This document shows positions 1 through 64,000 of a DNA stretch of 64,000 nucleotides, piece by piece. The translations under genes were made by a program, and so were the position numbers. The stretch is from the NCBI RefSeq assembly GCF_026162425.1, contig NZ_JAOBQJ010000002.1, positions 62,001 to 126,000 on the forward strand. Direction: 5' to 3'. The stretch comes from Flexivirga meconopsidis (GTDB lineage Bacteria > Actinomycetota > Actinomycetes > Actinomycetales > Dermatophilaceae). Each line of letters opens with the position of its first letter. Positions within the stretch are counted from its first letter, which is position 1. The notes below the pieces were generated by a model. It saw nothing but the letters and a program-made list of their open reading frames with translations. It ran no database searches and was not told where the DNA came from.

Positions 1-1
1 G

Positions 2-160
2 GACACGCTGCGGCGAGTGTTGTGGACTCCCCCGGAACCCTTCGTGGACAACGTGATTCGCGATCGATTGGCCGAGCTCGGCGCGCGGCAGTGGCAGGTC
101 GACCTGGTCACCCCGCTGCTGCTCGAGGCGCCCACCGAACCCGCCGCTACTGACGAGTAA
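2..160 (+). CDS. rnd: Ribonuclease D, C-terminal end (partial)
   Basis: Only the last 52 codons are present; the frame enters from before the window and stops at TAA 158-160. The visible tail has WTPPEP followed by GARQWQVDLVTPLL, which matches the end of actinobacterial HRDC-type ribonuclease D, a 3'-5' exoribonuclease that trims tRNA and other structured RNAs. The DEDD nuclease and HRDC domains lie outside the window, so the call rests on the tail and on position: the homologue Rv2681 is near dxs1 in M. tuberculosis, in the same conserved block found further right here. Confidence 0.7.
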   Translation, partial: DTLRRVLWTPPEPFVDNVIRDRLAELGARQWQVDLVTPLLLEAPTEPAATDE

Positions 161-211
161 CAAAGCGGTTAGAGTCGAGCGCGTCAACTCGTCTCATCTT
201 CGGGAGGCATC

Positions 212-1447
212 GTGCCCCGCACGCTCTCCGAGGTCGTTTTCGTCGATGGCGTCCGCACGCCGTTCGGCAAGGCCGGCGACAAGGGCATCTACGCCCAGAC
301 CCGCGCCGACGACCTCGTCATCAAATGCATTCGTGAACTCCTGCGCCGTCAGCCCGACCTCGACCCGGCCAAGGTCGAAGAGGTCGCGATCGCGGCCACC
401 ACGCAGATCGGCGACCAGGGCCTGACCCTCGGCCGGGTGGCGGGCCTGCTCGCCGGACTGCCGAAGTCGACCCCGGGCTACTCCATCGACCGCATGTGCG
501 CGGGCGCGATGACCGCGGTGACCAACACCGCCTCGAGCATCGCCTTCGGCTCCTACGACATCGGCATCGCCGGCGGCGTCGAGCACATGGGCCGGCACCC
601 GATGGGCGAGGGCGTGGACCCCAACCCGCGGATCATCGCCGAGAAGCTGGTCGACCCGTCCGCGCTGGTGATGGGCGAGACCGCCGAAAACCTGCACGAC
701 CGCTTCCCGGAGATCACCAAGGAGCGCTGCGACGCCTTCGCCGTCGCCAGCCAGGACAAGCTGGCCACGGCGTATGACGAGGGCAAGATCCAGCCCGACC
801 TGGTCACGGTGGCGACCCGGCACGACGAATTGGGCTGGGGCCTGGCGACGACCGACGAGCCGCCGCGCCCCGGCACCACCGTCGACGACCTCGCCCAGCT
901 GAAGACGCCGTTCCGGCCGCACGGCAACGTCACCGCCGGCAATGCCGCGGGCCTCAACGACGGCGCGACCGCCTGCCTGCTCGCCTCCGAGCAGGCAGCG
1001 ACCGAGCACGGGCTGCCGGTCGGGATGCGCCTGGTCAATTACGCCTTCGTCGGGGTCGAGCCCGAGGTGATGGGCATCGGTCCGGTGCCGGCCACCGAGA
1101 AGGCGCTGGCGAACGCCGGCCTGACCATCGACGACATCGGGCTCTTCGAGCTCAACGAGGCCTTCGCCGTGCAGGTGCTCGCCTTCCTCGACCACTTCGG
1201 CATCGCCGACGACGACGAGCGCGTCAACCCGTATGGCGGGGCGATCGCGACCGGTCACCCGCTCGCGTCGTCCGGCGTGCGCCTGATGACGCAGCTGTCC
1301 CGCGAGTTCGCCGAGCACCCCGAGGTGCGTTACGGCCTGACCGCGATGTGCATCGGCATCGGCATGGGGGGCGCGGTCATCTGGGAGAACCCGCACCACA
1401 AGGACTACGTCAGCAGTGTCAGCGCCGACACGGAAGGGGCCGCCTGA
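212..1447 (+). CDS. fadA: Acetyl-CoA C-acyltransferase (beta-oxidation thiolase)
   Basis: Protein of 411 aa, normal for a degradative thiolase, which cleaves 3-ketoacyl-CoA with CoA to give acetyl-CoA and a shortened acyl-CoA. The nucleophile is Cys96 (DRMCAGAMTAV); the C-terminal catalytic pair is His349 (GHPLASSG) and Cys380 (CIGIGMGG). GNAAGLNDGA is the usual CoA/active-site loop. GTG at 212 is chosen because GGGAGG lies 5-10 bases upstream and the protein then begins exactly at the conserved VFVDGVRTPFGK. A TAGAGT hexamer at 170-175 could be the -10 element. The stop overlaps the start of the FadB-like gene (ATGA), so the two are translationally coupled and form the usual thiolase/multifunctional pair. 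Confidence 0.93.
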   Translation: MPRTLSEVVFVDGVRTPFGKAGDKGIYAQTRADDLVIKCIRELLRRQPDLDPAKVEEVAIAATTQIGDQGLTLGRVAGLLAGLPKSTPGYSIDRMCAGAMTAVTNTASSIAFGSYDIGIAGGVEHMGRHPMGEGVDPNPRIIAEKLVDPSALVMGETAENLHDRFPEITKERCDAFAVASQDKLATAYDEGKIQPDLVTVATRHDELGWGLATTDEPPRPGTTVDDLAQLKTPFRPHGNVTAGNAAGLNDGATACLLASEQAATEHGLPVGMRLVNYAFVGVEPEVMGIGPVPATEKALANAGLTIDDIGLFELNEAFAVQVLAFLDHFGIADDDERVNPYGGAIATGHPLASSGVRLMTQLSREFAEHPEVRYGLTAMCIGIGMGGAVIWENPHHKDYVSSVSADTEGAA

Positions 1448-3561
1448 TGACCACCACCACACTGCCCGAGGTCGACGAGGTCGTCACCCACGCCCGCGCC
1501 CACGACATCCAATTGCCCGGCGGCGCAGGCACTTTCGTGCTGATCACCCTGGACAACGGCTTCGACCACACCAAGCCCAACTCGTTCGGCGCCGCCGGCC
1601 TGCGCGAGCTCGGCGCCGCGCTCGATGCGGCGGCCAAGCGGGCCGCGGCCGGCGAGATCGCCGGCGTCGGCATCACCGGCAAGCCGTTCATCTTCGCCGT
1701 CGGCGCCGACCTGACCGCGGTGCCCGCGATCACCGCGCGCGACCAGGCGCTGGAGATCGCCCGGCTCGGCCACGAGACGTTCAGCAAGATCAGCGCTCTG
1801 CCGGTGCCGACCTTCGCGTTCATCAACGGTGCGTCCATGGGCGGCGGCGTCGAGATCGCGCTTTACGCCGACTACCGGACAATCTCCTCGGACGTGCCGG
1901 CATACGCCACGCCGGAGGTGTTCCTCGGGCTGGTGCCGGGCTGGGGAGGCACCTACCTGGTGCCACACCTGATCGGCACCGAGAAGGCCGCGCAGCTGAT
2001 CGTCACCAACCCGCTGTCGCAGAACCGGATGATCAAGGGCAAGAACGCCTTTGAGCTGGGCCTCGCCGACCGGCTGATCGAGCCGGTGACGTTCCTCGAG
2101 GACTCGCTCGCCTTCGCCGCGGGCGTGATCGCCGGCACCGAGCAGGTCGAGCGCGCGACCGTGGACACCTCGGAGGCGGCCTGGGAGGGCCCGCTGGACA
2201 AGGCGGCCGCGGACGCGGACGGGCGCACCGGTAAGGCGGCGCCTGCGGCATACAAGGCGATCGAGCTGATGCGGCTGGCACGCACTGCGAGCCGTGAAGA
2301 GGCGTTCGAGGCCGAGAACCAGGCGCTCGCCGACCTGATCATGAGCGACGAACTGCGTTCTGGCCTCTACGCATTCGACCTGGTGCAAAAGCGCGCCAAG
2401 CGGCCGGCCGGTGCACCGGACAAGTCGCTGGCCCGCAAGGTGACCAAGGTCGGCATCGTCGGCGCCGGCCTGATGGCCAGCCAGATGGCGTTGCTCTTCG
2501 CCCGCAAGCTGAAGGTGCCGGTGGTCCTCACCGACCTCGACCAGGAGCGGGTCGACAAGGGCGTGGCCTACGTGCACGACGAGATCGACAAGCTCGCCGG
2601 CAAGGGCCGGCTCAGCCCTGACGCGAGCAACCGACTCAAGGCTCTGGTCACCGGGTCGGTCTCGGCGGACGGCTTCACCGCGTTCTCGGACGCCGACTTC
2701 GTGATCGAGGCGGTCTTTGAGGAGATGTCAGTCAAGAAGCAGGTCTTCGCGCAGGTCGAGGCGGCGGTGCCGGCCGAGTGCGTGCTTGCGACCAACACGT
2801 CCTCGCTGGACATCACCGAGATGGCGGCCGACCTGTTGCACCCCGAGCGGGTCGTCGGTTTCCACTTCTTCAACCCGGTCGCGGTCATGCCGCTGCTGGA
2901 GATCATCCGCGGCGACGCGACCGACGACGCCACTCTCGCAACGGCTTTCGCCACTTCGCGCAGCCTCGGCAAGACCAGCATCCTGGTCAAGAACAGCCCG
3001 TCCTTCGTGGTCAACCGGCTGCTCGGCCGCTTCATGGGCGAGTCGGGGCGCATCGTCGACGAGGGCACGCCGATCGAGGTCGTGGAGCAGGCGTTCGCGG
3101 GGCTCACCCCGATGCCGCCGTTCATGCTCATCAGCCTGGTCGGCCCGGCGATCGCGCTGCACAACAGCGAGACGCTGGCCGCGGCGTTCCCCGACCGGTT
3201 CGCTGCGTCGCCCAACCTGGCGAAGGTCGTCGAGGCCAAGCTGCCCAGCTTCTACGGCAGCGACGGCAAGCTGGACCCCAAGGTGCTGGAGCTCTTTGAG
3301 GCACCGGCGGACCCGGTCGTGCTCACCGCCGAGCAGGTGCGCGAGCGGGCGCTGGAGGCACTGGCCGACGAGGTGCGCCGCATGCTCGACGAAGGTGTGG
3401 TGCAGGCACCGCAGGACATCGACCTGGCGATGATCACCGGAGCCGGCTTCCCGTTCTGGAACGGCGGCGTGACCCCGCTGCTGGACCGCACCGGGATCGC
3501 CGAGAAGGTCACCGGGTCACGATTCCTGCCGATCGGCGTGGCGAGCGTGCCGGAGGCGTGA
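1447..3561 (+). CDS. fadB: Multifunctional fatty acid oxidation protein (enoyl-CoA hydratase / 3-hydroxyacyl-CoA dehydrogenase)
   Basis: Protein of 704 aa, the usual length for the fused beta-oxidation enzyme. Residues 1 to about 200 are a crotonase domain with the oxyanion-hole segment GASMGGGVEIAL and the second glutamate in TPEVFLGLVPGWGGT. From about residue 330 comes a Rossmann NAD domain (VGAGLMASQMA) and the dehydrogenase segment GFHFFNPVAVMPLLEI with the catalytic His, then the C-terminal helical domain. It hydrates trans-2-enoyl-CoA and oxidises the product to 3-ketoacyl-CoA for the thiolase just upstream. Start ATG 1447 overlaps the thiolase stop. The nucleotide-binding loop reads GAGLMAS where GAGxMGxG is usual, a mild departure. 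A hairpin 70 bases downstream ends the operon. Confidence 0.92.
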   Translation: MTTTTLPEVDEVVTHARAHDIQLPGGAGTFVLITLDNGFDHTKPNSFGAAGLRELGAALDAAAKRAAAGEIAGVGITGKPFIFAVGADLTAVPAITARDQALEIARLGHETFSKISALPVPTFAFINGASMGGGVEIALYADYRTISSDVPAYATPEVFLGLVPGWGGTYLVPHLIGTEKAAQLIVTNPLSQNRMIKGKNAFELGLADRLIEPVTFLEDSLAFAAGVIAGTEQVERATVDTSEAAWEGPLDKAAADADGRTGKAAPAAYKAIELMRLARTASREEAFEAENQALADLIMSDELRSGLYAFDLVQKRAKRPAGAPDKSLARKVTKVGIVGAGLMASQMALLFARKLKVPVVLTDLDQERVDKGVAYVHDEIDKLAGKGRLSPDASNRLKALVTGSVSADGFTAFSDADFVIEAVFEEMSVKKQVFAQVEAAVPAECVLATNTSSLDITEMAADLLHPERVVGFHFFNPVAVMPLLEIIRGDATDDATLATAFATSRSLGKTSILVKNSPSFVVNRLLGRFMGESGRIVDEGTPIEVVEQAFAGLTPMPPFMLISLVGPAIALHNSETLAAAFPDRFAASPNLAKVVEAKLPSFYGSDGKLDPKVLELFEAPADPVVLTAEQVRERALEALADEVRRMLDEGVVQAPQDIDLAMITGAGFPFWNGGVTPLLDRTGIAEKVTGSRFLPIGVASVPEA

Positions 3562-3630
3562 GCCCCGTCATACACTCCGCCGAACGCCCGCGGAAAATAC
3601 CCCGGGGCGACTAGCGAGATATTTCGAGAC

Positions 3631-3663
3631 GGCCCTGTGACATTCGACCCATGTCGCAGGGCC
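3631..3663 (+). terminator. Stem-loop downstream of fadB
   Basis: GGCCCTGTGACAT (3631-3643) pairs with ATGTCGCAGGGCC (3651-3663) across a 7-base loop, giving a 13-bp stem with one G-T pair. The flanks GAGA and TCTC extend it imperfectly. It is 70 bases after the fadB stop and just before the putative promoter of the next gene. The 3' side is not a clean T-run, so termination may be inefficient or Rho-assisted. Confidence 0.6.
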
Positions 3664-3684
3664 ATCTCAATCTCATATGTGGTT

Positions 3685-3697
3685 TACACTTCTCGAC
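3685..3697 (+). promoter_or_regulatory. Putative -10 element and leaderless start of the HTH-MurA-like gene
   Basis: TACACT (3685-3690) fits the actinobacterial TAnnnT -10 pattern and ends 7 bases before ATG 3698, so transcription would begin at or next to the start codon. No Shine-Dalgarno sequence is visible before that ATG, which agrees with a leaderless mRNA. No convincing -35 hexamer is seen. Confidence 0.4.
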
Positions 3698-5227
3698 ATG
3701 ACCGATGACTACCTGGTCCGCGTCGGCACGCTGATCCGCGATGCGCGACGACACAAGAAGCTCACCCAGAGCGAGTTGGCCGAGGCACTGCAGACCTCAC
3801 AGAGCGCCGTGGCGCGCATCGAGCAGGGCAAACAGAACCTCAGTCTCGAGACGCTGGCCCGCATCAGCGAGGCGCTCGACACCGAGGTCGTGGCGGTCGC
3901 CTCGTCGACCCCGCTCAACCTGCGCATCGAGGGCGGCCGCAAGCTGTCCGGCGAGATCGATGTGCGCACCTCCAAGAACGCCGCGGTCGCGTGCCTGTGT
4001 GCCGCCCTGCTCAACAAGGGCAAGACCACCCTGCGCAACCTGGCCCGCATCGAGGAGGTCAACCGCATCACCGAGGTGCTGACCTCGATCGGGGTGAAAA
4101 CCCGGTGGCTGCCGGACAGCAGTGATCTGGAGATCGTGCCGCCGGCACAGTTCGACCTGGACGCGATGGACGAGACAGCGGCGCGTCGTACCCGCACGAT
4201 CCTGATGTTCCTCGGGCCGTTGCTGCACCAGTTCGACCGGTTCAAGCTGCCCAACGCGGGCGGCTGCGACCTCGGCTCGCGCACCGTGGAGCCGCACCTG
4301 CACGCATTGCAGGCGTTCGGGCTCGACGTGGTGGCCTCGCACGGCTACTACGAGGCGAAGGTGGACTCGTCGGTGCGTCCGCGCAAGCCGATCATCCTCA
4401 CCGAGCGCGGCGACACCGTCACCGAAAACGCTTTGTTCGCAGCGGCTTTGTATGACGGGGAGACCGTCATCCGCAACGCCAGCCCCAACTACATGGTGCA
4501 GGACCTCTGCTTCATGCTGGAGAAGTTCGGCGTGCGCATCGAGGGCATCGGCACCACCACGCTGCGAGTGCACGGTGTGCCGGAGATCGACAAGGACGTC
4601 GAGTACCACCCGTCCGAGGACCCGATCGAGGCGATGACACTGCTCGCGGCCGCGGTCGTGACGGAGTCGGAGATCACCATCCGCCGGGTGCCGATCGAAT
4701 TCATGGAGATCGAGCTGACCCTGCTCGAGGGCATGGGGATGAAGTACAGCCTCGGCGAGGAGTACGTCTCGGACAACGGCAAGACCCGGCTGGTGGACCT
4801 GACCACGCAGCCCGGTCCGCTGGAGGCGCCGAAGGACAAGATCCACCCGATGCCGTTCCCAGGCCTCAACATCGACAACCTGCCGTTCTTCGCGGTGATC
4901 GCGGCGTACGCCAACGGCGCGACCACGCTGCACGACTGGGTCTACGAGAACCGCGCGATCTACCTGACCGAGCTCACCCCGCTCGGTGTGCGGGTGCAGC
5001 TGATGGACCCGCACCGGGTGCTGATCGAAGGCCCGACCCGTTGGCGGTCGGCGGAGGTCATGTCGCCGCCCGCGCTGCGGCCGGCCGTGGTCATCCTGCT
5101 GGCGATGCTCGCGGCTCCCGGGGTCTCGGTCCTGCGCAACATCTACGTGATCGACCGCGGTTACGAGCAGCTCGACACCCGTCTCAACAAGCTGGGTGCC
5201 AACATCCAGACCTTCCGGGACATCTGA
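3698..5227 (+). CDS. XRE-type HTH domain fused to a MurA/EPSP-transferase-like enzyme
   Basis: Protein of 509 aa. Residues 5-60 form a Cro/C1-type helix-turn-helix (LTQSELAEALQTSQSAVARIEQ). The rest is an enolpyruvyl-transferase fold close to UDP-GlcNAc 1-carboxyvinyltransferase: TSKNAAVACLCAALL corresponds to the MurA Lys-Asn substrate motif, and Cys190 in NAGGCDLGSRTVEPHL aligns with the PEP-binding cysteine (Cys115 of E. coli). The general Asp of MurA (FPTDMQAQF) appears shifted by three residues (FPGLNIDNLPFF). Such HTH-fused MurA paralogues occur in actinobacteria beside a canonical murA; whether this one makes peptidoglycan precursor or senses cell-wall status through the HTH is unknown. 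ATG 3698 is preferred to the upstream ATG 3677 because the -10 element lies between them. Confidence 0.82.
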   Translation: MTDDYLVRVGTLIRDARRHKKLTQSELAEALQTSQSAVARIEQGKQNLSLETLARISEALDTEVVAVASSTPLNLRIEGGRKLSGEIDVRTSKNAAVACLCAALLNKGKTTLRNLARIEEVNRITEVLTSIGVKTRWLPDSSDLEIVPPAQFDLDAMDETAARRTRTILMFLGPLLHQFDRFKLPNAGGCDLGSRTVEPHLHALQAFGLDVVASHGYYEAKVDSSVRPRKPIILTERGDTVTENALFAAALYDGETVIRNASPNYMVQDLCFMLEKFGVRIEGIGTTTLRVHGVPEIDKDVEYHPSEDPIEAMTLLAAAVVTESEITIRRVPIEFMEIELTLLEGMGMKYSLGEEYVSDNGKTRLVDLTTQPGPLEAPKDKIHPMPFPGLNIDNLPFFAVIAAYANGATTLHDWVYENRAIYLTELTPLGVRVQLMDPHRVLIEGPTRWRSAEVMSPPALRPAVVILLAMLAAPGVSVLRNIYVIDRGYEQLDTRLNKLGANIQTFRDI

Positions 5228-5249
5228 GTTTGATGGCTCGATTCCGCGC

Positions 5250-5993
5250 GTGATCACTCCGTACCTCGATCACCTCGGCGTGATCGCCATGGCGCACCGC
5301 GGCTTCACCGGCCGCGGTGCGCCGGAGAACTCGCTGGCGGCGTTCGGCGCAGCCGTCGATCTCGGCTTTTCGTATGTCGAGACCGACGTCCACGCCACGT
5401 CCGACGGAGTGCTGCTCGCCTTCCACGACGACAAGCTGGACCGCGTAACCGACAGCTCGGGCGAGATATCCCAGTTGCCGTGGTCGACCGTGCGACAGGC
5501 GAAAATCGCTGGCACGCACGAGATTCCGACGCTCGATGCGGTGTTGGACTCCTGGCCGGACTTGCGGGTCAACATCGACTGCAAGTCAGCCGGTGCCGTA
5601 GCTCCCTTGGCCGACGCGATCGAGCGGCACAGTGCGCACGACCGGGTGTGCGTGGCGTCGTTCTCGGACAAGCGGCGTCGTGCCGTGCTGCGCCGGCTGT
5701 CCAAGCCGGTCGCGACCTCCGGCGGACAGTCGGTGATCACCCGATTCGTGCTGGGGATGAACTCCCTGGCGGGGATCGACTGTCTGCAGGTGCCGCAGGG
5801 CGCCGGGCCGGTGCCGGTGGTCACCGCTCGGATGGTGCGGCGGGCTCACGCGGACGGCACGCAGGTGCACGTCTGGACGATCGACGAGCCCGACGACATG
5901 CACCGGTTGCTCGACCTCGGCGTCGACGGGCTCATCACAGATCGCGCCGACACGCTGAAAAACGTGCTGCAGCAACGAGGTCAGTGGGACTGA
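5250..5993 (+). CDS. Glycerophosphodiester phosphodiesterase family protein
   Basis: About 247 aa. The protein opens with the GDPD signature: AHRGFTGRGAPENSL provides the catalytic His and the Asn/Glu pair, ETDVHATSDGVLLAFHD provides the metal-binding Glu-Asp and second His, and the barrel ends with VWTIDEPDDMHRLLDLGVDGLITD. These enzymes hydrolyse glycerophosphodiesters to glycerol-3-phosphate and an alcohol. There is no signal peptide, so it is probably cytosolic. The start is uncertain: GTG 5250 puts the His motif at residue 13, as is usual, but no good ribosome-binding site precedes it. It follows the MurA-like gene by 22 bases and ends 2 bases before the convergent helicase gene. Confidence 0.85.
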   Translation: MITPYLDHLGVIAMAHRGFTGRGAPENSLAAFGAAVDLGFSYVETDVHATSDGVLLAFHDDKLDRVTDSSGEISQLPWSTVRQAKIAGTHEIPTLDAVLDSWPDLRVNIDCKSAGAVAPLADAIERHSAHDRVCVASFSDKRRRAVLRRLSKPVATSGGQSVITRFVLGMNSLAGIDCLQVPQGAGPVPVVTARMVRRAHADGTQVHVWTIDEPDDMHRLLDLGVDGLITDRADTLKNVLQQRGQWD

Positions 5994-5995
5994 GG

Positions 5996-7372
5996 TCAGC
6001 GACCGCGGCGTGAGCTGAACGCGGCCGCGGAGTGTCCGCCGGCGCCGCGCGAGCGTGACTTGCCGCCGGCACCGCCGCCCTTGGGAGACCTACCGTTGTT
6101 GCGGTTGCGCTGCGGGCGGCCAGCACCGTTCTGGCGCTTGGCGTTTCCCCCGCCCGCCTTCGGCTTGGCCGGCGCCTGACCTGGCACGACGAAGCCACCC
6201 TCGACGAGCTGCCGCTCCCCCGGCGCGAGTTCGCGCAGCACCGGGTGGTCGGTCGCCGCGACCTTGGTGGTCGTGGGGTTGATGCCGGCGGCCTTGGTGA
6301 GGCTGCGCACGTCGCCGCGCTGGTCGTCGGTCATCAGGGTCACCACGGTGCCTTCGGCGCCGGCTCGGGCGGTGCGACCGGAGCGGTGCAGGTAGGCCTT
6401 GTGCTCGGCCGGCGGGTCGGCGTGCACGACGAGCGCGACGTCGTCGACGTGGATGCCGCGGGCGGCGACGTCCGTGGCGACCAGCGTCGAGGCGGCACCG
6501 GAGTGGAAGGCGTCGAGGTTGCGGGTGCGGGCGCCCTGACCAAGGTTGCCGTGCAGTTCGACGGCGGGCACCCCGCGTTTGTTGAGTTGCCGGGCGAGGG
6601 CCTTGGCGCCGTACTTGGTGCGGGTGAAGACGACGGTGCGACCGGGCGCCGACGCAAGGTCGGCGACGACGGGGATGCGCAGCTCGCGGTCGATGTGCAG
6701 CACGTGGTGGCGCATCTTGGCGACCGGCGATTGGGGCGAATCCGCCTCGTGTGTCACGGGTTTGCGCAGGAACTCCCGCACCAGGACGTCGATCGCCTTG
6801 TCGAGCGTGGCGGAGAAGAGCAGCCGCTGAGCGTCGCGCGGAGTCTGCTTGAGCAACCGGCGTACACCCGGCAGGAAGCCGAGGTCGGCCATGTGGTCGG
6901 CCTCGTCGAGCACCGTGATCTCGACCGCGTCCAGTGAGCAGTGTCCCTGGGCGATCAGGTCTTCCAGCCGGCCCGGGCAGGCGATGAGGATGTCGACGCC
7001 GGCGCGCAGACCGCGCACCTGCGGGTTCTGTCCGACCCCGCCGAAGACGGTGAGCACGTTGAGTTGTGCGGCGTCGGCGAACGGGGTGATCGCGGCCTGG
7101 ATCTGGGTGACCAGCTCACGGGTCGGCGCGAGGATGAGTGCGCGGGGGCGGCCCGGCGTGCGCTTGGTGCGCTGCGCCTGGAGGCGTGCGACGACGGGCA
7201 GCGCGAAGGCGTAGGTCTTGCCGCTGCCGGTGCGCCCGCGGCCGAGCACGTCGCGCCCGTCGAGGGAGTCGGGCAGCGTTGCTGCCTGGATCGGCGTCGG
7301 GTTGGTAATCCCTTGTGCCGCAAGGATTTCGGCCAGGCGTGCGGGCACGCCGAGCTCGGCGAAAGAGTTCAT
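5996..7372 (-). CDS. DEAD-box ATP-dependent RNA helicase
   Basis: About 458 aa. The motifs appear in order: Q motif (NPTPIQAATLP), Walker A (GRTGSGKT), PTRELVTQI, DEADHMAD, SATLDK, then the helicase C domain with VATDVAARGIHV and HRSGRTARAG. The last 60 residues are a basic Gly/Arg/Asn/Lys-rich tail with an RNA-binding look. It unwinds RNA duplexes with ATP, in ribosome assembly or mRNA turnover; which of the RhlE/CsdA-type paralogues it is cannot be told. Start ATG 7372 places the Q motif at the usual distance; a longer in-frame form from 7456 lacks similarity. No Shine-Dalgarno sequence is visible before ATG 7372. Confidence 0.93.
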   Translation of the reverse strand: MNSFAELGVPARLAEILAAQGITNPTPIQAATLPDSLDGRDVLGRGRTGSGKTYAFALPVVARLQAQRTKRTPGRPRALILAPTRELVTQIQAAITPFADAAQLNVLTVFGGVGQNPQVRGLRAGVDILIACPGRLEDLIAQGHCSLDAVEITVLDEADHMADLGFLPGVRRLLKQTPRDAQRLLFSATLDKAIDVLVREFLRKPVTHEADSPQSPVAKMRHHVLHIDRELRIPVVADLASAPGRTVVFTRTKYGAKALARQLNKRGVPAVELHGNLGQGARTRNLDAFHSGAASTLVATDVAARGIHVDDVALVVHADPPAEHKAYLHRSGRTARAGAEGTVVTLMTDDQRGDVRSLTKAAGINPTTTKVAATDHPVLRELAPGERQLVEGGFVVPGQAPAKPKAGGGNAKRQNGAGRPQRNRNNGRSPKGGGAGGKSRSRGAGGHSAAAFSSRRGR

Positions 7373-7483
7373 GAAAAAGCTACATTCTTGGTCGGTCGCC
7401 CCGCCGATCAGCCAGATTGTGGGCTGGGCATGGAGCAAGCTCGACATGCGCACCAACTCGCGGCGGGGACTGTGACGAGTCGA

Positions 7484-7960
7484 TTAATCACAGTCTACGA
7501 GGTCGCCGACCTGCTCGGCATACCAGGGGTCCGCGACGTGGTCGGCGATCTCGCGGAGCGTCCAGTCGGCGCCGCGCGGCCGATCCCACTCCCCCGGCCC
7601 CGCCGTGAGCAGCCGGAGTCGGAAGGTGCGTGACAACCGAGTGAGTCGCTCGGTCGCCTCGACCAGGTCGACCTCGGTGAACCGGGCGAGGTCGGCCGTG
7701 GTCGTGATCGCGCTTTCGTACCAGCCGTTCGGGCGGGTCGGCACTCCCGCGAGCAGAGCCTCCACCTGAGCCAGGTGGTCGACCAGGTGGTCGCCGTAGC
7801 GGCGAATTGCCTTGTGCGGTGTGAAAATCCGGGCGCCGTCCTCGGCCATTCGCGGAGTGCCGTCCCAGGCGATCCAGGTGCGCGCGAGCTCCAGCACGCG
7901 GGCTGTGGCGCGCTCAACGGCCGCGCCCGGGTCGTCGGTCCGAGTCTCATCGATTTCCAT
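7484..7960 (-). CDS. DinB/YfiT-like small helical protein
   Basis: 158 aa with spaced histidines in HLVDHLAQVEAL and WTLREIADHVADPWYAEQV, the pattern of the DinB/YfiT four-helix-bundle metalloprotein superfamily, members of which are thiol-dependent (mycothiol or bacillithiol) S-transferases or metal hydrolases. The N-terminal half is less typical, so the subfamily is not clear. Start ATG 7960 is chosen because the frame upstream has no family features. It lies 111 bases before the helicase gene on the same strand and directly beside an SDR pseudogene. Confidence 0.6.
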   Translation of the reverse strand: MEIDETRTDDPGAAVERATARVLELARTWIAWDGTPRMAEDGARIFTPHKAIRRYGDHLVDHLAQVEALLAGVPTRPNGWYESAITTTADLARFTEVDLVEATERLTRLSRTFRLRLLTAGPGEWDRPRGADWTLREIADHVADPWYAEQVGDLVDCD

Positions 7961-8017
7961 GCCGTTGACGGTAGGTCCGGGTCGGTTCGGTGATGGCCGA
8001 AGAGTTTTCCGCCTTGC

Positions 8018-8336
8018 GACGAGGACTGGGACACCGTCTACGAACTGAACCTCGTACGGCGTGATGAAGGCCGGCCTCATCAGCCTGGCCAAAACGGTGG
8101 CCGCCGAATACTCCCGGGACCGCATCCGGATGAATGTCGTGGCTGCCGGAGCCGTCGCGACGACAGCGAGCGGCAACACCGAGCCTGAGACCGACGAGAT
8201 ACCGCTGGGGCGCCTCGCCCGCGCCAGCGAGGTCGCTGAGTGTGTTGCCTACCTCGCCTCGGACGCGGCGTCATACATCACCGGTCAGGCACTCACCATC
8301 GACGGTGGAGCTAGTGTGCGAGGTCCGTTCGGCTGA
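8018..8336 (+). pseudogene. Short-chain dehydrogenase (FabG-like) remnant with internal deletion and frameshift
   Basis: From 8018 one frame reads DEDWDTVYELNLV, the segment before the SDR catalytic centre. From 8061 a different frame reads MKAGLISLAKTVAAEYS, then RMNVVAAGAV, LGRLARASEVAECVAYLASDAASYITGQALTIDGG, the canonical SDR C-terminus. The Rossmann GxxxGxG start and the Ser-Tyr-Lys region between NLV and KAG are missing, and the two pieces are out of frame. So this is an eroded gene, not a 91-aa enzyme, although the C-terminal piece from GTG 8061 stays open to the TGA at 8334-8336. Its 3' end overlaps the convergent HNH gene by 52 bases. The intergenic sequence 7961-8017 holds nothing else recognisable. 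Confidence 0.8.
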
Positions 8337-9610
8337 ATCGGCGAAACCGGCCGACCTGGCAACGGCGGCGGTCGCGACTCGATGTCGAAGCCGGCCGTGC
8401 TCGCCATCGTCCGCGTGGCATCGCCGGTGACCCGCAGGTCCGGGTGCTCCTTGACGTAGTTGCAGCGTTCGCAGAGGCCCTGCCCGTTGTCGTAGCTCGT
8501 GACGCCACCGTCGACGTGTCGGAGAATGTGGTCGGTATGCCGAATCGGCGCTCCGCAGAACGGTGTTCGGCACAGCTGGTCGCGCGCGGCGATCAGCTCG
8601 GCGAGGAGCTTCGGAAAGACCCGGGCAGGCGACTCCATGGCGACCAGCTCACCTGTGCCGGGCGCCGTGAACATGCGCCGGAGGAAGCACCGGGACCGCT
8701 CGCCGTCGGGATGGGCGACGATCTCTCGGGCGAGGTCGGCCGGGATCGGGCCGAAACCGTCCAGGACGGCCGCGTCCGGGCTTGCCCCGATCAGGGTCGC
8801 CAGCGGCACCAGCAGTTTGACCTGCACGTCGACGCCGTCGGCCGGCGCGCGGCCGGTGACACGCTCCACGAGGGTGTCGGCCATCACCTGGCCACGTCCT
8901 CGCTCGTCACCCTCAGGGCGCGCCGCATCCGCAGCCTGTTTCAGGGCTGCATAACAGCCGACGCCGTCCTTCACCGGGAGCAGCGCGGTCAGGAGGGTCA
9001 TGCAGTCGGGTGCGGGGCGGAGGCTGACGTATCGGTCGTGCTCCGCGTTGGCCCGGCGAGTCACCGCCCCGCCCGGATCCAGTTCGTAGGCGCGGGCGCG
9101 CGCCAACTGCTCGAGCCGGCGGTCGGACACCCGGCCCAGGTGTTTCGCAACGTGCCGATCCACCTGCTGGCGGTGATCTCGGCGCAGATGCGAGGTCTCG
9201 CGGCAGACGATGAACGCCTGGTGTTCGCCGACCAAACCCCGCCGCATCGCGCCCCGCGTGGCCGGAAGCTCGTGCGTGATCGCGCGCGCAAGACCAAGCA
9301 GCCGGGATCCGCGGTGCGGGGACTGGCGCCGTGCGAACGCGATCTGCTGCCCTGTCACCCGCGCGGAGTCCGCCGCGGACAGCCCGCGAGCCCGATCCCG
9401 CTCGAGCTGGGCATCGTGCACGTTCACCGTCAGCGATGCCTGCACCGTCGACGCGACATTCTTGAGCTCTTCGAGCGTCCGGATCAGCGCGAGACAATCC
9501 TGCGGATCCGACGTCGTCTCCACTGCCGGCAGACTGGCGATGACACGACGCAGGTCTTCCGTCGGGATCGGAATTGATCCCATGTCCGCAGCCACCAGCG
9601 CATCGCTCAT
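8285..9610 (-). CDS. HNH endonuclease, DUF222/13E12 repeat family
   Basis: 441 aa. Most of the protein (about residues 20-330) is the helical DUF222 region typical of 13E12-repeat proteins, with the Arg-rich block LARAITHELPATRGAMRRGL. Residues 347-385 are an HNH nuclease domain: paired cysteines Cys352 and Cys380/Cys383 around TDHI (His361) and the Asn in SYDNGQGLC. The family is multicopy in actinobacteria and carries a nuclease fold of unknown cellular role; REP13E12 copies in M. tuberculosis serve as phage integration sites. Start ATG 9610 follows the longer frame's unconserved part. Upstream lies the inverted pair of DnaA-box-like sequences. Confidence 0.85.
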   Translation of the reverse strand: MSDALVAADMGSIPIPTEDLRRVIASLPAVETTSDPQDCLALIRTLEELKNVASTVQASLTVNVHDAQLERDRARGLSAADSARVTGQQIAFARRQSPHRGSRLLGLARAITHELPATRGAMRRGLVGEHQAFIVCRETSHLRRDHRQQVDRHVAKHLGRVSDRRLEQLARARAYELDPGGAVTRRANAEHDRYVSLRPAPDCMTLLTALLPVKDGVGCYAALKQAADAARPEGDERGRGQVMADTLVERVTGRAPADGVDVQVKLLVPLATLIGASPDAAVLDGFGPIPADLAREIVAHPDGERSRCFLRRMFTAPGTGELVAMESPARVFPKLLAELIAARDQLCRTPFCGAPIRHTDHILRHVDGGVTSYDNGQGLCERCNYVKEHPDLRVTGDATRTMASTAGFDIESRPPPLPGRPVSPIQPNGPRTLAPPSMVSA

Positions 9611-9664
9611 GTGTTCGACTATACGCCCAATTTCCCTGTCTTCCAACACTTTTCGCGAACTCAA

Positions 9665-9707
9665 GTTATCCACATCCGCCCAGCGCCCCGCCGGGGATGT
9701 GGACAAC
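9665..9707. repeat. Inverted pair of DnaA-box-like 9-mers
   Basis: GTTATCCACATCC (9665-9677) and GGATGTGGACAAC (9695-9707) are inverted copies with one mismatch around a 17-base spacer. Each contains a DnaA-box match: TTATCCACA at 9666-9674 (the classical consensus) and TTGTCCACA on the opposite strand at 9698-9706 (the actinobacterial consensus). They fill the 109-base gap between the HNH gene start and the hydrolase gene end, both on the minus strand. Confidence 0.6.
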
Positions 9708-9719
9708 ATCCGGGCAGAT

Positions 9720-10589
9720 TCAGGACGCCCTGGACGCGCCACCGAGGAGCCAGTTCGCTACCGCACGCTCGACCTCCTGCGGTGCTTCGATCGGGACGAG
9801 ATGCCCGGCATCCGGCACCTCCACCACATCCACACCCCGCGGCAGCAGACCCTGCAGCCGATAGGCCTGATCAAGCGGGATCCACGGATCTTGCCGACCC
9901 CAACCGATCCGCACGGGACACCCCACCTCAGCCAACCGCTCAGCGACGGGCCGGGTGTGCTCCGCACTGAGCGCGGCGATCTGCCGATAGAACGCCGGTT
10001 GACCGACCTGGCCGAGCCATGGCTCAGCCAACGCCTCCAGCCACGCCGGCAAGAGCCGCTTGGCCGCCGCACCGGAGATGTACTCCCTCACCAGGGCAGC
10101 ATGGAGAGCCTCGGGCAGTTGAACGAAAACCTCCGGGTGCTCGGCAACCAGCCGAAAGAACGGTGAGCCCCATGGATCGAGCGTCACGATGTCCCAGAAG
10201 TGGAGCGAGCGAAAAGCGCTTCCGTGCAGCAGGTGCGCACCCAGCGCGACCGCTCCCCCGATGTCGTGCGCCACAACGTGCGGGCGATCGAGACGCCATA
10301 CCTCAACCAACGTCGCGAGCCGGCGCATCTGCGACGCCAGGTCGACCGAGACCGCGGAATCCATTGTCGAACGGCCATATCCGGGCATGTCCCAGAGCAA
10401 CACCCGATAGTTCCGACTCAGGTATGACGCAAGCCCCGCCCAGATGCGCGCAGACCACGGGGTGCCATGGCAGATCACGACGTCGCCGCGGGAAGCCGCT
10501 CCCTCCGGCTCGAGGAGGTAGGTCGCAATGCTCACGCCGTCGATGAGCAACAGCTCGCGATCCGGGAGGGCGGGGAGGGACGTTTCCAT
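9720..10589 (-). CDS. Alpha/beta hydrolase with Asp nucleophile (haloalkane dehalogenase / epoxide hydrolase type)
   Basis: 289 aa. The oxyanion-hole segment is HGTPWSARIW. The nucleophile elbow reads VVAHDIGGAVAL, with Asp where esterases have Ser, as in haloalkane dehalogenases and epoxide hydrolases. The catalytic His is in DAGHLVPIEAP, with the lid domain between. The substrate is not predictable; the two Trp halide ligands of dehalogenases cannot be assigned with confidence, so epoxide hydrolysis is equally possible. Start ATG 10589 follows a MerR-type promoter so closely that the mRNA would be leaderless. The divergent MerR gene is the likely regulator. Confidence 0.8.
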   Translation of the reverse strand: METSLPALPDRELLLIDGVSIATYLLEPEGAASRGDVVICHGTPWSARIWAGLASYLSRNYRVLLWDMPGYGRSTMDSAVSVDLASQMRRLATLVEVWRLDRPHVVAHDIGGAVALGAHLLHGSAFRSLHFWDIVTLDPWGSPFFRLVAEHPEVFVQLPEALHAALVREYISGAAAKRLLPAWLEALAEPWLGQVGQPAFYRQIAALSAEHTRPVAERLAEVGCPVRIGWGRQDPWIPLDQAYRLQGLLPRGVDVVEVPDAGHLVPIEAPQEVERAVANWLLGGASRAS

Positions 10590-10596
10590 GGCTTGG

Positions 10597-10627
10597 ACGC
10601 TAGAACCTGAGGTCGACCTGAGGTCAA
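10597..10627 (-). promoter_or_regulatory. MerR-type promoter and operator of the hydrolase gene
   Basis: On the minus strand, -35 TTGACC (10622-10627) is followed by a 19-base spacer and the -10 TAGCGT (10597-10602). A 19-base spacer is the hallmark of promoters activated by MerR proteins, which untwist the DNA. The spacer and -35 carry a 20-base near-palindrome made of ACCTCAGGT repeated around CG. The -10 ends 7 bases before the hydrolase ATG, implying a leaderless transcript. The MerR gene starts 17 bases away in the other direction. Confidence 0.7.
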
Positions 10628-10643
10628 GATGCACAATGCACTC

Positions 10644-11021
10644 ATGAAGATCGGGGAAGTTGCGCAGCGTCTCGACGTACCGATCCACGTGCTGCGGCAC
10701 TGGGACGACATGGGCGTCGTCGTCGCCGGTCGCAGCACTTCGGGGCACCGCATCTATACCGAGGAGCATCTCTACCGTCTGCGAATCCTGCAGGCTTGTC
10801 AGGGAATCGGGATGAGCCTTGCCGAGATCCGGAAGGTCCTGCACCGAGGTGCGCCCGGCCGCGCCACCGCCATCACCCACCAACTGCGTCGCGTCCGGCA
10901 ACAGCGGATCGCACTCGAGCGCACCGAACAGTTTTTGACGCACGTCATCGACTGCCGGCATGACCTCCTCACCCGCTGCCCCGCCTGCAGCGCGTATGCC
11001 GAAGACGCAGCGAGCACGTAA
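10644..11021 (+). CDS. MerR family transcriptional regulator
   Basis: 125 aa, with the N-terminal winged helix MKIGEVAQRLDVPIHVLRHWDDMGVV and GHRIYTEEHLYRLRIL, then a dimerisation helix. The C-terminus carries three cysteines in DCRHDLLTRCPACSAY, which suggests metal or redox sensing but is not the SoxR iron-sulphur pattern. ATG 10644 gives the standard family start; ATG 10629 in frame is an alternative. It is divergent from the hydrolase gene across a promoter with a palindrome and a 19-base spacer, so it probably activates that gene when bound to its inducer and may regulate itself from the same site. Confidence 0.88.
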   Translation: MKIGEVAQRLDVPIHVLRHWDDMGVVVAGRSTSGHRIYTEEHLYRLRILQACQGIGMSLAEIRKVLHRGAPGRATAITHQLRRVRQQRIALERTEQFLTHVIDCRHDLLTRCPACSAYAEDAAST

Positions 11022-11027
11022 GCTCCG

Positions 11028-11455
11028 TCAGCCCAACTGCTTCGCAAACTCCACCACCCGCTCGGCGACGTCGACGTGCAACCCGGCCGACTCGCGGAGC
11101 CCGCCGCGGTGCATCACGTGGTCGGCGCCCTCGACATACATCGTCTGGCCGGCGACGGTGGTGCCCGCCGGCCACAGCGAGTCCGCGGAGCCGCCGACCA
11201 CCAGCTGCTCCACCGGGTATGACGAAAGCGCCTGCGCGACAGCGGGATCCGTAAGTATCGGCGTCCTCCGGGGGCTGCCAGCGCACCGCCCCGCACGGTC
11301 CACCCGTCGCGGACCAGCGCGGACGCCGTCCAGAAGAGCAGTGGCGCGTCGACCGGATAAGCGCGCCCGGGCAGGAAGAGCGCCCGTTTCGCCACCCGCC
11401 CCGATGGCAGGTCACCGGGCGGGAAGGCGACCGTCGACACATCAGTCCTGCTCAT
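11028..11455 (-). pseudogene. Alpha/beta hydrolase pseudogene (frameshifts, internal deletion)
   Basis: From ATG 11455 the first frame encodes RVAKRALFLPGRAYPVDAP and ALVRDGWTVR, a small alpha/beta-hydrolase N-terminus. A second frame continues with VRWQPPEDAD, and a third resumes as TPILTDPAVAQALSSYP, VEQLVVGGSADSLWPAG and VEGADHVMHRGGL to the TGA at 11028-11030. The segment that should hold the nucleophile Ser (between PPED and TPIL) is missing, so the gene cannot make an active enzyme. The decay is recent enough that all three pieces are readable. The start overlaps the stop of the upstream ROK gene (ATGA), so it was once the second gene of that operon. Confidence 0.78.
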
Positions 11456-12558
11456 GGCCCCAGCGTGCCACGCACCTGCTCCAGCACACGCTCTCGCAGC
11501 AACGCGATCGCACCGTCGCGCACCCCGCGCGATGGTGCGTCGTCGGGCACCCGCGCCTCGCGCACCACCACCTCCCTCGGGTATGACGAGAGTTCCGCCC
11601 GCAGCGGCGCCACCACCGGCACAGCCCACGGGCCGCCGATCACCAGCTCGCTCGGGTCCGCGAAGGCAACGACTCCGGCAACCACGCCGGCGAGCGCCCG
11701 CACCACCCGGCCCGGGTCACGATCGAGCAGGCGCAGCACCGCAGAGACGTCAACGGCCGTCGAATCATGTTGACGCAGACCAAGTTTGGCAAACACCTCG
11801 GTGAGCGGCATCGCCTTGCCCCGCGGACCCGCCACGACGATGTGCGCAACCTCTCCGACCAGCCCGCGGCCGCCGTGCACGATCGCGCCGTCGCTGACGA
11901 TCGCGCCACCGAGGCCCTCGCCGAGGTGGAGGTAGGCGAAATCGTCGGGCGCACCCGCGGCCAGCTCGGCACGGGCCGCCCAGTTGACGTCGTTGTCGAC
12001 CTCGATGGGGCCGGTCACCAGGCCCGCAAGCAGCTTGCGCGGGTCGAGCGACCCGGTGAGGAAGGGCGCATCCGCGAGCTCCACCGCACGTCCCGTCGTG
12101 CGATCGACGGGATCGGCCACACTCACCGTCGCGGCGACATAGGGACCGCCGCCCTGCCCACGCAGGGCCCGCCGCACGGCAGCACTCGGCCGCATCGCCG
12201 TGCCACGCAGGTTGATCCGCCGTGCGGCCACCACCTGGCCACGCACGTCCAGCACCTCGGTGGTCACGCCGTCGGGAGCGACCACCACGCTGAGCGCCGT
12301 GCCGACCGCCGGGCCGAGGTCGACCAGGTTGCCGGCCCGGCCCGCACCCTGCCGCGCCTGCGTCGTCTCACGCGCCACCCCGAGCTCGACCAGCCGCCGC
12401 ACACTCTCCGACGAGGTGGGCCGCGAGACGTCGGCAGCCGCCGCAAGGTCGGCGCGCGACTGCGCGCCGCGATCGATCAACGCAGTCACGACACGCTCGT
12501 CGGTGAGCGCGCGCACCACGTCTCGTCCGGCAGTCGCCACCACGGGGCATCCCTTCAT
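11452..12558 (-). CDS. ROK family transcriptional regulator
   Basis: 368 aa. The N-terminal winged helix includes LIDRGAQSRADLAAAADVSRPTSS-type recognition sequence. From about residue 80 there is a sugar-kinase-like ROK fold with VDNDVNWAARAE and EGLGGAIVSDGAIVHGGRGLVGEVAHI. The usual Cys-rich zinc loop after GEVAH is absent, which occurs in some ROK repressors. ROK repressors bind a sugar and leave the operator. It is divergent from the DUF1479 gene and sits next to a 21-base palindrome, so self-control and control of that neighbour are likely. The only other gene in its operon is broken. Confidence 0.87.
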   Translation of the reverse strand: MKGCPVVATAGRDVVRALTDERVVTALIDRGAQSRADLAAAADVSRPTSSESVRRLVELGVARETTQARQGAGRAGNLVDLGPAVGTALSVVVAPDGVTTEVLDVRGQVVAARRINLRGTAMRPSAAVRRALRGQGGGPYVAATVSVADPVDRTTGRAVELADAPFLTGSLDPRKLLAGLVTGPIEVDNDVNWAARAELAAGAPDDFAYLHLGEGLGGAIVSDGAIVHGGRGLVGEVAHIVVAGPRGKAMPLTEVFAKLGLRQHDSTAVDVSAVLRLLDRDPGRVVRALAGVVAGVVAFADPSELVIGGPWAVPVVAPLRAELSSYPREVVVREARVPDDAPSRGVRDGAIALLRERVLEQVRGTLGP

Positions 12559-12597
12559 CGGCTTGCGGGGTCCGGTCCAGCACGCCTATCTTAGCTT

Positions 12598-12618
12598 TTT
12601 GTAAGGGCACCTAACAAA
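12598..12618. promoter_or_regulatory. 21-base interrupted palindrome, putative ROK operator
   Basis: TTTGTAAG (12598-12605) and CTAACAAA (12611-12618) are inverted repeats with one mismatch around GGCAC. The site is in the 71-base gap between the divergent ROK and DUF1479 genes and overlaps the AAAGGA ribosome-binding site (12616-12621) of the latter, a position suited to repression. The assignment to the ROK protein is an inference from position. Confidence 0.5.
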
Positions 12619-12629
12619 GGACACGACGC

Positions 12630-13913
12630 ATGACCTCGACAACTTCGCAGCCTGCCCTGCCGCACTGGGAGGAGCCGCCCGCCGATCTGGCCGGTGCCGT
12701 CCGACACGTCAAGCACGCCCTCCGTCGCCGGATCGAGGCATCGGGGCGCACTCCGGAGGAAGTGTTCGAGGTCATCGAGCGAACCGTCGAGGCGCGAGTC
12801 GCCGAGCTGCACGAGCTGCGCGACAGAGGCGAAAACCCCTGGCCGATCATCGAATTCGACCAGATCGCGGACGGCAAGGACCTCGACGGACTACGCGACC
12901 AGGTCCGCCGGCGCGGGTGCGCCGTCATACGCGGTCACTTCCCGCGCGAGCAGGCACTCGCCTGGGACGCCCAGATCGTCGACTACGTCGAGCGCAACGA
13001 GTTCTTCGAGCACTACCGCGGCCCGGGCGACGACTTCTTCGACAGCGTCGACTCCGCCCCCGAGATCTACCCCATCTACTGGTCACACCCGCAGATGGAA
13101 GCCCGGCAGAGCGACCGGATGGCCACCGTGCAGGCCTTCCTCAACAGCGTCTGGAAGCACGACTCCGAGGGGCGCACGTGGTTCGACCCCGACCGCGACA
13201 GCCTCTACCCGGACCGCATTCGCCGCCGGCCGCCGGGCGCGGACTCCGCGGGCCTCGGCACCCACCTCGACCCCGGCACTCTCGACCTCTGGATGACCCA
13301 GAGCTATCAGCAGGCCTTCCGGCACCTCTTCGACGGCGACGTCGAGAGCTACGACCCGTGGGACGCGGCCCACCGCACCGACGGCGCGCAATACCCGGGC
13401 AGCACCATGTGCTCGGCCTTCCGCACCTTCCAGGGCTGGACCGCGCTGTCGGACATGGCGCACGACCAGGGCGTGTTGCACGCGGTCCCGATCCCGGAGG
13501 CGATGGCCTACCTCATGCTGCGGCCGCTGCTGGACGACGTGCCGGGCGAGGAGATGTGCGGAGTCGACATCGGCCGCGCGTTCCCGGTCAACTGGAAGTG
13601 GCACCCGTTGCTGATGGAAGCGACCTGCGGCATACCCGACGTGCAGGCGGGCGACTCCGTGTGGTGGCACTGCGACCTGGTGCACGGCGTGGATTCTGTT
13701 GTGGATCAACAGGGTTGGGGAAACGTCATGTATATCCCGGCCGCGCCGTGGTGCCCCAAGAACGCGCGTTACGCAGCCTCGGTCCGCGAGGCGTTCCGTT
13801 CCGGCGACAGTCCCGCCGATTTCCCCGCCGAGCACTACGAACGCGACTGGGAGGGCCGCTTCACCGAGAGTGAGCTCAACGAGACCGGGCGTCGCGGCAT
13901 GGGCCTCAGCTAG
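12630..13913 (+). CDS. DUF1479 (YbiU-like) putative Fe(II)/2-oxoglutarate oxygenase
   Basis: 427 aa, the length of E. coli YbiU. The probable metal triad is His-Asp in GTHLDPGTLDLW and a distal His in CDLVHGVDSVV, in a cupin-like fold as in phytanoyl-CoA-dioxygenase relatives. VIRGHFPREQALAWD and NWKWHPLLMEATCGIPDVQAGDSVWW-type segments are family features. The substrate is unknown. AAAGGA at 12616-12621 supports ATG 12630. It is divergent from the ROK regulator across a palindromic operator, so the substrate may be linked to sugar availability. The stop overlaps the convergent kinase gene by 8 bases. Confidence 0.78.
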   Translation: MTSTTSQPALPHWEEPPADLAGAVRHVKHALRRRIEASGRTPEEVFEVIERTVEARVAELHELRDRGENPWPIIEFDQIADGKDLDGLRDQVRRRGCAVIRGHFPREQALAWDAQIVDYVERNEFFEHYRGPGDDFFDSVDSAPEIYPIYWSHPQMEARQSDRMATVQAFLNSVWKHDSEGRTWFDPDRDSLYPDRIRRRPPGADSAGLGTHLDPGTLDLWMTQSYQQAFRHLFDGDVESYDPWDAAHRTDGAQYPGSTMCSAFRTFQGWTALSDMAHDQGVLHAVPIPEAMAYLMLRPLLDDVPGEEMCGVDIGRAFPVNWKWHPLLMEATCGIPDVQAGDSVWWHCDLVHGVDSVVDQQGWGNVMYIPAAPWCPKNARYAASVREAFRSGDSPADFPAEHYERDWEGRFTESELNETGRRGMGLS

Positions 13914-14886
13914 TCGTCTCCCGCACGATGTCGCGCACCGTCGTGTCGATCACCCGCGGCGTCCACTCGGCCCGCTCCGCCGACGTCGCGCGCTCCAGCG
14001 CCCGCTCCATGGCGCGCACCCGCGCCAGCCGCGCGATCAGCAGTGCATCTGGCAGCACGGCCTGCAGCCGGCTGCTCGGCACCAGATCCGCCCATACCGA
14101 CAGATAGGCCCGCACCAGCCGACCGTCGCGCTCGGGGTCGGCCGGCATGCCAAAGTGGTATGCCGGGCCGGCAAGCGCAATCAGCAGTGATCCCAACGGG
14201 TTTCCGACATACGCGTCACCCCAGTCGAAGAACCGGGAGTCGTGGATGGCACCGGCCGAGCCGTCGGCGCAGAAGACGTTGCCGGCGTGCAGGTCGTTGT
14301 GCTCGATCGTCGACGGCAGCCCGACGGACGACAGCCGGGCAGCGGCCTCCCGCAACGGTCGCTCCGTCTCGCGGTGGCCGGCGCCCCGCCCGGTCATCCA
14401 CCACGACACCAGATCGTCCGGCTGCCAATGGGGTACGCCGGCGTCGACGAGGGTGTCGACGACCTCGACGGTGGCCCGCTGCAACCGCGCATAACGCCGC
14501 AGCGCCCCGGACCAGAGCCCGACGATCGAGTCACCGTCGGCGACCTCACGCAGGAGCGGCCCCTGATCCGCCATCAGCAGCCAGCCGTGCTCGTCGTCAC
14601 CGGCCCACATCTCCGGGACACGGTCCGGCGCGACCGCCGCCAACGATCGGTAGATCGCGGGCTCCGGCGATGTGCTCGGCGACGACGCCTTGAACCACAT
14701 GCGACGCCCGTCGGTGGTGTCGACCACCAATTGCGTTGACCAGGCCCGCACCCTCGGCTGCCGAGGTGTGACCGGCACCCGCACGACACCGCGTCGCTCA
14801 AGGGCCTCGTCAATCCACCGAGTCGCCTCGCGGCGCCACGCATCCGACTGCCACAGCTGCGAGGTGGGCTGCTCGCCCGTGGTCAC
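13906..14886 (-). CDS. Aminoglycoside/choline-kinase-like phosphotransferase
   Basis: 326 aa. The Brenner motif [10 protein letters not shown] supplies the catalytic Asp and Asn, and [17 protein letters not shown] supplies the Mg-binding Asp (DFG equivalent), both typical of the APH/ChoK kinase-like family. FKASSP near residue 70 may hold the ATP lysine. The natural substrate is unknown; resistance is not implied. GTG 14886 overlaps the dxs stop (GTGA), so it is translationally coupled to dxs. A much longer frame upstream is only the opposite reading of dxs sequence. Confidence 0.8.
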
Positions 14887-16757
14887 TCGGCGGCGGTCAG
14901 GCGCGCGATGAGCTCGGTGCCGACGACGTCGGGGGTCAGCCCGATCGCCTCGAGCACCTGACCGCGCGACGCATGGTCGGGGAACACCTTCGGCACACCG
15001 AACGTGTGCAGCCGCGCGGCGACCCGTGCTTGCTGCAGCGCATGGCCGACTGCAGCTCCGATCCCGGACGTCACCAGATTGTCCTCGATGACGACGACGT
15101 GGCGCACGGTGCCGGCCAGACGCACCAGGTCGGGCGAGACCGGAAGGACCCACCGCGGGTCGACCACCATCGTCGAATGACCTTGGGCCGCAAGCTTTTC
15201 GGCAACCTGCAACGCGGTCGGGCACATCGCGCCGACCCCCACGACAAGCACGTCAGGGTCGTCGGCGTCGTGCAGCACGTCGAGGCTGCCCTCGGTGCGG
15301 ACCGCCTCGATCGGGTCGGCCACGTCGCCCTTGGGAAAGCGCAGCACCGACGGCGCGTCGTCCACCAGGACGGCCTCGCGAAGTTGCGTCTTGACCTGAT
15401 CACCATCGCGGGGCGCGGCCAGACGCAGCCCCGGCACGATCGAGCAGATCGACATGTCCCACATGCCGTTGTGCGACGGCCCGTCGGAGCCGGTGATGCC
15501 GGCCCGGTCGAGCACGAACGTGACGCCCGCCTTGTGCAGTGCTGCATCCATCAACATCTGATCGAACGCTCGGTTGAGGAAGGTCGCGTAAATGGCGACG
15601 ACCGGGTGCATCCCGCCATAGGCGAGCCCGGAAGCCATCGTCACCGCGTGCTGTTCGGCGATGCCGACGTCGATCACCCGGTCCGGGTAGGCAGCGGCGA
15701 ATCCGTCGAGCCCGACCGGGATCATCATCGCGGCGGTGATCGCCACCAGGTCCGGCCGTTCGGCACCGAGCCGGACCAGCTCGTCGTTGAACTCGTCGGT
15801 CCAGATGCGACCGGAAACCTCGAAAGGCAAACCGGTTTCGGGGTTGATCTTGCCGATGCCGTGCATGTGGTCGGCGGTGTCGTCGAGTGCCGGCTGATAG
15901 CCCCGGCCCTTCTGGGTGATCACGTGCACGATGCACGGACCGCCATAGGCCCGCGCCCGGCGCAGCGCCTGCTCGACAGCGGGCTCGTCGTGCCCGTCGA
16001 CCGGGCCGAGGTACTTGATGCCGAGGTCTTCGAACATCCCCTGCTGCGGGGCCACGATGTCCTTGATGCCCTTCTTGACCCCGTGCATCGTGTCGTAGAC
16101 GAGCTCGCCGACGACCGGGGTGCCCTGCAGCGCGTGCTTGCCCCAGTCGAGCATCCGCTCGTAGCTGCGGGTGGTGCGCAGCGCCGCCAGGTGGTCGGCC
16201 AGGCCACCGATCGTCGGGGCGTAGCTGCGCTCGTTGTCGTTGACCACGATGACGAGCGGCAGATCCCGCTCGACCGCAATGTTGTTGAGCGCCTCCCACG
16301 CCATACCACCGGTCAATGCGCCGTCGCCGATCACCGCGACCGTATGACGCTGCGGCTCGCCCGCGATCACCCGCGCCTTGGCGATGCCCTCCGCCCAGGA
16401 CAGCGACGACGACGCGTGCGAGCTCTCCACGACGTCGTGGTCGGACTCGGCTCGCGACGGGTAACCGGACAGCCCGTCCTTCTTCTTCAGCTTGGAGAAG
16501 TCGTGTCGTCCGGTGAGCAGCTTGTGCACGTAGGACTGGTGACCGGTGTCGAAGACGATGCTCTCGCGCGGGGAGTCGAAGACGCGGTGCAGTGCGATCG
16601 TCAGCTCGACCACCCCGAGGTTGGGACCGAGGTGACCGCCGGTGCGGGACACCGACTCGACCAGGAAGTCACGGATCTCACCGGCCAGCTCCTCCAGCTG
16701 ATCGGCCGAGAGACGCCGCAGGTCACGGGGTGACGAAATCGAGTCGAGCAGTCCCAC
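14883..16757 (-). CDS. dxs: 1-deoxy-D-xylulose-5-phosphate synthase
   Basis: 624 aa, full length. It is a thiamine-diphosphate enzyme that condenses pyruvate with glyceraldehyde-3-phosphate, the first step of the MEP isoprenoid pathway. [17 protein letters not shown] carries the proton-relay His, [16 protein letters not shown] is the TPP/Mg motif, and [18 protein letters not shown] lies in the pyrimidine domain, followed by a transketolase C domain. The start ATG 16757 begins the conserved [16 protein letters not shown]. It needs thiamine diphosphate, and the next operon to the right is TPP-riboswitch-controlled thiamine-precursor uptake; this may be coincidence. Confidence 0.97.
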
Positions 16758-16888
16758 TGGTCTTCCTGGCCCTTTCGGTCACGAACTAAAGCGTCGGTCG
16801 AGTCTACGCGGCCTTCCGACCGGCTCAAGGAAGACGCACGGCGGGCGCGGGAGGTTGCCCGTGTCCGCCGGCAGGAACTACCCGCTGC

Positions 16889-16894
16889 TAGATT
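16889..16894 (+). promoter_or_regulatory. Putative -10 element upstream of the TPP riboswitch
   Basis: TAGATT matches TAnnnT and is about 20 bases before the first conserved riboswitch base, an expected distance for transcription that includes the whole aptamer. No clear -35 is seen. The rest of 16758-16888 shows nothing recognisable. Confidence 0.35.
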
Positions 16895-16913
16895 GGCAAA
16901 ACACATCTTGCAC

Positions 16914-16994
16914 AGACAGGGGAGCGCTTCGGCGCTGAGAGTGCGGTTCGCCGCAGACCCTCGAACCTGCTCCGGTTAGCACCGGCGAAGGGAG
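16914..16994 (+). promoter_or_regulatory. TPP riboswitch (THI element)
   Basis: The conserved blocks occur in order: GGGGAG at the 5' side, CTGAGAG (16935-16941) of the pyrimidine-binding loop, GACCCTCGAACCTG (16956-16969) of the thi-box, then GGTTAGCACCGGCGAAGGGAG near the 3' side. The closing stem contains the AAGGGAG that serves as ribosome-binding site for ATG 17000, so TPP binding would most simply block translation of ykoE. It predicts shut-off of the transporter when thiamine diphosphate is abundant. Confidence 0.95.
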
Positions 16995-16999
16995 TCACC

Positions 17000-17635
17000 A
17001 TGGCTACTGTCAGCGCGCCCGAGACCGGCCGGTCCGGCCTGCGATCACTGCTGGCCTACCGCACCATCGACATCGTCACCGTGGTCACGCTCGGCGTGGC
17101 GATCGGCGTCGCCTTCTGGGGTTGGGGCAAGGCGTTCGCCGGTCTCAGCACGTTGTCGGCGTTCGGGTTTCCCCCGTCCGCCGGCCTGCTGTCCGGCCCC
17201 TGGCTGCTCGGCGGGGTCGTGGGCGGGCTCGTCGTACGGCGTCCCGGGGCAGCCCTCGTCACCGAGCTCATCGGCGCCAATGTCGAATACCTGCTGACCA
17301 GTCAGTGGGGCGGTGGTGTGATGGTGTCGGGCTTCCTGCAGGGCATCGGCGCCGAGCTGGTCTTCCTGGTCTTCGCCTACCGCCGCTTCGGACCGACGAT
17401 CGCCGCCGCTGCCGGCACGCTCGCCGCGGCATTCGAGGTCGTGCTCTACGAGTGGCAGTCCTACTACGACTACTGGACGTTCAACTACAAGCTGGCCTAC
17501 CTCGGCTTCTTCGCGGTGTCCGGCGCGGTCGTCGCGGGCATCGGCGGCTGGCTGCTGGTGCGCGCACTCGCCTCGACCGGCGCGCTCGACGCGTTCGGCC
17601 CGGGCCGGGAGTTCCACGACCGTCGTTCGGTATGA
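17000..17635 (+). CDS. ykoE: ECF transporter S component, YkoE family (thiamine/HMP uptake)
   Basis: 211 aa with about six membrane segments. IDIVTVVTLGVAIGVAFWGW starts the first, and GANVEYLLTSQWGGGVMVSGFLQGIGAELVF is the signature region of YkoE. It is the substrate-binding subunit of an energy-coupling-factor transporter for thiamine or its hydroxymethylpyrimidine precursor. The TPP riboswitch directly upstream supports the substrate class. AAGGGAG at 16988-16994 supports ATG 17000. The stop overlaps the start of the ATPase gene. Confidence 0.93.
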   Translation: MATVSAPETGRSGLRSLLAYRTIDIVTVVTLGVAIGVAFWGWGKAFAGLSTLSAFGFPPSAGLLSGPWLLGGVVGGLVVRRPGAALVTELIGANVEYLLTSQWGGGVMVSGFLQGIGAELVFLVFAYRRFGPTIAAAAGTLAAAFEVVLYEWQSYYDYWTFNYKLAYLGFFAVSGAVVAGIGGWLLVRALASTGALDAFGPGREFHDRRSV

Positions 17636-19065
17636 CGGGGGCTGCGCCACCGATCGCACGTCTGCAAGGGTTCGGCTGGCGGCCGCTCGGCCGCAAACAG
17701 CAGGTCATCGCCGACCTCGACCTGACGGTCGCTCCGGGCGAACGCGTGCTGCTCGCCGGCGGCAGCGGCGCCGGCAAATCGACGGTGTTGCGCGCTTTCG
17801 CCGGGGCGCTGGGCACGACCGTCGCAGGCGACCTGTCGGGCCGGGTCGAGGTGGACGGCCCTGCGGGTCTGTTGCTGCAGAACCCGGCGGACTCCCTGGT
17901 GGCCGCGACCATCGGCCGCGAGGTCGCCTTCGGCCCGGAGAACCTCTCGCTCCCCCGCGAGCAGATCTGGTCGCGGGTGCACGAGTGCCTCGACGCGGTC
18001 GGGCTGCGTTACCCGACCGCCCGGTCGACGGCCGCCCTCTCCGGGGGTGAGCTGCAGCGACTCGCGCTGGCCGGTGTGCTCGCCGTGCGGCCCGGTCTGC
18101 TGTTGCTCGACGAGCCGACCAGCATGCTCGACGACGAGACCGCCACCACCGTGCGGGAAGCCATCGTGCGCGCCGCCGAATCCACAGGCGCCGCAATGCT
18201 CGTGGTCGAGCACCGCATCGGTCCCTGGCTGCCGCACGTCGACCGCGTCGTCGTGCTCGAGCGCGGCGCGGTGATCGCGGACACCACTTCGGATGCGTTC
18301 GTCCGCACCGAGCACGAGCGCATGCTGCGTGCCGGCGTGTGGATGCCGGGTGCCGTAGCCCCGGCTCCCCTCGACGTGCCTGCCGAACTCGTCGCAGCCG
18401 ACTCCCCCGGCGCCGATCTCGACGCGGACTCGATCACCGTCGACCTGGAGCTGCGGACGCTGCGTGGCACGGTGCGCACCCGCGCACTCGAGCACACCTC
18501 CGCCCGGCTCGCGGCCGGCGCGATCACCGCCCTCACGGGACCGTCCGGAGCCGGGAAGTCGACGCTGCTGGCCGCCCTTGCCGGGTTGCAACCGTTGAGC
18601 GCAGGCACGATCACCGGAGCCCAACCACCGTTCTCGCGACGTCGCTCCCGCCAACTGGCGGCGGCGTCAGGATGGGCGCCGCAGAACCCTGAGCACGGCT
18701 TCCTCGCGCGCACCGTCCGCGACGAAATCTCGCTCACCGCAGGCAAACTCGGGCGACGTGTCGACGTCGACGCACTGCTGGAGCTCATCGGCCTGTCGGA
18801 CCTCGGGGGCGCGAACCCCTACCAACTGTCCGGCGGCGAGCAACGCCGAGTCGCCCTGGTCGCCGCGCTCGCCCACCGTCCGGCCGCGATGTTCCTCGAC
18901 GAGCCGACGGTCGGGCAGGATCGGCAGACCTGGGCCGCGGTCGCCGGCTGGTGTGCTGCCGCGGCGGCGGCCGGGGCGACGGTGGCGGTCGCCACCCACG
19001 ACACCGATCTGATCGCGCTGGCCGACACCGAGATCGCCGTGGCTCGCAGACAGGCCGCAGCGTGA
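17632..19065 (+). CDS. ykoD: ECF transporter ATPase, two ABC domains in one chain (YkoD family)
   Basis: 477 aa with two complete ABC cassettes. The first has GGSGAGKST, LSGGELQRLALAG and LLLDEPTSMLDD; the second, from about residue 265, has GPSGAGKST, LSGGEQRRVALVA and MFLDEPTVGQD. Tandem ATPases in one chain are the YkoD arrangement that pairs with YkoE and YkoC. It powers uptake by the membrane complex. ATG 17632 overlaps the ykoE stop (ATGA), and the stop overlaps ykoC (GTGA), so all three subunits are coupled. Confidence 0.94.
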   Translation: MTGAAPPIARLQGFGWRPLGRKQQVIADLDLTVAPGERVLLAGGSGAGKSTVLRAFAGALGTTVAGDLSGRVEVDGPAGLLLQNPADSLVAATIGREVAFGPENLSLPREQIWSRVHECLDAVGLRYPTARSTAALSGGELQRLALAGVLAVRPGLLLLDEPTSMLDDETATTVREAIVRAAESTGAAMLVVEHRIGPWLPHVDRVVVLERGAVIADTTSDAFVRTEHERMLRAGVWMPGAVAPAPLDVPAELVAADSPGADLDADSITVDLELRTLRGTVRTRALEHTSARLAAGAITALTGPSGAGKSTLLAALAGLQPLSAGTITGAQPPFSRRRSRQLAAASGWAPQNPEHGFLARTVRDEISLTAGKLGRRVDVDALLELIGLSDLGGANPYQLSGGEQRRVALVAALAHRPAAMFLDEPTVGQDRQTWAAVAGWCAAAAAAGATVAVATHDTDLIALADTEIAVARRQAAA

Positions 19066-19760
19066 AACGGCTTCTGCCACAGGCCAATCCGCTCGTGCTA
19101 TTCGTGCTGGGGTTGCTGCCGGTCTTTGGGTCACTCCTGGTGCGGACGACGCCGCACGCGCTGATCGTGCTTGCGTCATACGCGGTGTTGGCGGGGGTCT
19201 TCGTGCCGTGGACCAAGGGGGTCCTCTGGCGGTTGGGTTTCGTCGCGTTCGCCGCGGTGTCGGTGCTCTGGTCGACCTGGCTGCTCGGCGGCAATCAGGC
19301 CGACAACGCCGGCATAGCCGCGCTCCGGGTGCTCGTGCTGGCCACCCCGGGTGCCTTGCTGACGGCATGGGTCGACCCGACGCAACTGGGCGACCAGCTC
19401 GCTCAACGGGTAAGACTGCCAGGCAGATTCGTCGCTGCGACAACGGCGGCACTCACCCGTTTCACCTCCCTCGGTCAGGTCTGGGACCAGCTCGACCGCA
19501 CCCGCCGGGCACGTGGCACCGGGCCGGGTCGCAACCCGCTGGCCCGGATCCCGTGGGCCGCGAGCATGACTTTCGCGTTGCTCGTCGCCGCGCTGCGCGG
19601 CGGCACCCAACTGTCGATGGCGATGGACGCGCGCGGCTTCGCCGCGGCGACACGCCGCACCTGGGCCGAGCCGGCACCGTGGCGTCGGCTCGACACGATC
19701 GCGGCCGTCATCGGTGCGGCAGTCACCGTGGCCCTGCCGCTGACGCTCGCGCTCAGCTGA
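19062..19760 (+). CDS. ykoC: ECF transporter transmembrane T component (YkoC family)
   Basis: 232 aa with five or so hydrophobic segments beginning NPLVLFVLGLLPVFGSLL. The cytoplasmic coupling helices contain the two Ala-Arg-Gly boxes typical of EcfT: TRRARGTG and AMDARGFAA. It couples the S component YkoE to the ATPase YkoD. GTG 19062 overlaps the ykoD stop. It ends 9 bases before the convergent C39-like peptidase gene, and no hairpin is seen in the gap. Confidence 0.92.
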   Translation: MKRLLPQANPLVLFVLGLLPVFGSLLVRTTPHALIVLASYAVLAGVFVPWTKGVLWRLGFVAFAAVSVLWSTWLLGGNQADNAGIAALRVLVLATPGALLTAWVDPTQLGDQLAQRVRLPGRFVAATTAALTRFTSLGQVWDQLDRTRRARGTGPGRNPLARIPWAASMTFALLVAALRGGTQLSMAMDARGFAAATRRTWAEPAPWRRLDTIAAVIGAAVTVALPLTLALS

Positions 19761-19769
19761 CCGACAACG

Positions 19770-21143
19770 TCACCAGTTGGCTTCCCAGGGCGCCTTGGGC
19801 AGTCGCACGCTCGCCGGGTGGTTGATGTAGACCGTGCCGCCGCTGCTCGGGAGCCAGGCGTTCTCGAACTGCGCCCGCTTGTAGGTCACTCGCACCTGGG
19901 CGTCGTCCGGCTTCAGGTGGGACGCCGGGTCGTTCATCACCGGATCGCCGTTCGCGGCGAACCCGACGAGCACCATCAGGTGGCCGGCCGTGGAGTAGCC
20001 GGCACCGTCCAGCTCGCTCTCGTCGAACGAAACCGCGGTGATGACCGGAATCCCGGCCGCGATGAACGCCTCCGCCTCGGTGAGGCTGCGCAGCCGGGTG
20101 ACGAACGTCGACAGGCCGTAGCTGCCGGTGTACGCGGTGTTGAACGGCCAGTTGCCGCACCCGTCATACGTGTAGTCGAAGGTGTTGCGCGCCGCATAGT
20201 CGACCTGTCCGTCGACCGGCGGTTGCACCCAAGACAGGTCGGACTTGCTCGGGCCGAGCCCAAAGGACGCGAGCACCATGGACGACGAGGTCGGCGAGCA
20301 CCAGGCCTCCCCGCCGCCCGACCACTGCGGGTAGTGACCGGCGTGCACCTCCTGCGAGTACGTCGGCACGTCGAGGATCCGCTCGCGCCCCAGGGTGAAT
20401 TCACTCACCGGCACCGTCGCATCGTCGGGCAGCGCAGAGACCATCGCGCTGAGCGAGCGCACTGTCGGAGTCACGCTCGACCCCTGGGCGCGCATCAGCT
20501 GCACCCGCAACTGGAACTCGGTCAGCGTGTGGTTGTTCAGCAGGTGCAGCGTGTCGGTCCAGACCGTCGCGTAGTCGGTGCCCTGCCCGTCGACCGAGGT
20601 CCGCCGGATGGCACCGCCCTGGTCGGGGTCGTTACGGCACCAGCGACCGAGCACGAACCAGCCGGTCTGGGTGCCGTTCTCGGCGCGGCCACGCACGTCG
20701 ATCTGCACCCAGGTGCCGTTCGGGGTGTCGACGTTCCACGACGCGATCAGCTCGGTGAGCGCGAACCCGCTGCGTTGCATCGGCGAGACCCAGCTCGCGA
20801 CGTCGTAGGTGCGTTTCGGCGATCCGGCCGGCACCGGATCGGCATACTCGATGGTCCCGGTCGGGGTGCCGATGCGCAGCCCGGCAGAGCCCACCGTGAC
20901 GCCATCCCGAGTGCCGGAGGCCCAGCAGCCGCTCCCGGCAAATCGGTGCAGCCGGATGTGGCGCGGCGATCCCGCAGCGACCTTGGTATGACGCCCCGGC
21001 CGCGAGCGACGCGACCTTCCCTCGGCATCCGCGCTGCTTGCACCGAACAGCAATGCTCCCCCCGCCGCCACACTGCCTCCCAACAACTGCCGTCGGCTGA
21101 GTGCGATGTTACGACATACGGCCTGCAGCGAACGCTCGGACAT
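19770..21143 (-). CDS. Secreted C39-like peptidase family protein (Tat signal)
   Basis: 457 aa. The N-terminus has a twin-arginine signal, SRRQLLGGSVAAGGALLFG followed by ASSADA, so it is exported folded. Residues about 60-240 form a beta-rich domain. The C-terminal 200 residues are a papain-like C39_2 fold: putative nucleophile Cys in GEAWCSPTSSSMVL, His in AGHLMVLVGFAANGDPVMNDPA with Asn/Asp. The role is unknown; related proteins are secreted peptidases or peptide-binding enzymes. The gene is divergent from the secreted M28 peptidase gene, so the pair may work on extracellular protein. Confidence 0.85.
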   Translation of the reverse strand: MSERSLQAVCRNIALSRRQLLGGSVAAGGALLFGASSADAEGRSRRSRPGRHTKVAAGSPRHIRLHRFAGSGCWASGTRDGVTVGSAGLRIGTPTGTIEYADPVPAGSPKRTYDVASWVSPMQRSGFALTELIASWNVDTPNGTWVQIDVRGRAENGTQTGWFVLGRWCRNDPDQGGAIRRTSVDGQGTDYATVWTDTLHLLNNHTLTEFQLRVQLMRAQGSSVTPTVRSLSAMVSALPDDATVPVSEFTLGRERILDVPTYSQEVHAGHYPQWSGGGEAWCSPTSSSMVLASFGLGPSKSDLSWVQPPVDGQVDYAARNTFDYTYDGCGNWPFNTAYTGSYGLSTFVTRLRSLTEAEAFIAAGIPVITAVSFDESELDGAGYSTAGHLMVLVGFAANGDPVMNDPASHLKPDDAQVRVTYKRAQFENAWLPSSGGTVYINHPASVRLPKAPWEANW

Positions 21144-21359
21144 TTCTCGACTCCTCTGATCGACGGTGGTCGCTCGCCCTCACCCTCTCGGAAATGACAA
21201 CCGTCCTGGGTCAAAGAACGACAAAGATTTCCCCGGCCCCGGCATTCTGCTGGCTGTTCTTCCACCCAGAATTGATCCGATGACTCTTGGTTGGACGCCT
21301 GACCGAAACGTAACCTCCGTCACGTCAGGCCACCTCCCTACCCGGAAGAAAGCTCTCCC

Positions 21360-22307
21360 ATGCGTCGTCCAGCCCGCCTCGCTGTTGTCACCGCTGCCAC
21401 CACCACCGCCGTCGGTCTCGCCGTACCCGCGGCGTTCTCCGCCCCGGCGACCGGCACCCCGGCCGGCACCCCGACCGTCGACCCGATGCAGCACATCGCC
21501 GCGCTGCAGCAGATCGCCGACGACAACGGCGGCAACCGGGCCGCGCTCTCGCCGGGGTCGCGCGCGACCGCGGCGTACATCAAGCAGCAACTCTCCGACG
21601 CGGGCTGGGAGGTGTCGACACAGTCGTTCCCCTTCCTGTCCGGCACCGAGGAGAACATCTTTGCCGAGCGCAAAGGCACCACCGGCGATGTCGTCATGCT
21701 CGGCGGCCACTACGACTCGGTCCCGGAGGGTCCGGGCATGAGCGACAACGCCACCGGCGTCGCCGGGCTGCTCGCGGCGGCTGCCGCGACCGCGGACGCA
21801 CAGCCTCGCAACACGATCCGACTCGCCTTCTGGGGCGGTGAGGAGCGCGGCATGAAGGGGTCGAATTACTACGTCGACACCATGTCCGCCGCCGACCGGG
21901 CGACCTTCAAGGGCTACCTCAACTTCGACGGCATCGCCGCGCCCAACCCCGGCTACTACGTCTACGAGGACAACAAGAACGGTGAGCAGATCAACGCCGA
22001 CATCAGCAAGTGGTATGCCGACCGCGGCATCCAGACCGAGCAAGCCTTCCTCGGAGTTCAAAGTGACCACGGGCCGTTCTACACCAAGGGCCTGACGACG
22101 ACCGGCATCATCAGCGGTTACCTCGGCAACAAGACCGAGGCGCAGGCCCAGAAGTGGGGCGGCACCGCCGGCGCACCGTTCGACCCGTGCTATCACCAGG
22201 CGTGCGACACCAAGGACAACATCTCCCCGGAGACGCTCAAGCTCAACACGCAGCTGATCACGTCGCTCATCACCGACTACGGCGCGAAGGATTTCAGCGC
22301 CGCGTGA
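21360..22307 (+). CDS. Secreted M28 family zinc metallopeptidase (aminopeptidase)
   Basis: 315 aa with a Sec signal peptide ending near AFSAPA. The co-catalytic zinc ligands are visible: His-Asp in GGHYDSVPEGPGMSDNATG, Glu-Glu in FWGGEERGMKGS, Asp in YLNFDGIA, and the final His in DPCYHQACD, whose cysteines probably form the disulphide loop of the Streptomyces griseus aminopeptidase group. It removes N-terminal hydrophobic residues outside the cell. ATG 21360 begins a clean signal peptide. The 216-base divergent gap 21144-21359 must hold both promoters, but I see no clear hexamers. Released amino acids could feed the LIV transporter next door. Confidence 0.92.
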   Translation: MRRPARLAVVTAATTTAVGLAVPAAFSAPATGTPAGTPTVDPMQHIAALQQIADDNGGNRAALSPGSRATAAYIKQQLSDAGWEVSTQSFPFLSGTEENIFAERKGTTGDVVMLGGHYDSVPEGPGMSDNATGVAGLLAAAAATADAQPRNTIRLAFWGGEERGMKGSNYYVDTMSAADRATFKGYLNFDGIAAPNPGYYVYEDNKNGEQINADISKWYADRGIQTEQAFLGVQSDHGPFYTKGLTTTGIISGYLGNKTEAQAQKWGGTAGAPFDPCYHQACDTKDNISPETLKLNTQLITSLITDYGAKDFSAA

Positions 22308-22318
22308 GCCGACGCGGC
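22299..22318. terminator. Small bidirectional hairpin between M28 gene and liv operon
   Basis: GCCGCGT (22299-22305) pairs with ACGCGGC (22312-22318) around a 6-base loop at the meeting point of two convergent genes, overlapping both stop regions. It has no T-run, so it is only a candidate. Confidence 0.4.
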
Positions 22319-23598
22319 TACTTCTGGAACGGCGTCTTGTAGCTGAGCGCCTCCTGCGAGACGTACGCCTGCGGCTGCACCAGGTCGAGTCCGCCCGGCA
22401 CCCGTGCCGGCTTCATCAGGAACTGCGCCCGCGTGGACGGCTGGCCCGGGTAGGTGAAGTCCAGCGAAGCGGTGAGGTTGCGGGTGTCGACCGAGACCTT
22501 CTGCACCGCCTTGAGCACTCCGGCCCGGGTCAGGTCGCCGTCGGAGCACGCCTGCAGGAGGATCTGACCCCACACCAGCCCGAACACGTAACCCTGGATC
22601 GGGCCGAACGTCGGCTCGCCCTTCGGGTTGGCCTTGGTCCACTGCGATCGGATCGAGGCTGCCTGCGGCACTGTGCTGTTCCACGGCACCATCAGGGCGT
22701 CGGTGAGGAATTGCCCTGACAGCAAAGCAGATCCGGCCGGGGTGTCGAGCAACTGCGGCGTGTAGGTCGGGCCGCTGCCGTAGAACGGCACGGTCAAACC
22801 CTGCGCTTTGGCGACACCGACCGCCGAGGCGGTCTGCGCCGGCGTGGTGGTCAGCAGCACCGCCTTCGCGCCGGCACCCTTCAGCTTGGTGACGGCCGAG
22901 GTCAGGTCGCTGGCGGTCGAACTCACCGGCGCCTGCACGACATTCATCTTGTGCTTGCTGGCGTAGTACTTCGAGCCGAGCAGACCGTTCTTGCCGTATT
23001 CGGAGTCGACGTAGATGTGACCGATCGTGTCGCCGTTCTTGATCTTGCCCTGCGACTGCAGATAGCTCAGCCCGTTGATCATCTCGACGTCGTACGTCGG
23101 CCCGACCATCACGACGTTGGGCACGTCGAGGTTGGTCGACGCCCACGACGACGGAATGGCCGCCATCTTGTCGTTGACCATCGGCTTCTTGAGCGCCGCG
23201 AGGATCGGCGAGCCGATCAGCTGGACCAGCCCGAGCGCCTGCCCCTTGAGCTGGTTGTAGAGCGGCACGGCCTTCTCCGCGCTATACCCGGTGTCGGCCG
23301 GCACGATCTTGATCTTGCGACCGCAGATGCCACCGGACTTGTTCACGTCGGCGGCCCACATCTGATTGCCCTGGGTGATGCCGAGGCCGAGCACCTTGAA
23401 GACACCGGACTCGTCGGTCATCGCGCCGAGCGTGATGGTGTCGGCAGTGACGCCGACGTCGGTTTTGATGCCGCGGGCGCCACCGCCCCCACCGCCGATG
23501 CCGCCGGCCTCCGGGTCCTTCACGCTGCAGCCGCTGAGCGCGAGCCCGATCGCGCAGGTGGTGACCAGTCCAGTGGTGGTCAGTCGCTTCAGCCGCAT
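22318..23598 (-). CDS. Branched-chain amino acid ABC transporter substrate-binding lipoprotein
   Basis: 426 aa. The signal ends in the lipobox LALSGCS, so it is a membrane-anchored lipoprotein. The mature part has the Leu/Ile/Val-binding type 1 fold: TLGAMTDESGVFKVLG near the start, SPILAALKKPMVNDKMAAIPS, and DSEYGKNGLLGSKYYA. Ligand specificity could be branched-chain amino acids or another small molecule such as urea or an aromatic acid. AGGAAAGGA lies just upstream of ATG 23598. It is the last gene of the five-gene operon, 37 bases after livM. Confidence 0.9.
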   Translation of the reverse strand: MRLKRLTTTGLVTTCAIGLALSGCSVKDPEAGGIGGGGGGARGIKTDVGVTADTITLGAMTDESGVFKVLGLGITQGNQMWAADVNKSGGICGRKIKIVPADTGYSAEKAVPLYNQLKGQALGLVQLIGSPILAALKKPMVNDKMAAIPSSWASTNLDVPNVVMVGPTYDVEMINGLSYLQSQGKIKNGDTIGHIYVDSEYGKNGLLGSKYYASKHKMNVVQAPVSSTASDLTSAVTKLKGAGAKAVLLTTTPAQTASAVGVAKAQGLTVPFYGSGPTYTPQLLDTPAGSALLSGQFLTDALMVPWNSTVPQAASIRSQWTKANPKGEPTFGPIQGYVFGLVWGQILLQACSDGDLTRAGVLKAVQKVSVDTRNLTASLDFTYPGQPSTRAQFLMKPARVPGGLDLVQPQAYVSQEALSYKTPFQK

Positions 23599-23635
23599 GT
23601 TCGCAGTCCTTTCCTGGAGGTATGACGGGGCGAAT

Positions 23636-24757
23636 TCATCGGCGCACCAATCGGATTGCCCGATCCCACAGCCCGGCGAGGCCGCGTGGCTGGAAGATCA
23701 CGATGAGCACGATGAGCGCGCCGTAGATGAGGTTGGTGATGACGACCGGGGTGAACGCGGTGCCACCGGCGCTGACGGTGTCCTCGGACCGGATGAGCGG
23801 GAGCGCGAGCGGCAGGCCGAAGACCAGAGCCGCGCCGATCACCGAGCCGCCGAGCGACCCCAGCCCGCCGATCACGCACATCGCGAGGAACGAGATCGCG
23901 ACCGTGGTGCTGTAGGTGCCGTGGTCGACCGCCTCGTCCGGTTTCATCAGCCCGGAGTACCACCAGACGGTCATCACGCCCGCGAGACCTGCGTATGCCG
24001 AGGAGATCGCAAACGCCATCGCCTTCTGCCGCACGACCGAGACGCCCATCACTGCGGCCATCGCCTCGTTGTCACGCACCGCACGCCAGCCGCGCCCCAC
24101 TCTGCCGTTCATCGCGCCGCGGCCGAGGGCGTAGGCGATCGCGGTCAGCGCCGCGAACAACCAGAAGGTGCGCTCGGTCTGGCCCATCGGCACGTTCAGC
24201 ACGTAGAGCGAGGGTGTCTGCACCCCGAAGTCGAAGCCGAAGAAGTTCAGCGACGGCGCATAGCGACCGCTCGAGGCGCTACCGGCCAGCGACGGCAACT
24301 GATTGGCCAGCCAGAAGCCGAGGAAGACCAGACTGAGCGAGGCGACGCCGAGGTAGATGCCCCGCAATCGTCCGGAGATCGGCGCGAACAGCGCACCGGC
24401 CGCGGCGCTGACCAGGACGGCGAGCACCGCGGAAAGCAGTGTCGGCAAACCGAATCCGATGTATTCGCTGGTGCCCTTGCTGGCAAAGACCGCATAGGCG
24501 ACGCCGCCGACAAGCAGGAAGAAGGTGTGCGCCAGCGACAGCTGGCCGGCCTGCCCGACCAGCATCGTCAGCCCCATGGCGCCGACCGCCCCGGTCATGA
24601 TCCACATGAGCACGACCAGCCACTCGTTCTTCACGTATGCCGGGAGCAGCCACACCACGATGCCCGCGGCGACGATCAACGCGTACTTGACTGCGGTGCG
24701 CACAGTTTCGTGGTCGCGACGCGCGGTGACGACTGGCGCTTCGACTGCCTCAGACAC
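23636..24757 (-). CDS. livM: Branched-chain amino acid ABC transporter permease LivM
   Basis: 373 aa, about ten membrane segments, with the family loop GRGWRAVRDNEAMAAVMGV and SSAYAGLAGVM that contacts the ATPases. It forms the channel with LivH. GTG 24757 lies within the last codons of livH (8-base overlap). It ends with a short positively charged tail. Confidence 0.94.
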   Translation of the reverse strand: MSEAVEAPVVTARRDHETVRTAVKYALIVAAGIVVWLLPAYVKNEWLVVLMWIMTGAVGAMGLTMLVGQAGQLSLAHTFFLLVGGVAYAVFASKGTSEYIGFGLPTLLSAVLAVLVSAAAGALFAPISGRLRGIYLGVASLSLVFLGFWLANQLPSLAGSASSGRYAPSLNFFGFDFGVQTPSLYVLNVPMGQTERTFWLFAALTAIAYALGRGAMNGRVGRGWRAVRDNEAMAAVMGVSVVRQKAMAFAISSAYAGLAGVMTVWWYSGLMKPDEAVDHGTYSTTVAISFLAMCVIGGLGSLGGSVIGAALVFGLPLALPLIRSEDTVSAGGTAFTPVVITNLIYGALIVLIVIFQPRGLAGLWDRAIRLVRR

Positions 24758-25631
24758 GAGCTTGTTCCACCCTTCCGAAGAGTCCGGCAGGTCGGACGAC
24801 CAGGACGAGGAGCATCACCAGGTAGACCGCCACACTGGCGAAGTTGAGATCGACATACTGCGATGCGATCGAGTCAGTGAGCCCCACGAGCAGGCCGCCG
24901 ACCACCGCGCCCTCGGCCGAGGTCAGCCCACCGAGCACCGCCGCGGGGAAGGCCGCAAAGGCCACGGTGTGCGATGCCAGCAGACCGGACCCGCCGCCAA
25001 TGTCGTTGGTGGCCAAGAAGATCACCGCGATCCCTGCCAGGCCACCACCGACCAGCCAGGCACTCGCGGTCACCCGCCAGCTGCGGATGCCCATCAGCGC
25101 GGACGCTTCGCGGTTCTCCGCCTGGGCGCGCATCGCAAGGCCCCAGTTGGTGTAGCGGAAGGCCGCGAAGAACAGTCCGATCAGCAGCAGTGCCACGATC
25201 AGCGCGACGACATAGGTGCGCGAGACGGTCGCCCCGAAAAGGTGCATCGGCTTGGAGTCGTAGGGGTCGCCGAGAAACGGCGCCGCGGCGGTGCCGAGGC
25301 GCCGGGTGATCTCGGTGAGGATCACGATGTCGACGCCGATCGTCAGGATCGCCAGACTGTCCGGTGTCGCGTTCTTCGCCCGCGACAGGAGCAGTCGTTC
25401 GATCAGTAGGCCGAGTAGAGCCGCGGCGACCACCCCGATCACGACGGACGGAAACCACGGCAGGTGCTCCTTGGCCCGGTAGATGACGTATCCACCAAAG
25501 AGCGCCAGCGACCCGTGTGCGAAGTTCACCGTCTCAGTCGCCTTGTAGATGATCACGAAACCCAATGCCAGCAAAGCGAATACGGCGCCCTCGCCGAGGC
25601 CGTTGACGATCGCCTGCACGAACGTCGTCAT
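24750..25631 (-). CDS. livH: Branched-chain amino acid ABC transporter permease LivH
   Basis: 293 aa, about eight membrane segments. Family features are NGLGEGAVFALLALGFVIIYKATETVNFAHG at the N-terminus (read as several short motifs), LAMRAQAENREASALMGI as the coupling loop, and GLTSAEGAVVGGLLVGL. The start ATG 25631 overlaps the livG stop (ATGA). It pairs with LivM to form the membrane pore. Confidence 0.94.
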   Translation of the reverse strand: MTTFVQAIVNGLGEGAVFALLALGFVIIYKATETVNFAHGSLALFGGYVIYRAKEHLPWFPSVVIGVVAAALLGLLIERLLLSRAKNATPDSLAILTIGVDIVILTEITRRLGTAAAPFLGDPYDSKPMHLFGATVSRTYVVALIVALLLIGLFFAAFRYTNWGLAMRAQAENREASALMGIRSWRVTASAWLVGGGLAGIAVIFLATNDIGGGSGLLASHTVAFAAFPAAVLGGLTSAEGAVVGGLLVGLTDSIASQYVDLNFASVAVYLVMLLVLVVRPAGLFGRVEQARV

Positions 25632-26473
25632 GCCCGCTCCTCCTTCTCACCGGTTCGGTCCGCGGTGGTGCCGAGGTAGGCACGCACCACTTCGGGGTCG
25701 CGCTGCACGTCTTCCGGCGTCCCGTCCGCGATGTGCTTGCCGAAGTCGAGCACGGTGACCCGGTCGGCGAGGCCCATCACCAGTCCCATGTCGTGCTCGA
25801 CCAACAGGATCGAGATGCCGAGCCCGTGCCGGATCTGCTCGATGAGCTCGGCAAGCTCGGCGGTCTCCGCCGAGTTCATGCCGGCCGCCGGCTCGTCGAG
25901 TAACAGCACCGTCGGCTCGACCGCCAGCGCCCGTGCGATGTCGACCCGCTTCTGGTCGCCGTAGGGCAGCGAACCCGCCCGCTGGTGCAACCGCGACCCG
26001 ATGCCGAGGAAGTCGCAGATCTCGGCCGCCCGGTCCTGATGACGCCGCTCGGCGCGCATGGTCCACGGTGCGCGCAGCCCGTAGGACAGGAATCCGCCGC
26101 GGGTCAGGCTGTACCGCCCCAGCATGACGTTGTCCAGCACGCTGGACTCCCCCACCAGGGCGATGTTCTGGAAGGCGCGTCCGATGCCGAGTCGGGTGAC
26201 CTGATGAGGTGACTTGCCGGTCAGGTCGACATCGCCCAGCCGCATCCGCCCGCTACGCACGGGATAGACACCGGTGATCGCATTGAAGCACGACGACTTG
26301 CCCGCGCCATTCGGCCCGATCAGCGCATGGATCGTCCGTGGCTGCACCGTGAACGAGACGTCGTCCAACGCCGTGATGCCACCGAAACCAACTGTCACAC
26401 CGTCGATCTCGAGCGGCTGGACGTTGCGCTCGGGCAGGTCGTCGAGCTGATCTGTCGCGCTGTCGGCGCTCAT
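25628..26473 (-). CDS. livG: Branched-chain amino acid ABC transporter ATPase LivG
   Basis: 281 aa. Walker A GPNGAGKSS, signature SLPYGDQKRVDIARAL (the Y-G variant typical of LivG), Walker B LLLDEPAAGMN, and the LivG-specific C-terminal GKHIADGTPEDVQRDPEVVRAYLG. ATG 26473 overlaps the livF stop (ATGA), so it is translationally coupled; GTG 26482 in frame is an alternative. Confidence 0.94.
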   Translation of the reverse strand: MSADSATDQLDDLPERNVQPLEIDGVTVGFGGITALDDVSFTVQPRTIHALIGPNGAGKSSCFNAITGVYPVRSGRMRLGDVDLTGKSPHQVTRLGIGRAFQNIALVGESSVLDNVMLGRYSLTRGGFLSYGLRAPWTMRAERRHQDRAAEICDFLGIGSRLHQRAGSLPYGDQKRVDIARALAVEPTVLLLDEPAAGMNSAETAELAELIEQIRHGLGISILLVEHDMGLVMGLADRVTVLDFGKHIADGTPEDVQRDPEVVRAYLGTTADRTGEKEERA

Positions 26474-27258
26474 CCTTGCCACACCCCCAGCGTGCGCCGC
26501 ACCCGGGCCGGCCGGACGGGCTCGTCGTCGGCCTCCAGCTGACCGCCGAGGTAGAGACGCTGCACGTCCTCGGACTCCGCGAGCTCGGCCGCGCCTCCGG
26601 CGAGGGCGAGCTCCCCGACCTCGAGCACGACGGCCTGATGCGCCAATTGCAGTGCCATCGCTGCGTTCTGCTCGACGAGCAGGACGGCGGTGCCGCGGCC
26701 GTTGATCTCGGTGATCACCTCACCGATCCGCTCGATCATCTGGGGCGCAAGTCCGAGCGAGGGCTCATCCAGCAATAGCAGCCGCGGCTCGGCCATCATG
26801 GCTCGGCCGATAGCAAGCATCTGCTGCTCACCACCGGAGAGCAGGCCGGCCGCCTGGTCGAGTCGCTGGCCGAGCACCGGGAAGAGCTCGAGCACCGCAG
26901 CGCGCGCGGCGGCACGCTTGCCCGGCTCGGTGGCCAGGCCACCGGCGCGCAGGTTCTCCTCGACGCTCATCCGGCCGAACACCTGCCGCCCCTCGGGCAC
27001 CTGCAGCACTTTGCGGTGGACGACCGCAGCCGGGTCCAGGCGATCGAGGCGTTGCTCGTCCAGGCTGATCCGGCCGCTGGTCAGCTGCCCACCATGCAGA
27101 CCGAGCGTGCCCGAAATCGCCCGCAGCAGAGTCGATTTGCCGGCACCGTTGCTGCCGAGGACCGCGACGATCGACTCATCGGGCACCTCGAAGGAAACCC
27201 CGCGCAAGGCGGACACCGAGCGCCCGTAGCGCGCGCTGAGATCGGAGATCGTGAGCAC
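26470..27258 (-). CDS. livF: Branched-chain amino acid ABC transporter ATPase LivF
   Basis: 262 aa from GTG 27258. Walker A GSNGAGKST, signature LLSGGEQQMLAIGRAM, Walker B LLLDEPSLGLAP, and the LivF motif EEN-type SVEENLRAG. GTG 27258 is preferred over ATG 27333 because AGGAG lies 5-9 bases before it and the protein then begins MLTISDLSARYG as family members do; the extra 25 residues from 27333 are Ser/Pro-rich and unconserved. It is the first gene of the operon. A Crp-type palindrome and a 7-bp inverted repeat lie upstream in its probable leader/promoter. Confidence 0.92.
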   Translation of the reverse strand: MLTISDLSARYGRSVSALRGVSFEVPDESIVAVLGSNGAGKSTLLRAISGTLGLHGGQLTSGRISLDEQRLDRLDPAAVVHRKVLQVPEGRQVFGRMSVEENLRAGGLATEPGKRAAARAAVLELFPVLGQRLDQAAGLLSGGEQQMLAIGRAMMAEPRLLLLDEPSLGLAPQMIERIGEVITEINGRGTAVLLVEQNAAMALQLAHQAVVLEVGELALAGGAAELAESEDVQRLYLGGQLEADDEPVRPARVRRTLGVWQG

Positions 27259-27332
27259 GTTGCTCCTGACCGAGGATCGTGCGGGGGTTGACGACACCGC
27301 ACTGACGGATGGGACGGGGTCGCGGAGTTGCA

Positions 27333-27348
27333 TGTGACCCCCGTCACA
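27333..27348. promoter_or_regulatory. Crp/GlxR-type palindrome upstream of the liv operon
   Basis: TGTGA-CCCCCG-TCACA is an exact match to TGTGA-N6-TCACA, the consensus for the cAMP receptor family (Crp, GlxR in corynebacteria). It is 75 bases before the preferred livF start. The promoter elements themselves are not clear, so activation or repression cannot be decided. Confidence 0.6.
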
Positions 27349-27362
27349 AACATCCTCGCTGG

Positions 27363-27384
27363 CGGTAACTGTGACGGGTTACCG
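27363..27384. promoter_or_regulatory. Inverted repeat upstream of the liv operon
   Basis: CGGTAAC (27363-27369) and GTTACCG (27378-27384) are a perfect 7-bp inverted repeat with an 8-base spacer, 15 bases beyond the Crp-type site. It could be an operator for a second regulator, for instance one sensing amino acids. Confidence 0.35.
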
Positions 27385-27448
27385 GCCAGTGTTGGCCGAC
27401 ACACTCGCGGCTGTGACTAATTCGTTACCAACCGCGCGCGCAACAAAG

Positions 27449-27481
27449 CGGCGCCGCGGTGGTCAAGCCACCGCGGCGCCG
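27449..27481 (-). terminator. Strong hairpin terminator of acnA
   Basis: CGGCGCCGCGGTGG (27449-27462) and CCACCGCGGCGCCG (27468-27481) are a perfect 14-bp stem with a 5-base loop, 28 bases past the acnA stop. In the acnA direction it is followed by CTTTGTTG, a short T-rich stretch. It insulates acnA from the liv operon, which is transcribed the same way. Confidence 0.8.
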
Positions 27482-27508
27482 AATCTTGGCCTGTGTCAGG
27501 CGCGTTCG

Positions 27509-30193
<2,685 letters not shown>

Positions 30194-30231
30194 GCCGACT
30201 CCTTCGTCAGTCTCTTCTTGCTTCACCAAGC

Positions 30232-30259
30232 ATTTTATCTTGACGTCAAGATAAGTGAA
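30232..30259 (-). promoter_or_regulatory. acnA promoter with perfect 20-base palindrome
   Basis: On the minus strand a -35-like TTCACT (30254-30259) and a -10 TAAAAT (30232-30237) are 16 bases apart. A perfect palindrome (half-site TTATCTTGAC, 30235-30254) fills the spacer and touches both hexamers, the classic position of a repressor site. The cognate regulator is unknown. Further upstream AGGTGAACCTAA (30287-30298) faintly resembles an iron-regulator half-site, but the match is poor. Confidence 0.7.
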
Positions 30260-30359
30260 TCACAGGGCCCCTGCGCCAGTCAGTGAAGGTGAACCTAACT
30301 GCTCGCCGGCCGCGCTGCGACCACCACCGAGGCTGATTCTCCCACCTCGCCGCCCGCGC

Positions 30360-32252
30360 TCAACCCTGGTCGGCGGAGTCGATCACCGACTGGACGAACA
30401 CGTCGAGCACTCCGTCGCCGACCTTGGGCTCGACCGAACCCCAGCGGTTGGGCGACGGATCGACGCGTATGGCGCGAGCCGCGTCCATCTCGCGCCGTGC
30501 GGCGGAGCGGTCGCCGTCGACCGCGGCTACCAACGCCGCACCCCAGTGCTCCATCGCATCCAGCCACGAGCCGGCATCGGTGAGGAACCCTGGATCGATC
30601 TTGCTCCCGCGGATGATCGCCGGCGCTTGCTCGATGCGCACGGCATAGGCGCGCAGGTCGCGCAGCGCGGCGGTGCGCCGCGCGCCGGTCGCCCCGTTGA
30701 CGGCGTCGATCTTCGCCGCGAGCACAGGCGCCTGCGGCTGCCACAGCTTCGGACCGAACGTCGGGGCCGCATGCTCCATGTCACCAAGCACCAGCAGCGC
30801 CGACGCGACCTTCGGGTCGCCGCCCGCGAGTGCCGACATCGCGGCGGCCCAGCTGCGTGATGCGTCGTATTGCGTGTCGTTCCAGGCAAAGTCAGCGGCG
30901 CCGAACTCGACGACCTGGCTGGCGTAGGCCTGGTTCATCGGGTTGGCGACGACGCCGGCCAGATGATCCGACAACCCCGCCTGGCGGTAGGCGTAGGGCG
31001 CGAGCAGCAGCCGCCCGCTCGTCTGACCGAAGTCGTTGACCGGGTAGTTGTCCCAGAGGAACACCTTGCGGCCGAAGTTGGCCGCCGCCTGCTCGGCATC
31101 GTCGTTGGTCACGCTCGGCGGCACCACGTCGGTGCCGGTCCATTGCACGACCACGGCCGGGTCGAGCTTCGTGCGCAATGCGGTCTTGTATGCCGAGTCG
31201 GCCAGGTCGCTGTACTCGGTGGGCACGGTCTGCAGCGCGAACGTGCCGTCGTGCTTGTCGATCCAGGTGCGCTGGATGTCGTTGAGGAAGTCGGCCTGCG
31301 CGGCGCCGGCCGACCCGCGGCCGGGCGCTCCGTATTTCTCCTGGTCGGCGGCGCAGTTCCACTTGGTGTAGTTGATGTCGTCGAAGGGGATGGAGAAGGC
31401 GCGCACGCCTGCGTCATACAGCTGCTGGAATTTGGCCTTCATCGCCGCGCGGTCGGCGGCACTGGAGAGGCAGACCGTATTGCCCGGCGACACCGCGAAG
31501 GTGAAGCGCACGTGGTTGGCGCTAGCGCGGGTAACCAGCGCCTGCAGCTCGGCAAGCTTGTCCGCCGGGTAGGGCGTGCGCCACTGGTCGCGGTGATAGG
31601 GGTCGTCCTTCGGCGCATAGATGTAGGTGTTGGCCTTGACCGAGCCGAGGAAGTCCAGCTGGTCGAGGCGCGCCTGTTGCGACCACGGCTGCCCGTAGAA
31701 ACCCTCGATCGCGCCGCGCAGCGGCATCGCGGGGTAGTCGCTGACCCGCACCTGCGCCACGGCGCGGGCATTCGGCGTCATGAACAGCTGCCGGAAGGTC
31801 TGCACGCCGTAGAACTGGCCGGCTCCGTCCGCACCACCGATCGTGATGTCGCGGCCACCGCTGACGAGCGCATACCCTTCGTCCCTGCCGGGAATCTCGG
31901 TCTCCCCCAACGCTTTTCGTATGTCGGGGCGAGCGTTGCCGAGGCGGATCGTGACCGCGCCGACTTGCTCAGAGCCTGGTGCCACCTCGCTGACGTCGCG
32001 CACGCCGTGATCGGCGAGCACCTGCAGCAACGCCTTCTTCGCGGCCGGATCTGTCGCGTGGTCGGTGACCAGCTGCACCGCGCCGGCCAGCTGGACGTGT
32101 CCGCCCGAGCGCGTCATGGACTGCGGTGTCGGCGAGATCACCGGGATGGTCGGCCGCGGGCCCGCGGTGTCGGCGTGCGCCGCTGGCGGGGTGACGGCCG
32201 CCGTCCCGAGCACCGCACCGGCTGCCAGCAATCGGATCAGGGTTCCTCGCAT
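30360..32252 (-). CDS. Secreted GH84-type beta-N-acetylglucosaminidase
   Basis: 630 aa with a Sec signal peptide cut near AAHADTA. Residues about 35-160 form the alpha/beta domain that precedes GH84/GH20 catalytic domains (ISPTPQSM, GYALVSGG). The barrel starts LRGAIEGFYGQPW and carries the catalytic pair Asp291-Asp292 in SIPFDDINYTKW, which in family 84 perform substrate-assisted hydrolysis of beta-linked GlcNAc. VLADNYPVND-like KVFLWDNYPVNDF and a C-terminal helical region complete it. It probably releases GlcNAc from chitin, peptidoglycan fragments or glycoproteins outside the cell. It is a single gene inserted beside the conserved block, so its acquisition may be lineage-specific. Confidence 0.9.
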   Translation of the reverse strand: MRGTLIRLLAAGAVLGTAAVTPPAAHADTAGPRPTIPVISPTPQSMTRSGGHVQLAGAVQLVTDHATDPAAKKALLQVLADHGVRDVSEVAPGSEQVGAVTIRLGNARPDIRKALGETEIPGRDEGYALVSGGRDITIGGADGAGQFYGVQTFRQLFMTPNARAVAQVRVSDYPAMPLRGAIEGFYGQPWSQQARLDQLDFLGSVKANTYIYAPKDDPYHRDQWRTPYPADKLAELQALVTRASANHVRFTFAVSPGNTVCLSSAADRAAMKAKFQQLYDAGVRAFSIPFDDINYTKWNCAADQEKYGAPGRGSAGAAQADFLNDIQRTWIDKHDGTFALQTVPTEYSDLADSAYKTALRTKLDPAVVVQWTGTDVVPPSVTNDDAEQAAANFGRKVFLWDNYPVNDFGQTSGRLLLAPYAYRQAGLSDHLAGVVANPMNQAYASQVVEFGAADFAWNDTQYDASRSWAAAMSALAGGDPKVASALLVLGDMEHAAPTFGPKLWQPQAPVLAAKIDAVNGATGARRTAALRDLRAYAVRIEQAPAIIRGSKIDPGFLTDAGSWLDAMEHWGAALVAAVDGDRSAARREMDAARAIRVDPSPNRWGSVEPKVGDGVLDVFVQSVIDSADQG

Positions 32253-32321
32253 GATGCCGACGGTAGTGCGCCGGCGGCCAGGAGGTGGCAGTTACATCCG
32301 ATGAATTCGGCGGCTGGGAAA

Positions 32322-33602
32322 TCAGGCACTGGGTTCGAGCACCGCAATGCACTCCACGTGGTGCGTCATCGGGAAGGCGTCGAAGGCCCGCAGCGAGGCC
32401 ACCCGGTAGCCGGCGTCGGCGGCGTAGGAGAGGTCACGAGCGAGAGCGGCCGGGTCGCAGGCGACGTAGGCGATCGCGCGGGGGTCCTGCGCGGCGAGCT
32501 GTTCCATCACCTCGCGGCCGGCGCCGGTGCGCGGCGGGTCGAGCACGACCAGGTCGACCCGGTCGAGGCGCTCGTCGATCGCGGCCTGCCACCCGTCGCG
32601 GCCGATGTCGGCACGCTGCAGGTTCGCCTGCGGCAGTCCGGCCAGGTTGGCCTGGCCGTCCTGCACCGCGCGGGCGTCACCTTCGAGGCCGAGCACCCGG
32701 CCGTCGGTGCCGACGGCATCGGCCAGGAACGCGGTGAACACCCCGACACCGGAGTAGAGGTCGAGCACCCGCTCCCCCGGCTGCGGTCGCAGCCGGTCGA
32801 GCACCTCGGTGACGAACGTGCTCGCCGCGCCCGGGTGCACCTGCCAGAAGCCGCGCGCGGACACCGCGAAGCTGCGCTCACCGGCCGGAACCTGCACGCG
32901 TTCGGTGACATTCGGCACCTCGTCGACGACGGGCAGGTCGATCGCCACGACCTCCCCGGACGAGTCGACCGCGACGTCGACGCCGGTCACTCCGGTCTCG
33001 ACCACCTCACCGAGCAGCCCGGTGGCGGCGACCTCCGGCACGGCGATCAGGCAGTCGTCGACCGGCACGACATCGTGCGAGCGATGACGCCGCAGGCCGA
33101 TCCGGCCTCGTGGGGTGGCCGCGAATTCGACTCTCGTGCGCCAGCGTTGACCATCTTCGTCACCCGGGACGACCTCGACCTCACCGTCCCAGTCGATGCC
33201 GGCCAGCCGGCGCAGCTGCTCGCGCACCACGCGGGTCTTGAGCTCACGCCCGAAGCGAGCGGAGGTGTGCTGCCAGTCGCATCCGCCGCAGCGACCGGGC
33301 CCGGCATACACGCATGGTGCGGGGCGGCGTTCGGGCGAAGGCGTGAGGATCTCGACCGCGTCGGCGCGCAGGAAGCGGGACCCGGTGCCGCCGTCGGTGA
33401 CTTCGGCGACGACCCGCTCCCCCGGGAGGGAATGCCGCACGAAGACGACCCGGCCGTCATGCCGCGCAACGCAGTGACCGCCTTGCGCGACATCCTCGAT
33501 GTCGAGCGTCAGTCGCTGTCCGAGCAGCGAATCCCCTTGACTGGCACGGCTTCTGGGCCGACGTCGATCACGTCGACCACGACCGCGCTGGGGCGCGCTC
33601 AT
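32322..33602 (-). CDS. TrmA/RumA-like class I SAM-dependent RNA methyltransferase
   Basis: 426 aa. A basic N-terminus is followed by a TRAM RNA-binding domain (TLDIEDVAQGGHCVAR). The four-cysteine iron-sulphur pattern starts with CVYAGPGRCGGC. The methyltransferase domain has LDLYSGVGVFTAFLA as the SAM loop, DLVVLDPPRTGAG, and the nucleophile Cys in YVACDPAALARDL. It makes 5-methyluridine in tRNA or rRNA. ATG 33602 overlaps the stop of the permease gene (ATGA). The equivalent pair in M. tuberculosis is Rv2689c-Rv2690c. Confidence 0.93.
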   Translation of the reverse strand: MSAPQRGRGRRDRRRPRSRASQGDSLLGQRLTLDIEDVAQGGHCVARHDGRVVFVRHSLPGERVVAEVTDGGTGSRFLRADAVEILTPSPERRPAPCVYAGPGRCGGCDWQHTSARFGRELKTRVVREQLRRLAGIDWDGEVEVVPGDEDGQRWRTRVEFAATPRGRIGLRRHRSHDVVPVDDCLIAVPEVAATGLLGEVVETGVTGVDVAVDSSGEVVAIDLPVVDEVPNVTERVQVPAGERSFAVSARGFWQVHPGAASTFVTEVLDRLRPQPGERVLDLYSGVGVFTAFLADAVGTDGRVLGLEGDARAVQDGQANLAGLPQANLQRADIGRDGWQAAIDERLDRVDLVVLDPPRTGAGREVMEQLAAQDPRAIAYVACDPAALARDLSYAADAGYRVASLRAFDAFPMTHHVECIAVLEPSA

Positions 33603-35602
33603 CGACCGCGCCGCACCGCACCCGGTGCCGGGCCGTCGACGCGTCCCTCCTGACCCTGACTGGAGTGCAGCTGCCACGGCACGCTCGCCACCATGACTCC
33701 GGGGGTGAAGAGCAGCCGCGACTTCAGCCGCAGCGCGGACTGGTTGTGCAGCAGCTGCTCGTACCAGTGGCCCACGACGTACTCAGGGATGTAGACCATC
33801 ACCACATCACGCGGGCTGTCCCGACGAACTGCCTTGACGTAGTTGATGATCGGGCGGGTAATCTCTCGGTATGGCGAGGCGATGATCTTGAGAGTGATCG
33901 GGATCTCCCGACGCTCCCACTCCTCCTGCAACGCGGTCGTCTCGTCGGGGTCGACGTCGACGGTGACCGCCTCCAGCACCGACGGCCGGGTGGCTCGTGC
34001 GTAGGCCAGCGCCCGCATCGTCGGCTTGTGCAGCTTGGAGACCAGCACGATCGCGTGCACCCGGGACGGCAGCAGCTGGTCATCCATGCCCTCGGCCAGC
34101 GACAGCTCCTTGCCGACATGCGAGTAGTGACGGCGGATCTGCACCATCAACAGGAACAACACGAACATCGCCGCGACGGCGTACCCGGCGCCGTGGGTGA
34201 ACTTGGTGAGCAGCACGACGACCAGCACCGTGCCGGCCATCACCGCGCCCACCCCGTTGATGATGCGGGACCGCTTCATCCTGCGCCGCCCGCCCGCGTC
34301 CTCCTCGGTGGCGAGCAGCCGGTTCCAGTGCCGGATCATGCCGGTCTGGCTGACCGTGAAGGAGACGAACACCCCGACGATGTAGAGCTGGATGAGCCGG
34401 GTGGGCTCTGCGTCATACACCACGACGAGCAGGGTGGCCGCACCGGCGAGGATCAGGATGCCGTTGGAGTAGGCGAGCCGGTCGCCGCGGGTGTGCAACT
34501 GACGGGGCAGCCAGCCGTCACGCGCCAGGATCGAGGCGAGCACCGGGAACCCGTTGAACGCGGTGTTGGCGGCCAGCACCAGGATCACGCCGGTGACGAT
34601 CGAGACGAAGATGATGCCGAGCGGGAACCCCTGGAAGACCGCGTGCGCCAACTGGCCGAGCACGGTGTCCTCGTTGTAGTTCTCGACCGGCTTGCCGTTC
34701 AGCAGCAGGGTGCCGGGGCGGTCCGGGTCCTGGATGTGGATGCCGGTCCAGTTGGCCAGGGTGACGATCGAGATCAGCATGGTGACCGAGATCGCGCCCA
34801 TCAGCAGCAGCGTGGTCGCGGCGTTCTGGCTCTTCGGCTTCTTGAAGGCCGGCACACCGTTGGAGATCGCCTCGACACCGGTGAGCGCCGCGCAACCGCT
34901 GGAGAACGCACGCAGGAGCAGGAACATCACCGCCAGCTGCGACAGCGTGTCCATGTCCGGCTGTGGCGCGAGCGTGAACTTCGCGCTCTCCGCGGCGGGC
35001 AGGTCCCCGAGCAGCTTGCGCACGACCCCCACGATCGCGAGCGCGAAGATGCCTAGCATGAACAAGTAGACCGGCACCGCGAAGAACGAGCCGGACTCGC
35101 GCACGCCGCGCAGGTTCATCGCGGTCAGGCCGACGATCAGCGCGACCGCCACCTCGACCTCGTGGCCGTGCAGGAACGGTGCCGCGGATGCGGCGTTCTG
35201 CACACCCGAGGACACCGATACCGCAACGGTGAGGGTGTAGTCGACGAGGAGCGCGGACGCGACGGTCAGGCCCGCTTTGGGGCCGAGGTTGGTGGTGGCG
35301 ACCTCGTAGTCACCACCACCGGAGGGGTAGGCATGCACGTTCTGCCGGTAGGACGCGACGACCACGGCCATCACACACACCACGGCGATGGTGATCTGCC
35401 AGGAGTGGGTGAAGGCGAAGCTGCCCCCGGCGAGGCCGAGCGTCAGCAGGATCTCGTCCGGCGCGTAGGCCACCGACGACAGCGCATCGCTGGCGAAGAT
35501 CGGCAACGCCAACTTCTTGGGCAGTAGCGTCTCGCCGAGTCTGTCGCTGCGCATCGCGCGACCAACGACGAGGCGCTTGACCGCGCGACCTGTCACAGAC
35601 AC
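33599..35602 (-). CDS. APC-family permease, probable KimA-like potassium importer
   Basis: 667 aa with about twelve membrane segments followed by a cytosolic C-terminal domain of some 190 residues. LPIFASDALSSVAYAPDE is a hallmark of the KUP/KimA branch of APC permeases, and FSSGCAALTGVEAISNGVPAF is the helix-6 region. The tail (VHAIVLVSKLHKPTMRALAYAR) resembles the USP-like domain of KimA that binds regulators. Potassium as substrate is inferred from this family and from the two Trk/Ceo genes nearby. The homologue in M. tuberculosis is Rv2690c beside ceoB-ceoC. GTG 35602 is the likely start. Confidence 0.87.
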   Translation of the reverse strand: MSVTGRAVKRLVVGRAMRSDRLGETLLPKKLALPIFASDALSSVAYAPDEILLTLGLAGGSFAFTHSWQITIAVVCVMAVVVASYRQNVHAYPSGGGDYEVATTNLGPKAGLTVASALLVDYTLTVAVSVSSGVQNAASAAPFLHGHEVEVAVALIVGLTAMNLRGVRESGSFFAVPVYLFMLGIFALAIVGVVRKLLGDLPAAESAKFTLAPQPDMDTLSQLAVMFLLLRAFSSGCAALTGVEAISNGVPAFKKPKSQNAATTLLLMGAISVTMLISIVTLANWTGIHIQDPDRPGTLLLNGKPVENYNEDTVLGQLAHAVFQGFPLGIIFVSIVTGVILVLAANTAFNGFPVLASILARDGWLPRQLHTRGDRLAYSNGILILAGAATLLVVVYDAEPTRLIQLYIVGVFVSFTVSQTGMIRHWNRLLATEEDAGGRRRMKRSRIINGVGAVMAGTVLVVVLLTKFTHGAGYAVAAMFVLFLLMVQIRRHYSHVGKELSLAEGMDDQLLPSRVHAIVLVSKLHKPTMRALAYARATRPSVLEAVTVDVDPDETTALQEEWERREIPITLKIIASPYREITRPIINYVKAVRRDSPRDVVMVYIPEYVVGHWYEQLLHNQSALRLKSRLLFTPGVMVASVPWQLHSSQGQEGRVDGPAPGAVRRGR

Positions 35603-35702
35603 AACGCGAGAGTGTACGGCGACCGCGAGGCTTCCCGGTGCGCCGGTTCATTACCTTCCGGCGACGGTTCGGCGGGCGGGTGCGAGCCCCCGGCTTCCCG
35701 GG

Positions 35703-35744
35703 TTGTCCACAGGGCCGCGTATGACGCAGCGCGGCGTATGACGC
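35703..35744. other. Intergenic segment with DnaA-box match and two GTATGACGC copies
   Basis: The 162-base gap 35603-35764 between divergent permease and MFS genes holds TTGTCCACA (35703-35711, actinobacterial DnaA-box consensus) and two direct copies of GTATGACGC (35719-35727 and 35736-35744) 17 bases apart. No promoter hexamers are clear. The significance is unknown. Confidence 0.4.
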
Positions 35745-35764
35745 CAAAGCCCTAGGCTCCCGGC

Positions 35765-37078
35765 GTGACGACGCCCACCCCGACCGCTTCGCGGTCCTCG
35801 TGGTGGAACATCGTGGTCCCGCGCAGCGTGCAGGAGGCCTTCGGCGTCCGCAGCATCCGGTGGTTCCTGAGCGGCGTCGGCACCGACTCGTTCGCCGATG
35901 CACTCTGGCTGGTCACCCTCGGCTGGGTCGCGGGCACCAACGCGAGCCCGTTCGTCTACGGCGTCATCATGACGCTCGGCACCCTGCCGGCACTCGGGTT
36001 GTTCCTTTTCGGCGGCATTGCCTCCGATCGGTTCGGCGCGGGCAAGGTGTTGATCGCCACCAGCCTGGCCCGCTTGCTGATCGCGACCGGGTGGCTGGCG
36101 TTCGCCGTGCAGCCGGCGCCGTCGCAGACCGCAACCCTGCTTGTGGTGACCGTCATCGGGGTGCTGGCCGACGCGACGATGGGCTACCACGATCCCGCGC
36201 GCGAGAGCTACATAACCGTCCTGTCCGGTTCGCAGCGACTGGTCGCGGCCGCCAACGACGCCGAGCGGCTCGTCGTACGGGTCGGTCAGACCGCCGGTTC
36301 GGTCACCGCCGGCTTCCTGCTCGGCGCCGCCGACGACCAGCGCTGGGTCACCGCGGCCTGCTGGGCGGGCGGATGCCTCGCCACGTTCGGCATTTTCACC
36401 CGGGTGCGACGGCTGGCGCCGGAGCCACCGCCGATGCAGGCCGAGTCGCGTCCCAGCCTGCGCGAGGGCCTGGCGGTGCTGAAGGGCGAGCACACGCTGA
36501 TCCGCACCTATCCGCTCCAGTCGGTCGCCTCGATGGCCGGCGGCGGCGCGATCACCGTCGGCGGGGTGTTGCTGGTGCAACGCAACGGCTGGCCGGCGTC
36601 GACGTACGGCTTTGCGATGGCGGGCTACCTCGGCGGACTCTTCGTCGGAGCCCGGCTCGGCGTGTGGATCCGGGAGCGCGGCACGCGGGCGCCCATTGCG
36701 GTGGCCGTCCTGGGATCCGCAGTGGCCGCCTGCCTCCAGATCGTCGCGGCGCTCGTCCCGTTCGCCTGGGTGTTCGTGGTGTGCTGCGCGATGTCCGGCG
36801 TGTCCACCGGGCCGATGGGTCCGTTGCTCACCGGTTACGCGAAGCTGCGCGCCAAGATCCGACAGGAAACGGGCGGGGATGTCGTCGCCGGACGACTCCT
36901 GGCTCCGCTCTACTTCGGTCTCAACCTCGAGCCGGCGGGCTACCTCGTCGTCGCGGGCAGCGCCGCGATCGCCTCGCCCAGTGCGGGGATCGTGCTGCTG
37001 GCCGTTCTCACCTTGTTGCTGGTCGTGCGTGCGCTCGCGTCGCCGCACGTGCGGGCCGCCCAGTTGCCCGCCGCTTAG
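35765..37078 (+). CDS. MFS transporter (predicted exporter)
   Basis: 437 aa, twelve predicted membrane segments. After a 25-residue cytosolic start the first helices are WFLSGVGTDSFADALWLV and LGTLPALGLFLFGGIASDRFGAGK, whose GGIASDRFG is the MFS loop 2-3 motif. The substrate cannot be told. GTG 35765 begins right after the gap with the GTATGACGC repeats. It breaks the permease/trkA neighbourhood known from mycobacteria, so it may be a local insertion. Confidence 0.85.
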   Translation: MTTPTPTASRSSWWNIVVPRSVQEAFGVRSIRWFLSGVGTDSFADALWLVTLGWVAGTNASPFVYGVIMTLGTLPALGLFLFGGIASDRFGAGKVLIATSLARLLIATGWLAFAVQPAPSQTATLLVVTVIGVLADATMGYHDPARESYITVLSGSQRLVAAANDAERLVVRVGQTAGSVTAGFLLGAADDQRWVTAACWAGGCLATFGIFTRVRRLAPEPPPMQAESRPSLREGLAVLKGEHTLIRTYPLQSVASMAGGGAITVGGVLLVQRNGWPASTYGFAMAGYLGGLFVGARLGVWIRERGTRAPIAVAVLGSAVAACLQIVAALVPFAWVFVVCCAMSGVSTGPMGPLLTGYAKLRAKIRQETGGDVVAGRLLAPLYFGLNLEPAGYLVVAGSAAIASPSAGIVLLAVLTLLLVVRALASPHVRAAQLPAA

Positions 37079-37120
37079 CCGGGGCACGAACGACCCGCCG
37101 GGTCCGGTAACTTTTCCGAC

Positions 37121-37786
37121 GTGTATTTCGTCATCATGGGCTGCGGCCGGGTCGGCTCGACGTTGGCGCTGAGCCTGGAGAAGCACGGCCACGAAGTCGC
37201 GGTCATCGACCGTGACGAGTCGGCGTTCCGGCGGCTCGGTCCGTCGTTCGAAGGCCGTCGTGTCACCGGCGTCGGATTCGACCGGGAGACGCTGATCCAG
37301 GCCGGCATCAAGGACGCCTACGCGTTCGCGGCCGTCAGCAGCGGTGACAACTCCAACATTCTGTCGGCGCGGGTCGCCCGCGAGACGTTCGACGTCGAGC
37401 ACGTCGTGGCTCGCATCTACGACCCGGGCCGCGCCGAGATCTACGAACGCCTCGGCATACCAACGGTGGCCACGGTGCGGTGGACCAGCGACCAGGTGCT
37501 GCGCAAGCTGCTGCCGCAAGGCGCGCTGCCGCTGCACACCGACGCCAGCGGCAAGGTGATGCTCGCCGAGATCCCGCCGCACCCGAGCTGGGTCGGCAGC
37601 CCGCTCACCCGCATCGAGGAGAGCACCGGCGGCCGGGTGGCCTACTTGACGCGCCTCGGCGACGGGATGCTGCCGGGCGCTGACACCGTCTTCCAGGAGG
37701 GCGACCTGCTGCACCTAATGCTGCCGACCGACCGGGCGGCCGATATCGAGGACCTGCTCACCGCCCCCAAACCAGTCGACGACTGA
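37121..37786 (+). CDS. TrkA/CeoB-type potassium-channel regulatory protein
   Basis: 221 aa: a RCK_N Rossmann domain (VIMGCGRVGSTLALSL, acidic end VIDRDE) and a RCK_C domain from about residue 135. It binds NAD(H) or ATP/ADP and gates a potassium transporter. GTG 37121 begins directly at the Rossmann strand. It is followed 16 bases on by a second protein of the same type, as ceoB-ceoC in M. tuberculosis. The membrane partner is probably the KimA-like permease of the divergent operon, since no TrkH gene is in the window. Confidence 0.92.
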   Translation: MYFVIMGCGRVGSTLALSLEKHGHEVAVIDRDESAFRRLGPSFEGRRVTGVGFDRETLIQAGIKDAYAFAAVSSGDNSNILSARVARETFDVEHVVARIYDPGRAEIYERLGIPTVATVRWTSDQVLRKLLPQGALPLHTDASGKVMLAEIPPHPSWVGSPLTRIEESTGGRVAYLTRLGDGMLPGADTVFQEGDLLHLMLPTDRAADIEDLLTAPKPVDD

Positions 37787-37802
37787 CCAGGAGAATCGTC
37801 AG

Positions 37803-38498
37803 ATGCGTGTTGTTGTCGTCGGCGCGGGAAGCGTCGGCCGGTCGATCGCCCGGGAGCTGATCCTGCGCGGTCACCAGGTGCTGATCATCGACAAGTACGC
37901 CGAGGAGGCGCGCACCCGTGCCGTGCCGGATGCGGCCTGGCTGCTTGCCGACGCGTGCGAGATCAGCACGCTGCGCGAAGCGCGGCTCGAGGACTGCGAG
38001 GTGGTCGTCTGCGCCACCGGCGACGACAAGGTCAACCTGGTCGTGTCGCTGCTGGCCAAGACCGAGTTCGGGATCAACCGCACCGTGGCCCGGGTGAACA
38101 ACCCGAAGAACGAGTGGATGTTCGACGAGGCGTGGGGTGTCGACGTCGCGGTCTCGACGCCTCGGTTGATGACCGCTCTGGTCGAGGAAGCCGTCAGCGT
38201 CGGCGACCTGGTCCGGCTGTTTCAGTTCCAGCAGGGCAAGGCCACGATGGTGGAGATCACCGTGCCCGCCGACAGCCCCAACGTCGGCGTCGCGGTCGGA
38301 CAGCTGGAGTTGCCGCCGGAGTGCGTGCTCGTCGGCATCATCCGCGACGAGGTGCCGATCCCGCCCAGCCCGTATGACGCGATCGAGGCGCTCGACGAAC
38401 TGCTGCTGCTTGCGACACCGGAGGCCGAGCAGTCGCTCGGCGCGGTGCTCACCGGGCGCCCGGCGGACCAGATCCGCACCCACTCGCCCGGCGAGTAG
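37803..38498 (+). CDS. TrkA/CeoC-type potassium-channel regulatory protein
   Basis: 231 aa, RCK_N domain starting RVVVVGAGSVGRSIARELI with acidic VLIIDK strand, and RCK_C domain with VEITVPADSPNVGV. It is the second half of the CeoB/CeoC pair and probably forms hetero-oligomers with the preceding product. GGAG at 37790-37793 supports ATG 37803. It ends 3 bases before the convergent OB-fold gene. Confidence 0.92.
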   Translation: MRVVVVGAGSVGRSIARELILRGHQVLIIDKYAEEARTRAVPDAAWLLADACEISTLREARLEDCEVVVCATGDDKVNLVVSLLAKTEFGINRTVARVNNPKNEWMFDEAWGVDVAVSTPRLMTALVEEAVSVGDLVRLFQFQQGKATMVEITVPADSPNVGVAVGQLELPPECVLVGIIRDEVPIPPSPYDAIEALDELLLLATPEAEQSLGAVLTGRPADQIRTHSPGE

Positions 38499-38501
38499 GT
38501 C

Positions 38502-38876
38502 CTACCGATCCTGCTTGATCTCGTATGCCGGGTTGAAGATCGTCGGGACACCCTTCAGATAGGTGACCCGGCCCTTCACCTTCAGGTAGACACCCGGCTC
38601 GATGCCGCCGATCCGGCGACGGCCCAGCCACACCAGGTTCATCGTCCGGCTGCCGTCGTCCAGGTCGACCACCATGGCCGGGACCGTGCCACTGCGCGGC
38701 CGCAGGCTGACGCTGCGGACGGTGCCGCAACAAGACGCCATCGACCGGTCAGTGGCGTCACAGATCGGCGTGGCGCCGTGCTTCCTGGCTGCCTCGCGCA
38801 ATTCGTCCCGCTCCAGCGAGGTCTCCGACCGGGTCAACCGGTCGGCAACCTTGCCGAACGAGGTCTTCAAACTCAT
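38502..38876 (-). CDS. OB-fold nucleic-acid-binding-type protein (Rv2694c-like)
   Basis: 124 aa. The central 70 residues fit an OB-fold: TVRSVSLRPRSGTVPAMVVD, DGSRTMNLVWLGRRRIGGI, PGVYLKVKGRVTYLKGVPTI. Conserved in the dut cluster of actinobacteria (M. tuberculosis Rv2694c). The function is not established; a tRNA/ssDNA-binding role is only suggested by the fold. ATG 38876 starts 1 base after the DUF3710 stop, so the two are co-expressed. Confidence 0.82.
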   Translation of the reverse strand: MSLKTSFGKVADRLTRSETSLERDELREAARKHGATPICDATDRSMASCCGTVRSVSLRPRSGTVPAMVVDLDDGSRTMNLVWLGRRRIGGIEPGVYLKVKGRVTYLKGVPTIFNPAYEIKQDR

Positions 38877-38877
38877 C

Positions 38878-39750
38878 TCAACGCACCTCGGTGATTTCCG
38901 GGCCACGCTCGAACGGCTTGAAGTCGTCGGCGGTGTCGGACTTGTCGCCGGTCTGATCCGGCTTGGCATTCGGGTCGGCCGGGGTCTCCTCGGCCTGCGC
39001 CAGCACCTCCTGCGGGATCTGCAGCGGCAGCATCTCGCGGGGCGCGCGCGCCTCGGTGCCGCGGACCACGACGCTGCGGCGCAGAAACGCCAGCAGCGGC
39101 TCGGCCGCGGCCTCGTCGATCGCGGCGTTCCCGGACAGCACCGCGCGCAGGAACCAGCGGGGCCCGTCGACGCCGACGAACCGGGCCGGTGCGTAGGTGG
39201 TGCGGCCGTCCGGGCCGCGGGTGGGCATCCGGGAGTGGAGTTCGATGCCGAGCGGGCCGAGCTTCTCTTCCGCGGTGCCGCCACCACCGAGCAGGTTGTC
39301 GGCGATCTCGTCACGGATGTCGTCCCACACACCACTGCTCTTCGGGGCGGCGAAAACCTGCAACTGGCAGGCGGATTCGCCTTGCACGACGGTCATGCCA
39401 GTGATCTCCTGACCGGACTCGTCGACGTCGAGACGGATCTCCATGCTCGACTCGGGAATGATCGCCAGCGAGCCGAAGTCGAGCCGCGAGTCGAGGTCGT
39501 CGACCTCGGCACGATCGAACGGGCCCTCCGACCGGTCCACCGTGTGAGGGCGCGGTAGACGTCCCTCCGGCGCGCTGTCGGCGGCGTCGTCTGCGGACTC
39601 GTCGGTGTCGCTGGTGTCGCCCGTGACCTGGTCCACCGACTCGGCGTCGGTCACCTCGGCGTCGTCATCGGTGGCGGCGTCGACGTCATCGACCTGGGCG
39701 ACCGCGGTCTGGTCGCCGCTGTCCTTGGCCTTGCGTCGGAAAAGTCCCAC
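38878..39750 (-). CDS. DUF3710 family protein
   Basis: 290 aa. The first 75 residues are acidic and disordered (many Asp/Ala). The DUF3710 core starts near RSEGPFDRAEVDDLDSRLDFG and includes MTVVQGESACQLQVFAAPKSSGVWDDI. The family is almost restricted to actinobacteria and is linked to dut (Rv2696c-Rv2697c). Its function is unknown. GTG 39750 has AAAGGGG some 14 bases upstream. Confidence 0.88.
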   Translation of the reverse strand: MGLFRRKAKDSGDQTAVAQVDDVDAATDDDAEVTDAESVDQVTGDTSDTDESADDAADSAPEGRLPRPHTVDRSEGPFDRAEVDDLDSRLDFGSLAIIPESSMEIRLDVDESGQEITGMTVVQGESACQLQVFAAPKSSGVWDDIRDEIADNLLGGGGTAEEKLGPLGIELHSRMPTRGPDGRTTYAPARFVGVDGPRWFLRAVLSGNAAIDEAAAEPLLAFLRRSVVVRGTEARAPREMLPLQIPQEVLAQAEETPADPNAKPDQTGDKSDTADDFKPFERGPEITEVR

Positions 39751-39786
39751 GATGCGTTGTGCCCCTTTGTCTTGTTGTTCTTGCCT

Positions 39787-40239
39787 TCAGCGACCGGCGA
39801 AGCCGCCGCTTGCTCCGTGTCCAGTCTCACCCCGGACGCTGTCCGGAAGCGAATCGACCGGCTCCCATTGCACCGCCACGACCTGTTGGACCACCAACTG
39901 CGCGATCCGGTCGCCGCGCTCTATGGTGAACGACTCGCGCGGGTCGTGGTTGATCAGGTTGACCTGAACCTCGCCCCGGTAGCCCGCGTCGACCGTCCCC
40001 GGCCCGTTGAGCGTCGTCACGCCGTGCCGGGCAGCCAGCCCGGATCGTGGGTGCACGAACCCGGCGTAGCCCTCCGGGATCGCGATCGCGATGCCGGTCG
40101 GCACCAGCGACCGATGCCCCGGCGCCAACGTGACGCCCACCCGGGCGTACAGGTCGACGCCGGCGTCACCCGGCCGGGCGTATGACGGCAGCGGCAGCCC
40201 GGGATCGAGCTGCCGCACCGGCATACGCACTGATTGCAC
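39787..40239 (-). CDS. dut: dUTP diphosphatase
   Basis: 150 aa. All five trimeric dUTPase motifs are present: GDAGVDLYA, HPRSGLAARHG, GTVDAGYRGEVQV, RGDRIAQLVV, and RGETGHGASGG at the mobile C-terminus. It converts dUTP to dUMP, keeping uracil out of DNA and feeding dTMP synthesis. GTG 40239 (2 bases after the DUF4193 stop) is preferred; ATG 40224 is possible, and the longer frame to 40320 is DUF4193 sequence read in another frame. Confidence 0.96.
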   Translation of the reverse strand: MQSVRMPVRQLDPGLPLPSYARPGDAGVDLYARVGVTLAPGHRSLVPTGIAIAIPEGYAGFVHPRSGLAARHGVTTLNGPGTVDAGYRGEVQVNLINHDPRESFTIERGDRIAQLVVQQVVAVQWEPVDSLPDSVRGETGHGASGGFAGR

Positions 40240-40241
40240 GG

Positions 40242-40541
40242 TCAGGCCGCGCACTCGGTGCAGACCGGAAGCCCGCCGACCTCTTTGGCCAGCTGGCTGC
40301 GGTGATGCACCAGGAAGCACTTGGAGCAGGTGAATTCGTCCGCCTGACGCGGAATCACCTGCACCGACAGTTCCTCGCCCGAGAGGTCGGCTCCCGGAAG
40401 TTCGAAGCCCTCGGCCTGCTCGGTCTCGTCGACATCGACGCTTGCGGTGTTCTTGTCGACCCGGCGTGCCTTCAACTCCTCGATGGAGTCGTTGTCGATG
40501 TCGTCGTCCGACTTACGTGGAGCGTCGTAATCTGTTGCCAT
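40242..40541 (-). CDS. DUF4193 zinc-ribbon-like protein
   Basis: 99 aa. The N-terminal half is acidic (DDDIDNDSIEELKARR), the C-terminal half a four-cysteine zinc ribbon: CSKC in DEFTCSKCFLVHHRSQL and CTEC at the very end. Homologue of M. tuberculosis Rv2699c and of similar actinobacterial proteins beside dut. Function unknown; a regulatory or RNA-polymerase-associated role has not been shown by anything here. ATG 40541 is the first codon of the conserved region. It is the first gene of the DUF4193-dut-DUF3710-OB operon. Confidence 0.9.
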   Translation of the reverse strand: MATDYDAPRKSDDDIDNDSIEELKARRVDKNTASVDVDETEQAEGFELPGADLSGEELSVQVIPRQADEFTCSKCFLVHHRSQLAKEVGGLPVCTECAA

Positions 40542-40674
40542 TGCTTGGTTTTCCCGTCTCCTCGTCCGCCCACTCATGCCTGCCCGGGCGCGTCGTTTGA
40601 TGTCCTTGGGCGCAATAACGCCAGACCGGCCGATTTTGTGCCCGAGCGGCGGCGATTGTGCCCCATCGGCGGCC

Positions 40675-40698
40675 GGCCCCGACACGCGGGGTCGGGCC
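40675..40698 (-). terminator. Possible terminator of suhB
   Basis: GGCCCCGAC and GTCGGGCC form an 8-bp stem with one bulged base and a 7-base loop, 19 bases past the suhB stop. No T-run follows. The rest of the 175-base gap 40542-40716 should contain the DUF4193 promoter, but I cannot point to convincing hexamers. Confidence 0.4.
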
Positions 40699-40716
40699 TT
40701 GGCTCAGTCGGGGTCC

Positions 40717-41574
40717 TCAGCCGAGCGGGCGGGCGTCCACCACCGGAGCCAGTCGGTCGACCAACGCCCGGGAACCGGCCAGCACCAGGTCCGCGTCGGG
40801 GGCACCCCCGGAACGACCCACCACCACGCCGCCGGCCTCGGTCACGACCAACCGTCCCGCCGCCTGATCCCAGGCGTTGAGGCCCGACTCGTAGTAGGCG
40901 TCGAGGCGGCCGGCGCCGACCGAGCACAGGTCGAGCGCAGCGCTGCCGGCCCGCCGGATGTCCCGCACCTGGTCGATGAGCTCGCCGACCAGCGCGGCCT
41001 GCTTGCGGCGCTTGGCTGCGTCATACCCGAAGCCGGTGCCGACCAGCGACAGCGCAAGGTCGGTCTGGTTGCTCACCGACAGCTGCGCGGAGCGACCGGC
41101 ATGCCGCAGGTGCGCACCGCCACCCTGCCGGGCATGGAACAGCTCGTCGGTCATCGGGTTGACGACGGCGCCCACGACCGGCCGCCAGCCGCCGGACACC
41201 GACACGTCCCCGACGCAGGCGGCGACCGACACGGCATACGCCGGCAACTGGTAGAGGTAGTTCACGGTGCCGTCGATCGGGTCCACCACCCAGGTGATGC
41301 CGGATCGGCTCTGCCGCGAACCGCCCTCCTCGCCGAGCAGCCCATCGTCCGGGCGCAGTTGCTCCAGGCGGGTCCGCAGCAGCTCCTCACTGCGCTGGTC
41401 CATCACCGTGACGACGTCGGTCGCGGTGCTCTTGGTGGCCGCGACGCCGAGCCGGTCCGGGCGTTCGTCGACGATGAGCCGACCGGCCTCCAGCGCCAGG
41501 TCGCAGGCCAGCTGCTCCAGCGCGACGAGTTCCGAAGGGGCGGGGGTGGTGTCCACGTCGTCAGTCCATTCCAC
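40717..41574 (-). CDS. suhB: Inositol-1-monophosphatase family protein
   Basis: 285 aa. The metal-binding motifs are GEEGG, WVVDPIDGTVNYLY and WDQAAGRLVVTEAGG. It hydrolyses inositol-1-phosphate and related phosphates; in actinobacteria inositol feeds mycothiol and phosphatidylinositol. The homologue sits in the same cluster in M. tuberculosis (Rv2701c) and Streptomyces. ATG 41574 lies inside the 3' end of hemH (14-base overlap). Confidence 0.94.
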   Translation of the reverse strand: MEWTDDVDTTPAPSELVALEQLACDLALEAGRLIVDERPDRLGVAATKSTATDVVTVMDQRSEELLRTRLEQLRPDDGLLGEEGGSRQSRSGITWVVDPIDGTVNYLYQLPAYAVSVAACVGDVSVSGGWRPVVGAVVNPMTDELFHARQGGGAHLRHAGRSAQLSVSNQTDLALSLVGTGFGYDAAKRRKQAALVGELIDQVRDIRRAGSAALDLCSVGAGRLDAYYESGLNAWDQAAGRLVVTEAGGVVVGRSGGAPDADLVLAGSRALVDRLAPVVDARPLG

Positions 41575-42787
41575 AGGCAGCGGGTTTGTGGGCGCGCAGG
41601 TTGGGGCAGCACCCGGCGGCGCAGATCGGCGGCATCGGCGCGCCCGGCCAGCCGACGAGCTCGACCTGCTCGCCGCGGGCCTGAGCGGCCCGCTCCTCGA
41701 CCAGGTCGGCCAGGCCCATCACGAACTCGGGGTCGGTGCCGACCGTCGGCACGCGGGTCATCTTCAGCCCGACCTCTGCGGCGGTCGCGGCGGCCTCGGT
41801 GTCGAGGTCGTGCACCACCTCCATGTGGTCGGACACGAACCCGATCGGCGCGACCACGACGTCGGTGACCCCCTGCGCCGCGAGGCTGCGCAGATGGTCG
41901 TTGACGTCCGGCTCCAGCCAGGGCTGGCTGGGCGACCCCGAGCGCGAGCAGTAGACCAGCGCGCCACTCAAGTTGCGGTCGAGGGTTATACCCGCCTCGT
42001 CGAGGATGACGTGCGCGATCTCGTCGTGCTGGTGCTCGTAGAGGTTGCCCTCGCCGTCGCCGGGGCCGGACGTGTCGTCCATCGCCTCCGGGATCGAGTG
42101 CGTCACGAAGACCACCCGGAGCTTGTCGTCGTCGGGCTGGCCGCAGCCACGGACCGCCTCGGTGACCAGCCGAGCGTTCACCCGGGTGAAGCTGGGATGA
42201 GTGGCATACTGCCGGATCTTGTCGACCGCCAGCTGCCGGTCCTCGTCGGCCAACTCGATGAGCGCGGCCGCGATGTCCTCGCGATACTGCCGGCACGAGC
42301 TGTATGACGCATAGGCGCTCGTCGTCACGATCAGCACCTGCCGGGCGCCGGCATCCTGCGCCTGTCGGAGCGTGTCGACCAGGAACGGTTCGCTGTTGCG
42401 GTTACCGAGCAGCACCGGGGTGGCGACTCCGCGCCGGCGCAGTTCGGCGTGCAGTGCCTGCTGCAGCGCGCGGGTCTGATCGTTGATCGGGCTTTTGCCG
42501 CCCCGGGCGTAGTAGTGCTCGGCAACCGCTTCGAGACGCTCGTCCGGCACGCCGCGTCCCGCGGTCACCCGACGCAGGAACGGCATGACCTCCTCGGTCG
42601 ACTCCGGACCGCCGAACGACAGCACGACGATCGCGTCATACGGTCGCACCGCGAGGCCCTCGTCCTCGGTCGCCGGTTCGGGGTCGAGCGCGCCCTCGGT
42701 AACCGGGTCGGCCGGGGATGCCGGGCGCGCCGGGACCTCGCCGTCGCCCTTGGTGGCGTCCGGTGGCTCGGCGATCGGCGACGACAT
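41561..42787 (-). CDS. hemH: Ferrochelatase (coproporphyrin-type, with candidate [2Fe-2S] cysteines)
   Basis: 408 aa from ATG 42787, chosen because AAGGAG lies 10 bases upstream; the first 45 residues are an acidic Pro/Ala-rich extension. VVLSFGGPE opens the catalytic core, VFVTHSIPEAMDD carries the catalytic His, and FVSDHMEVVHDLD the acidic face. Cysteines in YSSCRQYRED and CAAGCCPN match the ligand pattern of the [2Fe-2S] ferrochelatases of actinobacteria such as M. tuberculosis. In these bacteria the enzyme inserts iron into coproporphyrin III, so cpfC may be the better name. It is divergent from sepH across a 169-base gap. Confidence 0.94.
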   Translation of the reverse strand: MSSPIAEPPDATKGDGEVPARPASPADPVTEGALDPEPATEDEGLAVRPYDAIVVLSFGGPESTEEVMPFLRRVTAGRGVPDERLEAVAEHYYARGGKSPINDQTRALQQALHAELRRRGVATPVLLGNRNSEPFLVDTLRQAQDAGARQVLIVTTSAYASYSSCRQYREDIAAALIELADEDRQLAVDKIRQYATHPSFTRVNARLVTEAVRGCGQPDDDKLRVVFVTHSIPEAMDDTSGPGDGEGNLYEHQHDEIAHVILDEAGITLDRNLSGALVYCSRSGSPSQPWLEPDVNDHLRSLAAQGVTDVVVAPIGFVSDHMEVVHDLDTEAAATAAEVGLKMTRVPTVGTDPEFVMGLADLVEERAAQARGEQVELVGWPGAPMPPICAAGCCPNLRAHKPAACGMD

Positions 42788-42956
42788 GGGGCGGGACTCC
42801 TTTGCGGGCACAGATTGGGGGTGGACGCGGAGCGTCTACCGTGAAGACTACGACGAGTCGGGGACGCGGTTTCGGCGCGCCCTGCGGAGCCATCGCGCGC
42901 CTGCGTGGCATGGTGGTCTGCGGTTGCTAGGACTGGCCTATTTGGGAGAAACGCAC

Positions 42957-44324
42957 ATGCGGGAGTTGCGCCTGACCGGCGTCCATGAGGACGGCGAACA
43001 CCTGTTGCTCGTCGACGACGAGGGCGAGCGGTCGCAGTTGCGCATCACCGAGGAGCTGCGCGCCGCCATCCGGCGGGACCGCTCGCGGGCCCTCGCCGAC
43101 GCGGGCGTGCCCGAACCCGAACAGGTCGAGCTGCGGCCGCGCGACGTGCAAACGTTGCTGCGTTCGGGGCTGTCCCTGGAGGACGTTGCCGAACGGTCCG
43201 GCTGGACCGTGGAAAAGGTCTCCCGATACGAAGCCCCGATCCGCGCCGAGCGCGACTACGTCGCCGGCCTGGCCCGGGCGGTGCTGGTAGCCGACGCGAC
43301 CGCGCGACGCGGCGAGGAAGGCACCTTCGGCGAGCGGATCGAGCGCCGGCTCGACGGTCGTGGCGTCGACGCCGACGACGTGACCTGGGACTCCTGGCGC
43401 AGCAGCGACCAGGACTGGACCGTGCAGTGCAGCTTCCCCGCCGGCGGCAAACTGCGGCACGCGACATGGCGTTTCGGCATCGACGGCCGCACCCTGACAC
43501 CGGTCGACGACGAGGCACGCTGGCTCGGTGAGGACGAGACCTCGCCAGGTCCGTTGCAGGCAGCCGCGCCGGTGCGCGACAGTTCGGTGTACGACGTCGA
43601 GGCCGAAGGCGGACTCGACGCCGCGCCCGCGCCGAAGGTCCGCACGGTCCGCGGCGGGACGACCAGCTCGGCCACCGCAGTGCCCGTGCACCCGGCCGGC
43701 CGGGCGCACGACCGACGCGATGCCGACGCCGGCCTGTCGGCGACGGCCGACGCCGAGACCGTCGACCTGATGGCTGCGATGCGTGAACGCACCAAGGGGC
43801 GCCGCCGCAAGAGCCGCGGGCGCCAGTCGCAGTCCGCGCAGTTCCCCGCCGACGCCGCGCCGCCCGAGCAACTCGACACCGACGGTAGGCCGCCGCCCGC
43901 GGGATCGCACCCCCGACCGGAGGCGCCGAAGGCCGAGGAGCTCGGCCACGATCCGGTGACCGGCACCGCGGACATGTTCGCCGACCTCGACTTGAGCGAC
44001 GTGCAGCCGGCCGAGGACACCGAAGGTGCCGGTGCGCCCGATGCGAGTGCTTCGGGCGAAGCCGTCGCCGAGGCGACCGTCGACAACGCCGACAACGCGG
44101 ACGCCGACAAAGCCGACGATGTCGTCGCCGTTGACGACATCGCACCGGACGACGACCGGGATGCCGTGACGTTCGAACCGGACACGGAGCCGGCACCGGT
44201 CGCGCAGCCGCACGACGATGAGGTCGAGGCCATTCCCGACCGTCCGAGTGCTGCTCGCAAGGGTCGCCCGAGCGTGCCCAGCTGGGACGACATCATGTTC
44301 GGCCGGCGGCCGGGCCGCGACTGA
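42957..44324 (+). CDS. sepH: Septation protein SepH
   Basis: 455 aa. Residues 1 to about 170 are the DUF3071 domain: RELRLTGVHEDGEHLLLVD, ITEELRAAIRRDR, and a helix-turn-helix-like LEDVAERSGWTVEKVSRYE. The remaining two thirds are acidic, Ala/Asp/Pro-rich and disordered. In Streptomyces SepH binds FtsZ and stimulates its assembly. GGGAGA 8-13 bases upstream supports ATG 42957; the open frame upstream reads into hemH sequence. It is beside hemH and suhB as in Streptomyces. Confidence 0.92.
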   Translation: MRELRLTGVHEDGEHLLLVDDEGERSQLRITEELRAAIRRDRSRALADAGVPEPEQVELRPRDVQTLLRSGLSLEDVAERSGWTVEKVSRYEAPIRAERDYVAGLARAVLVADATARRGEEGTFGERIERRLDGRGVDADDVTWDSWRSSDQDWTVQCSFPAGGKLRHATWRFGIDGRTLTPVDDEARWLGEDETSPGPLQAAAPVRDSSVYDVEAEGGLDAAPAPKVRTVRGGTTSSATAVPVHPAGRAHDRRDADAGLSATADAETVDLMAAMRERTKGRRRKSRGRQSQSAQFPADAAPPEQLDTDGRPPPAGSHPRPEAPKAEELGHDPVTGTADMFADLDLSDVQPAEDTEGAGAPDASASGEAVAEATVDNADNADADKADDVVAVDDIAPDDDRDAVTFEPDTEPAPVAQPHDDEVEAIPDRPSAARKGRPSVPSWDDIMFGRRPGRD

Positions 44325-44335
44325 GCGGTCCAACC

Positions 44336-46156
44336 TCAGCGACGATCGCGCCGCTGCGCGTCATACCCCGGCAGCCGGTGATCGGCGATTTCGCTGCGCC
44401 GGAGGCCGATCGTTTCGGCCTCGTCGGCATACGGCTCGCGCCCGCTGTCCTCGTAGGACACGTCGTACGACGCGTGATGCTCATCGGCGCGCTGCGGCTC
44501 CGGCGGCCGGGCACGCGGCGGGCGTCCGGGGTGCCGAACTGCCGGTGCGGCAGCACGGACCTTGGCCGGCACCGGGATCGACCGGCCGGCGTTCCAGATC
44601 AGCACGGCGCTCGCCCACGCGACCAGCACGACCGCGGCCAGAATCATGCCCACCTCGGCGTTGGTCGGTATGGCGACGGCCACGATGCCGCCGATCACCC
44701 ACGACAACTGCAGCAGGGTCTCCGACCGGCCGAACACGCTGGTGCGCATGTGCTCCGGGACGGTGTCCTGAATCTGCGAATCAAGCGCCAGCTTGCCGAG
44801 CTGTTGCCCCACGCCGGCGACGAAGCCGACCGCAACCGCGGTCACCACCGAGAAGTGCACCGCCGCGATCACCACCATCACTGCGTCGGCGACGAGCGTC
44901 GCCAGCACGATGACCCGTGGGGAGGCGATCTTCAGCGCGGCACCCATCACGGTGCCGACCGAGTTGCCCACACCCGCGGCGCCCAGCACGAGGGCGAGCG
45001 CGAGCGTCTTGCGGTCCTCCCAGCCGGGGAACGGGTGGGTGCGCACCAGGAACGCCAGGAAGATCGTGAGGAATCCGGACAACCAGCGCAGGCCGGTGTT
45101 GGCCCGCAGTGCCGTGACCACGGCCGGGCCGATGCCGCGGCTGGAAGCCGCGCCCGTCGCCAGCCCGACCAGCGGCGCCGGCTTCTCACCCACGCTGGAG
45201 TCCACCCGCGGCGGCAGCAGGATCGCCAGCACCGTGCCGACCGCGAAGAGCAGCGCGGCCACCCGCAGCGCCCAGGAGGCACCGCCGACCGCTGACGCCG
45301 CACCGGCCAGCGCACCCGCCACCCCGGCCCCCACGACACCGGCCAGCGACAGCCGGCCGTTGGCCTTCACCAGGGTGAGTTGCTCGGGCAACAGCCGGGG
45401 CGCCGCGGCTGACCTGGTCACCAGGTAGGCCTTGGAGGACACCAGCACGCACAACGCGACCGGGAAGAGCCACGCCGATCCGTCGTCGACCGCTTGCGCG
45501 AGCACCCAGCACAGGAAGGCCCGGATCGCCAGCGTCGCGCCGATCGCCCACCGCCGGCCGTGCCGGAAGCGGTCCAGCAACGGCCCGATCAGTGGTGCGA
45601 CGATCGCGAACGGCAGCATGGTCAGGCACAGGAAGAGCAGCACCTGCCCCTTGGCCTGCGCCGAGGAGACCGAGAAGAACACCGTGCCGGCCAGCCCGAT
45701 CGCAACCGCGGCGTCTCCGGCGGAGCTGAACGCGTGCACCTGGATGAGCCGGGCCAGTCCGCTCTCCCCCGCGCCCTGTGCCTCACTGGCCTTGCGCGCC
45801 GCGCGGACCGTGCCCTTGCTCGCGGCGGCGGTGAACTTCGCCATCGCCTCGGCGCCGCGCTTCACCCCGCGCCCGGCGGCCCGCGCGGTGTCGGCGCGCG
45901 AGTGCACCGAGGGCGCGGTGTCGGCTGCCTTATCGCCCGTCGCCTCGTATGGCGCCTCGCCGTTCGGGTATGACGCAGGCGGCGTCCGCGGCGGTGGCTG
46001 GACCCGTCGCGGTGGTGCGTCGTACCGGTCCTGCGCCCGCTCGCGCGGTCGCGGCGGCATCGGCCGGGTGCGCGGCGTGTCGGGGATCGGTTCGGTGAAC
46101 GCGCGATCCCGCTCCGCACGTCGGCGCTGCCGACCGGACAGACCGTCGCGACTCAT
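44336..46156 (-). CDS. MFS-type membrane protein with long cytosolic tails
   Basis: 606 aa. Residues 1-125 are polar, Pro/Arg-rich and disordered; twelve membrane segments follow (HAFSSAGDAAVAIGLAGTVF onward), and the last 75 residues are again polar with many Arg, Glu and Tyr. The transporter core resembles actinobacterial MFS proteins that stand beside sepH. Substrate unknown. The disordered tails are unusual for a simple carrier and might tie it to cell-division or envelope proteins; that is an inference from the neighbourhood. It ends 11 bases from the convergent sepH gene. Confidence 0.82.
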   Translation of the reverse strand: MSRDGLSGRQRRRAERDRAFTEPIPDTPRTRPMPPRPRERAQDRYDAPPRRVQPPPRTPPASYPNGEAPYEATGDKAADTAPSVHSRADTARAAGRGVKRGAEAMAKFTAAASKGTVRAARKASEAQGAGESGLARLIQVHAFSSAGDAAVAIGLAGTVFFSVSSAQAKGQVLLFLCLTMLPFAIVAPLIGPLLDRFRHGRRWAIGATLAIRAFLCWVLAQAVDDGSAWLFPVALCVLVSSKAYLVTRSAAAPRLLPEQLTLVKANGRLSLAGVVGAGVAGALAGAASAVGGASWALRVAALLFAVGTVLAILLPPRVDSSVGEKPAPLVGLATGAASSRGIGPAVVTALRANTGLRWLSGFLTIFLAFLVRTHPFPGWEDRKTLALALVLGAAGVGNSVGTVMGAALKIASPRVIVLATLVADAVMVVIAAVHFSVVTAVAVGFVAGVGQQLGKLALDSQIQDTVPEHMRTSVFGRSETLLQLSWVIGGIVAVAIPTNAEVGMILAAVVLVAWASAVLIWNAGRSIPVPAKVRAAAPAVRHPGRPPRARPPEPQRADEHHASYDVSYEDSGREPYADEAETIGLRRSEIADHRLPGYDAQRRDRR

Positions 46157-46163
46157 GCGTCCA

Positions 46164-46889
46164 TCATGCCAAGCCGGACCGACTCTCGTCGGACGACGCG
46201 TCGGCCGCGTCCCGCCCGGAGCCGGGCAACGGGCACAGGTCCAGGTCGAACGGCAGCACCTCGGGCGAGGCCGCCTGGGCCCGCGCCGCGTGAGAGGTCA
46301 TCCGCCGCATGTAATGCCGGCGGCACAGCACCTCGTATTCGACGGTGGCGGTGCTTCCTCCGCTGATGTCCCCGACCACGACCTGCTCGCCCTCCACGAC
46401 CATGTCACCGTCGACGACTCGGGCATTGTGGGTGGCGCGACGCCCGCACCAGCACAGGGCCTCGACCTGCGGCACCTGGATCCGGTCGGCGAGCTCGATG
46501 AGCCGGCGGGATCCTGGGAAAAGCTCGGTCCGGAAGTCGGCGGTGATGCCGAACGCGTAGACGTCGATGTGCATTTCGTCCACCAGCTTGGCCAACTGCT
46601 CGACCTGCACCGCGGTGTAGAACTGCGCTTCGTCACAGATGAGGTAATCGATCACCCGGCCTCCGGTCGCCTGCTCGACGACCAAATCCCAGAAGTCCAG
46701 GTCGTCGTGCACCTCGAGCGCGGCGTGTGAAAGGCCAAGACGCGACGACAGCACGGCCTCACCGGCACGGTCGTGCTTGGTGAAGACCAGACCGCGACGA
46801 CCACGGGCCCGGTGGTTGTGCTCCATCTGCAGGGCCAACGTCGACTTGCCGCAGTCCATGGTGCCGGAGAAGAAGAGGAGTTCAGCCAC
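46164..46889 (-). CDS. tdk: Thymidine kinase
   Basis: 241 aa. Walker A is FFSGTMDCGKSTLAL, Walker B is DYLICDEAQFY, and DVYAFGITADFRTELFPGS is the lasso region of type II (TK1-like) kinases. Structural zinc cysteines are in CWCGRRAT and LCRRHY. The last 25 residues are a nonconserved tail. It phosphorylates thymidine with ATP in the salvage pathway, complementary to dut nearby. GTG 46889 is the start consistent with the family N-terminus; longer frames upstream lie within the phosphatase gene. It follows that gene by 11 bases. Confidence 0.94.
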   Translation of the reverse strand: MAELLFFSGTMDCGKSTLALQMEHNHRARGRRGLVFTKHDRAGEAVLSSRLGLSHAALEVHDDLDFWDLVVEQATGGRVIDYLICDEAQFYTAVQVEQLAKLVDEMHIDVYAFGITADFRTELFPGSRRLIELADRIQVPQVEALCWCGRRATHNARVVDGDMVVEGEQVVVGDISGGSTATVEYEVLCRRHYMRRMTSHAARAQAASPEVLPFDLDLCPLPGSGRDAADASSDESRSGLA

Positions 46890-46900
46890 GACCGGCAACC

Positions 46901-48058
46901 TTAATGTGCGCGCAGGTGGATCATCGGCACGAGTTGTTCGGCGTCGGTGAGCGACCCGTGCTGCCCGATGAGCGACGACACTCGTGGACGCATGACCCGT
47001 GAGTCGTACGCACCGACCACGCCCCGCATGGCCACCACCACGTCGCCGATGCGGGGCAGCACGCTGTCGGCCACCGAGCCGAAAAGTCCTGCCGCGACCG
47101 CTGATTCGCGACTCATCACCCACGCATCGTCGCCGAAGCGCGTCTCCCACGCGGCGTGTACGTCGGCGGCCGCGCCTGGCCGGCAGTAGAGGTGTGCGGC
47201 GCGCATCTCGCCGCCGACGATCGCGACACCGTCGGTCAGCTCCGGCTCGTCGACGACGTCGACCTTGGCCGAGTCGGGCAGGTCGATCATCCCGTGATCG
47301 GCGGTGACGGTGAGCGAGGTGCCGCCCGGCAGGCTGCGCGCGAGCCGCCGCATCTCACCGTCGAACGCCTCGACCGCGTCACCCCATTGCCAGGATTCGC
47401 AACCGAATTGGTGGCCCGTGCTGTCGATGGCACCCCAGTAGAGGTAGACCAGGGACCGGTCGTCGGCACGCACGGCCGCGAGCGCGGCGTCGACCGCGGT
47501 CGGCAGGTCGCGCGCGCCGGCGAAGCGGGCTCCCCGCAGCGCGGCACGGGTCAGTCCGGATCCGTCGAACTTGCCCGGGCCGACCATGGTGACCGGCGTT
47601 CCCGCCGCCGCGACGCGCTCGAAGATCGTCGGATGTGGTTGCCACTGCAGCGGATCCGGACCGTCGATCCAGTCGAGTTCGTTGAAGAGCCGGTCGGTGC
47701 CCGGGATCCGCAGCTGGTAGCCGACGAGGCCGTGCGCGCCCGGCGGCAGCCCGGTGCCGAAAGTGCCCATGCTGGTGGCGGTCGTCGACGGGAAGCCCGC
47801 GGTCAGCGCCCGCGGGACGTCGTCGGGCTGGTCATTGAGCACCGCGCGCAGGAACGGCGCGTGCCCGGACCGGCGGCGCAGCAGCTCGGCGCCGAATCCG
47901 TCGGCCAGCACCACGATCGCTTGCCGGGCCGGCGGCAGTGCGTCGGCCGGCTGCCAGTGCTCGGGCAGCGAGAGCGCACCCAGGGAGGCCGCGACCCGCG
48001 GCAGCACGCCGGCCAGCCCACCCGCGTCGTATGACGGGGCGAGCGCGTCGCGGCTCAC
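46901..48058 (-). CDS. Alkaline phosphatase superfamily protein (nucleotide pyrophosphatase/phosphodiesterase-like)
   Basis: 385 aa. The metal-site residues appear in order: Asp in VLADGFGAELL, nucleophile Thr in PSTTATSMGTFGTGL, Asp and His in IDSTGHQFG, and Asp-His in TADHGMIDL, with a last His in IGQHGSL. There is no signal peptide, so it is cytosolic. It resembles the NPP/phosphodiesterase branch; substrate unknown. GTG 48058 overlaps the DUF5998 stop, and it is in a row of four genes on the minus strand with tdk. Confidence 0.88.
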   Translation of the reverse strand: MSRDALAPSYDAGGLAGVLPRVAASLGALSLPEHWQPADALPPARQAIVVLADGFGAELLRRRSGHAPFLRAVLNDQPDDVPRALTAGFPSTTATSMGTFGTGLPPGAHGLVGYQLRIPGTDRLFNELDWIDGPDPLQWQPHPTIFERVAAAGTPVTMVGPGKFDGSGLTRAALRGARFAGARDLPTAVDAALAAVRADDRSLVYLYWGAIDSTGHQFGCESWQWGDAVEAFDGEMRRLARSLPGGTSLTVTADHGMIDLPDSAKVDVVDEPELTDGVAIVGGEMRAAHLYCRPGAAADVHAAWETRFGDDAWVMSRESAVAAGLFGSVADSVLPRIGDVVVAMRGVVGAYDSRVMRPRVSSLIGQHGSLTDAEQLVPMIHLRAH

Positions 48059-48663
48059 CGCCCGATCGCTGCGGACAGTGCCGACGAAAACGCTTGCGCT
48101 TGCCGGAGGTTGGAGTCACCGTCGGCGTCGGCGCTGACTCGCAGGGCGATGTCGTCGCCGGTGATCGAACCCTCGTAACCGTGGTCGGCATCGCACGAGG
48201 GGTCTCCGCAGGTTGCCGGCAGCAGGTCGACCCGCGACACCGAACCCCACGAGATCGTCATCGTCACCTCGCGACCGAGAGCGCCGGCGGAGTATCCCTC
48301 CGGCTGCGCCACCACGTGAGCGAGCATCACACCCCGCACCGAAGACAGCGGCACCGTCTCGCTGGTCGCGGTCGCGACCGACCCGAGGTGCGCGACCGGC
48401 GACTCCGGGTTGGGGGCGTGGTCGTCGGCGTGCGCGATGACCAGCCGGGTGGCGGTCAGCACCAACACCGTGACGTGCCGGCGCACGGTCTCGTTGTCGA
48501 TCGTGGTCTCGGCGTGCACCAGATGCGAGTCCACCGGTTCGACGCCCACCGCGGACGCGACCACGTCGGCCACGAGCGCCGGGAAGTAGCCGGCCTGCTC
48601 GATGTCGGCGAGGAGTCGGTCCGGCAGGACCGACCCGGTGATCTGCTTGCTGGTCGATGACAT
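48055..48663 (-). CDS. DUF5998 family protein
   Basis: 202 aa. LPDRLLADIEQAGYFPALVADVV begins the family, with RRHVTVLVLTATRLVIAHADDH and DLLPATCGDPSCDADHGYEG, where two cysteines and a His could bind metal. The family is confined to actinobacteria, beside the phosphatase gene. Function unknown; its PH-like beta-sheet look is only a guess. ATG 48663 is preferred, with ATG 48672 in frame. No Shine-Dalgarno sequence is visible. Confidence 0.85.
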   Translation of the reverse strand: MSSTSKQITGSVLPDRLLADIEQAGYFPALVADVVASAVGVEPVDSHLVHAETTIDNETVRRHVTVLVLTATRLVIAHADDHAPNPESPVAHLGSVATATSETVPLSSVRGVMLAHVVAQPEGYSAGALGREVTMTISWGSVSRVDLLPATCGDPSCDADHGYEGSITGDDIALRVSADADGDSNLRQAQAFSSALSAAIGR

Positions 48664-48683
48664 GAGCACCATTGTCGCAGTTG

Positions 48684-51344
48684 TCAGGCGATCGGGAGCG
48701 AACGCCTGCCCGAGTCTGTGCGCGACTCGGGCGGCGCGACCACCACGGAGGCGCCGAGCACATCGAGCCCGCCGGGATGGGTGTTGACCGGGTTGAGCTC
48801 CAGTGACGCCACCTCGGGCAACTGCTCGGCGAGCACCGACGCGCGTGCCACCACGTCCTCCAACGCCTGCTGGTCCACGGCCGGGCCGCCGCCCCGACCG
48901 CGCAAGATGGGCGCGGCCTTGGCCGAGCTGATGAGTTCGCGCACGTCGACCTCGGTCAGCGGCGGAATCCGGTAGGCGATGTCGCCCATCACCTCCGTCG
49001 GTGCTCCGGCCAGGCTGAACCGCACGACCGGACCGAAGAGCGGGTCCTCCCCCGTCGCGACGATGCACGGGATGCCCGGTGTCGCCATACGTTGCACCAC
49101 CAGCCGATTGGCGTGCAGCGGCGCCAGCCGCTCGTCCAGCGCGGTGAACGCCTCGCGGACGGCGTCGGGCCGGCGCAGGTCCGCGCGCAGCGCGGTCACC
49201 GGCTGGGTGCGCACCAGCGGCGACACCGACTTCACCACGACCGGGTAGCCGATCGCGTCGGCCGCCGCCACCGCCTCGTCCGCGGACCCGACGGGGGTTT
49301 GCGGCCACACTTCGATCCCGTATGCCGACAGCAGCTCCCGCACCTCCTCCGGTCGCAGCGGGCGCCCGTCGGGCGAGCCCTCCAGCACGCGGTCGACCAG
49401 CGCCTCGGCGCGCGGCCGGTCGACGCTGTCGGGAGTGACGGGGGTGCCTCGATCGGTGGCGCGCCACTCGGCATACCGGGTCGCCGCGGCCAGCGCGCGC
49501 ACCCCGTCCTCCGGCAGTTGGTATGACGGCACGAACCGGCGGGTGCCGTCATCGGCCTGCGCCGACAGCTCCTGCGACATGCCGTTGATGCCGAGAAACG
49601 TTGTGATGCACGGCTTTTCGTGGCGCGCCGCCACCTCGGCGAGCGCCCGTGCGAGCACAATGCCCTCGACAATGCCAGGCTGCATGATCACGGTGATGAC
49701 ACTGTCGACGTCAGGGTCGGCGAACGCCGCCTCCACGGCCTCCTGCAACTGCTCGGCCCCGGTGTAGGCCGGCAGATTTACCGGGCCGTGCGTCACCTCC
49801 AGCCGCCAGCTGACCGCAGCGTCCGCCGCGAGCGCCCCGAGTGCATGGGAGTTGCCGACGATCGCTACCCGCGGCCCGGACGGCACCGGCTGATTGACCA
49901 CGAGCTGGGCGACGTCGAAAAGCTGGTGCAGGTTCTCCACCCGGATCACGCCGGCCTGCCGCAGCATCGAGGAGAAGGCGTCCGGCGAGGTGAGCGTCGG
50001 GCGCACCCGGTGCCCGGGCGGCACGCCGTATGACGACACCCCCGACTTCACCACGATCACCGGCTTGCTCATCGCGAGCCGCCGGGCGATCCGGGAGAAC
50101 TTGCGCGGGTTGCCCATCGACTCCAGGTAGAGGCCGACCGCCTGGGTGGCGTCGTCGTCGATCCACCACTGCATGACGTCGTTGCCGGACACGTCGGCGC
50201 GGTTGCCGGTCGACACGAAGTCGGTGAGGCCGAGCCCCCGCCGGTCGGCGAAGTCGAGCACCGCGATGCCGAGCGCACCGCTTTGCGCGAAGAGCCCGAA
50301 GCGGCCGGCGAGCGGCATCTCGGGGGCGAGTGAGGCGTTGAGGCGGATCTCGGCGCGGGTGTTGATCACCCCGAAGGAGTTGGGCCCGGCGACCCGCATC
50401 CCGTGCCGGCGGGCGAGGCGCACGAGTTCGGCCTGCCGCTGCTCGCCCTCGGGGCCGGCCTCGGCGAATCCGGACGACAGCACCACGAGCGCCTTCACCC
50501 GGTGTGCCGCGCACTCGGCGACGACTTCGAGCACGTGCTCGGCAGGGACAGCGATGACGACCAGGTCGATCGGCTCGGGCAGTTGGTAAACCTTCAGGTA
50601 GACCTTCACCCCTGGCAGTTCGGTGTGGGCGTGACTTCCCACGGCATACAGCCGACCGGTGAAGCCGCCGGCCTGCAGGTGCTCGAACACCTCGCGGCCC
50701 AGGCCGGTTGCGCGTTCGCTGACACCGACCACGGCCACCGTCTGGGGCGACAGCAACGAGTGCATGCTGACCGCCTCGGCGCGTTGCTCGCGGGCGGCGC
50801 GCACCGCCCGGGACTGCTCGGTCGACTCGATCCGGAAGGACAGCGCGATGACACCGTCGTCGAACCGGCGGTCGACGGCGTACCCGGCCTCGGTGAAGAC
50901 CGACATCATCTTGTTGTTCTGCGGCAGGACGTCGGCGACGAACTCCTGGACACCGGCCTCGCGACCGATCGCGGCGAGGTGCTCCAGCAGCACCGACCCC
51001 ACGCCGCGCCCTTGGAAGTCGTCGGCGATGTTGAAGGCAACCTCGGCCCGGGGGCTGTCCGGTCCGCTCAATCGGTCGTAGCGCGCGACGCCGATCATGC
51101 GGCCGCTGGACTCCGCGATCAGCGCCACGCGTTCGCGGTAGTCCACGTTGGCGAAGCGTTGCGCGTCCCGATCCGACAGGTGTTTCAGCGGGGCGAAGAA
51201 CCGCAGGTAGATCGATTCCTCCGACTGCCGATCGTGGAACTCTTGCAGGGTCTGCTCGTCACCGGGCCGGATCGGTCGGATCTGTGCGACCGATCCGTCC
51301 CGGAGCACGACGTCGGCCTCCCAGTCGCGCGGGTACCCGGTCAT
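48684..51344 (-). CDS. Protein acetyltransferase with acyl-CoA synthetase (NDP-forming) domains, Pat-like
   Basis: 886 aa. Residues 1-175 are a GNAT domain (VAFNIADDFQGRGVGSVLLEHL is the acetyl-CoA loop). Residues about 190-480 are a CoA-binding and succinyl-CoA-ligase-like part with SPQTVAVVGVSERATGLG, and from about 650 an ATP-grasp domain (LLSAYGIEVWP, PVVVKSVSP). This GNAT-first order occurs in actinobacterial Pat enzymes that acetylate lysines, for example on acyl-CoA synthetases. The active-site His of true NDP-forming ligases was not seen, so the large part may be regulatory. ATG 51344 is the only likely start. Confidence 0.88.
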   Translation of the reverse strand: MTGYPRDWEADVVLRDGSVAQIRPIRPGDEQTLQEFHDRQSEESIYLRFFAPLKHLSDRDAQRFANVDYRERVALIAESSGRMIGVARYDRLSGPDSPRAEVAFNIADDFQGRGVGSVLLEHLAAIGREAGVQEFVADVLPQNNKMMSVFTEAGYAVDRRFDDGVIALSFRIESTEQSRAVRAAREQRAEAVSMHSLLSPQTVAVVGVSERATGLGREVFEHLQAGGFTGRLYAVGSHAHTELPGVKVYLKVYQLPEPIDLVVIAVPAEHVLEVVAECAAHRVKALVVLSSGFAEAGPEGEQRQAELVRLARRHGMRVAGPNSFGVINTRAEIRLNASLAPEMPLAGRFGLFAQSGALGIAVLDFADRRGLGLTDFVSTGNRADVSGNDVMQWWIDDDATQAVGLYLESMGNPRKFSRIARRLAMSKPVIVVKSGVSSYGVPPGHRVRPTLTSPDAFSSMLRQAGVIRVENLHQLFDVAQLVVNQPVPSGPRVAIVGNSHALGALAADAAVSWRLEVTHGPVNLPAYTGAEQLQEAVEAAFADPDVDSVITVIMQPGIVEGIVLARALAEVAARHEKPCITTFLGINGMSQELSAQADDGTRRFVPSYQLPEDGVRALAAATRYAEWRATDRGTPVTPDSVDRPRAEALVDRVLEGSPDGRPLRPEEVRELLSAYGIEVWPQTPVGSADEAVAAADAIGYPVVVKSVSPLVRTQPVTALRADLRRPDAVREAFTALDERLAPLHANRLVVQRMATPGIPCIVATGEDPLFGPVVRFSLAGAPTEVMGDIAYRIPPLTEVDVRELISSAKAAPILRGRGGGPAVDQQALEDVVARASVLAEQLPEVASLELNPVNTHPGGLDVLGASVVVAPPESRTDSGRRSLPIA

Positions 51345-51390
51345 GAATGAAGCATGCCAGGGTTGTCCGGACTGACGGCGACCATCCGGG

Positions 51391-52830
51391 TCATGCCGGC
51401 GGGTTGACCAGACGCCACCGCGCCCCGTAGTCGGAGGTCATCCAGAACGCACTTGTGGTGCGGGGCACCGCGTAGAAATAGCCCGCACCCGCGCTGGCGG
51501 TCCAGTCGAAGCCGGTCGACGGAACCGGCTGGTTGCTCCCGCCGCGTGCCGGCGCCCATCCTTCGCCGCCGTCGTCGGAGACGACCAGGCTGCCGGCGCC
51601 GCTGCCCGCGGGCACGCCCGAGGTGTCACGCGGGCCGCCGGAGGAGGCGACCAGGTGCTTGTCATCGGCCGCCGCGAGCCACACCTGACCGAGACGAGGC
51701 AGGGTCAGCGAACCGGTCGACACGCTCGCCCAGCTCCGGCCGCCGTCCCGGCTGCGGACCACCGTGTATGACGTGGAGCTGCCGGCCTGTTGCGGGTCGC
51801 ACAGGGCGAACAGCAGCAGGGAGTCGGACACGTTGGTCGCCGGAGTGACCGCCTGCAGCTGGGACCGGCCACAGGCGGGCGGCGCCGTCAGGGCCGTCAG
51901 CCGGTCGCCGTCCAGGCGCATCGGGGGCAGCGGTGACCTGCCCTCGCCGGTGGTCAGCTGCAGGACGACCTGACCGTTCTGCACCGTGACGTCTCCGGCC
52001 CGCACCGGCGTGCTCGGGGTGAACGTCGCGTCCGCGCCCGCGATGGTGGTGGCCGACGGGGCGAACGTGCTGACGTAGATCGGGCCGTTGCACACCCCCT
52101 GCGCGCAGTTGTCGGAGGTCAGCGCGACAACTTGCTGGTTGAAGATCTCGACGTCGAGCACGGTGCCGCCCGGGTGGGACATCTTGGTGAAACTCGCGCC
52201 GCCGTCACGGGTCACCCACAGGTCACCGCCGAAGACGTAACCCGTTGTGGGCGTGGCAAATCGGGTCTGGGTGATGGCACGCTCGGGTTGGATCTGCTGG
52301 ACGTCGGTGCCGGTCGCACCGGACATGTCGGTGCTGTCGAAGTTGTGCACCGCGGTCCAGGACGTGCCGTCAGTGCCCGACCGCAACAGCACCGGGCAGA
52401 CGCTGCCTTGGCAACCCTGCGAACCCAGCGCATAGAGCGTGCCCTGCCCGGCGTTGCTAACCGACCAGGTGGTGAAGGTCTCCGGCACCTTGAACGGCTT
52501 CTGCGCCGGCGACACGGTCTGACCCTCGCCGCTGCTGCGGCCGGTCGGCATCGTGTCGGTGTTGCCTGCGATCGCCTGACCCTGCCGCACGTCCGAGCCA
52601 CCGAGTGGCTCGCGCTGCCAGCTCCAGATCGCAAACAGCGCCAACACCACCACGGCGGCCCCGGTCAGCGCGAGGACCCGGTTGCGTCGCCGCGCGGTAC
52701 GCCGGGACGCGCGCACGATGCGCTGCCAGTCGAGTTCGTTGCCGGGCTCGGCGGGCACCTGCCGGCGCTGCTCGGCGAAGAACTCGGCGACGCTGTCACC
52801 GTGCGCGGAGGGTTCTGGCTCCTCGCTCAC
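51391..52830 (-). CDS. Single-pass membrane protein with extracytoplasmic Asp-box beta-propeller, paired with an ECF sigma factor
   Basis: 479 aa. Residues 1-51 are cytosolic and rich in charged residues (RASRRTARRRNR), 52-70 are one membrane helix, and the rest is outside. The outer part is beta-rich with at least five SxDxGxxW-type Asp boxes: RSGTDGTSW (about 150), TRDGGASF (207), SRDGGRSW (360), SDDGGEGW (418) and TSDYGARW (465), as in sialidase-like propellers, plus four cysteines. No catalytic residues are evident. GTG 52830 overlaps the sigma gene stop (GTGA). It stands where an anti-sigma factor is expected; the short cytosolic part has no recognisable zinc anti-sigma HxxxCxxC motif. 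Confidence 0.75.
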   Translation of the reverse strand: MSEEPEPSAHGDSVAEFFAEQRRQVPAEPGNELDWQRIVRASRRTARRRNRVLALTGAAVVVLALFAIWSWQREPLGGSDVRQGQAIAGNTDTMPTGRSSGEGQTVSPAQKPFKVPETFTTWSVSNAGQGTLYALGSQGCQGSVCPVLLRSGTDGTSWTAVHNFDSTDMSGATGTDVQQIQPERAITQTRFATPTTGYVFGGDLWVTRDGGASFTKMSHPGGTVLDVEIFNQQVVALTSDNCAQGVCNGPIYVSTFAPSATTIAGADATFTPSTPVRAGDVTVQNGQVVLQLTTGEGRSPLPPMRLDGDRLTALTAPPACGRSQLQAVTPATNVSDSLLLFALCDPQQAGSSTSYTVVRSRDGGRSWASVSTGSLTLPRLGQVWLAAADDKHLVASSGGPRDTSGVPAGSGAGSLVVSDDGGEGWAPARGGSNQPVPSTGFDWTASAGAGYFYAVPRTTSAFWMTSDYGARWRLVNPPA

Positions 52831-53333
52831 CGCACCGCCTCCAGCGACTGCGCGAGCAGCCGGCGGGCGTCATACAGGTCCCGCTTGACCGCGCCCTCGC
52901 TCTTGCCGACCTGACTGGCCACCTGTGCGACCGACAGATCGGCGAAATAGTGCAGCAGCACGGCCAGCCGGTGTCGTTCGGGTAAGGACTCGACCGCGTC
53001 GCGCACGGTGAGCCGAGTTGCGGTGTCGAGAGCGGGTTCGGCTGCGGTCTCGGTCGTCCGCCGGCCACCCACGAAGCGGTCGTATGCCGCCGCCTCCCGG
53101 CCGCGTTTGCGCCAGTGGTCGCGGACCTGGTTGGCCGCCGCCGTGTAGAGCCACGCACGCGGATCCTGCACCGAGTGCCAGTGCGTCATCAGCTTCACGA
53201 ATGCCTCCGTCGCGACATCATGCGCCAGATCGCGATCACCGATCAGCGTCGTCGTCCAGCCGACGAGCCGCCCGAAGTGTGCGTCGTACACCTCGCGGAC
53301 GGCGCGTTCGACAGTTGCTTCCCCCGAAGCCAC
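52827..53333 (-). CDS. ECF-type RNA polymerase sigma factor (SigE/SigM-like)
   Basis: 168 aa with sigma region 2 (DAHFGRLVGWTTTLIGDRDLAHDVATEAFVKLM, in motifs, and PRAWLYTAAANQVRDHWRKR) and region 4 (VESLPERHRLAVLLHYFADLSVAQVASQVGKSEGAVKRDL in motifs). It directs RNA polymerase to a stress-type regulon. GTG 53333 is preferred because AAGGTGG lies 6-12 bases upstream; an extension from 53372 is possible. It overlaps the propeller gene, and the two are almost certainly co-transcribed. In the divergent region a TCGCGGG/CCCGCGA inverted repeat (53411-53417/53433-53439) may be an operator. Confidence 0.9.
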   Translation of the reverse strand: MASGEATVERAVREVYDAHFGRLVGWTTTLIGDRDLAHDVATEAFVKLMTHWHSVQDPRAWLYTAAANQVRDHWRKRGREAAAYDRFVGGRRTTETAAEPALDTATRLTVRDAVESLPERHRLAVLLHYFADLSVAQVASQVGKSEGAVKRDLYDARRLLAQSLEAVR

Positions 53334-53477
53334 TCCCGCGCCACCTTCCCGTGGACATCGGACAACGCCCACGGGATCCGGCAGCGGCGGTCATGTCCAA
53401 GAAGACGACGTCGCGGGTCCCGCGGTTGGCTGCCCGCGAAAAATGTTCCGGCGATCCTATCTGCGCAGAATGTGCGC

Positions 53478-54089
53478 ATGCAGTTGCGGGATGCGATCAC
53501 GACACGACGGATGGTGCGGCGCTTCGATGCCGAGCGCGAGGTCGCCGGGGAGGTCCTGCAGCGAATCGTCGAGCTCGGCCCCCGCGCGCCGAGCGCGGGC
53601 TTCAGTCAGGGCTGGGACTTCGTGGTCCTGCGCGGCACGGAGCGCGATGCCTTCTGGGCGGCGAGCACCGACGGCGGCGCGCCCGACGCGTGGTTGCGCG
53701 GGGTCAGCTCCGCACCGGTGCTGATCGTCTGCTGCTCCGACCGGGGCGCCTACCTCGACCGGTATGCCGAGCCGGACAAACCGTGGCCGGACCGGTCCGA
53801 ATCCCATTGGCCGGCACCGTATTGGGACGTCGACACCGGCATGGCGGCGATGCTGATGCTGCTCGGCGCGGTTGACGAAGGTTTGGGGGCGCTCTTCTTC
53901 GGGGTGCCGGTCGAACGGCTCACCGCGGTGCGCGAGGCGCTCGCCATACCGCAGGATCGAGGGGTGGTCGGGGTCATCGCACTGGGGTATGCCGAGAGCG
54001 TCGCGCCGTCCGGCAGCACCCGAAAGGTGCGGCGGCGACCGCTGTCCGAGGTCGTGCACGCGGGGCGCTTCGGGGACCCCTGGCACTGA
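53478..54089 (+). CDS. Nitroreductase family FMN-dependent oxidoreductase
   Basis: 203 aa. AITTRRMVRRFDAEREV and ELGPRAPSAGFSQGWDFVVLRG are the FMN-binding start of the family; the C-terminal block GVVGVIALGYAESVAPSG contacts FMN. It uses NAD(P)H, or in some actinobacterial members F420, to reduce nitro or other electron-poor groups; the true substrate is not predictable. ATG 53478 is the family-like start, with an in-frame GTG at 53472. It is divergent from the sigma gene and ends 1 base before a convergent gene. Confidence 0.87.
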   Translation: MQLRDAITTRRMVRRFDAEREVAGEVLQRIVELGPRAPSAGFSQGWDFVVLRGTERDAFWAASTDGGAPDAWLRGVSSAPVLIVCCSDRGAYLDRYAEPDKPWPDRSESHWPAPYWDVDTGMAAMLMLLGAVDEGLGALFFGVPVERLTAVREALAIPQDRGVVGVIALGYAESVAPSGSTRKVRRRPLSEVVHAGRFGDPWH

Positions 54090-54090
54090 C

Positions 54091-55143
54091 CTAGGCGGGT
54101 GCTACCAGCGAACGATCAAGCGCCGCAAGCGAATTCGCACCGGCGAGGCCCATTGCGTGCTGCAGCTCGCCGGTGAGTCCGCCGAGCACCTCCGCTGCCC
54201 CGTCGGCACCGTAGGCCGCCAGCCCCCACATCACGGGGCGCCCGACGAACACCGCGCGAGCACCCAGCGCGAGCGCGGTCAGCGCGTCGATCCCGCTGCG
54301 GACGCCGCCGTCGACCAGCACCGGAGCGGCGCCACCGACGGTCCGCACCACGTCGGGCAGCGCGACTGCCGTCGGCAGTGCTCGGTCGAGCTGGCGTCCA
54401 CCGTGGTTACTCACCCAGACGGCCTCGGCTCCGGCGTCGAGGCAGGCGAGTGCGTCGTCACCGCGCAGCACGCCCTTGACGATCACCGGCAGATCGGCGA
54501 TCCGCGCGATGCGGTCGATGTCGGCGAGCGTCTGGTCCGGTCGCTGGTCGATCGACTCCCAGGGGTCGCTGCCGTCGTCGGGCAGGTAGCCGGCGACGTT
54601 GACCAGGCTCTGCTCGGCGGTCAGCGGGATCGGCCGTGCCGCAGCGGGATTCGGCGCGCGGTAGCCGACATACGGAGTGTCGCCGGTGAGCACCATCGCG
54701 CTGGCACCGGCAGCCGCCGCGCGCTCGATCAGCCGGTCGGTGATGCTGCGGTCGCGCATCAGGTAGACCTGGAACCACCAGGGGCCGTCGATCTGCGCCG
54801 CGACGTCCTCGATCAGCCGGGTGGACCGGCTCGACAGCACCATGGGTGCACCGACGCGCTGCGCCGCTGCCGCCGTGGCCACTTCGCCCTCGGCGGTGAG
54901 CAGGCCGTGGAAGGCGGTCGGTGCGACGCCGATCGGAGTCGCCCACGACCCGAACAGTTCGACACTCGTGTCGACCCGGCTGACGTCGCGCAGCACCCGG
55001 GGCCGCAATCGCCAGTGGGCCCAGGCGGCTTCGGCCTCGCTGACGCTCAGCCCGTCGGCGGCACCCCGGCTGAGGTAGTGCCAGGCGTCTGGGTCGACGG
55101 CCTGCGCCGCCCGGTCGTGGATCTCGGCAAGTCGGTCGCGCAC
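54091..55143 (-). CDS. FMN-dependent alpha-hydroxy acid oxidase/dehydrogenase (lactate-type)
   Basis: 350 aa, a TIM barrel with the family signature VSNHGGRQLDRALP, which holds the catalytic His and substrate Arg, and the FMN-phosphate loop VDGGVRSGIDALTALALGARAVFVGRPV. VIVKGVLRGDDA has the FMN lysine. It oxidises an L-2-hydroxy acid such as lactate, mandelate or glycolate; the substrate cannot be fixed from sequence. GTG 55143 begins a normal-length protein. It faces the LLM gene across 56 bases. Confidence 0.9.
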   Translation of the reverse strand: MRDRLAEIHDRAAQAVDPDAWHYLSRGAADGLSVSEAEAAWAHWRLRPRVLRDVSRVDTSVELFGSWATPIGVAPTAFHGLLTAEGEVATAAAAQRVGAPMVLSSRSTRLIEDVAAQIDGPWWFQVYLMRDRSITDRLIERAAAAGASAMVLTGDTPYVGYRAPNPAAARPIPLTAEQSLVNVAGYLPDDGSDPWESIDQRPDQTLADIDRIARIADLPVIVKGVLRGDDALACLDAGAEAVWVSNHGGRQLDRALPTAVALPDVVRTVGGAAPVLVDGGVRSGIDALTALALGARAVFVGRPVMWGLAAYGADGAAEVLGGLTGELQHAMGLAGANSLAALDRSLVAPA

Positions 55144-55199
55144 ATCCGCACCCTGTCACAAAGCCACGAGGGCGGTGCCGGATGTCATACCGTCGCACC

Positions 55200-56006
55200 A
55201 TGACTGATCGTCCTGTTCGCATCGGAGTCCAGATCCAGCCGCAGCACGCGTCATACGACAAGATCCGTGACGCGGTGCGCCGCGCCGAGGACATCGGTGT
55301 CGACGTCGCCTTCAACTGGGATCACTTCTACCCGCTGACCGGAGACCCGGACGGCCTGCACTTCGAGTGCTGGACGATGCTCGCCGCGTGGGCCGAGCAG
55401 ACCTCCCGCATCGAGATCGGCGCCCTGGTCACCTGCAACAGCTATCGCAACCCCGACCTGCTCGCCGACATGGCGCGCACCGTCGACAACATCGCCGACG
55501 GGCGGTTGATCCTCGGGATCGGCTCCGGTTGGTTCGAAAAGGACTACGACAACTACGGATACGAGTTCGGCACGGCCGGCGGCCGGCTCGACGACCTCGC
55601 CGAGGCGCTGCCGCGCATCGAGTCACGCCTGGCAAAGCTCAACCCGCCGCCGGTGCGCGACATCCCGGTGCTGATCGGTGGCGGTGGCGAGAAGAAGACG
55701 CTGCGCCTCGTCGCGCAGTACGCGAACATCTGGCACACCTTCGCCGACGTCGAGGTGCTGCAACACAAGCTCGAGGTGCTGCGTGGCCACTGCGACGCGA
55801 TCGGCCGGCCGGTCGACGAGATCGAGGTGTCGGTCGGTGTCGGCGGTCGCGGCCGCGACGGCAACCCGCCGCCCGCACCGAGCGACGAGGGTCCGCAACT
55901 GCACGCGGCCGGCGCGCGACTCTTCACCATTGGCGTGAACGGCCCCGACTACGACCTGTCCACCGTCGAGCAGTGGATCGCCTGGCGCGACAAGGTCAAC
56001 GGCTGA
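55200..56006 (+). CDS. LLM-class F420-dependent oxidoreductase
   Basis: 268 aa, luciferase-like TIM barrel. RIGVQIQPQHASYDKIRDAV, DHFYPLTGDPDG, LVTCNSYRNPDLLADMARTVDNIADGRLILGIGSGW (as short motifs) and PVLIGGGGEKKTLRLVAQYAN are typical of the F420-using actinobacterial branch rather than flavin luciferases. The reaction is hydride transfer to or from an unknown substrate. ATG 55200 is preferred over the frame upstream. A long hairpin follows the gene. Confidence 0.9.
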   Translation: MTDRPVRIGVQIQPQHASYDKIRDAVRRAEDIGVDVAFNWDHFYPLTGDPDGLHFECWTMLAAWAEQTSRIEIGALVTCNSYRNPDLLADMARTVDNIADGRLILGIGSGWFEKDYDNYGYEFGTAGGRLDDLAEALPRIESRLAKLNPPPVRDIPVLIGGGGEKKTLRLVAQYANIWHTFADVEVLQHKLEVLRGHCDAIGRPVDEIEVSVGVGGRGRDGNPPPAPSDEGPQLHAAGARLFTIGVNGPDYDLSTVEQWIAWRDKVNG

Positions 56007-56043
56007 GTCAACGACCGACACTCCCCGTGCACTCGCCGTCGAT

Positions 56044-56083
56044 GCTGGACGAAACGTGCGCTATGGCGCACGATCCGTCCAGC
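56044..56083 (+). terminator. Long two-part stem-loop after the LLM gene
   Basis: GCTGGACG (56044-56051) pairs with CGTCCAGC (56076-56083), and inside it CGTGCGC (56055-56061) pairs with GCGCACG (56066-56072) around the loop TATG. The total is 15 bp with one internal loop. It is 37 bases after the stop and probably ends the LLM transcript, but no T-run follows, so another RNA role is possible. Confidence 0.5.
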
Positions 56084-56136
56084 GGGCATCGCGCAAACGG
56101 CGTACGCCGGTGCACCAGCAGTCCTAGGCTTCGGCC

Positions 56137-56694
56137 ATGGACACGGGGAGGTGGGCGGCTTCCGCCCTCGTGGGTATGACGGTGGTCGCGATCGCTGGGT
56201 GCGCGAGCAGCACCACAAAGTCTGCCGAATCGCCTTCGCCGGCCACGACATTGACGACCCGCACGCAGACAGACACCGTCACGGTGACCGCGACCCGCAC
56301 CGAGATGTCCACGACGTCCGCGACCACCACTCCCGCAACCACGGCAACGCCCACCGTGACCTCGACACAGGCACAGGTGGCGCCAGCACCGACGACTCAC
56401 ACCACGACCCCGCGGGCAACCCCGACGACACGGCGCGCGACCACCACTCGCACCACCGCGACTGCCACCGCGCCGACCACGCAGGCCACCGCACCGGCAC
56501 CGCTCGCCGCGGCGGGCGACCACCCGGCGGGCTGCGACGTGAAGGGCAACATCAGTAGCAAGGGCGAGCGGATCTACCACGTGCCGGGGCAGCGCTACTA
56601 CGACGAAACCAAGATCAGCCCCGGAAAGGGCGAGCGCTGGTTCTGCACCGGAGCCGAGGCCGAAGCCGCCGGCTGGCGGGCCGCTAAAGTCTGA
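56137..56694 (+). CDS. Thr-rich lipoprotein with C-terminal sunset-like domain
   Basis: 185 aa. Lipobox IAGC (Cys22) makes it a membrane-anchored lipoprotein. Residues 23-130 are a low-complexity Thr/Ala/Pro linker with more than 40 Thr, suited to a glycosylated wall-spanning stalk. The last 53 residues are a small domain with two cysteines, CDVKGNISSKGERIYHVPGQ to KGERWFCTGAEAEAAGWR, seen at the C-terminus of many secreted actinobacterial proteins and in some nuclease-like proteins. Function unknown. The ATG at 56137 gives a standard lipoprotein signal. Confidence 0.8.
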   Translation: MDTGRWAASALVGMTVVAIAGCASSTTKSAESPSPATTLTTRTQTDTVTVTATRTEMSTTSATTTPATTATPTVTSTQAQVAPAPTTHTTTPRATPTTRRATTTRTTATATAPTTQATAPAPLAAAGDHPAGCDVKGNISSKGERIYHVPGQRYYDETKISPGKGERWFCTGAEAEAAGWRAAKV

Positions 56695-56696
56695 CC

Positions 56697-57344
56697 TCAG
56701 CTCGCTGCGCGACGCACTCGCACGAGTGTGTCGACGCGTGTGCCGGGGGCGCCCTCGGGCGAGGGCATGTCCGTCACGGTCTCCCCCGCGCTCTCCACCG
56801 ACCAGCCCGGCCGGCCCAGGCACTTCTCGATCTCCCGCAGCGACGGCAGGTGCATGTCGTGCGGTTCGCGCCACTCGGGCGCACGCAGGTGACTGAGCAC
56901 GATCAACTCACCACCGGGCGCGACCCATTCCCGCACCCGATCGAGCAACGGCGCCCGGTCCGAAACCGCCGGTGAATGCAGGAAACTCGCCAGCACCAGG
57001 TCCCAGGTGCGATCCGGCTCCCAGTCGTCGAGGTCGGCGCGCGCCCACTCGATCCGATCGGCGACGCCCGCCGACGAGGCCGCCTCCGCCGCCTGCCGCA
57101 ATGCCGCATCTGCGATGTCGACGCCGGTCACCCGCAGCCCGTGCTGCGCCAGCCAGATCGCGTCCGCGCCGGTGCCGCAACCGAGGTCGAGTGCCGTCTC
57201 GCCGACCACGGGCCGCACGGTCAGTGCCTCGACGAGCGGGCCGTTCGGGTTGCCGCTCCACATGTGTTCGCCGGAGTAACGGTCCTCCCAGTAGGCGCGG
57301 TGTTCGGCTGGGGTGAGCGATTCCTGGTGCGCGTGCGTCGTCAT
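56697..57344 (-). CDS. Class I SAM-dependent methyltransferase
   Basis: 215 aa. The SAM-binding loop is [17 protein letters not shown], followed by [14 protein letters not shown] and the post-II segment [12 protein letters not shown]. It resembles the thiopurine/tellurite-methyltransferase-like group, where [13 protein letters not shown] at the N-terminus is typical; the substrate is unknown. ATG 57344 is the family start. It ends 2 bases after the convergent lipoprotein gene and is divergent from the topoisomerase gene. Confidence 0.85.
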
Positions 57345-57511
57345 ACGCCCACCCTGGACGCGGTATGACGAACCGGCAACTTTCCTTGCTGATATCGCAA
57401 AACTGGTCGGTCTCGGCCGACCGGGAAGGGGTGTCGCTGCCGACTCGAGCGCCCCGATGCGGGAAGATGAGCGCCGCACAACCGAGCAGAACAGATTCAC
57501 GAAGGGCGACG

Positions 57512-59950
57512 ATGGCGCGCAAGAGGCGTGACGAGGCCGACTACCCCGACGATTCAGTCCAGAACATCGTCGACATCGATGTCGAGCAGGAGATGGAAGC
57601 GGCGTACCTCGAGTACGCCTATTCGGTCATCTACTCACGCGCCATCCCCGATGCGCGCGACGGCCTGAAACCTGTGCAACGCCGCATCCTCTACGCGATG
57701 GACGAGCTGCGCCTCTACCCCGACCGCAACCACGTGAAGTCCTCGCGGGTGATCGGCGAGGTCATGGGCAAGTACCACCCGCACGGCGACCAGGCGATCT
57801 ACGACGCGCTCGTCCGTATGGCGCAGGACTTCACCATGCGACTGCCGCTGGTCGATGGACACGGCAACTTCGGCTCACTCGACAACGGGCCCGCCGCATC
57901 GCGATACACCGAGGCACGGCTCGCGTCGGCCGCGCTGTCGATGACCCGCTCGCTCGACGAGAACACCGTCGACTACGTGCCCAACTACGACGACAGTGAG
58001 CTGCAGCCTGACGTGCTGCCGGCGGCCTTCCCCAACCTGCTGGTCAACGGCGCCAGCGGCATCGCGGTCGGCATGGCGACCAACATGGCGCCGCACAATC
58101 TCGGCGAAGTGGTCGCCGCCGCCCGTCACCTGATCGGTCACCCCGACTGCTCACTGGACGACCTGATGAAGTTCGTCCCCGGCCCCGACCTGCCGTGCGG
58201 CGGCCAGATCGTCGGACTGGACGGCATCCGTGACGCCTACCTGACCGGTCGCGGAAGCTTCCGCACTCGTGCCACGGCAAGCATCGAAAACCTCACTCCC
58301 CGCAGGAAATCCATCGTCGTGACCGAGCTGCCCTACATGGTGGGTGCCGAGAAGGTCATCGAGCGGATGAAGGACCTGGTCCAGGCCAAGAAGCTGCAGG
58401 GCATCGCCGACGTCAACGACCTGTCCGACATGAATGGCATGCGGCTGGTCATCGACGTCAAGAACGGCTTCAACCCCGAGGCAGTGCTGGAAGCGCTCTA
58501 CAAGCACACCCCGATGGAGGAATCCTTCGGCATCAACAACGTCGCGCTCGTCGAGGGGCAGCCGCGCACGCTGGGCCTGAAGGAGCTGCTCAGCGTCTAT
58601 GTCGACTTCCGCATCGACGTCGTACGACGGCGCACGCAGTTCCGGCTGGACAAGGCCAAGGACCGCCTGCACCTGGTCGACGGTCTGCTGATCGCGATCC
58701 TGGACATCGACGAGGTCATCCAGGTCATCCGCACCTCGGACGATGCGGAGACCGCTCGTGGCCGGCTGATGCAGGTCTTCGACCTGGACGAGGTGCAGGC
58801 CGACTACATCCTCGAGCTGCGTCTGCGCCGCCTCACGAAGTTCTCGCGCATCGAGCTCGAGAAGGAGCAGCAGGAGCTGCGCGAGCAGATCGAGCAGCTC
58901 CAGGCGATCCTGGACGACGAAAAGCTTTTGCGCAAAACGGTTTCCACCGAGCTGGCCGACGTCGTCAAGACACTCGGCACCCCGCGCCGGACGGTGCTGC
59001 TCGAAGGCCCGGGTGCAACCGCCAAGACTGCGTCCGCGACTCCGCTCGAGGTCAGTGACGACCCGTGCTGGGTGCTGCTGTCCTCGACCGGACTGCTCGC
59101 CCGCACGACGGATGCATCAGCGGTGTCCACCGAGGGCTCACGCCGCAAGCACGACCTGGTTATCTCGAAGGTGCTGACCACCGCGCGCGGGGAGTTCGCG
59201 GTCGTCACCTCCGCGGGGCGGATGGTGCGCCTCAGCGCGCTCGATCTGCCGACCCTGCCGCCGACCAACGACGCGCCGGTGCTCACCGGCGGTGCGCCGC
59301 TTGCGGCATACGTCGACCTGCCGAGCGGCGAGCAGCCTCTCGCGCTCGCGAGGTTGTCCCCCGATTCGAAGGGCCTGGCCCTCGGCACCGCACAGGGCAT
59401 CGTCAAGCGGGTGAATCCCGACTACCCGTCGAAGGATTCGTTCGAGGTGATCTCGTTGCGCGATGGCGACAGCGTGGTGGGCGCGGTCGAGTTGCAGACC
59501 GGCGAGGAGGACCTGGTCTTCATCAGCAGCCAGGCCCAGCTGCTCCGCTATGCCGCGAGTCTCGTGCGACCGCAAGGCCGTTCGGGTGGCGGCATGGCCG
59601 GCATCAAGCTGGGCGCAGACGCGCGGACGATCTGGTTCGGCGCGGTCGACACCGGTCTGCCTGCCGTCGTGGTGACCGGTGCGGGCGCGTCCGGAGCGCT
59701 ACCCGGTTCGGGTCCGGAGACGGTGAAAGTCACGCCGTTCGAGGAGTATCCGGGCAAGGGCCGGGCCACCGGCGGCGTGCGATGCCATCGTTTCCTGCGC
59801 GGTGAGGACCAGCTCGTCATCGCCTGGGCGGGGCCCGCGCCCGCACGAGGTGCAAGTCCGACCGGCGCCGCGGTCGACCTGCCGTCCGCCGACGGCAAGC
59901 GCGACGGCAGCGGCGTGCCGGTGAATGGCCAGCTGGCGGCGATCGACTGA
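57512..59950 (+). CDS. parC: DNA topoisomerase IV/gyrase-like subunit A
   Basis: 812 aa. The catalytic Tyr132 lies in [10 protein letters not shown], preceded by [19 protein letters not shown] (the quinolone-resistance region) and a long coiled-coil ([20 protein letters not shown]). The C-terminal domain is a beta-pinwheel with degenerate repeats and no clear GyrA box. It cuts and reseals DNA with a B subunit not in the window. GAAGGG 6-11 bases upstream supports ATG 57512; the in-frame ATG 57365 adds an unconserved stretch. The distant gyrA elsewhere is assumed. The gene is a single unit. Confidence 0.92.
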
Positions 59951-59951
59951 G

Positions 59952-60461
59952 CTACCCGTCGAGCCGCAGGTGCATCACATGCAGCCCGACGTAGCCGTCG
60001 TGCGGATGCCGGAAGGCCTCCGGCACCGTGCCGACGATCGTGAAGCCGAGTGACTTCCACAGCCGCACGGCCGCGGTGTTGCTCTCGACCACGGCGTTGA
60101 ACTGGATTGCGCGGTAACCGTTTTCGCGGTGCCACTGCACGACGTACTCACCCAGCGCCCGGCCGAGCCCACGGCCCCGTCCGGCCTGCGCCACCATGAA
60201 ACTCGCGGTGCCGACGTGGTCGCCCGGACCGGGCCGGTTGGGCCCCATCTTGGCCGTCCCGAGGACCGTGCCGTCGTCGTCGACCGCGACGACGGTCCGG
60301 CCCGGCGGTCGCTCCAGCCACAGGCCACGTGCCAGCTCGGAGTCGAGGTCGGCCGGATAGGTGTAGGTGTCGCCCGCGGCGACGACATCGCGCACGATCG
60401 GCCAGATCTGTGGCCAGTCCGCGTCGGTCGCCTCACGGATTGTCGTGCCTCCCAACGTCAT
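59952..60461 (-). CDS. GNAT family N-acetyltransferase
   Basis: 169 aa with acetyl-CoA loop VAQAGRGRGLGRALGEYV and the C-terminal NTAAVRLWKSLGFTIVGTVP. The substrate is unknown. ATG 60461 overlaps the DinB stop (ATGA), so both are made together. It ends 1 base after the convergent parC stop. Confidence 0.88.
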   Translation of the reverse strand: MTLGGTTIREATDADWPQIWPIVRDVVAAGDTYTYPADLDSELARGLWLERPPGRTVVAVDDDGTVLGTAKMGPNRPGPGDHVGTASFMVAQAGRGRGLGRALGEYVVQWHRENGYRAIQFNAVVESNTAAVRLWKSLGFTIVGTVPEAFRHPHDGYVGLHVMHLRLDG

Positions 60462-61006
60462 TCGCCGGTCGCCCCGTCGACGGACTGCCGGATCAGGTCG
60501 GCGTGGCCGTTGTGCCGCGCATACTCCTCGATCAGGTGCACCACGATCCAGCGCAGCGAGAACTCCTCGTTCTCGCGACGGCTGCGCTGCGCGGACAACG
60601 CGCCGAGGCCTCCGTTCCGCAACGCCGGCTGCAGCACCTCGTCGGCCAACCGCACCGACTCCTCGTAGAGGGCGGTCAACTGCTCCGGTGTGTCGTCGGC
60701 GGCCGAATGCCAATCCCAGTCGACGTCCGCCTCCCAGTCGACCGACGCCCACGGCTCAGGAGCCGGTTGACCGGCGAAACGCTCCACGAGCCAACTGGTT
60801 TCGACGAGCGCGAGATGCTTCACCATCCCGCCGAGCGTCATGTCGCTCGGCGCGAGTGCGGTGTTCAGCTGCTCGGCGGTCAGCCCGCCGGTCTTCGCCC
60901 GGAAGGTGTCGCGGTGATAGTCGAGGTAGGCCCGCAGGGTCTGTGCCTCGTCCGCCTGCAGCGGCGGGTCGACGCGGGCGGACAGGTCGAACGCGGGTGT
61001 CGTCAT
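60458..61006 (-). CDS. DinB-like (DUF664) protein
   Basis: 182 aa. Metal-binding histidines are in MVKHLALVETSWLV and WIVVHLIEEYARHNGHADLIRQ, the typical three-His pattern of DUF664/DinB proteins; several are mycothiol-dependent enzymes. ATG 61006 is preferred over 61015. It is coupled to the GNAT gene by a 4-base overlap. Confidence 0.85.
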   Translation of the reverse strand: MTTPAFDLSARVDPPLQADEAQTLRAYLDYHRDTFRAKTGGLTAEQLNTALAPSDMTLGGMVKHLALVETSWLVERFAGQPAPEPWASVDWEADVDWDWHSAADDTPEQLTALYEESVRLADEVLQPALRNGGLGALSAQRSRRENEEFSLRWIVVHLIEEYARHNGHADLIRQSVDGATGE

Positions 61007-61056
61007 ACCGATCACCGTATGGCGCCGCGACGCACCCGCCCAGCGATTTTCGGCTG

Positions 61057-61629
61057 CTACGCCTTCGCCTTGGCCGCCGCTTTCGCCTGCTTCTTGAAAT
61101 CCCTTACCTTCTGCAGGGATTCGGGGTCGACCACATCCGCAACCGAGCGGTAGGAGCCTTCCTCGGCATACGGGCCGATGGTGCTGCGCCAGCCGTCCGG
61201 CTGCACCCCGAGCCGCTTGCCGAGCAGCGCCGCGAAGATGCGTGCCTTCTGGTCACCGAAGCCGGGCAGGTTCTTCAACCGGCGCAGCAGCTCTGAGGTG
61301 TCGGCCGCGGTGGTCCAGATCTTCGTGGTGTCGCCGTCGTAGTCGTCGCGCACAACCGCGGCGAGCGCGAGAATCCGGCGCGCCATCGACCCGCCGTAGC
61401 GGTGGATCGCAGGCGGTCGCACGCACAGCTCGACGAAGCTCTCCTCGTCGGCACCGGCGATCGCCACCGGGTCGATCGTGCCGAAGCGGTCGACGATCTT
61501 GGCCGGTCCCATGAATGCGCGCTCCATCGGGAACTGCTGGTCCAGCAGCATGCCCACCAGCAACGCGAACGGCTCGTTCGACAGCAACTCGTCGGCTTCG
61601 GGGTCCTGCGCGATCTGCAACGTCACCAT
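61057..61629 (-). CDS. HhH-GPD-type base-excision repair protein
   Basis: 190 aa. FALLVGMLLDQQFPMERAF and the hairpin LKNLPGFGDQKARIFAALLGKRLG are the helix-hairpin-helix DNA-binding unit of the endonuclease III/AlkA superfamily; the Asp that should catalyse base removal is not obvious. It belongs to the actinobacterial small HhH-GPD group. ATG 61629 is preferred over the longer frame. The C-terminus is Lys/Ala-rich. Confidence 0.8.
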   Translation of the reverse strand: MVTLQIAQDPEADELLSNEPFALLVGMLLDQQFPMERAFMGPAKIVDRFGTIDPVAIAGADEESFVELCVRPPAIHRYGGSMARRILALAAVVRDDYDGDTTKIWTTAADTSELLRRLKNLPGFGDQKARIFAALLGKRLGVQPDGWRSTIGPYAEEGSYRSVADVVDPESLQKVRDFKKQAKAAAKAKA

Positions 61630-61679
61630 TCCGGCAGCGTATCGCCGGGGATGTCCGACGGTCCTGCCTCGCGTTCGCC

Positions 61680-62075
61680 TCACGCCACCGAACGCACGGT
61701 CGGCGTGAGCCCCGACTCGTTGATCCCGAAGGACAGCAGCCGCGACGGGTGGATCCGGATGCCGTGCCCGTCGCCGCCGAACGCCGCCTCACCACGGATG
61801 TGCCCGGCGCGTCCACGGATCTCCAGACAGCGCGGCGTCCACGGATCGGTCGCGGCCAGGTCGTCGACCACGAACGCGACGCGGTCGTGGCTCGCGACGT
61901 TCTGGTACTTCTGACTCTGCGCCATGGCGCGCCCGAAGACGTCGATCGTGTCGTCGTCGTTGAGCTGGAAACCGACCGGGTTGTTCTGCAGGGTGCCGGA
62001 CGGCTGCAGTGTCGCCAGTCGCCCTAGGGGATGGCTGCGCAGGTAGTCCCGCTCGGCGGGCGTGAAGATCGTCAT
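61680..62075 (-). CDS. PPOX-class F420-dependent oxidoreductase
   Basis: 131 aa split-barrel protein. FTPAERDYLRSHPLGRLATLQPSG is the F420-binding start of the family (short forms TLQPSGTLQNNPVGF), and the C-terminal IHPSRLLSFGIN closes the barrel. It reduces an unknown substrate with F420H2. ATG 62075 is 7 bases past a MerR/SoxR-type promoter, so the mRNA is predicted to be leaderless. Confidence 0.85.
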   Translation of the reverse strand: MTIFTPAERDYLRSHPLGRLATLQPSGTLQNNPVGFQLNDDDTIDVFGRAMAQSQKYQNVASHDRVAFVVDDLAATDPWTPRCLEIRGRAGHIRGEAAFGGDGHGIRIHPSRLLSFGINESGLTPTVRSVA

Positions 62076-62081
62076 ACGACC

Positions 62082-62112
62082 AGCCTCCGACCTCAAGCGA
62101 GCTTGAGGTCAA
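62082..62112 (-). promoter_or_regulatory. MerR/SoxR-type promoter of the F420 oxidoreductase gene
   Basis: On the minus strand -35 TTGACC (62107-62112) and -10 GAGGCT (62082-62087) have a 19-base spacer. Over them lies a perfect 22-base palindrome: GACCTCAAGC (62089-62098), GA, GCTTGAGGTC (62101-62110). CCTCAAG...CTTGAGG is the core of SoxR boxes in Streptomyces and enterobacteria. The -10 ends 7 bases before ATG 62075. The regulator gene is not in the neighbourhood. Confidence 0.65.
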
Positions 62113-62134
62113 GGGGCACCGTCCGTTCACCTTG

Positions 62135-62199
62135 AGATTCCACGATAAGAAATCTAATTTCCGAAAACCTTCACATCGACCGCCGAACGTGACTAGCAT
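62135..62199 (+). promoter_or_regulatory. Promoter and nested inverted repeats of the permease gene
   Basis: TTCACA (62170-62175) and TAGCAT (62194-62199) have an 18-base spacer and fit a housekeeping promoter. Just upstream AGATTCC (62135-62141) and GAAATCT (62149-62155) form an inverted repeat with one mismatch, and GAAAT-CTA-ATTTC (62149-62161) is perfect. They stand in an unusually AT-rich patch and may bind a regulator. The 5' leader would be about 95 bases and ends with AAGGAG (62289-62294) before ATG 62302. Confidence 0.5.
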
Positions 62200-62301
62200 C
62201 ACTGCCGGGCTGCCTGTTCGGCATGGATAACCAGACGGCCTGCACCACCCGCTCAACCATGCTCCGACTGCCACGCGCAGGGATCGACAAGGAGCGTGCC
62301 G

Positions 62302-64000
62302 ATGAGCGAGACGATGCAACCGGTGAAGAGCCGGGTCCACCCGGTCGACGAGGTGCTACCGCCCGGCAAGCTCGCGGTCTACGGCTTCCAGCATGTGCTG
62401 GCCTTCTACGCCGGCGCGGTGATCGTGCCGATTCTGCTGGCCCGGAGCATCGGGCTCACCAACCAGCAGCTGATCCATCTGATCAACGCCGACCTGTTCA
62501 CCTGCGGCATCGCCTCGATCATCCAGTCGGTCGGCTTCTGGAAGATCGGCGTGCGGCTGCCGCTGCTGCAAGGCGTCACCTTCACTGCCGTCTCCCCGAT
62601 GATCTCCATCGGTGTCGCCGCGGGCGGAGGCACCGACGGGCTACTCACCATCTACGGCTCGGTGCTGGTCGCGGGACTGGTCACCTTCGCGATCGCACCG
62701 TTCTTCGGCAAGCTGGTCCGCTTCTTCCCTCCGGTGGTGACCGGCTCGGTGATCACCGTGATCGGCCTCGCCCTGCTCCCCGTCGCTGCCGGCGACGCGG
62801 TGACCGGGCTGGACGGCAAGCAGGACCCGACCAGCGCGCGCAACCTCGCCTACGCGCTCGGCACCGTGCTGCTGATCGTGCTCATCCAGCGGGTGTTCCG
62901 TGGCTTCATCGCCACCATCGCCGTGCTGATCGGCCTGGTCGCCGGCACCGCCGTTGCCTGGCTGCTCGGCGATGCCTCGTTCACCGATGTCGGCAGCTCC
63001 AATTGGGCCGGGGTGACGACGCCGTTCTACTTCGGTGCGCCGAAATTCGCTGTGGCAGCGATCATTTCGATGGTCATCGTCATGCTCATCACGGCCGTCG
63101 AGACAACCGGTGACGTCTTCGCGACCGGCGAGATCGTGCAGAAGCGAGTGGGCTCGCAGGACGTCACGCGCGCGCTTCGAGCCGATGGTCTCGCGACCGT
63201 CATCGGCGGCGTGTTCAACTCCTTCCCCTACACCTGTTTCGCCGAGAATGTCGGCCTGGTCCGGCTCACCCGGATCAAGAGCCGGTATGTCGTGGCCGCC
63301 GCCGGGGTCTTCATGATCGTCCTCGGCCTCATCCCCAAGGCCGGCGCGATCGTCGCCGGCATACCCGCGCCGGTGCTCGGCGGCGCCGGCCTGGCGATGT
63401 TCGCCACGGTCGCCGTGGTCGGCATCCAGACCCTGACCAAGGTCGACTTCCACGACCACCGCAACGTGATCATCGTTGCCACCAGCCTCGGCCTGGCCAT
63501 GTTCGTCACCGCGCAGCCCGACGTCGCCAAGGTGCTCCCGACCGACCTGCAGGTGCTGCTCGGCAGCGGCATCACGATCGGCAGCATCAGCGCCTTCGTG
63601 CTCTACCTGGTGTTCTTCCACCTCGGCAGTGGGCTCGGCCCAGCGGTCGCCGGCACCCCGGGCAACCTGGTGCGGTTGGAGCAGGTCAACCGGATGGACC
63701 GCGACGAGTTCGTGACGACGTTCGGCCCGCTCTTCCAGGGCCCGACCTGGATCGTCGAGCGTGCCTACGAGCACCGTCCCTTCCGCGACACCCTCGAGCT
63801 TCGGCAGGCCTTCCAGGAAGCGCTCTTCAGCGGCACCGAGGCCCAGCAGAACGAGCTCATCAACGCCTACCCGCGCCTCGGCGCCGACGCGCCGGACCTG
63901 CAGGCGCAGTCGGTCGAGGACCAGGACACCCACCACCTGAGCTCGCTCGGCGGCAGCGACCGCGACGAACTGGACGAACTCACCACGGCCTATCAGGAGC
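62302..64000 (+). CDS. NCS2 purine/urate-type permease fused to an OHCU-decarboxylase-like domain (3' end beyond window)
   Basis: 566 codons are visible and the frame is still open at 64000. Residues 1-450 are an NCS2 (xanthine/uracil/urate) permease with about twelve to fourteen helices: YGFQHVLAFYAGAVIVPILL, LPLLQGVTFTAVSPMISIG, SMVIVMLITAVETTGDVFATGEI and the signature FNSFPYTCFAENVGLVRLT. From about residue 459 (RMDRDEFVTTFGPLFQGPTWIVERAYEHRPF in motifs) a domain like 2-oxo-4-hydroxy-4-carboxy-5-ureidoimidazoline decarboxylase follows, the enzyme that finishes urate breakdown to allantoin. The usual catalytic His (HPxL/HPRIG) is Tyr523 (NAYPRLGAD); the acid Glu539 is kept (SVEDQ). AAGGAG supports ATG 62302. 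Confidence 0.88.
   Translation, partial: MSETMQPVKSRVHPVDEVLPPGKLAVYGFQHVLAFYAGAVIVPILLARSIGLTNQQLIHLINADLFTCGIASIIQSVGFWKIGVRLPLLQGVTFTAVSPMISIGVAAGGGTDGLLTIYGSVLVAGLVTFAIAPFFGKLVRFFPPVVTGSVITVIGLALLPVAAGDAVTGLDGKQDPTSARNLAYALGTVLLIVLIQRVFRGFIATIAVLIGLVAGTAVAWLLGDASFTDVGSSNWAGVTTPFYFGAPKFAVAAIISMVIVMLITAVETTGDVFATGEIVQKRVGSQDVTRALRADGLATVIGGVFNSFPYTCFAENVGLVRLTRIKSRYVVAAAGVFMIVLGLIPKAGAIVAGIPAPVLGGAGLAMFATVAVVGIQTLTKVDFHDHRNVIIVATSLGLAMFVTAQPDVAKVLPTDLQVLLGSGITIGSISAFVLYLVFFHLGSGLGPAVAGTPGNLVRLEQVNRMDRDEFVTTFGPLFQGPTWIVERAYEHRPFRDTLELRQAFQEALFSGTEAQQNELINAYPRLGADAPDLQAQSVEDQDTHHLSSLGGSDRDELDELTTAYQE

Follow-up and report, generated by a model that had tools for sequence, protein, structure and literature searches.

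The gene for a PPOX-class protein of 131 amino acids (62075-61680, minus strand), located in the 64,000-nucleotide stretch of DNA analysed here (the window), very probably stands under a SoxR-dependent promoter. It is predicted to be a new member of the already known SoxR regulon, a membership that would recur across part of the PPOX family, and its promoter is probably leaderless. The minus strand upstream of the gene reads CTTGACCTCAAGCTCGCTTGAGGTCGGAGGCTGGTCGTATG, and the elements named in the original prediction are all in place there: a -35 hexamer TTGACC (62112-62107), a spacer of 19 bases (62106-62088), a -10 hexamer GAGGCT (62087-62082) and an inverted repeat between the hexamers. Motif and repeat searches identified the latter as a SoxR box, and its longest perfect form is GACCTCAAGC-TC-GCTTGAGGTC (62110-62089, two 10-base arms around a TC centre). 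The PPOX gene is thus preceded by an exact box in a long-spacer promoter. On the other hand, GAGGCT is a poor -10 (two of six matches to TATAAT, A2 and T6), which counts against the SoxR-promoter reading. Six bases follow GAGGCT before the ATG (62075-62073), so that the A of the start codon is the seventh base after the hexamer, exactly the distance originally given.

MerR-family operator-promoters carry a dyad between the -35 and -10 hexamers, within a spacer of 19 bases. The PPOX site is alike in having its dyad between the hexamers and a long spacer, but differs in that its start codon falls at the expected transcription start, which leaves no room for a ribosome-binding site.

The string CTTGACCTCA, with which both the PPOX site and a site at 10.6 kb had been said to begin, indeed occurs twice in the window, both times on the minus strand (62113-62104 and 10628-10619); in shuffles its mean count was 0.07, and two copies were present in one of 100. 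Searching the window for TTGACCTCAAG-N4-CTTGAGGT with up to three mismatches gave three matches versus none in 100 shuffles, namely the PPOX dyad on each strand and the 10.6-kb site (three mismatches). The exact form occurs at the PPOX site alone in the 4.28-Mb genome.

With no MerR gene next to the PPOX gene, an unlinked SoxR- or MerR-like protein had been expected, and both parts of this expectation agree with the gene content. MerR_1 has 18 matches in the genome, the sole one inside the window being the gene at 10.6 kb. TIGR01950, searched against the whole genome, has one match, a SoxR encoded on contig C4 (191.6 bits; cut-off 116.9). This protein aligns over 131 residues with E. coli SoxR (2zhg) and carries CX2CXCX5C, the motif given for SoxR in the main text of PMC4146615. 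Since the window lies on contig C3 and soxR on contig C4, the regulator is unlinked to the PPOX gene.

The box recurs before relatives of the gene. The window protein belongs to TIGR04023 (PPOX_MSMEG_5819; 140 bits, curated cut-off 85.6) and also matches PF01243. Among 394 genomes of the class, TIGR04023 was found above its cut-off in 110, and the promoter sample comprised 145 loci from 109 genomes. At 60 of the 145 loci the window box was matched at 13 or more of its 19 letters, where about 1.0 was expected from shuffles; 33 loci had two or fewer mismatches to it, and 85 were without the box. A looser box pattern, written after sites partly from the same loci had been viewed, scored at least 16 at the identical 60 loci picked out by the window-derived pattern and never exceeded 15 in shuffles; both score cuts were chosen after the two-humped score distributions had been viewed. 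In 51 of the 60 boxed loci the start codon lies 13-16 bases beyond the box, so that the spacing of the window gene, whose ATG coincides with the expected transcription start, is shared by most of its boxed relatives.

The boxed genes span six families of the class, and on a quick tree (one of the 145 rows was too short and was left out) the boxed label changes eight times, versus a mean of 46.5 changes for shuffled labels. SoxR was present in 45/45 boxed versus 48/64 unboxed genomes (p 1.4e-4, with relatedness left in). Seven boxed PPOX genes, all from one family (f24), are divergent from soxR, and the SoxR cysteine motif is present in each of the seven full MerR genes adjoining boxed PPOX genes; a MerR gene other than SoxR was not seen beside any boxed gene, either in 38 loci or subsequently in all 145 (33 of them with at least 900 upstream bases). 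As for the unboxed loci, a SoxR gene lies ~365 bases from one, a truncated SoxR-looking frame is near another, and a third is beside a different MerR gene. In eleven genomes (G294, G525, G283, G502 and seven others) the boxed TIGR04023 paralogues number two or three.

While the box precedes many orthologues across the class, it is weak or partial in the family to which this genome belongs. Within the genus the PPOX gene is present in only two of five genomes, this one and G003, and the G003 site is weaker (14/19). Six further family matches, those of lowest E-value, gave 14/19 for G136 and G003 and 9-12 for the other four. Therefore the family does not uniformly have the exact box.

Genome-wide, TTGACNTSAASNNNNSTTSANGT with up to two mismatches gave nine matches, or seven places after two both-strand dyads were merged, whereas its reversed control gave none. 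Besides the PPOX gene, the boxes precede genes for an ABC exporter (63 bases from box to start), a nickel superoxide dismutase (46 bases; 156 bits against TIGR02753), an SDR protein (42 bases; this gene is divergent from soxR), a quinone-oxidoreductase-like protein (122 bits to its best match, TIGR02824, below the cut-off of that family), a transketolase N-terminal subunit (15 bases, a leaderless spacing; Transketolase_N, 93 bits) and the hydrolase at 10.6 kb (15 bases). Of the wider regulon of leaderless genes suggested in the original prediction, the further SoxR-like sites do exist, but leaderless spacing is found at only some of the targets. Inspection by eye also revealed a 15-codon frame with leaderless spacing between the box and the quinone-oxidoreductase-like gene (L350, region of contig C6:330779); its stop overlaps the start of that gene (TGATG), which suggests translational coupling of the two.

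The box at the superoxide dismutase gene (sodN) was compared across 50 upstream regions in the family, 20 of which were added by choice, with genus members included. Of these, six reach 16 or 17 of 17, and none of the remaining 44 exceeds 12; shuffles never scored above 13. The six belong to five genus members and G167 (L414, which is contig C3:889079-889549 of this genome, and L421, L427, L428, L429 and L419). In G002 and G004 the outer letter of the box changes jointly in both arms (ACCTCAAG/CTTGAGGT), and in G003 the arms read ACTTCAAG/CTTGAAGT. A single gene thus shows either half-site form, and this links the PPOX box to the genome's other sites.

The same promoter architecture was sought independently in a collection of species genomes, as a box, a hexamer and an ATG 4-9 bases later; given that fixed range, the scan is silent on the leaderless share of SoxR promoters. 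It returned at least 119 stretches and at least 80 loci, at least 57 of the latter Streptomyces by title. Among the matches listed, the ATG lies 6 or 7 bases past the hexamer in 74 of 80 loci. Downstream frames were scanned at 71 of the 80, nine having been set aside: three truncated at the end of the locus and six short frames, whose ATG may not be the true gene start. Among the matches listed, these 71 proteins include Transketolase_N (17), ABC_membrane (15), SnoaL_4 (12), MFS_1 (4) and PNPOx_N (1). The PNPOx_N match is an Actinomadura meyerae protein that scores 154 bits against TIGR04023 and is 48% identical to the window PPOX protein, and hence in that species the same promoter type stands before a homologous PPOX gene.

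The most direct competing explanation for the regulator is that another MerR-family protein, the one at 10.6 kb or a paralogue, controls the PPOX gene, the resemblance of the site to a SoxR box being due to half-sites that family members have in common. The genome does hold the 18 MerR_1 matches, CTTGACCTCA opens both window sites, and the 10.6-kb site is just three mismatches from the SoxR box. That site (10605-10627, minus strand) lies between a MerR-family gene that is not SoxR (10629-11021, plus strand; TIGR01950 41.3 bits, cut-off 116.9) and an alpha/beta hydrolase gene, to whose ATG, 15 bases past the box, it has a leaderless spacing. However, the inner half-site there, CAGGT, differs from that of the PPOX site, and the operator type goes with the adjacent MerR: in G001, the closest relative, an orthologue of that protein (96% identical) has as its operator the perfect palindrome ACCTCAGGTCGACCTGAGGT, which is of a distinct kind. 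Among relatives further away, several have CTTCAGGT- or CTTCATGT-type sites, and others have no clear dyad. The 10.6-kb site is probably the operator of the adjacent MerR, although SoxR may bind it as well, and a common regulon of the two window sites, as first proposed, was rejected on account of the differing inner half-site and the adjoining MerR with its own operator type. As the 10.6-kb operator would pass the score cuts used above, such a cut fails to distinguish SoxR boxes from closely related operators, and some of the 60 boxed loci may answer to other MerR proteins. At the PPOX gene itself control by another MerR protein is improbable, given the inner half-sites, the G001 operator and the SoxR cysteine motif in all seven full MerR genes beside boxed PPOX genes. 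A palindrome arising by chance within a constitutive promoter deserves practically no weight, as judged from the empty shuffles and from the recurrence of the box upstream of TIGR04023 genes across six families of the class.

SoxR control leaves a separate question about the protein, namely whether it is a split barrel that binds FMN, FAD or haem and is unrelated to F420. Its structure model, built from two sequences and of moderate confidence (pLDDT 71), is a split barrel that matches F420-, FAD-, FMN- and haem-binding barrels alike, with an FAD-binding mycobacterial protein ranked above the F420 complexes. Against this, NCBIfam titles TIGR04023 F420-dependent, and an F420 synthesis protein is encoded in this genome (TIGR03550, 485 bits) and in 45/45 boxed versus 42/64 unboxed genomes, a pattern that also tracks phylogeny. 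A role unrelated to F420 is therefore a serious if somewhat unlikely alternative, and F420 use by the window protein is plausible, with a fold that leaves the cofactor undecided.

Downstream of the PPOX gene, after a gap of 56 bases, lies a gene for an HhH-GPD DNA repair protein (61623-61057, minus strand; TIGR03252, 293 bits), followed by a mycothiol-S-transferase family gene (61015-60458, minus strand; PF04978, 135 bits). Both are possibly co-transcribed with the PPOX gene, and the PPOX/HhH-GPD gene order was absent from the short flanks of all the other 147 loci scanned. These three genes and an acetyltransferase-like frame, the latter recognised by eye, are closely spaced on the same strand (59952-62075, minus), where a SoxR-driven operon is possible.

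For the favoured reading, SoxR control of the PPOX gene, the binding, activation, inducer and transcription start are carried over from known SoxR biology. SoxR, whose gene lies on a different contig, would occupy the dyad within the spacer, which at 19 bases is over-long; redox-active compounds would oxidise its [2Fe-2S] cluster, and the oxidised protein would reshape the spacer and so allow RNA polymerase to open the promoter. Transcription would then start at or beside the A of the PPOX ATG, and the product would be a leaderless mRNA for a PPOX-fold reductase.

Such an arrangement resembles the SoxR regulon of Streptomyces coelicolor as described in the main text of PMC4146615, in which SoxR acts in trans, at dyads preceding a small number of dispersed genes, among them those for an exporter, a quinone oxidoreductase and other redox enzymes. 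The other targets predicted in this genome match these known kinds, and the text mentions a boxed transketolase gene in S. avermitilis. In contrast, the six S. coelicolor targets listed in that text include neither a PPOX nor a superoxide dismutase gene, and the words pyridoxamine, F420 and leaderless are absent from it. Among the papers listed by a literature search, none linked SoxR to a PPOX gene, although a genome survey cited by PMC4146615 may list such genes; likewise none listed dealt with leaderless SoxR targets in actinobacteria or, by title, with SoxR control of sodN. A regulator of the family member MSMEG_5819 was not found in print either, the one paper that contains this gene, PMC3283656, naming it as a neighbour gene.

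Tentatively, these results can be read together. In many F420-making actinobacteria SoxR might act directly on leaderless promoters to drive a PPOX reductase that uses F420H2 to disarm the very quinones or dyes that trip SoxR, which would make the deazaflavin an electron source for the SoxR response of actinobacteria. In this genus nickel superoxide dismutase would belong to the regulon as well, so that SoxR would run a true superoxide defence without SoxS. According to the introduction of PMC4146615, SoxR outside enteric bacteria serves a few exporters and tailoring enzymes, and no predicted target is a typical oxidative-stress enzyme; to this generalisation the sodN boxes of the genus would form an exception. 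With the ATG at a nearly constant distance from the box, the boxed genes would be well suited to the study of regulated leaderless translation. Furthermore, the recurring pairing of SoxR with PPOX genes would provide an inducer and a testable role for a class of uncharacterised split-barrel proteins.
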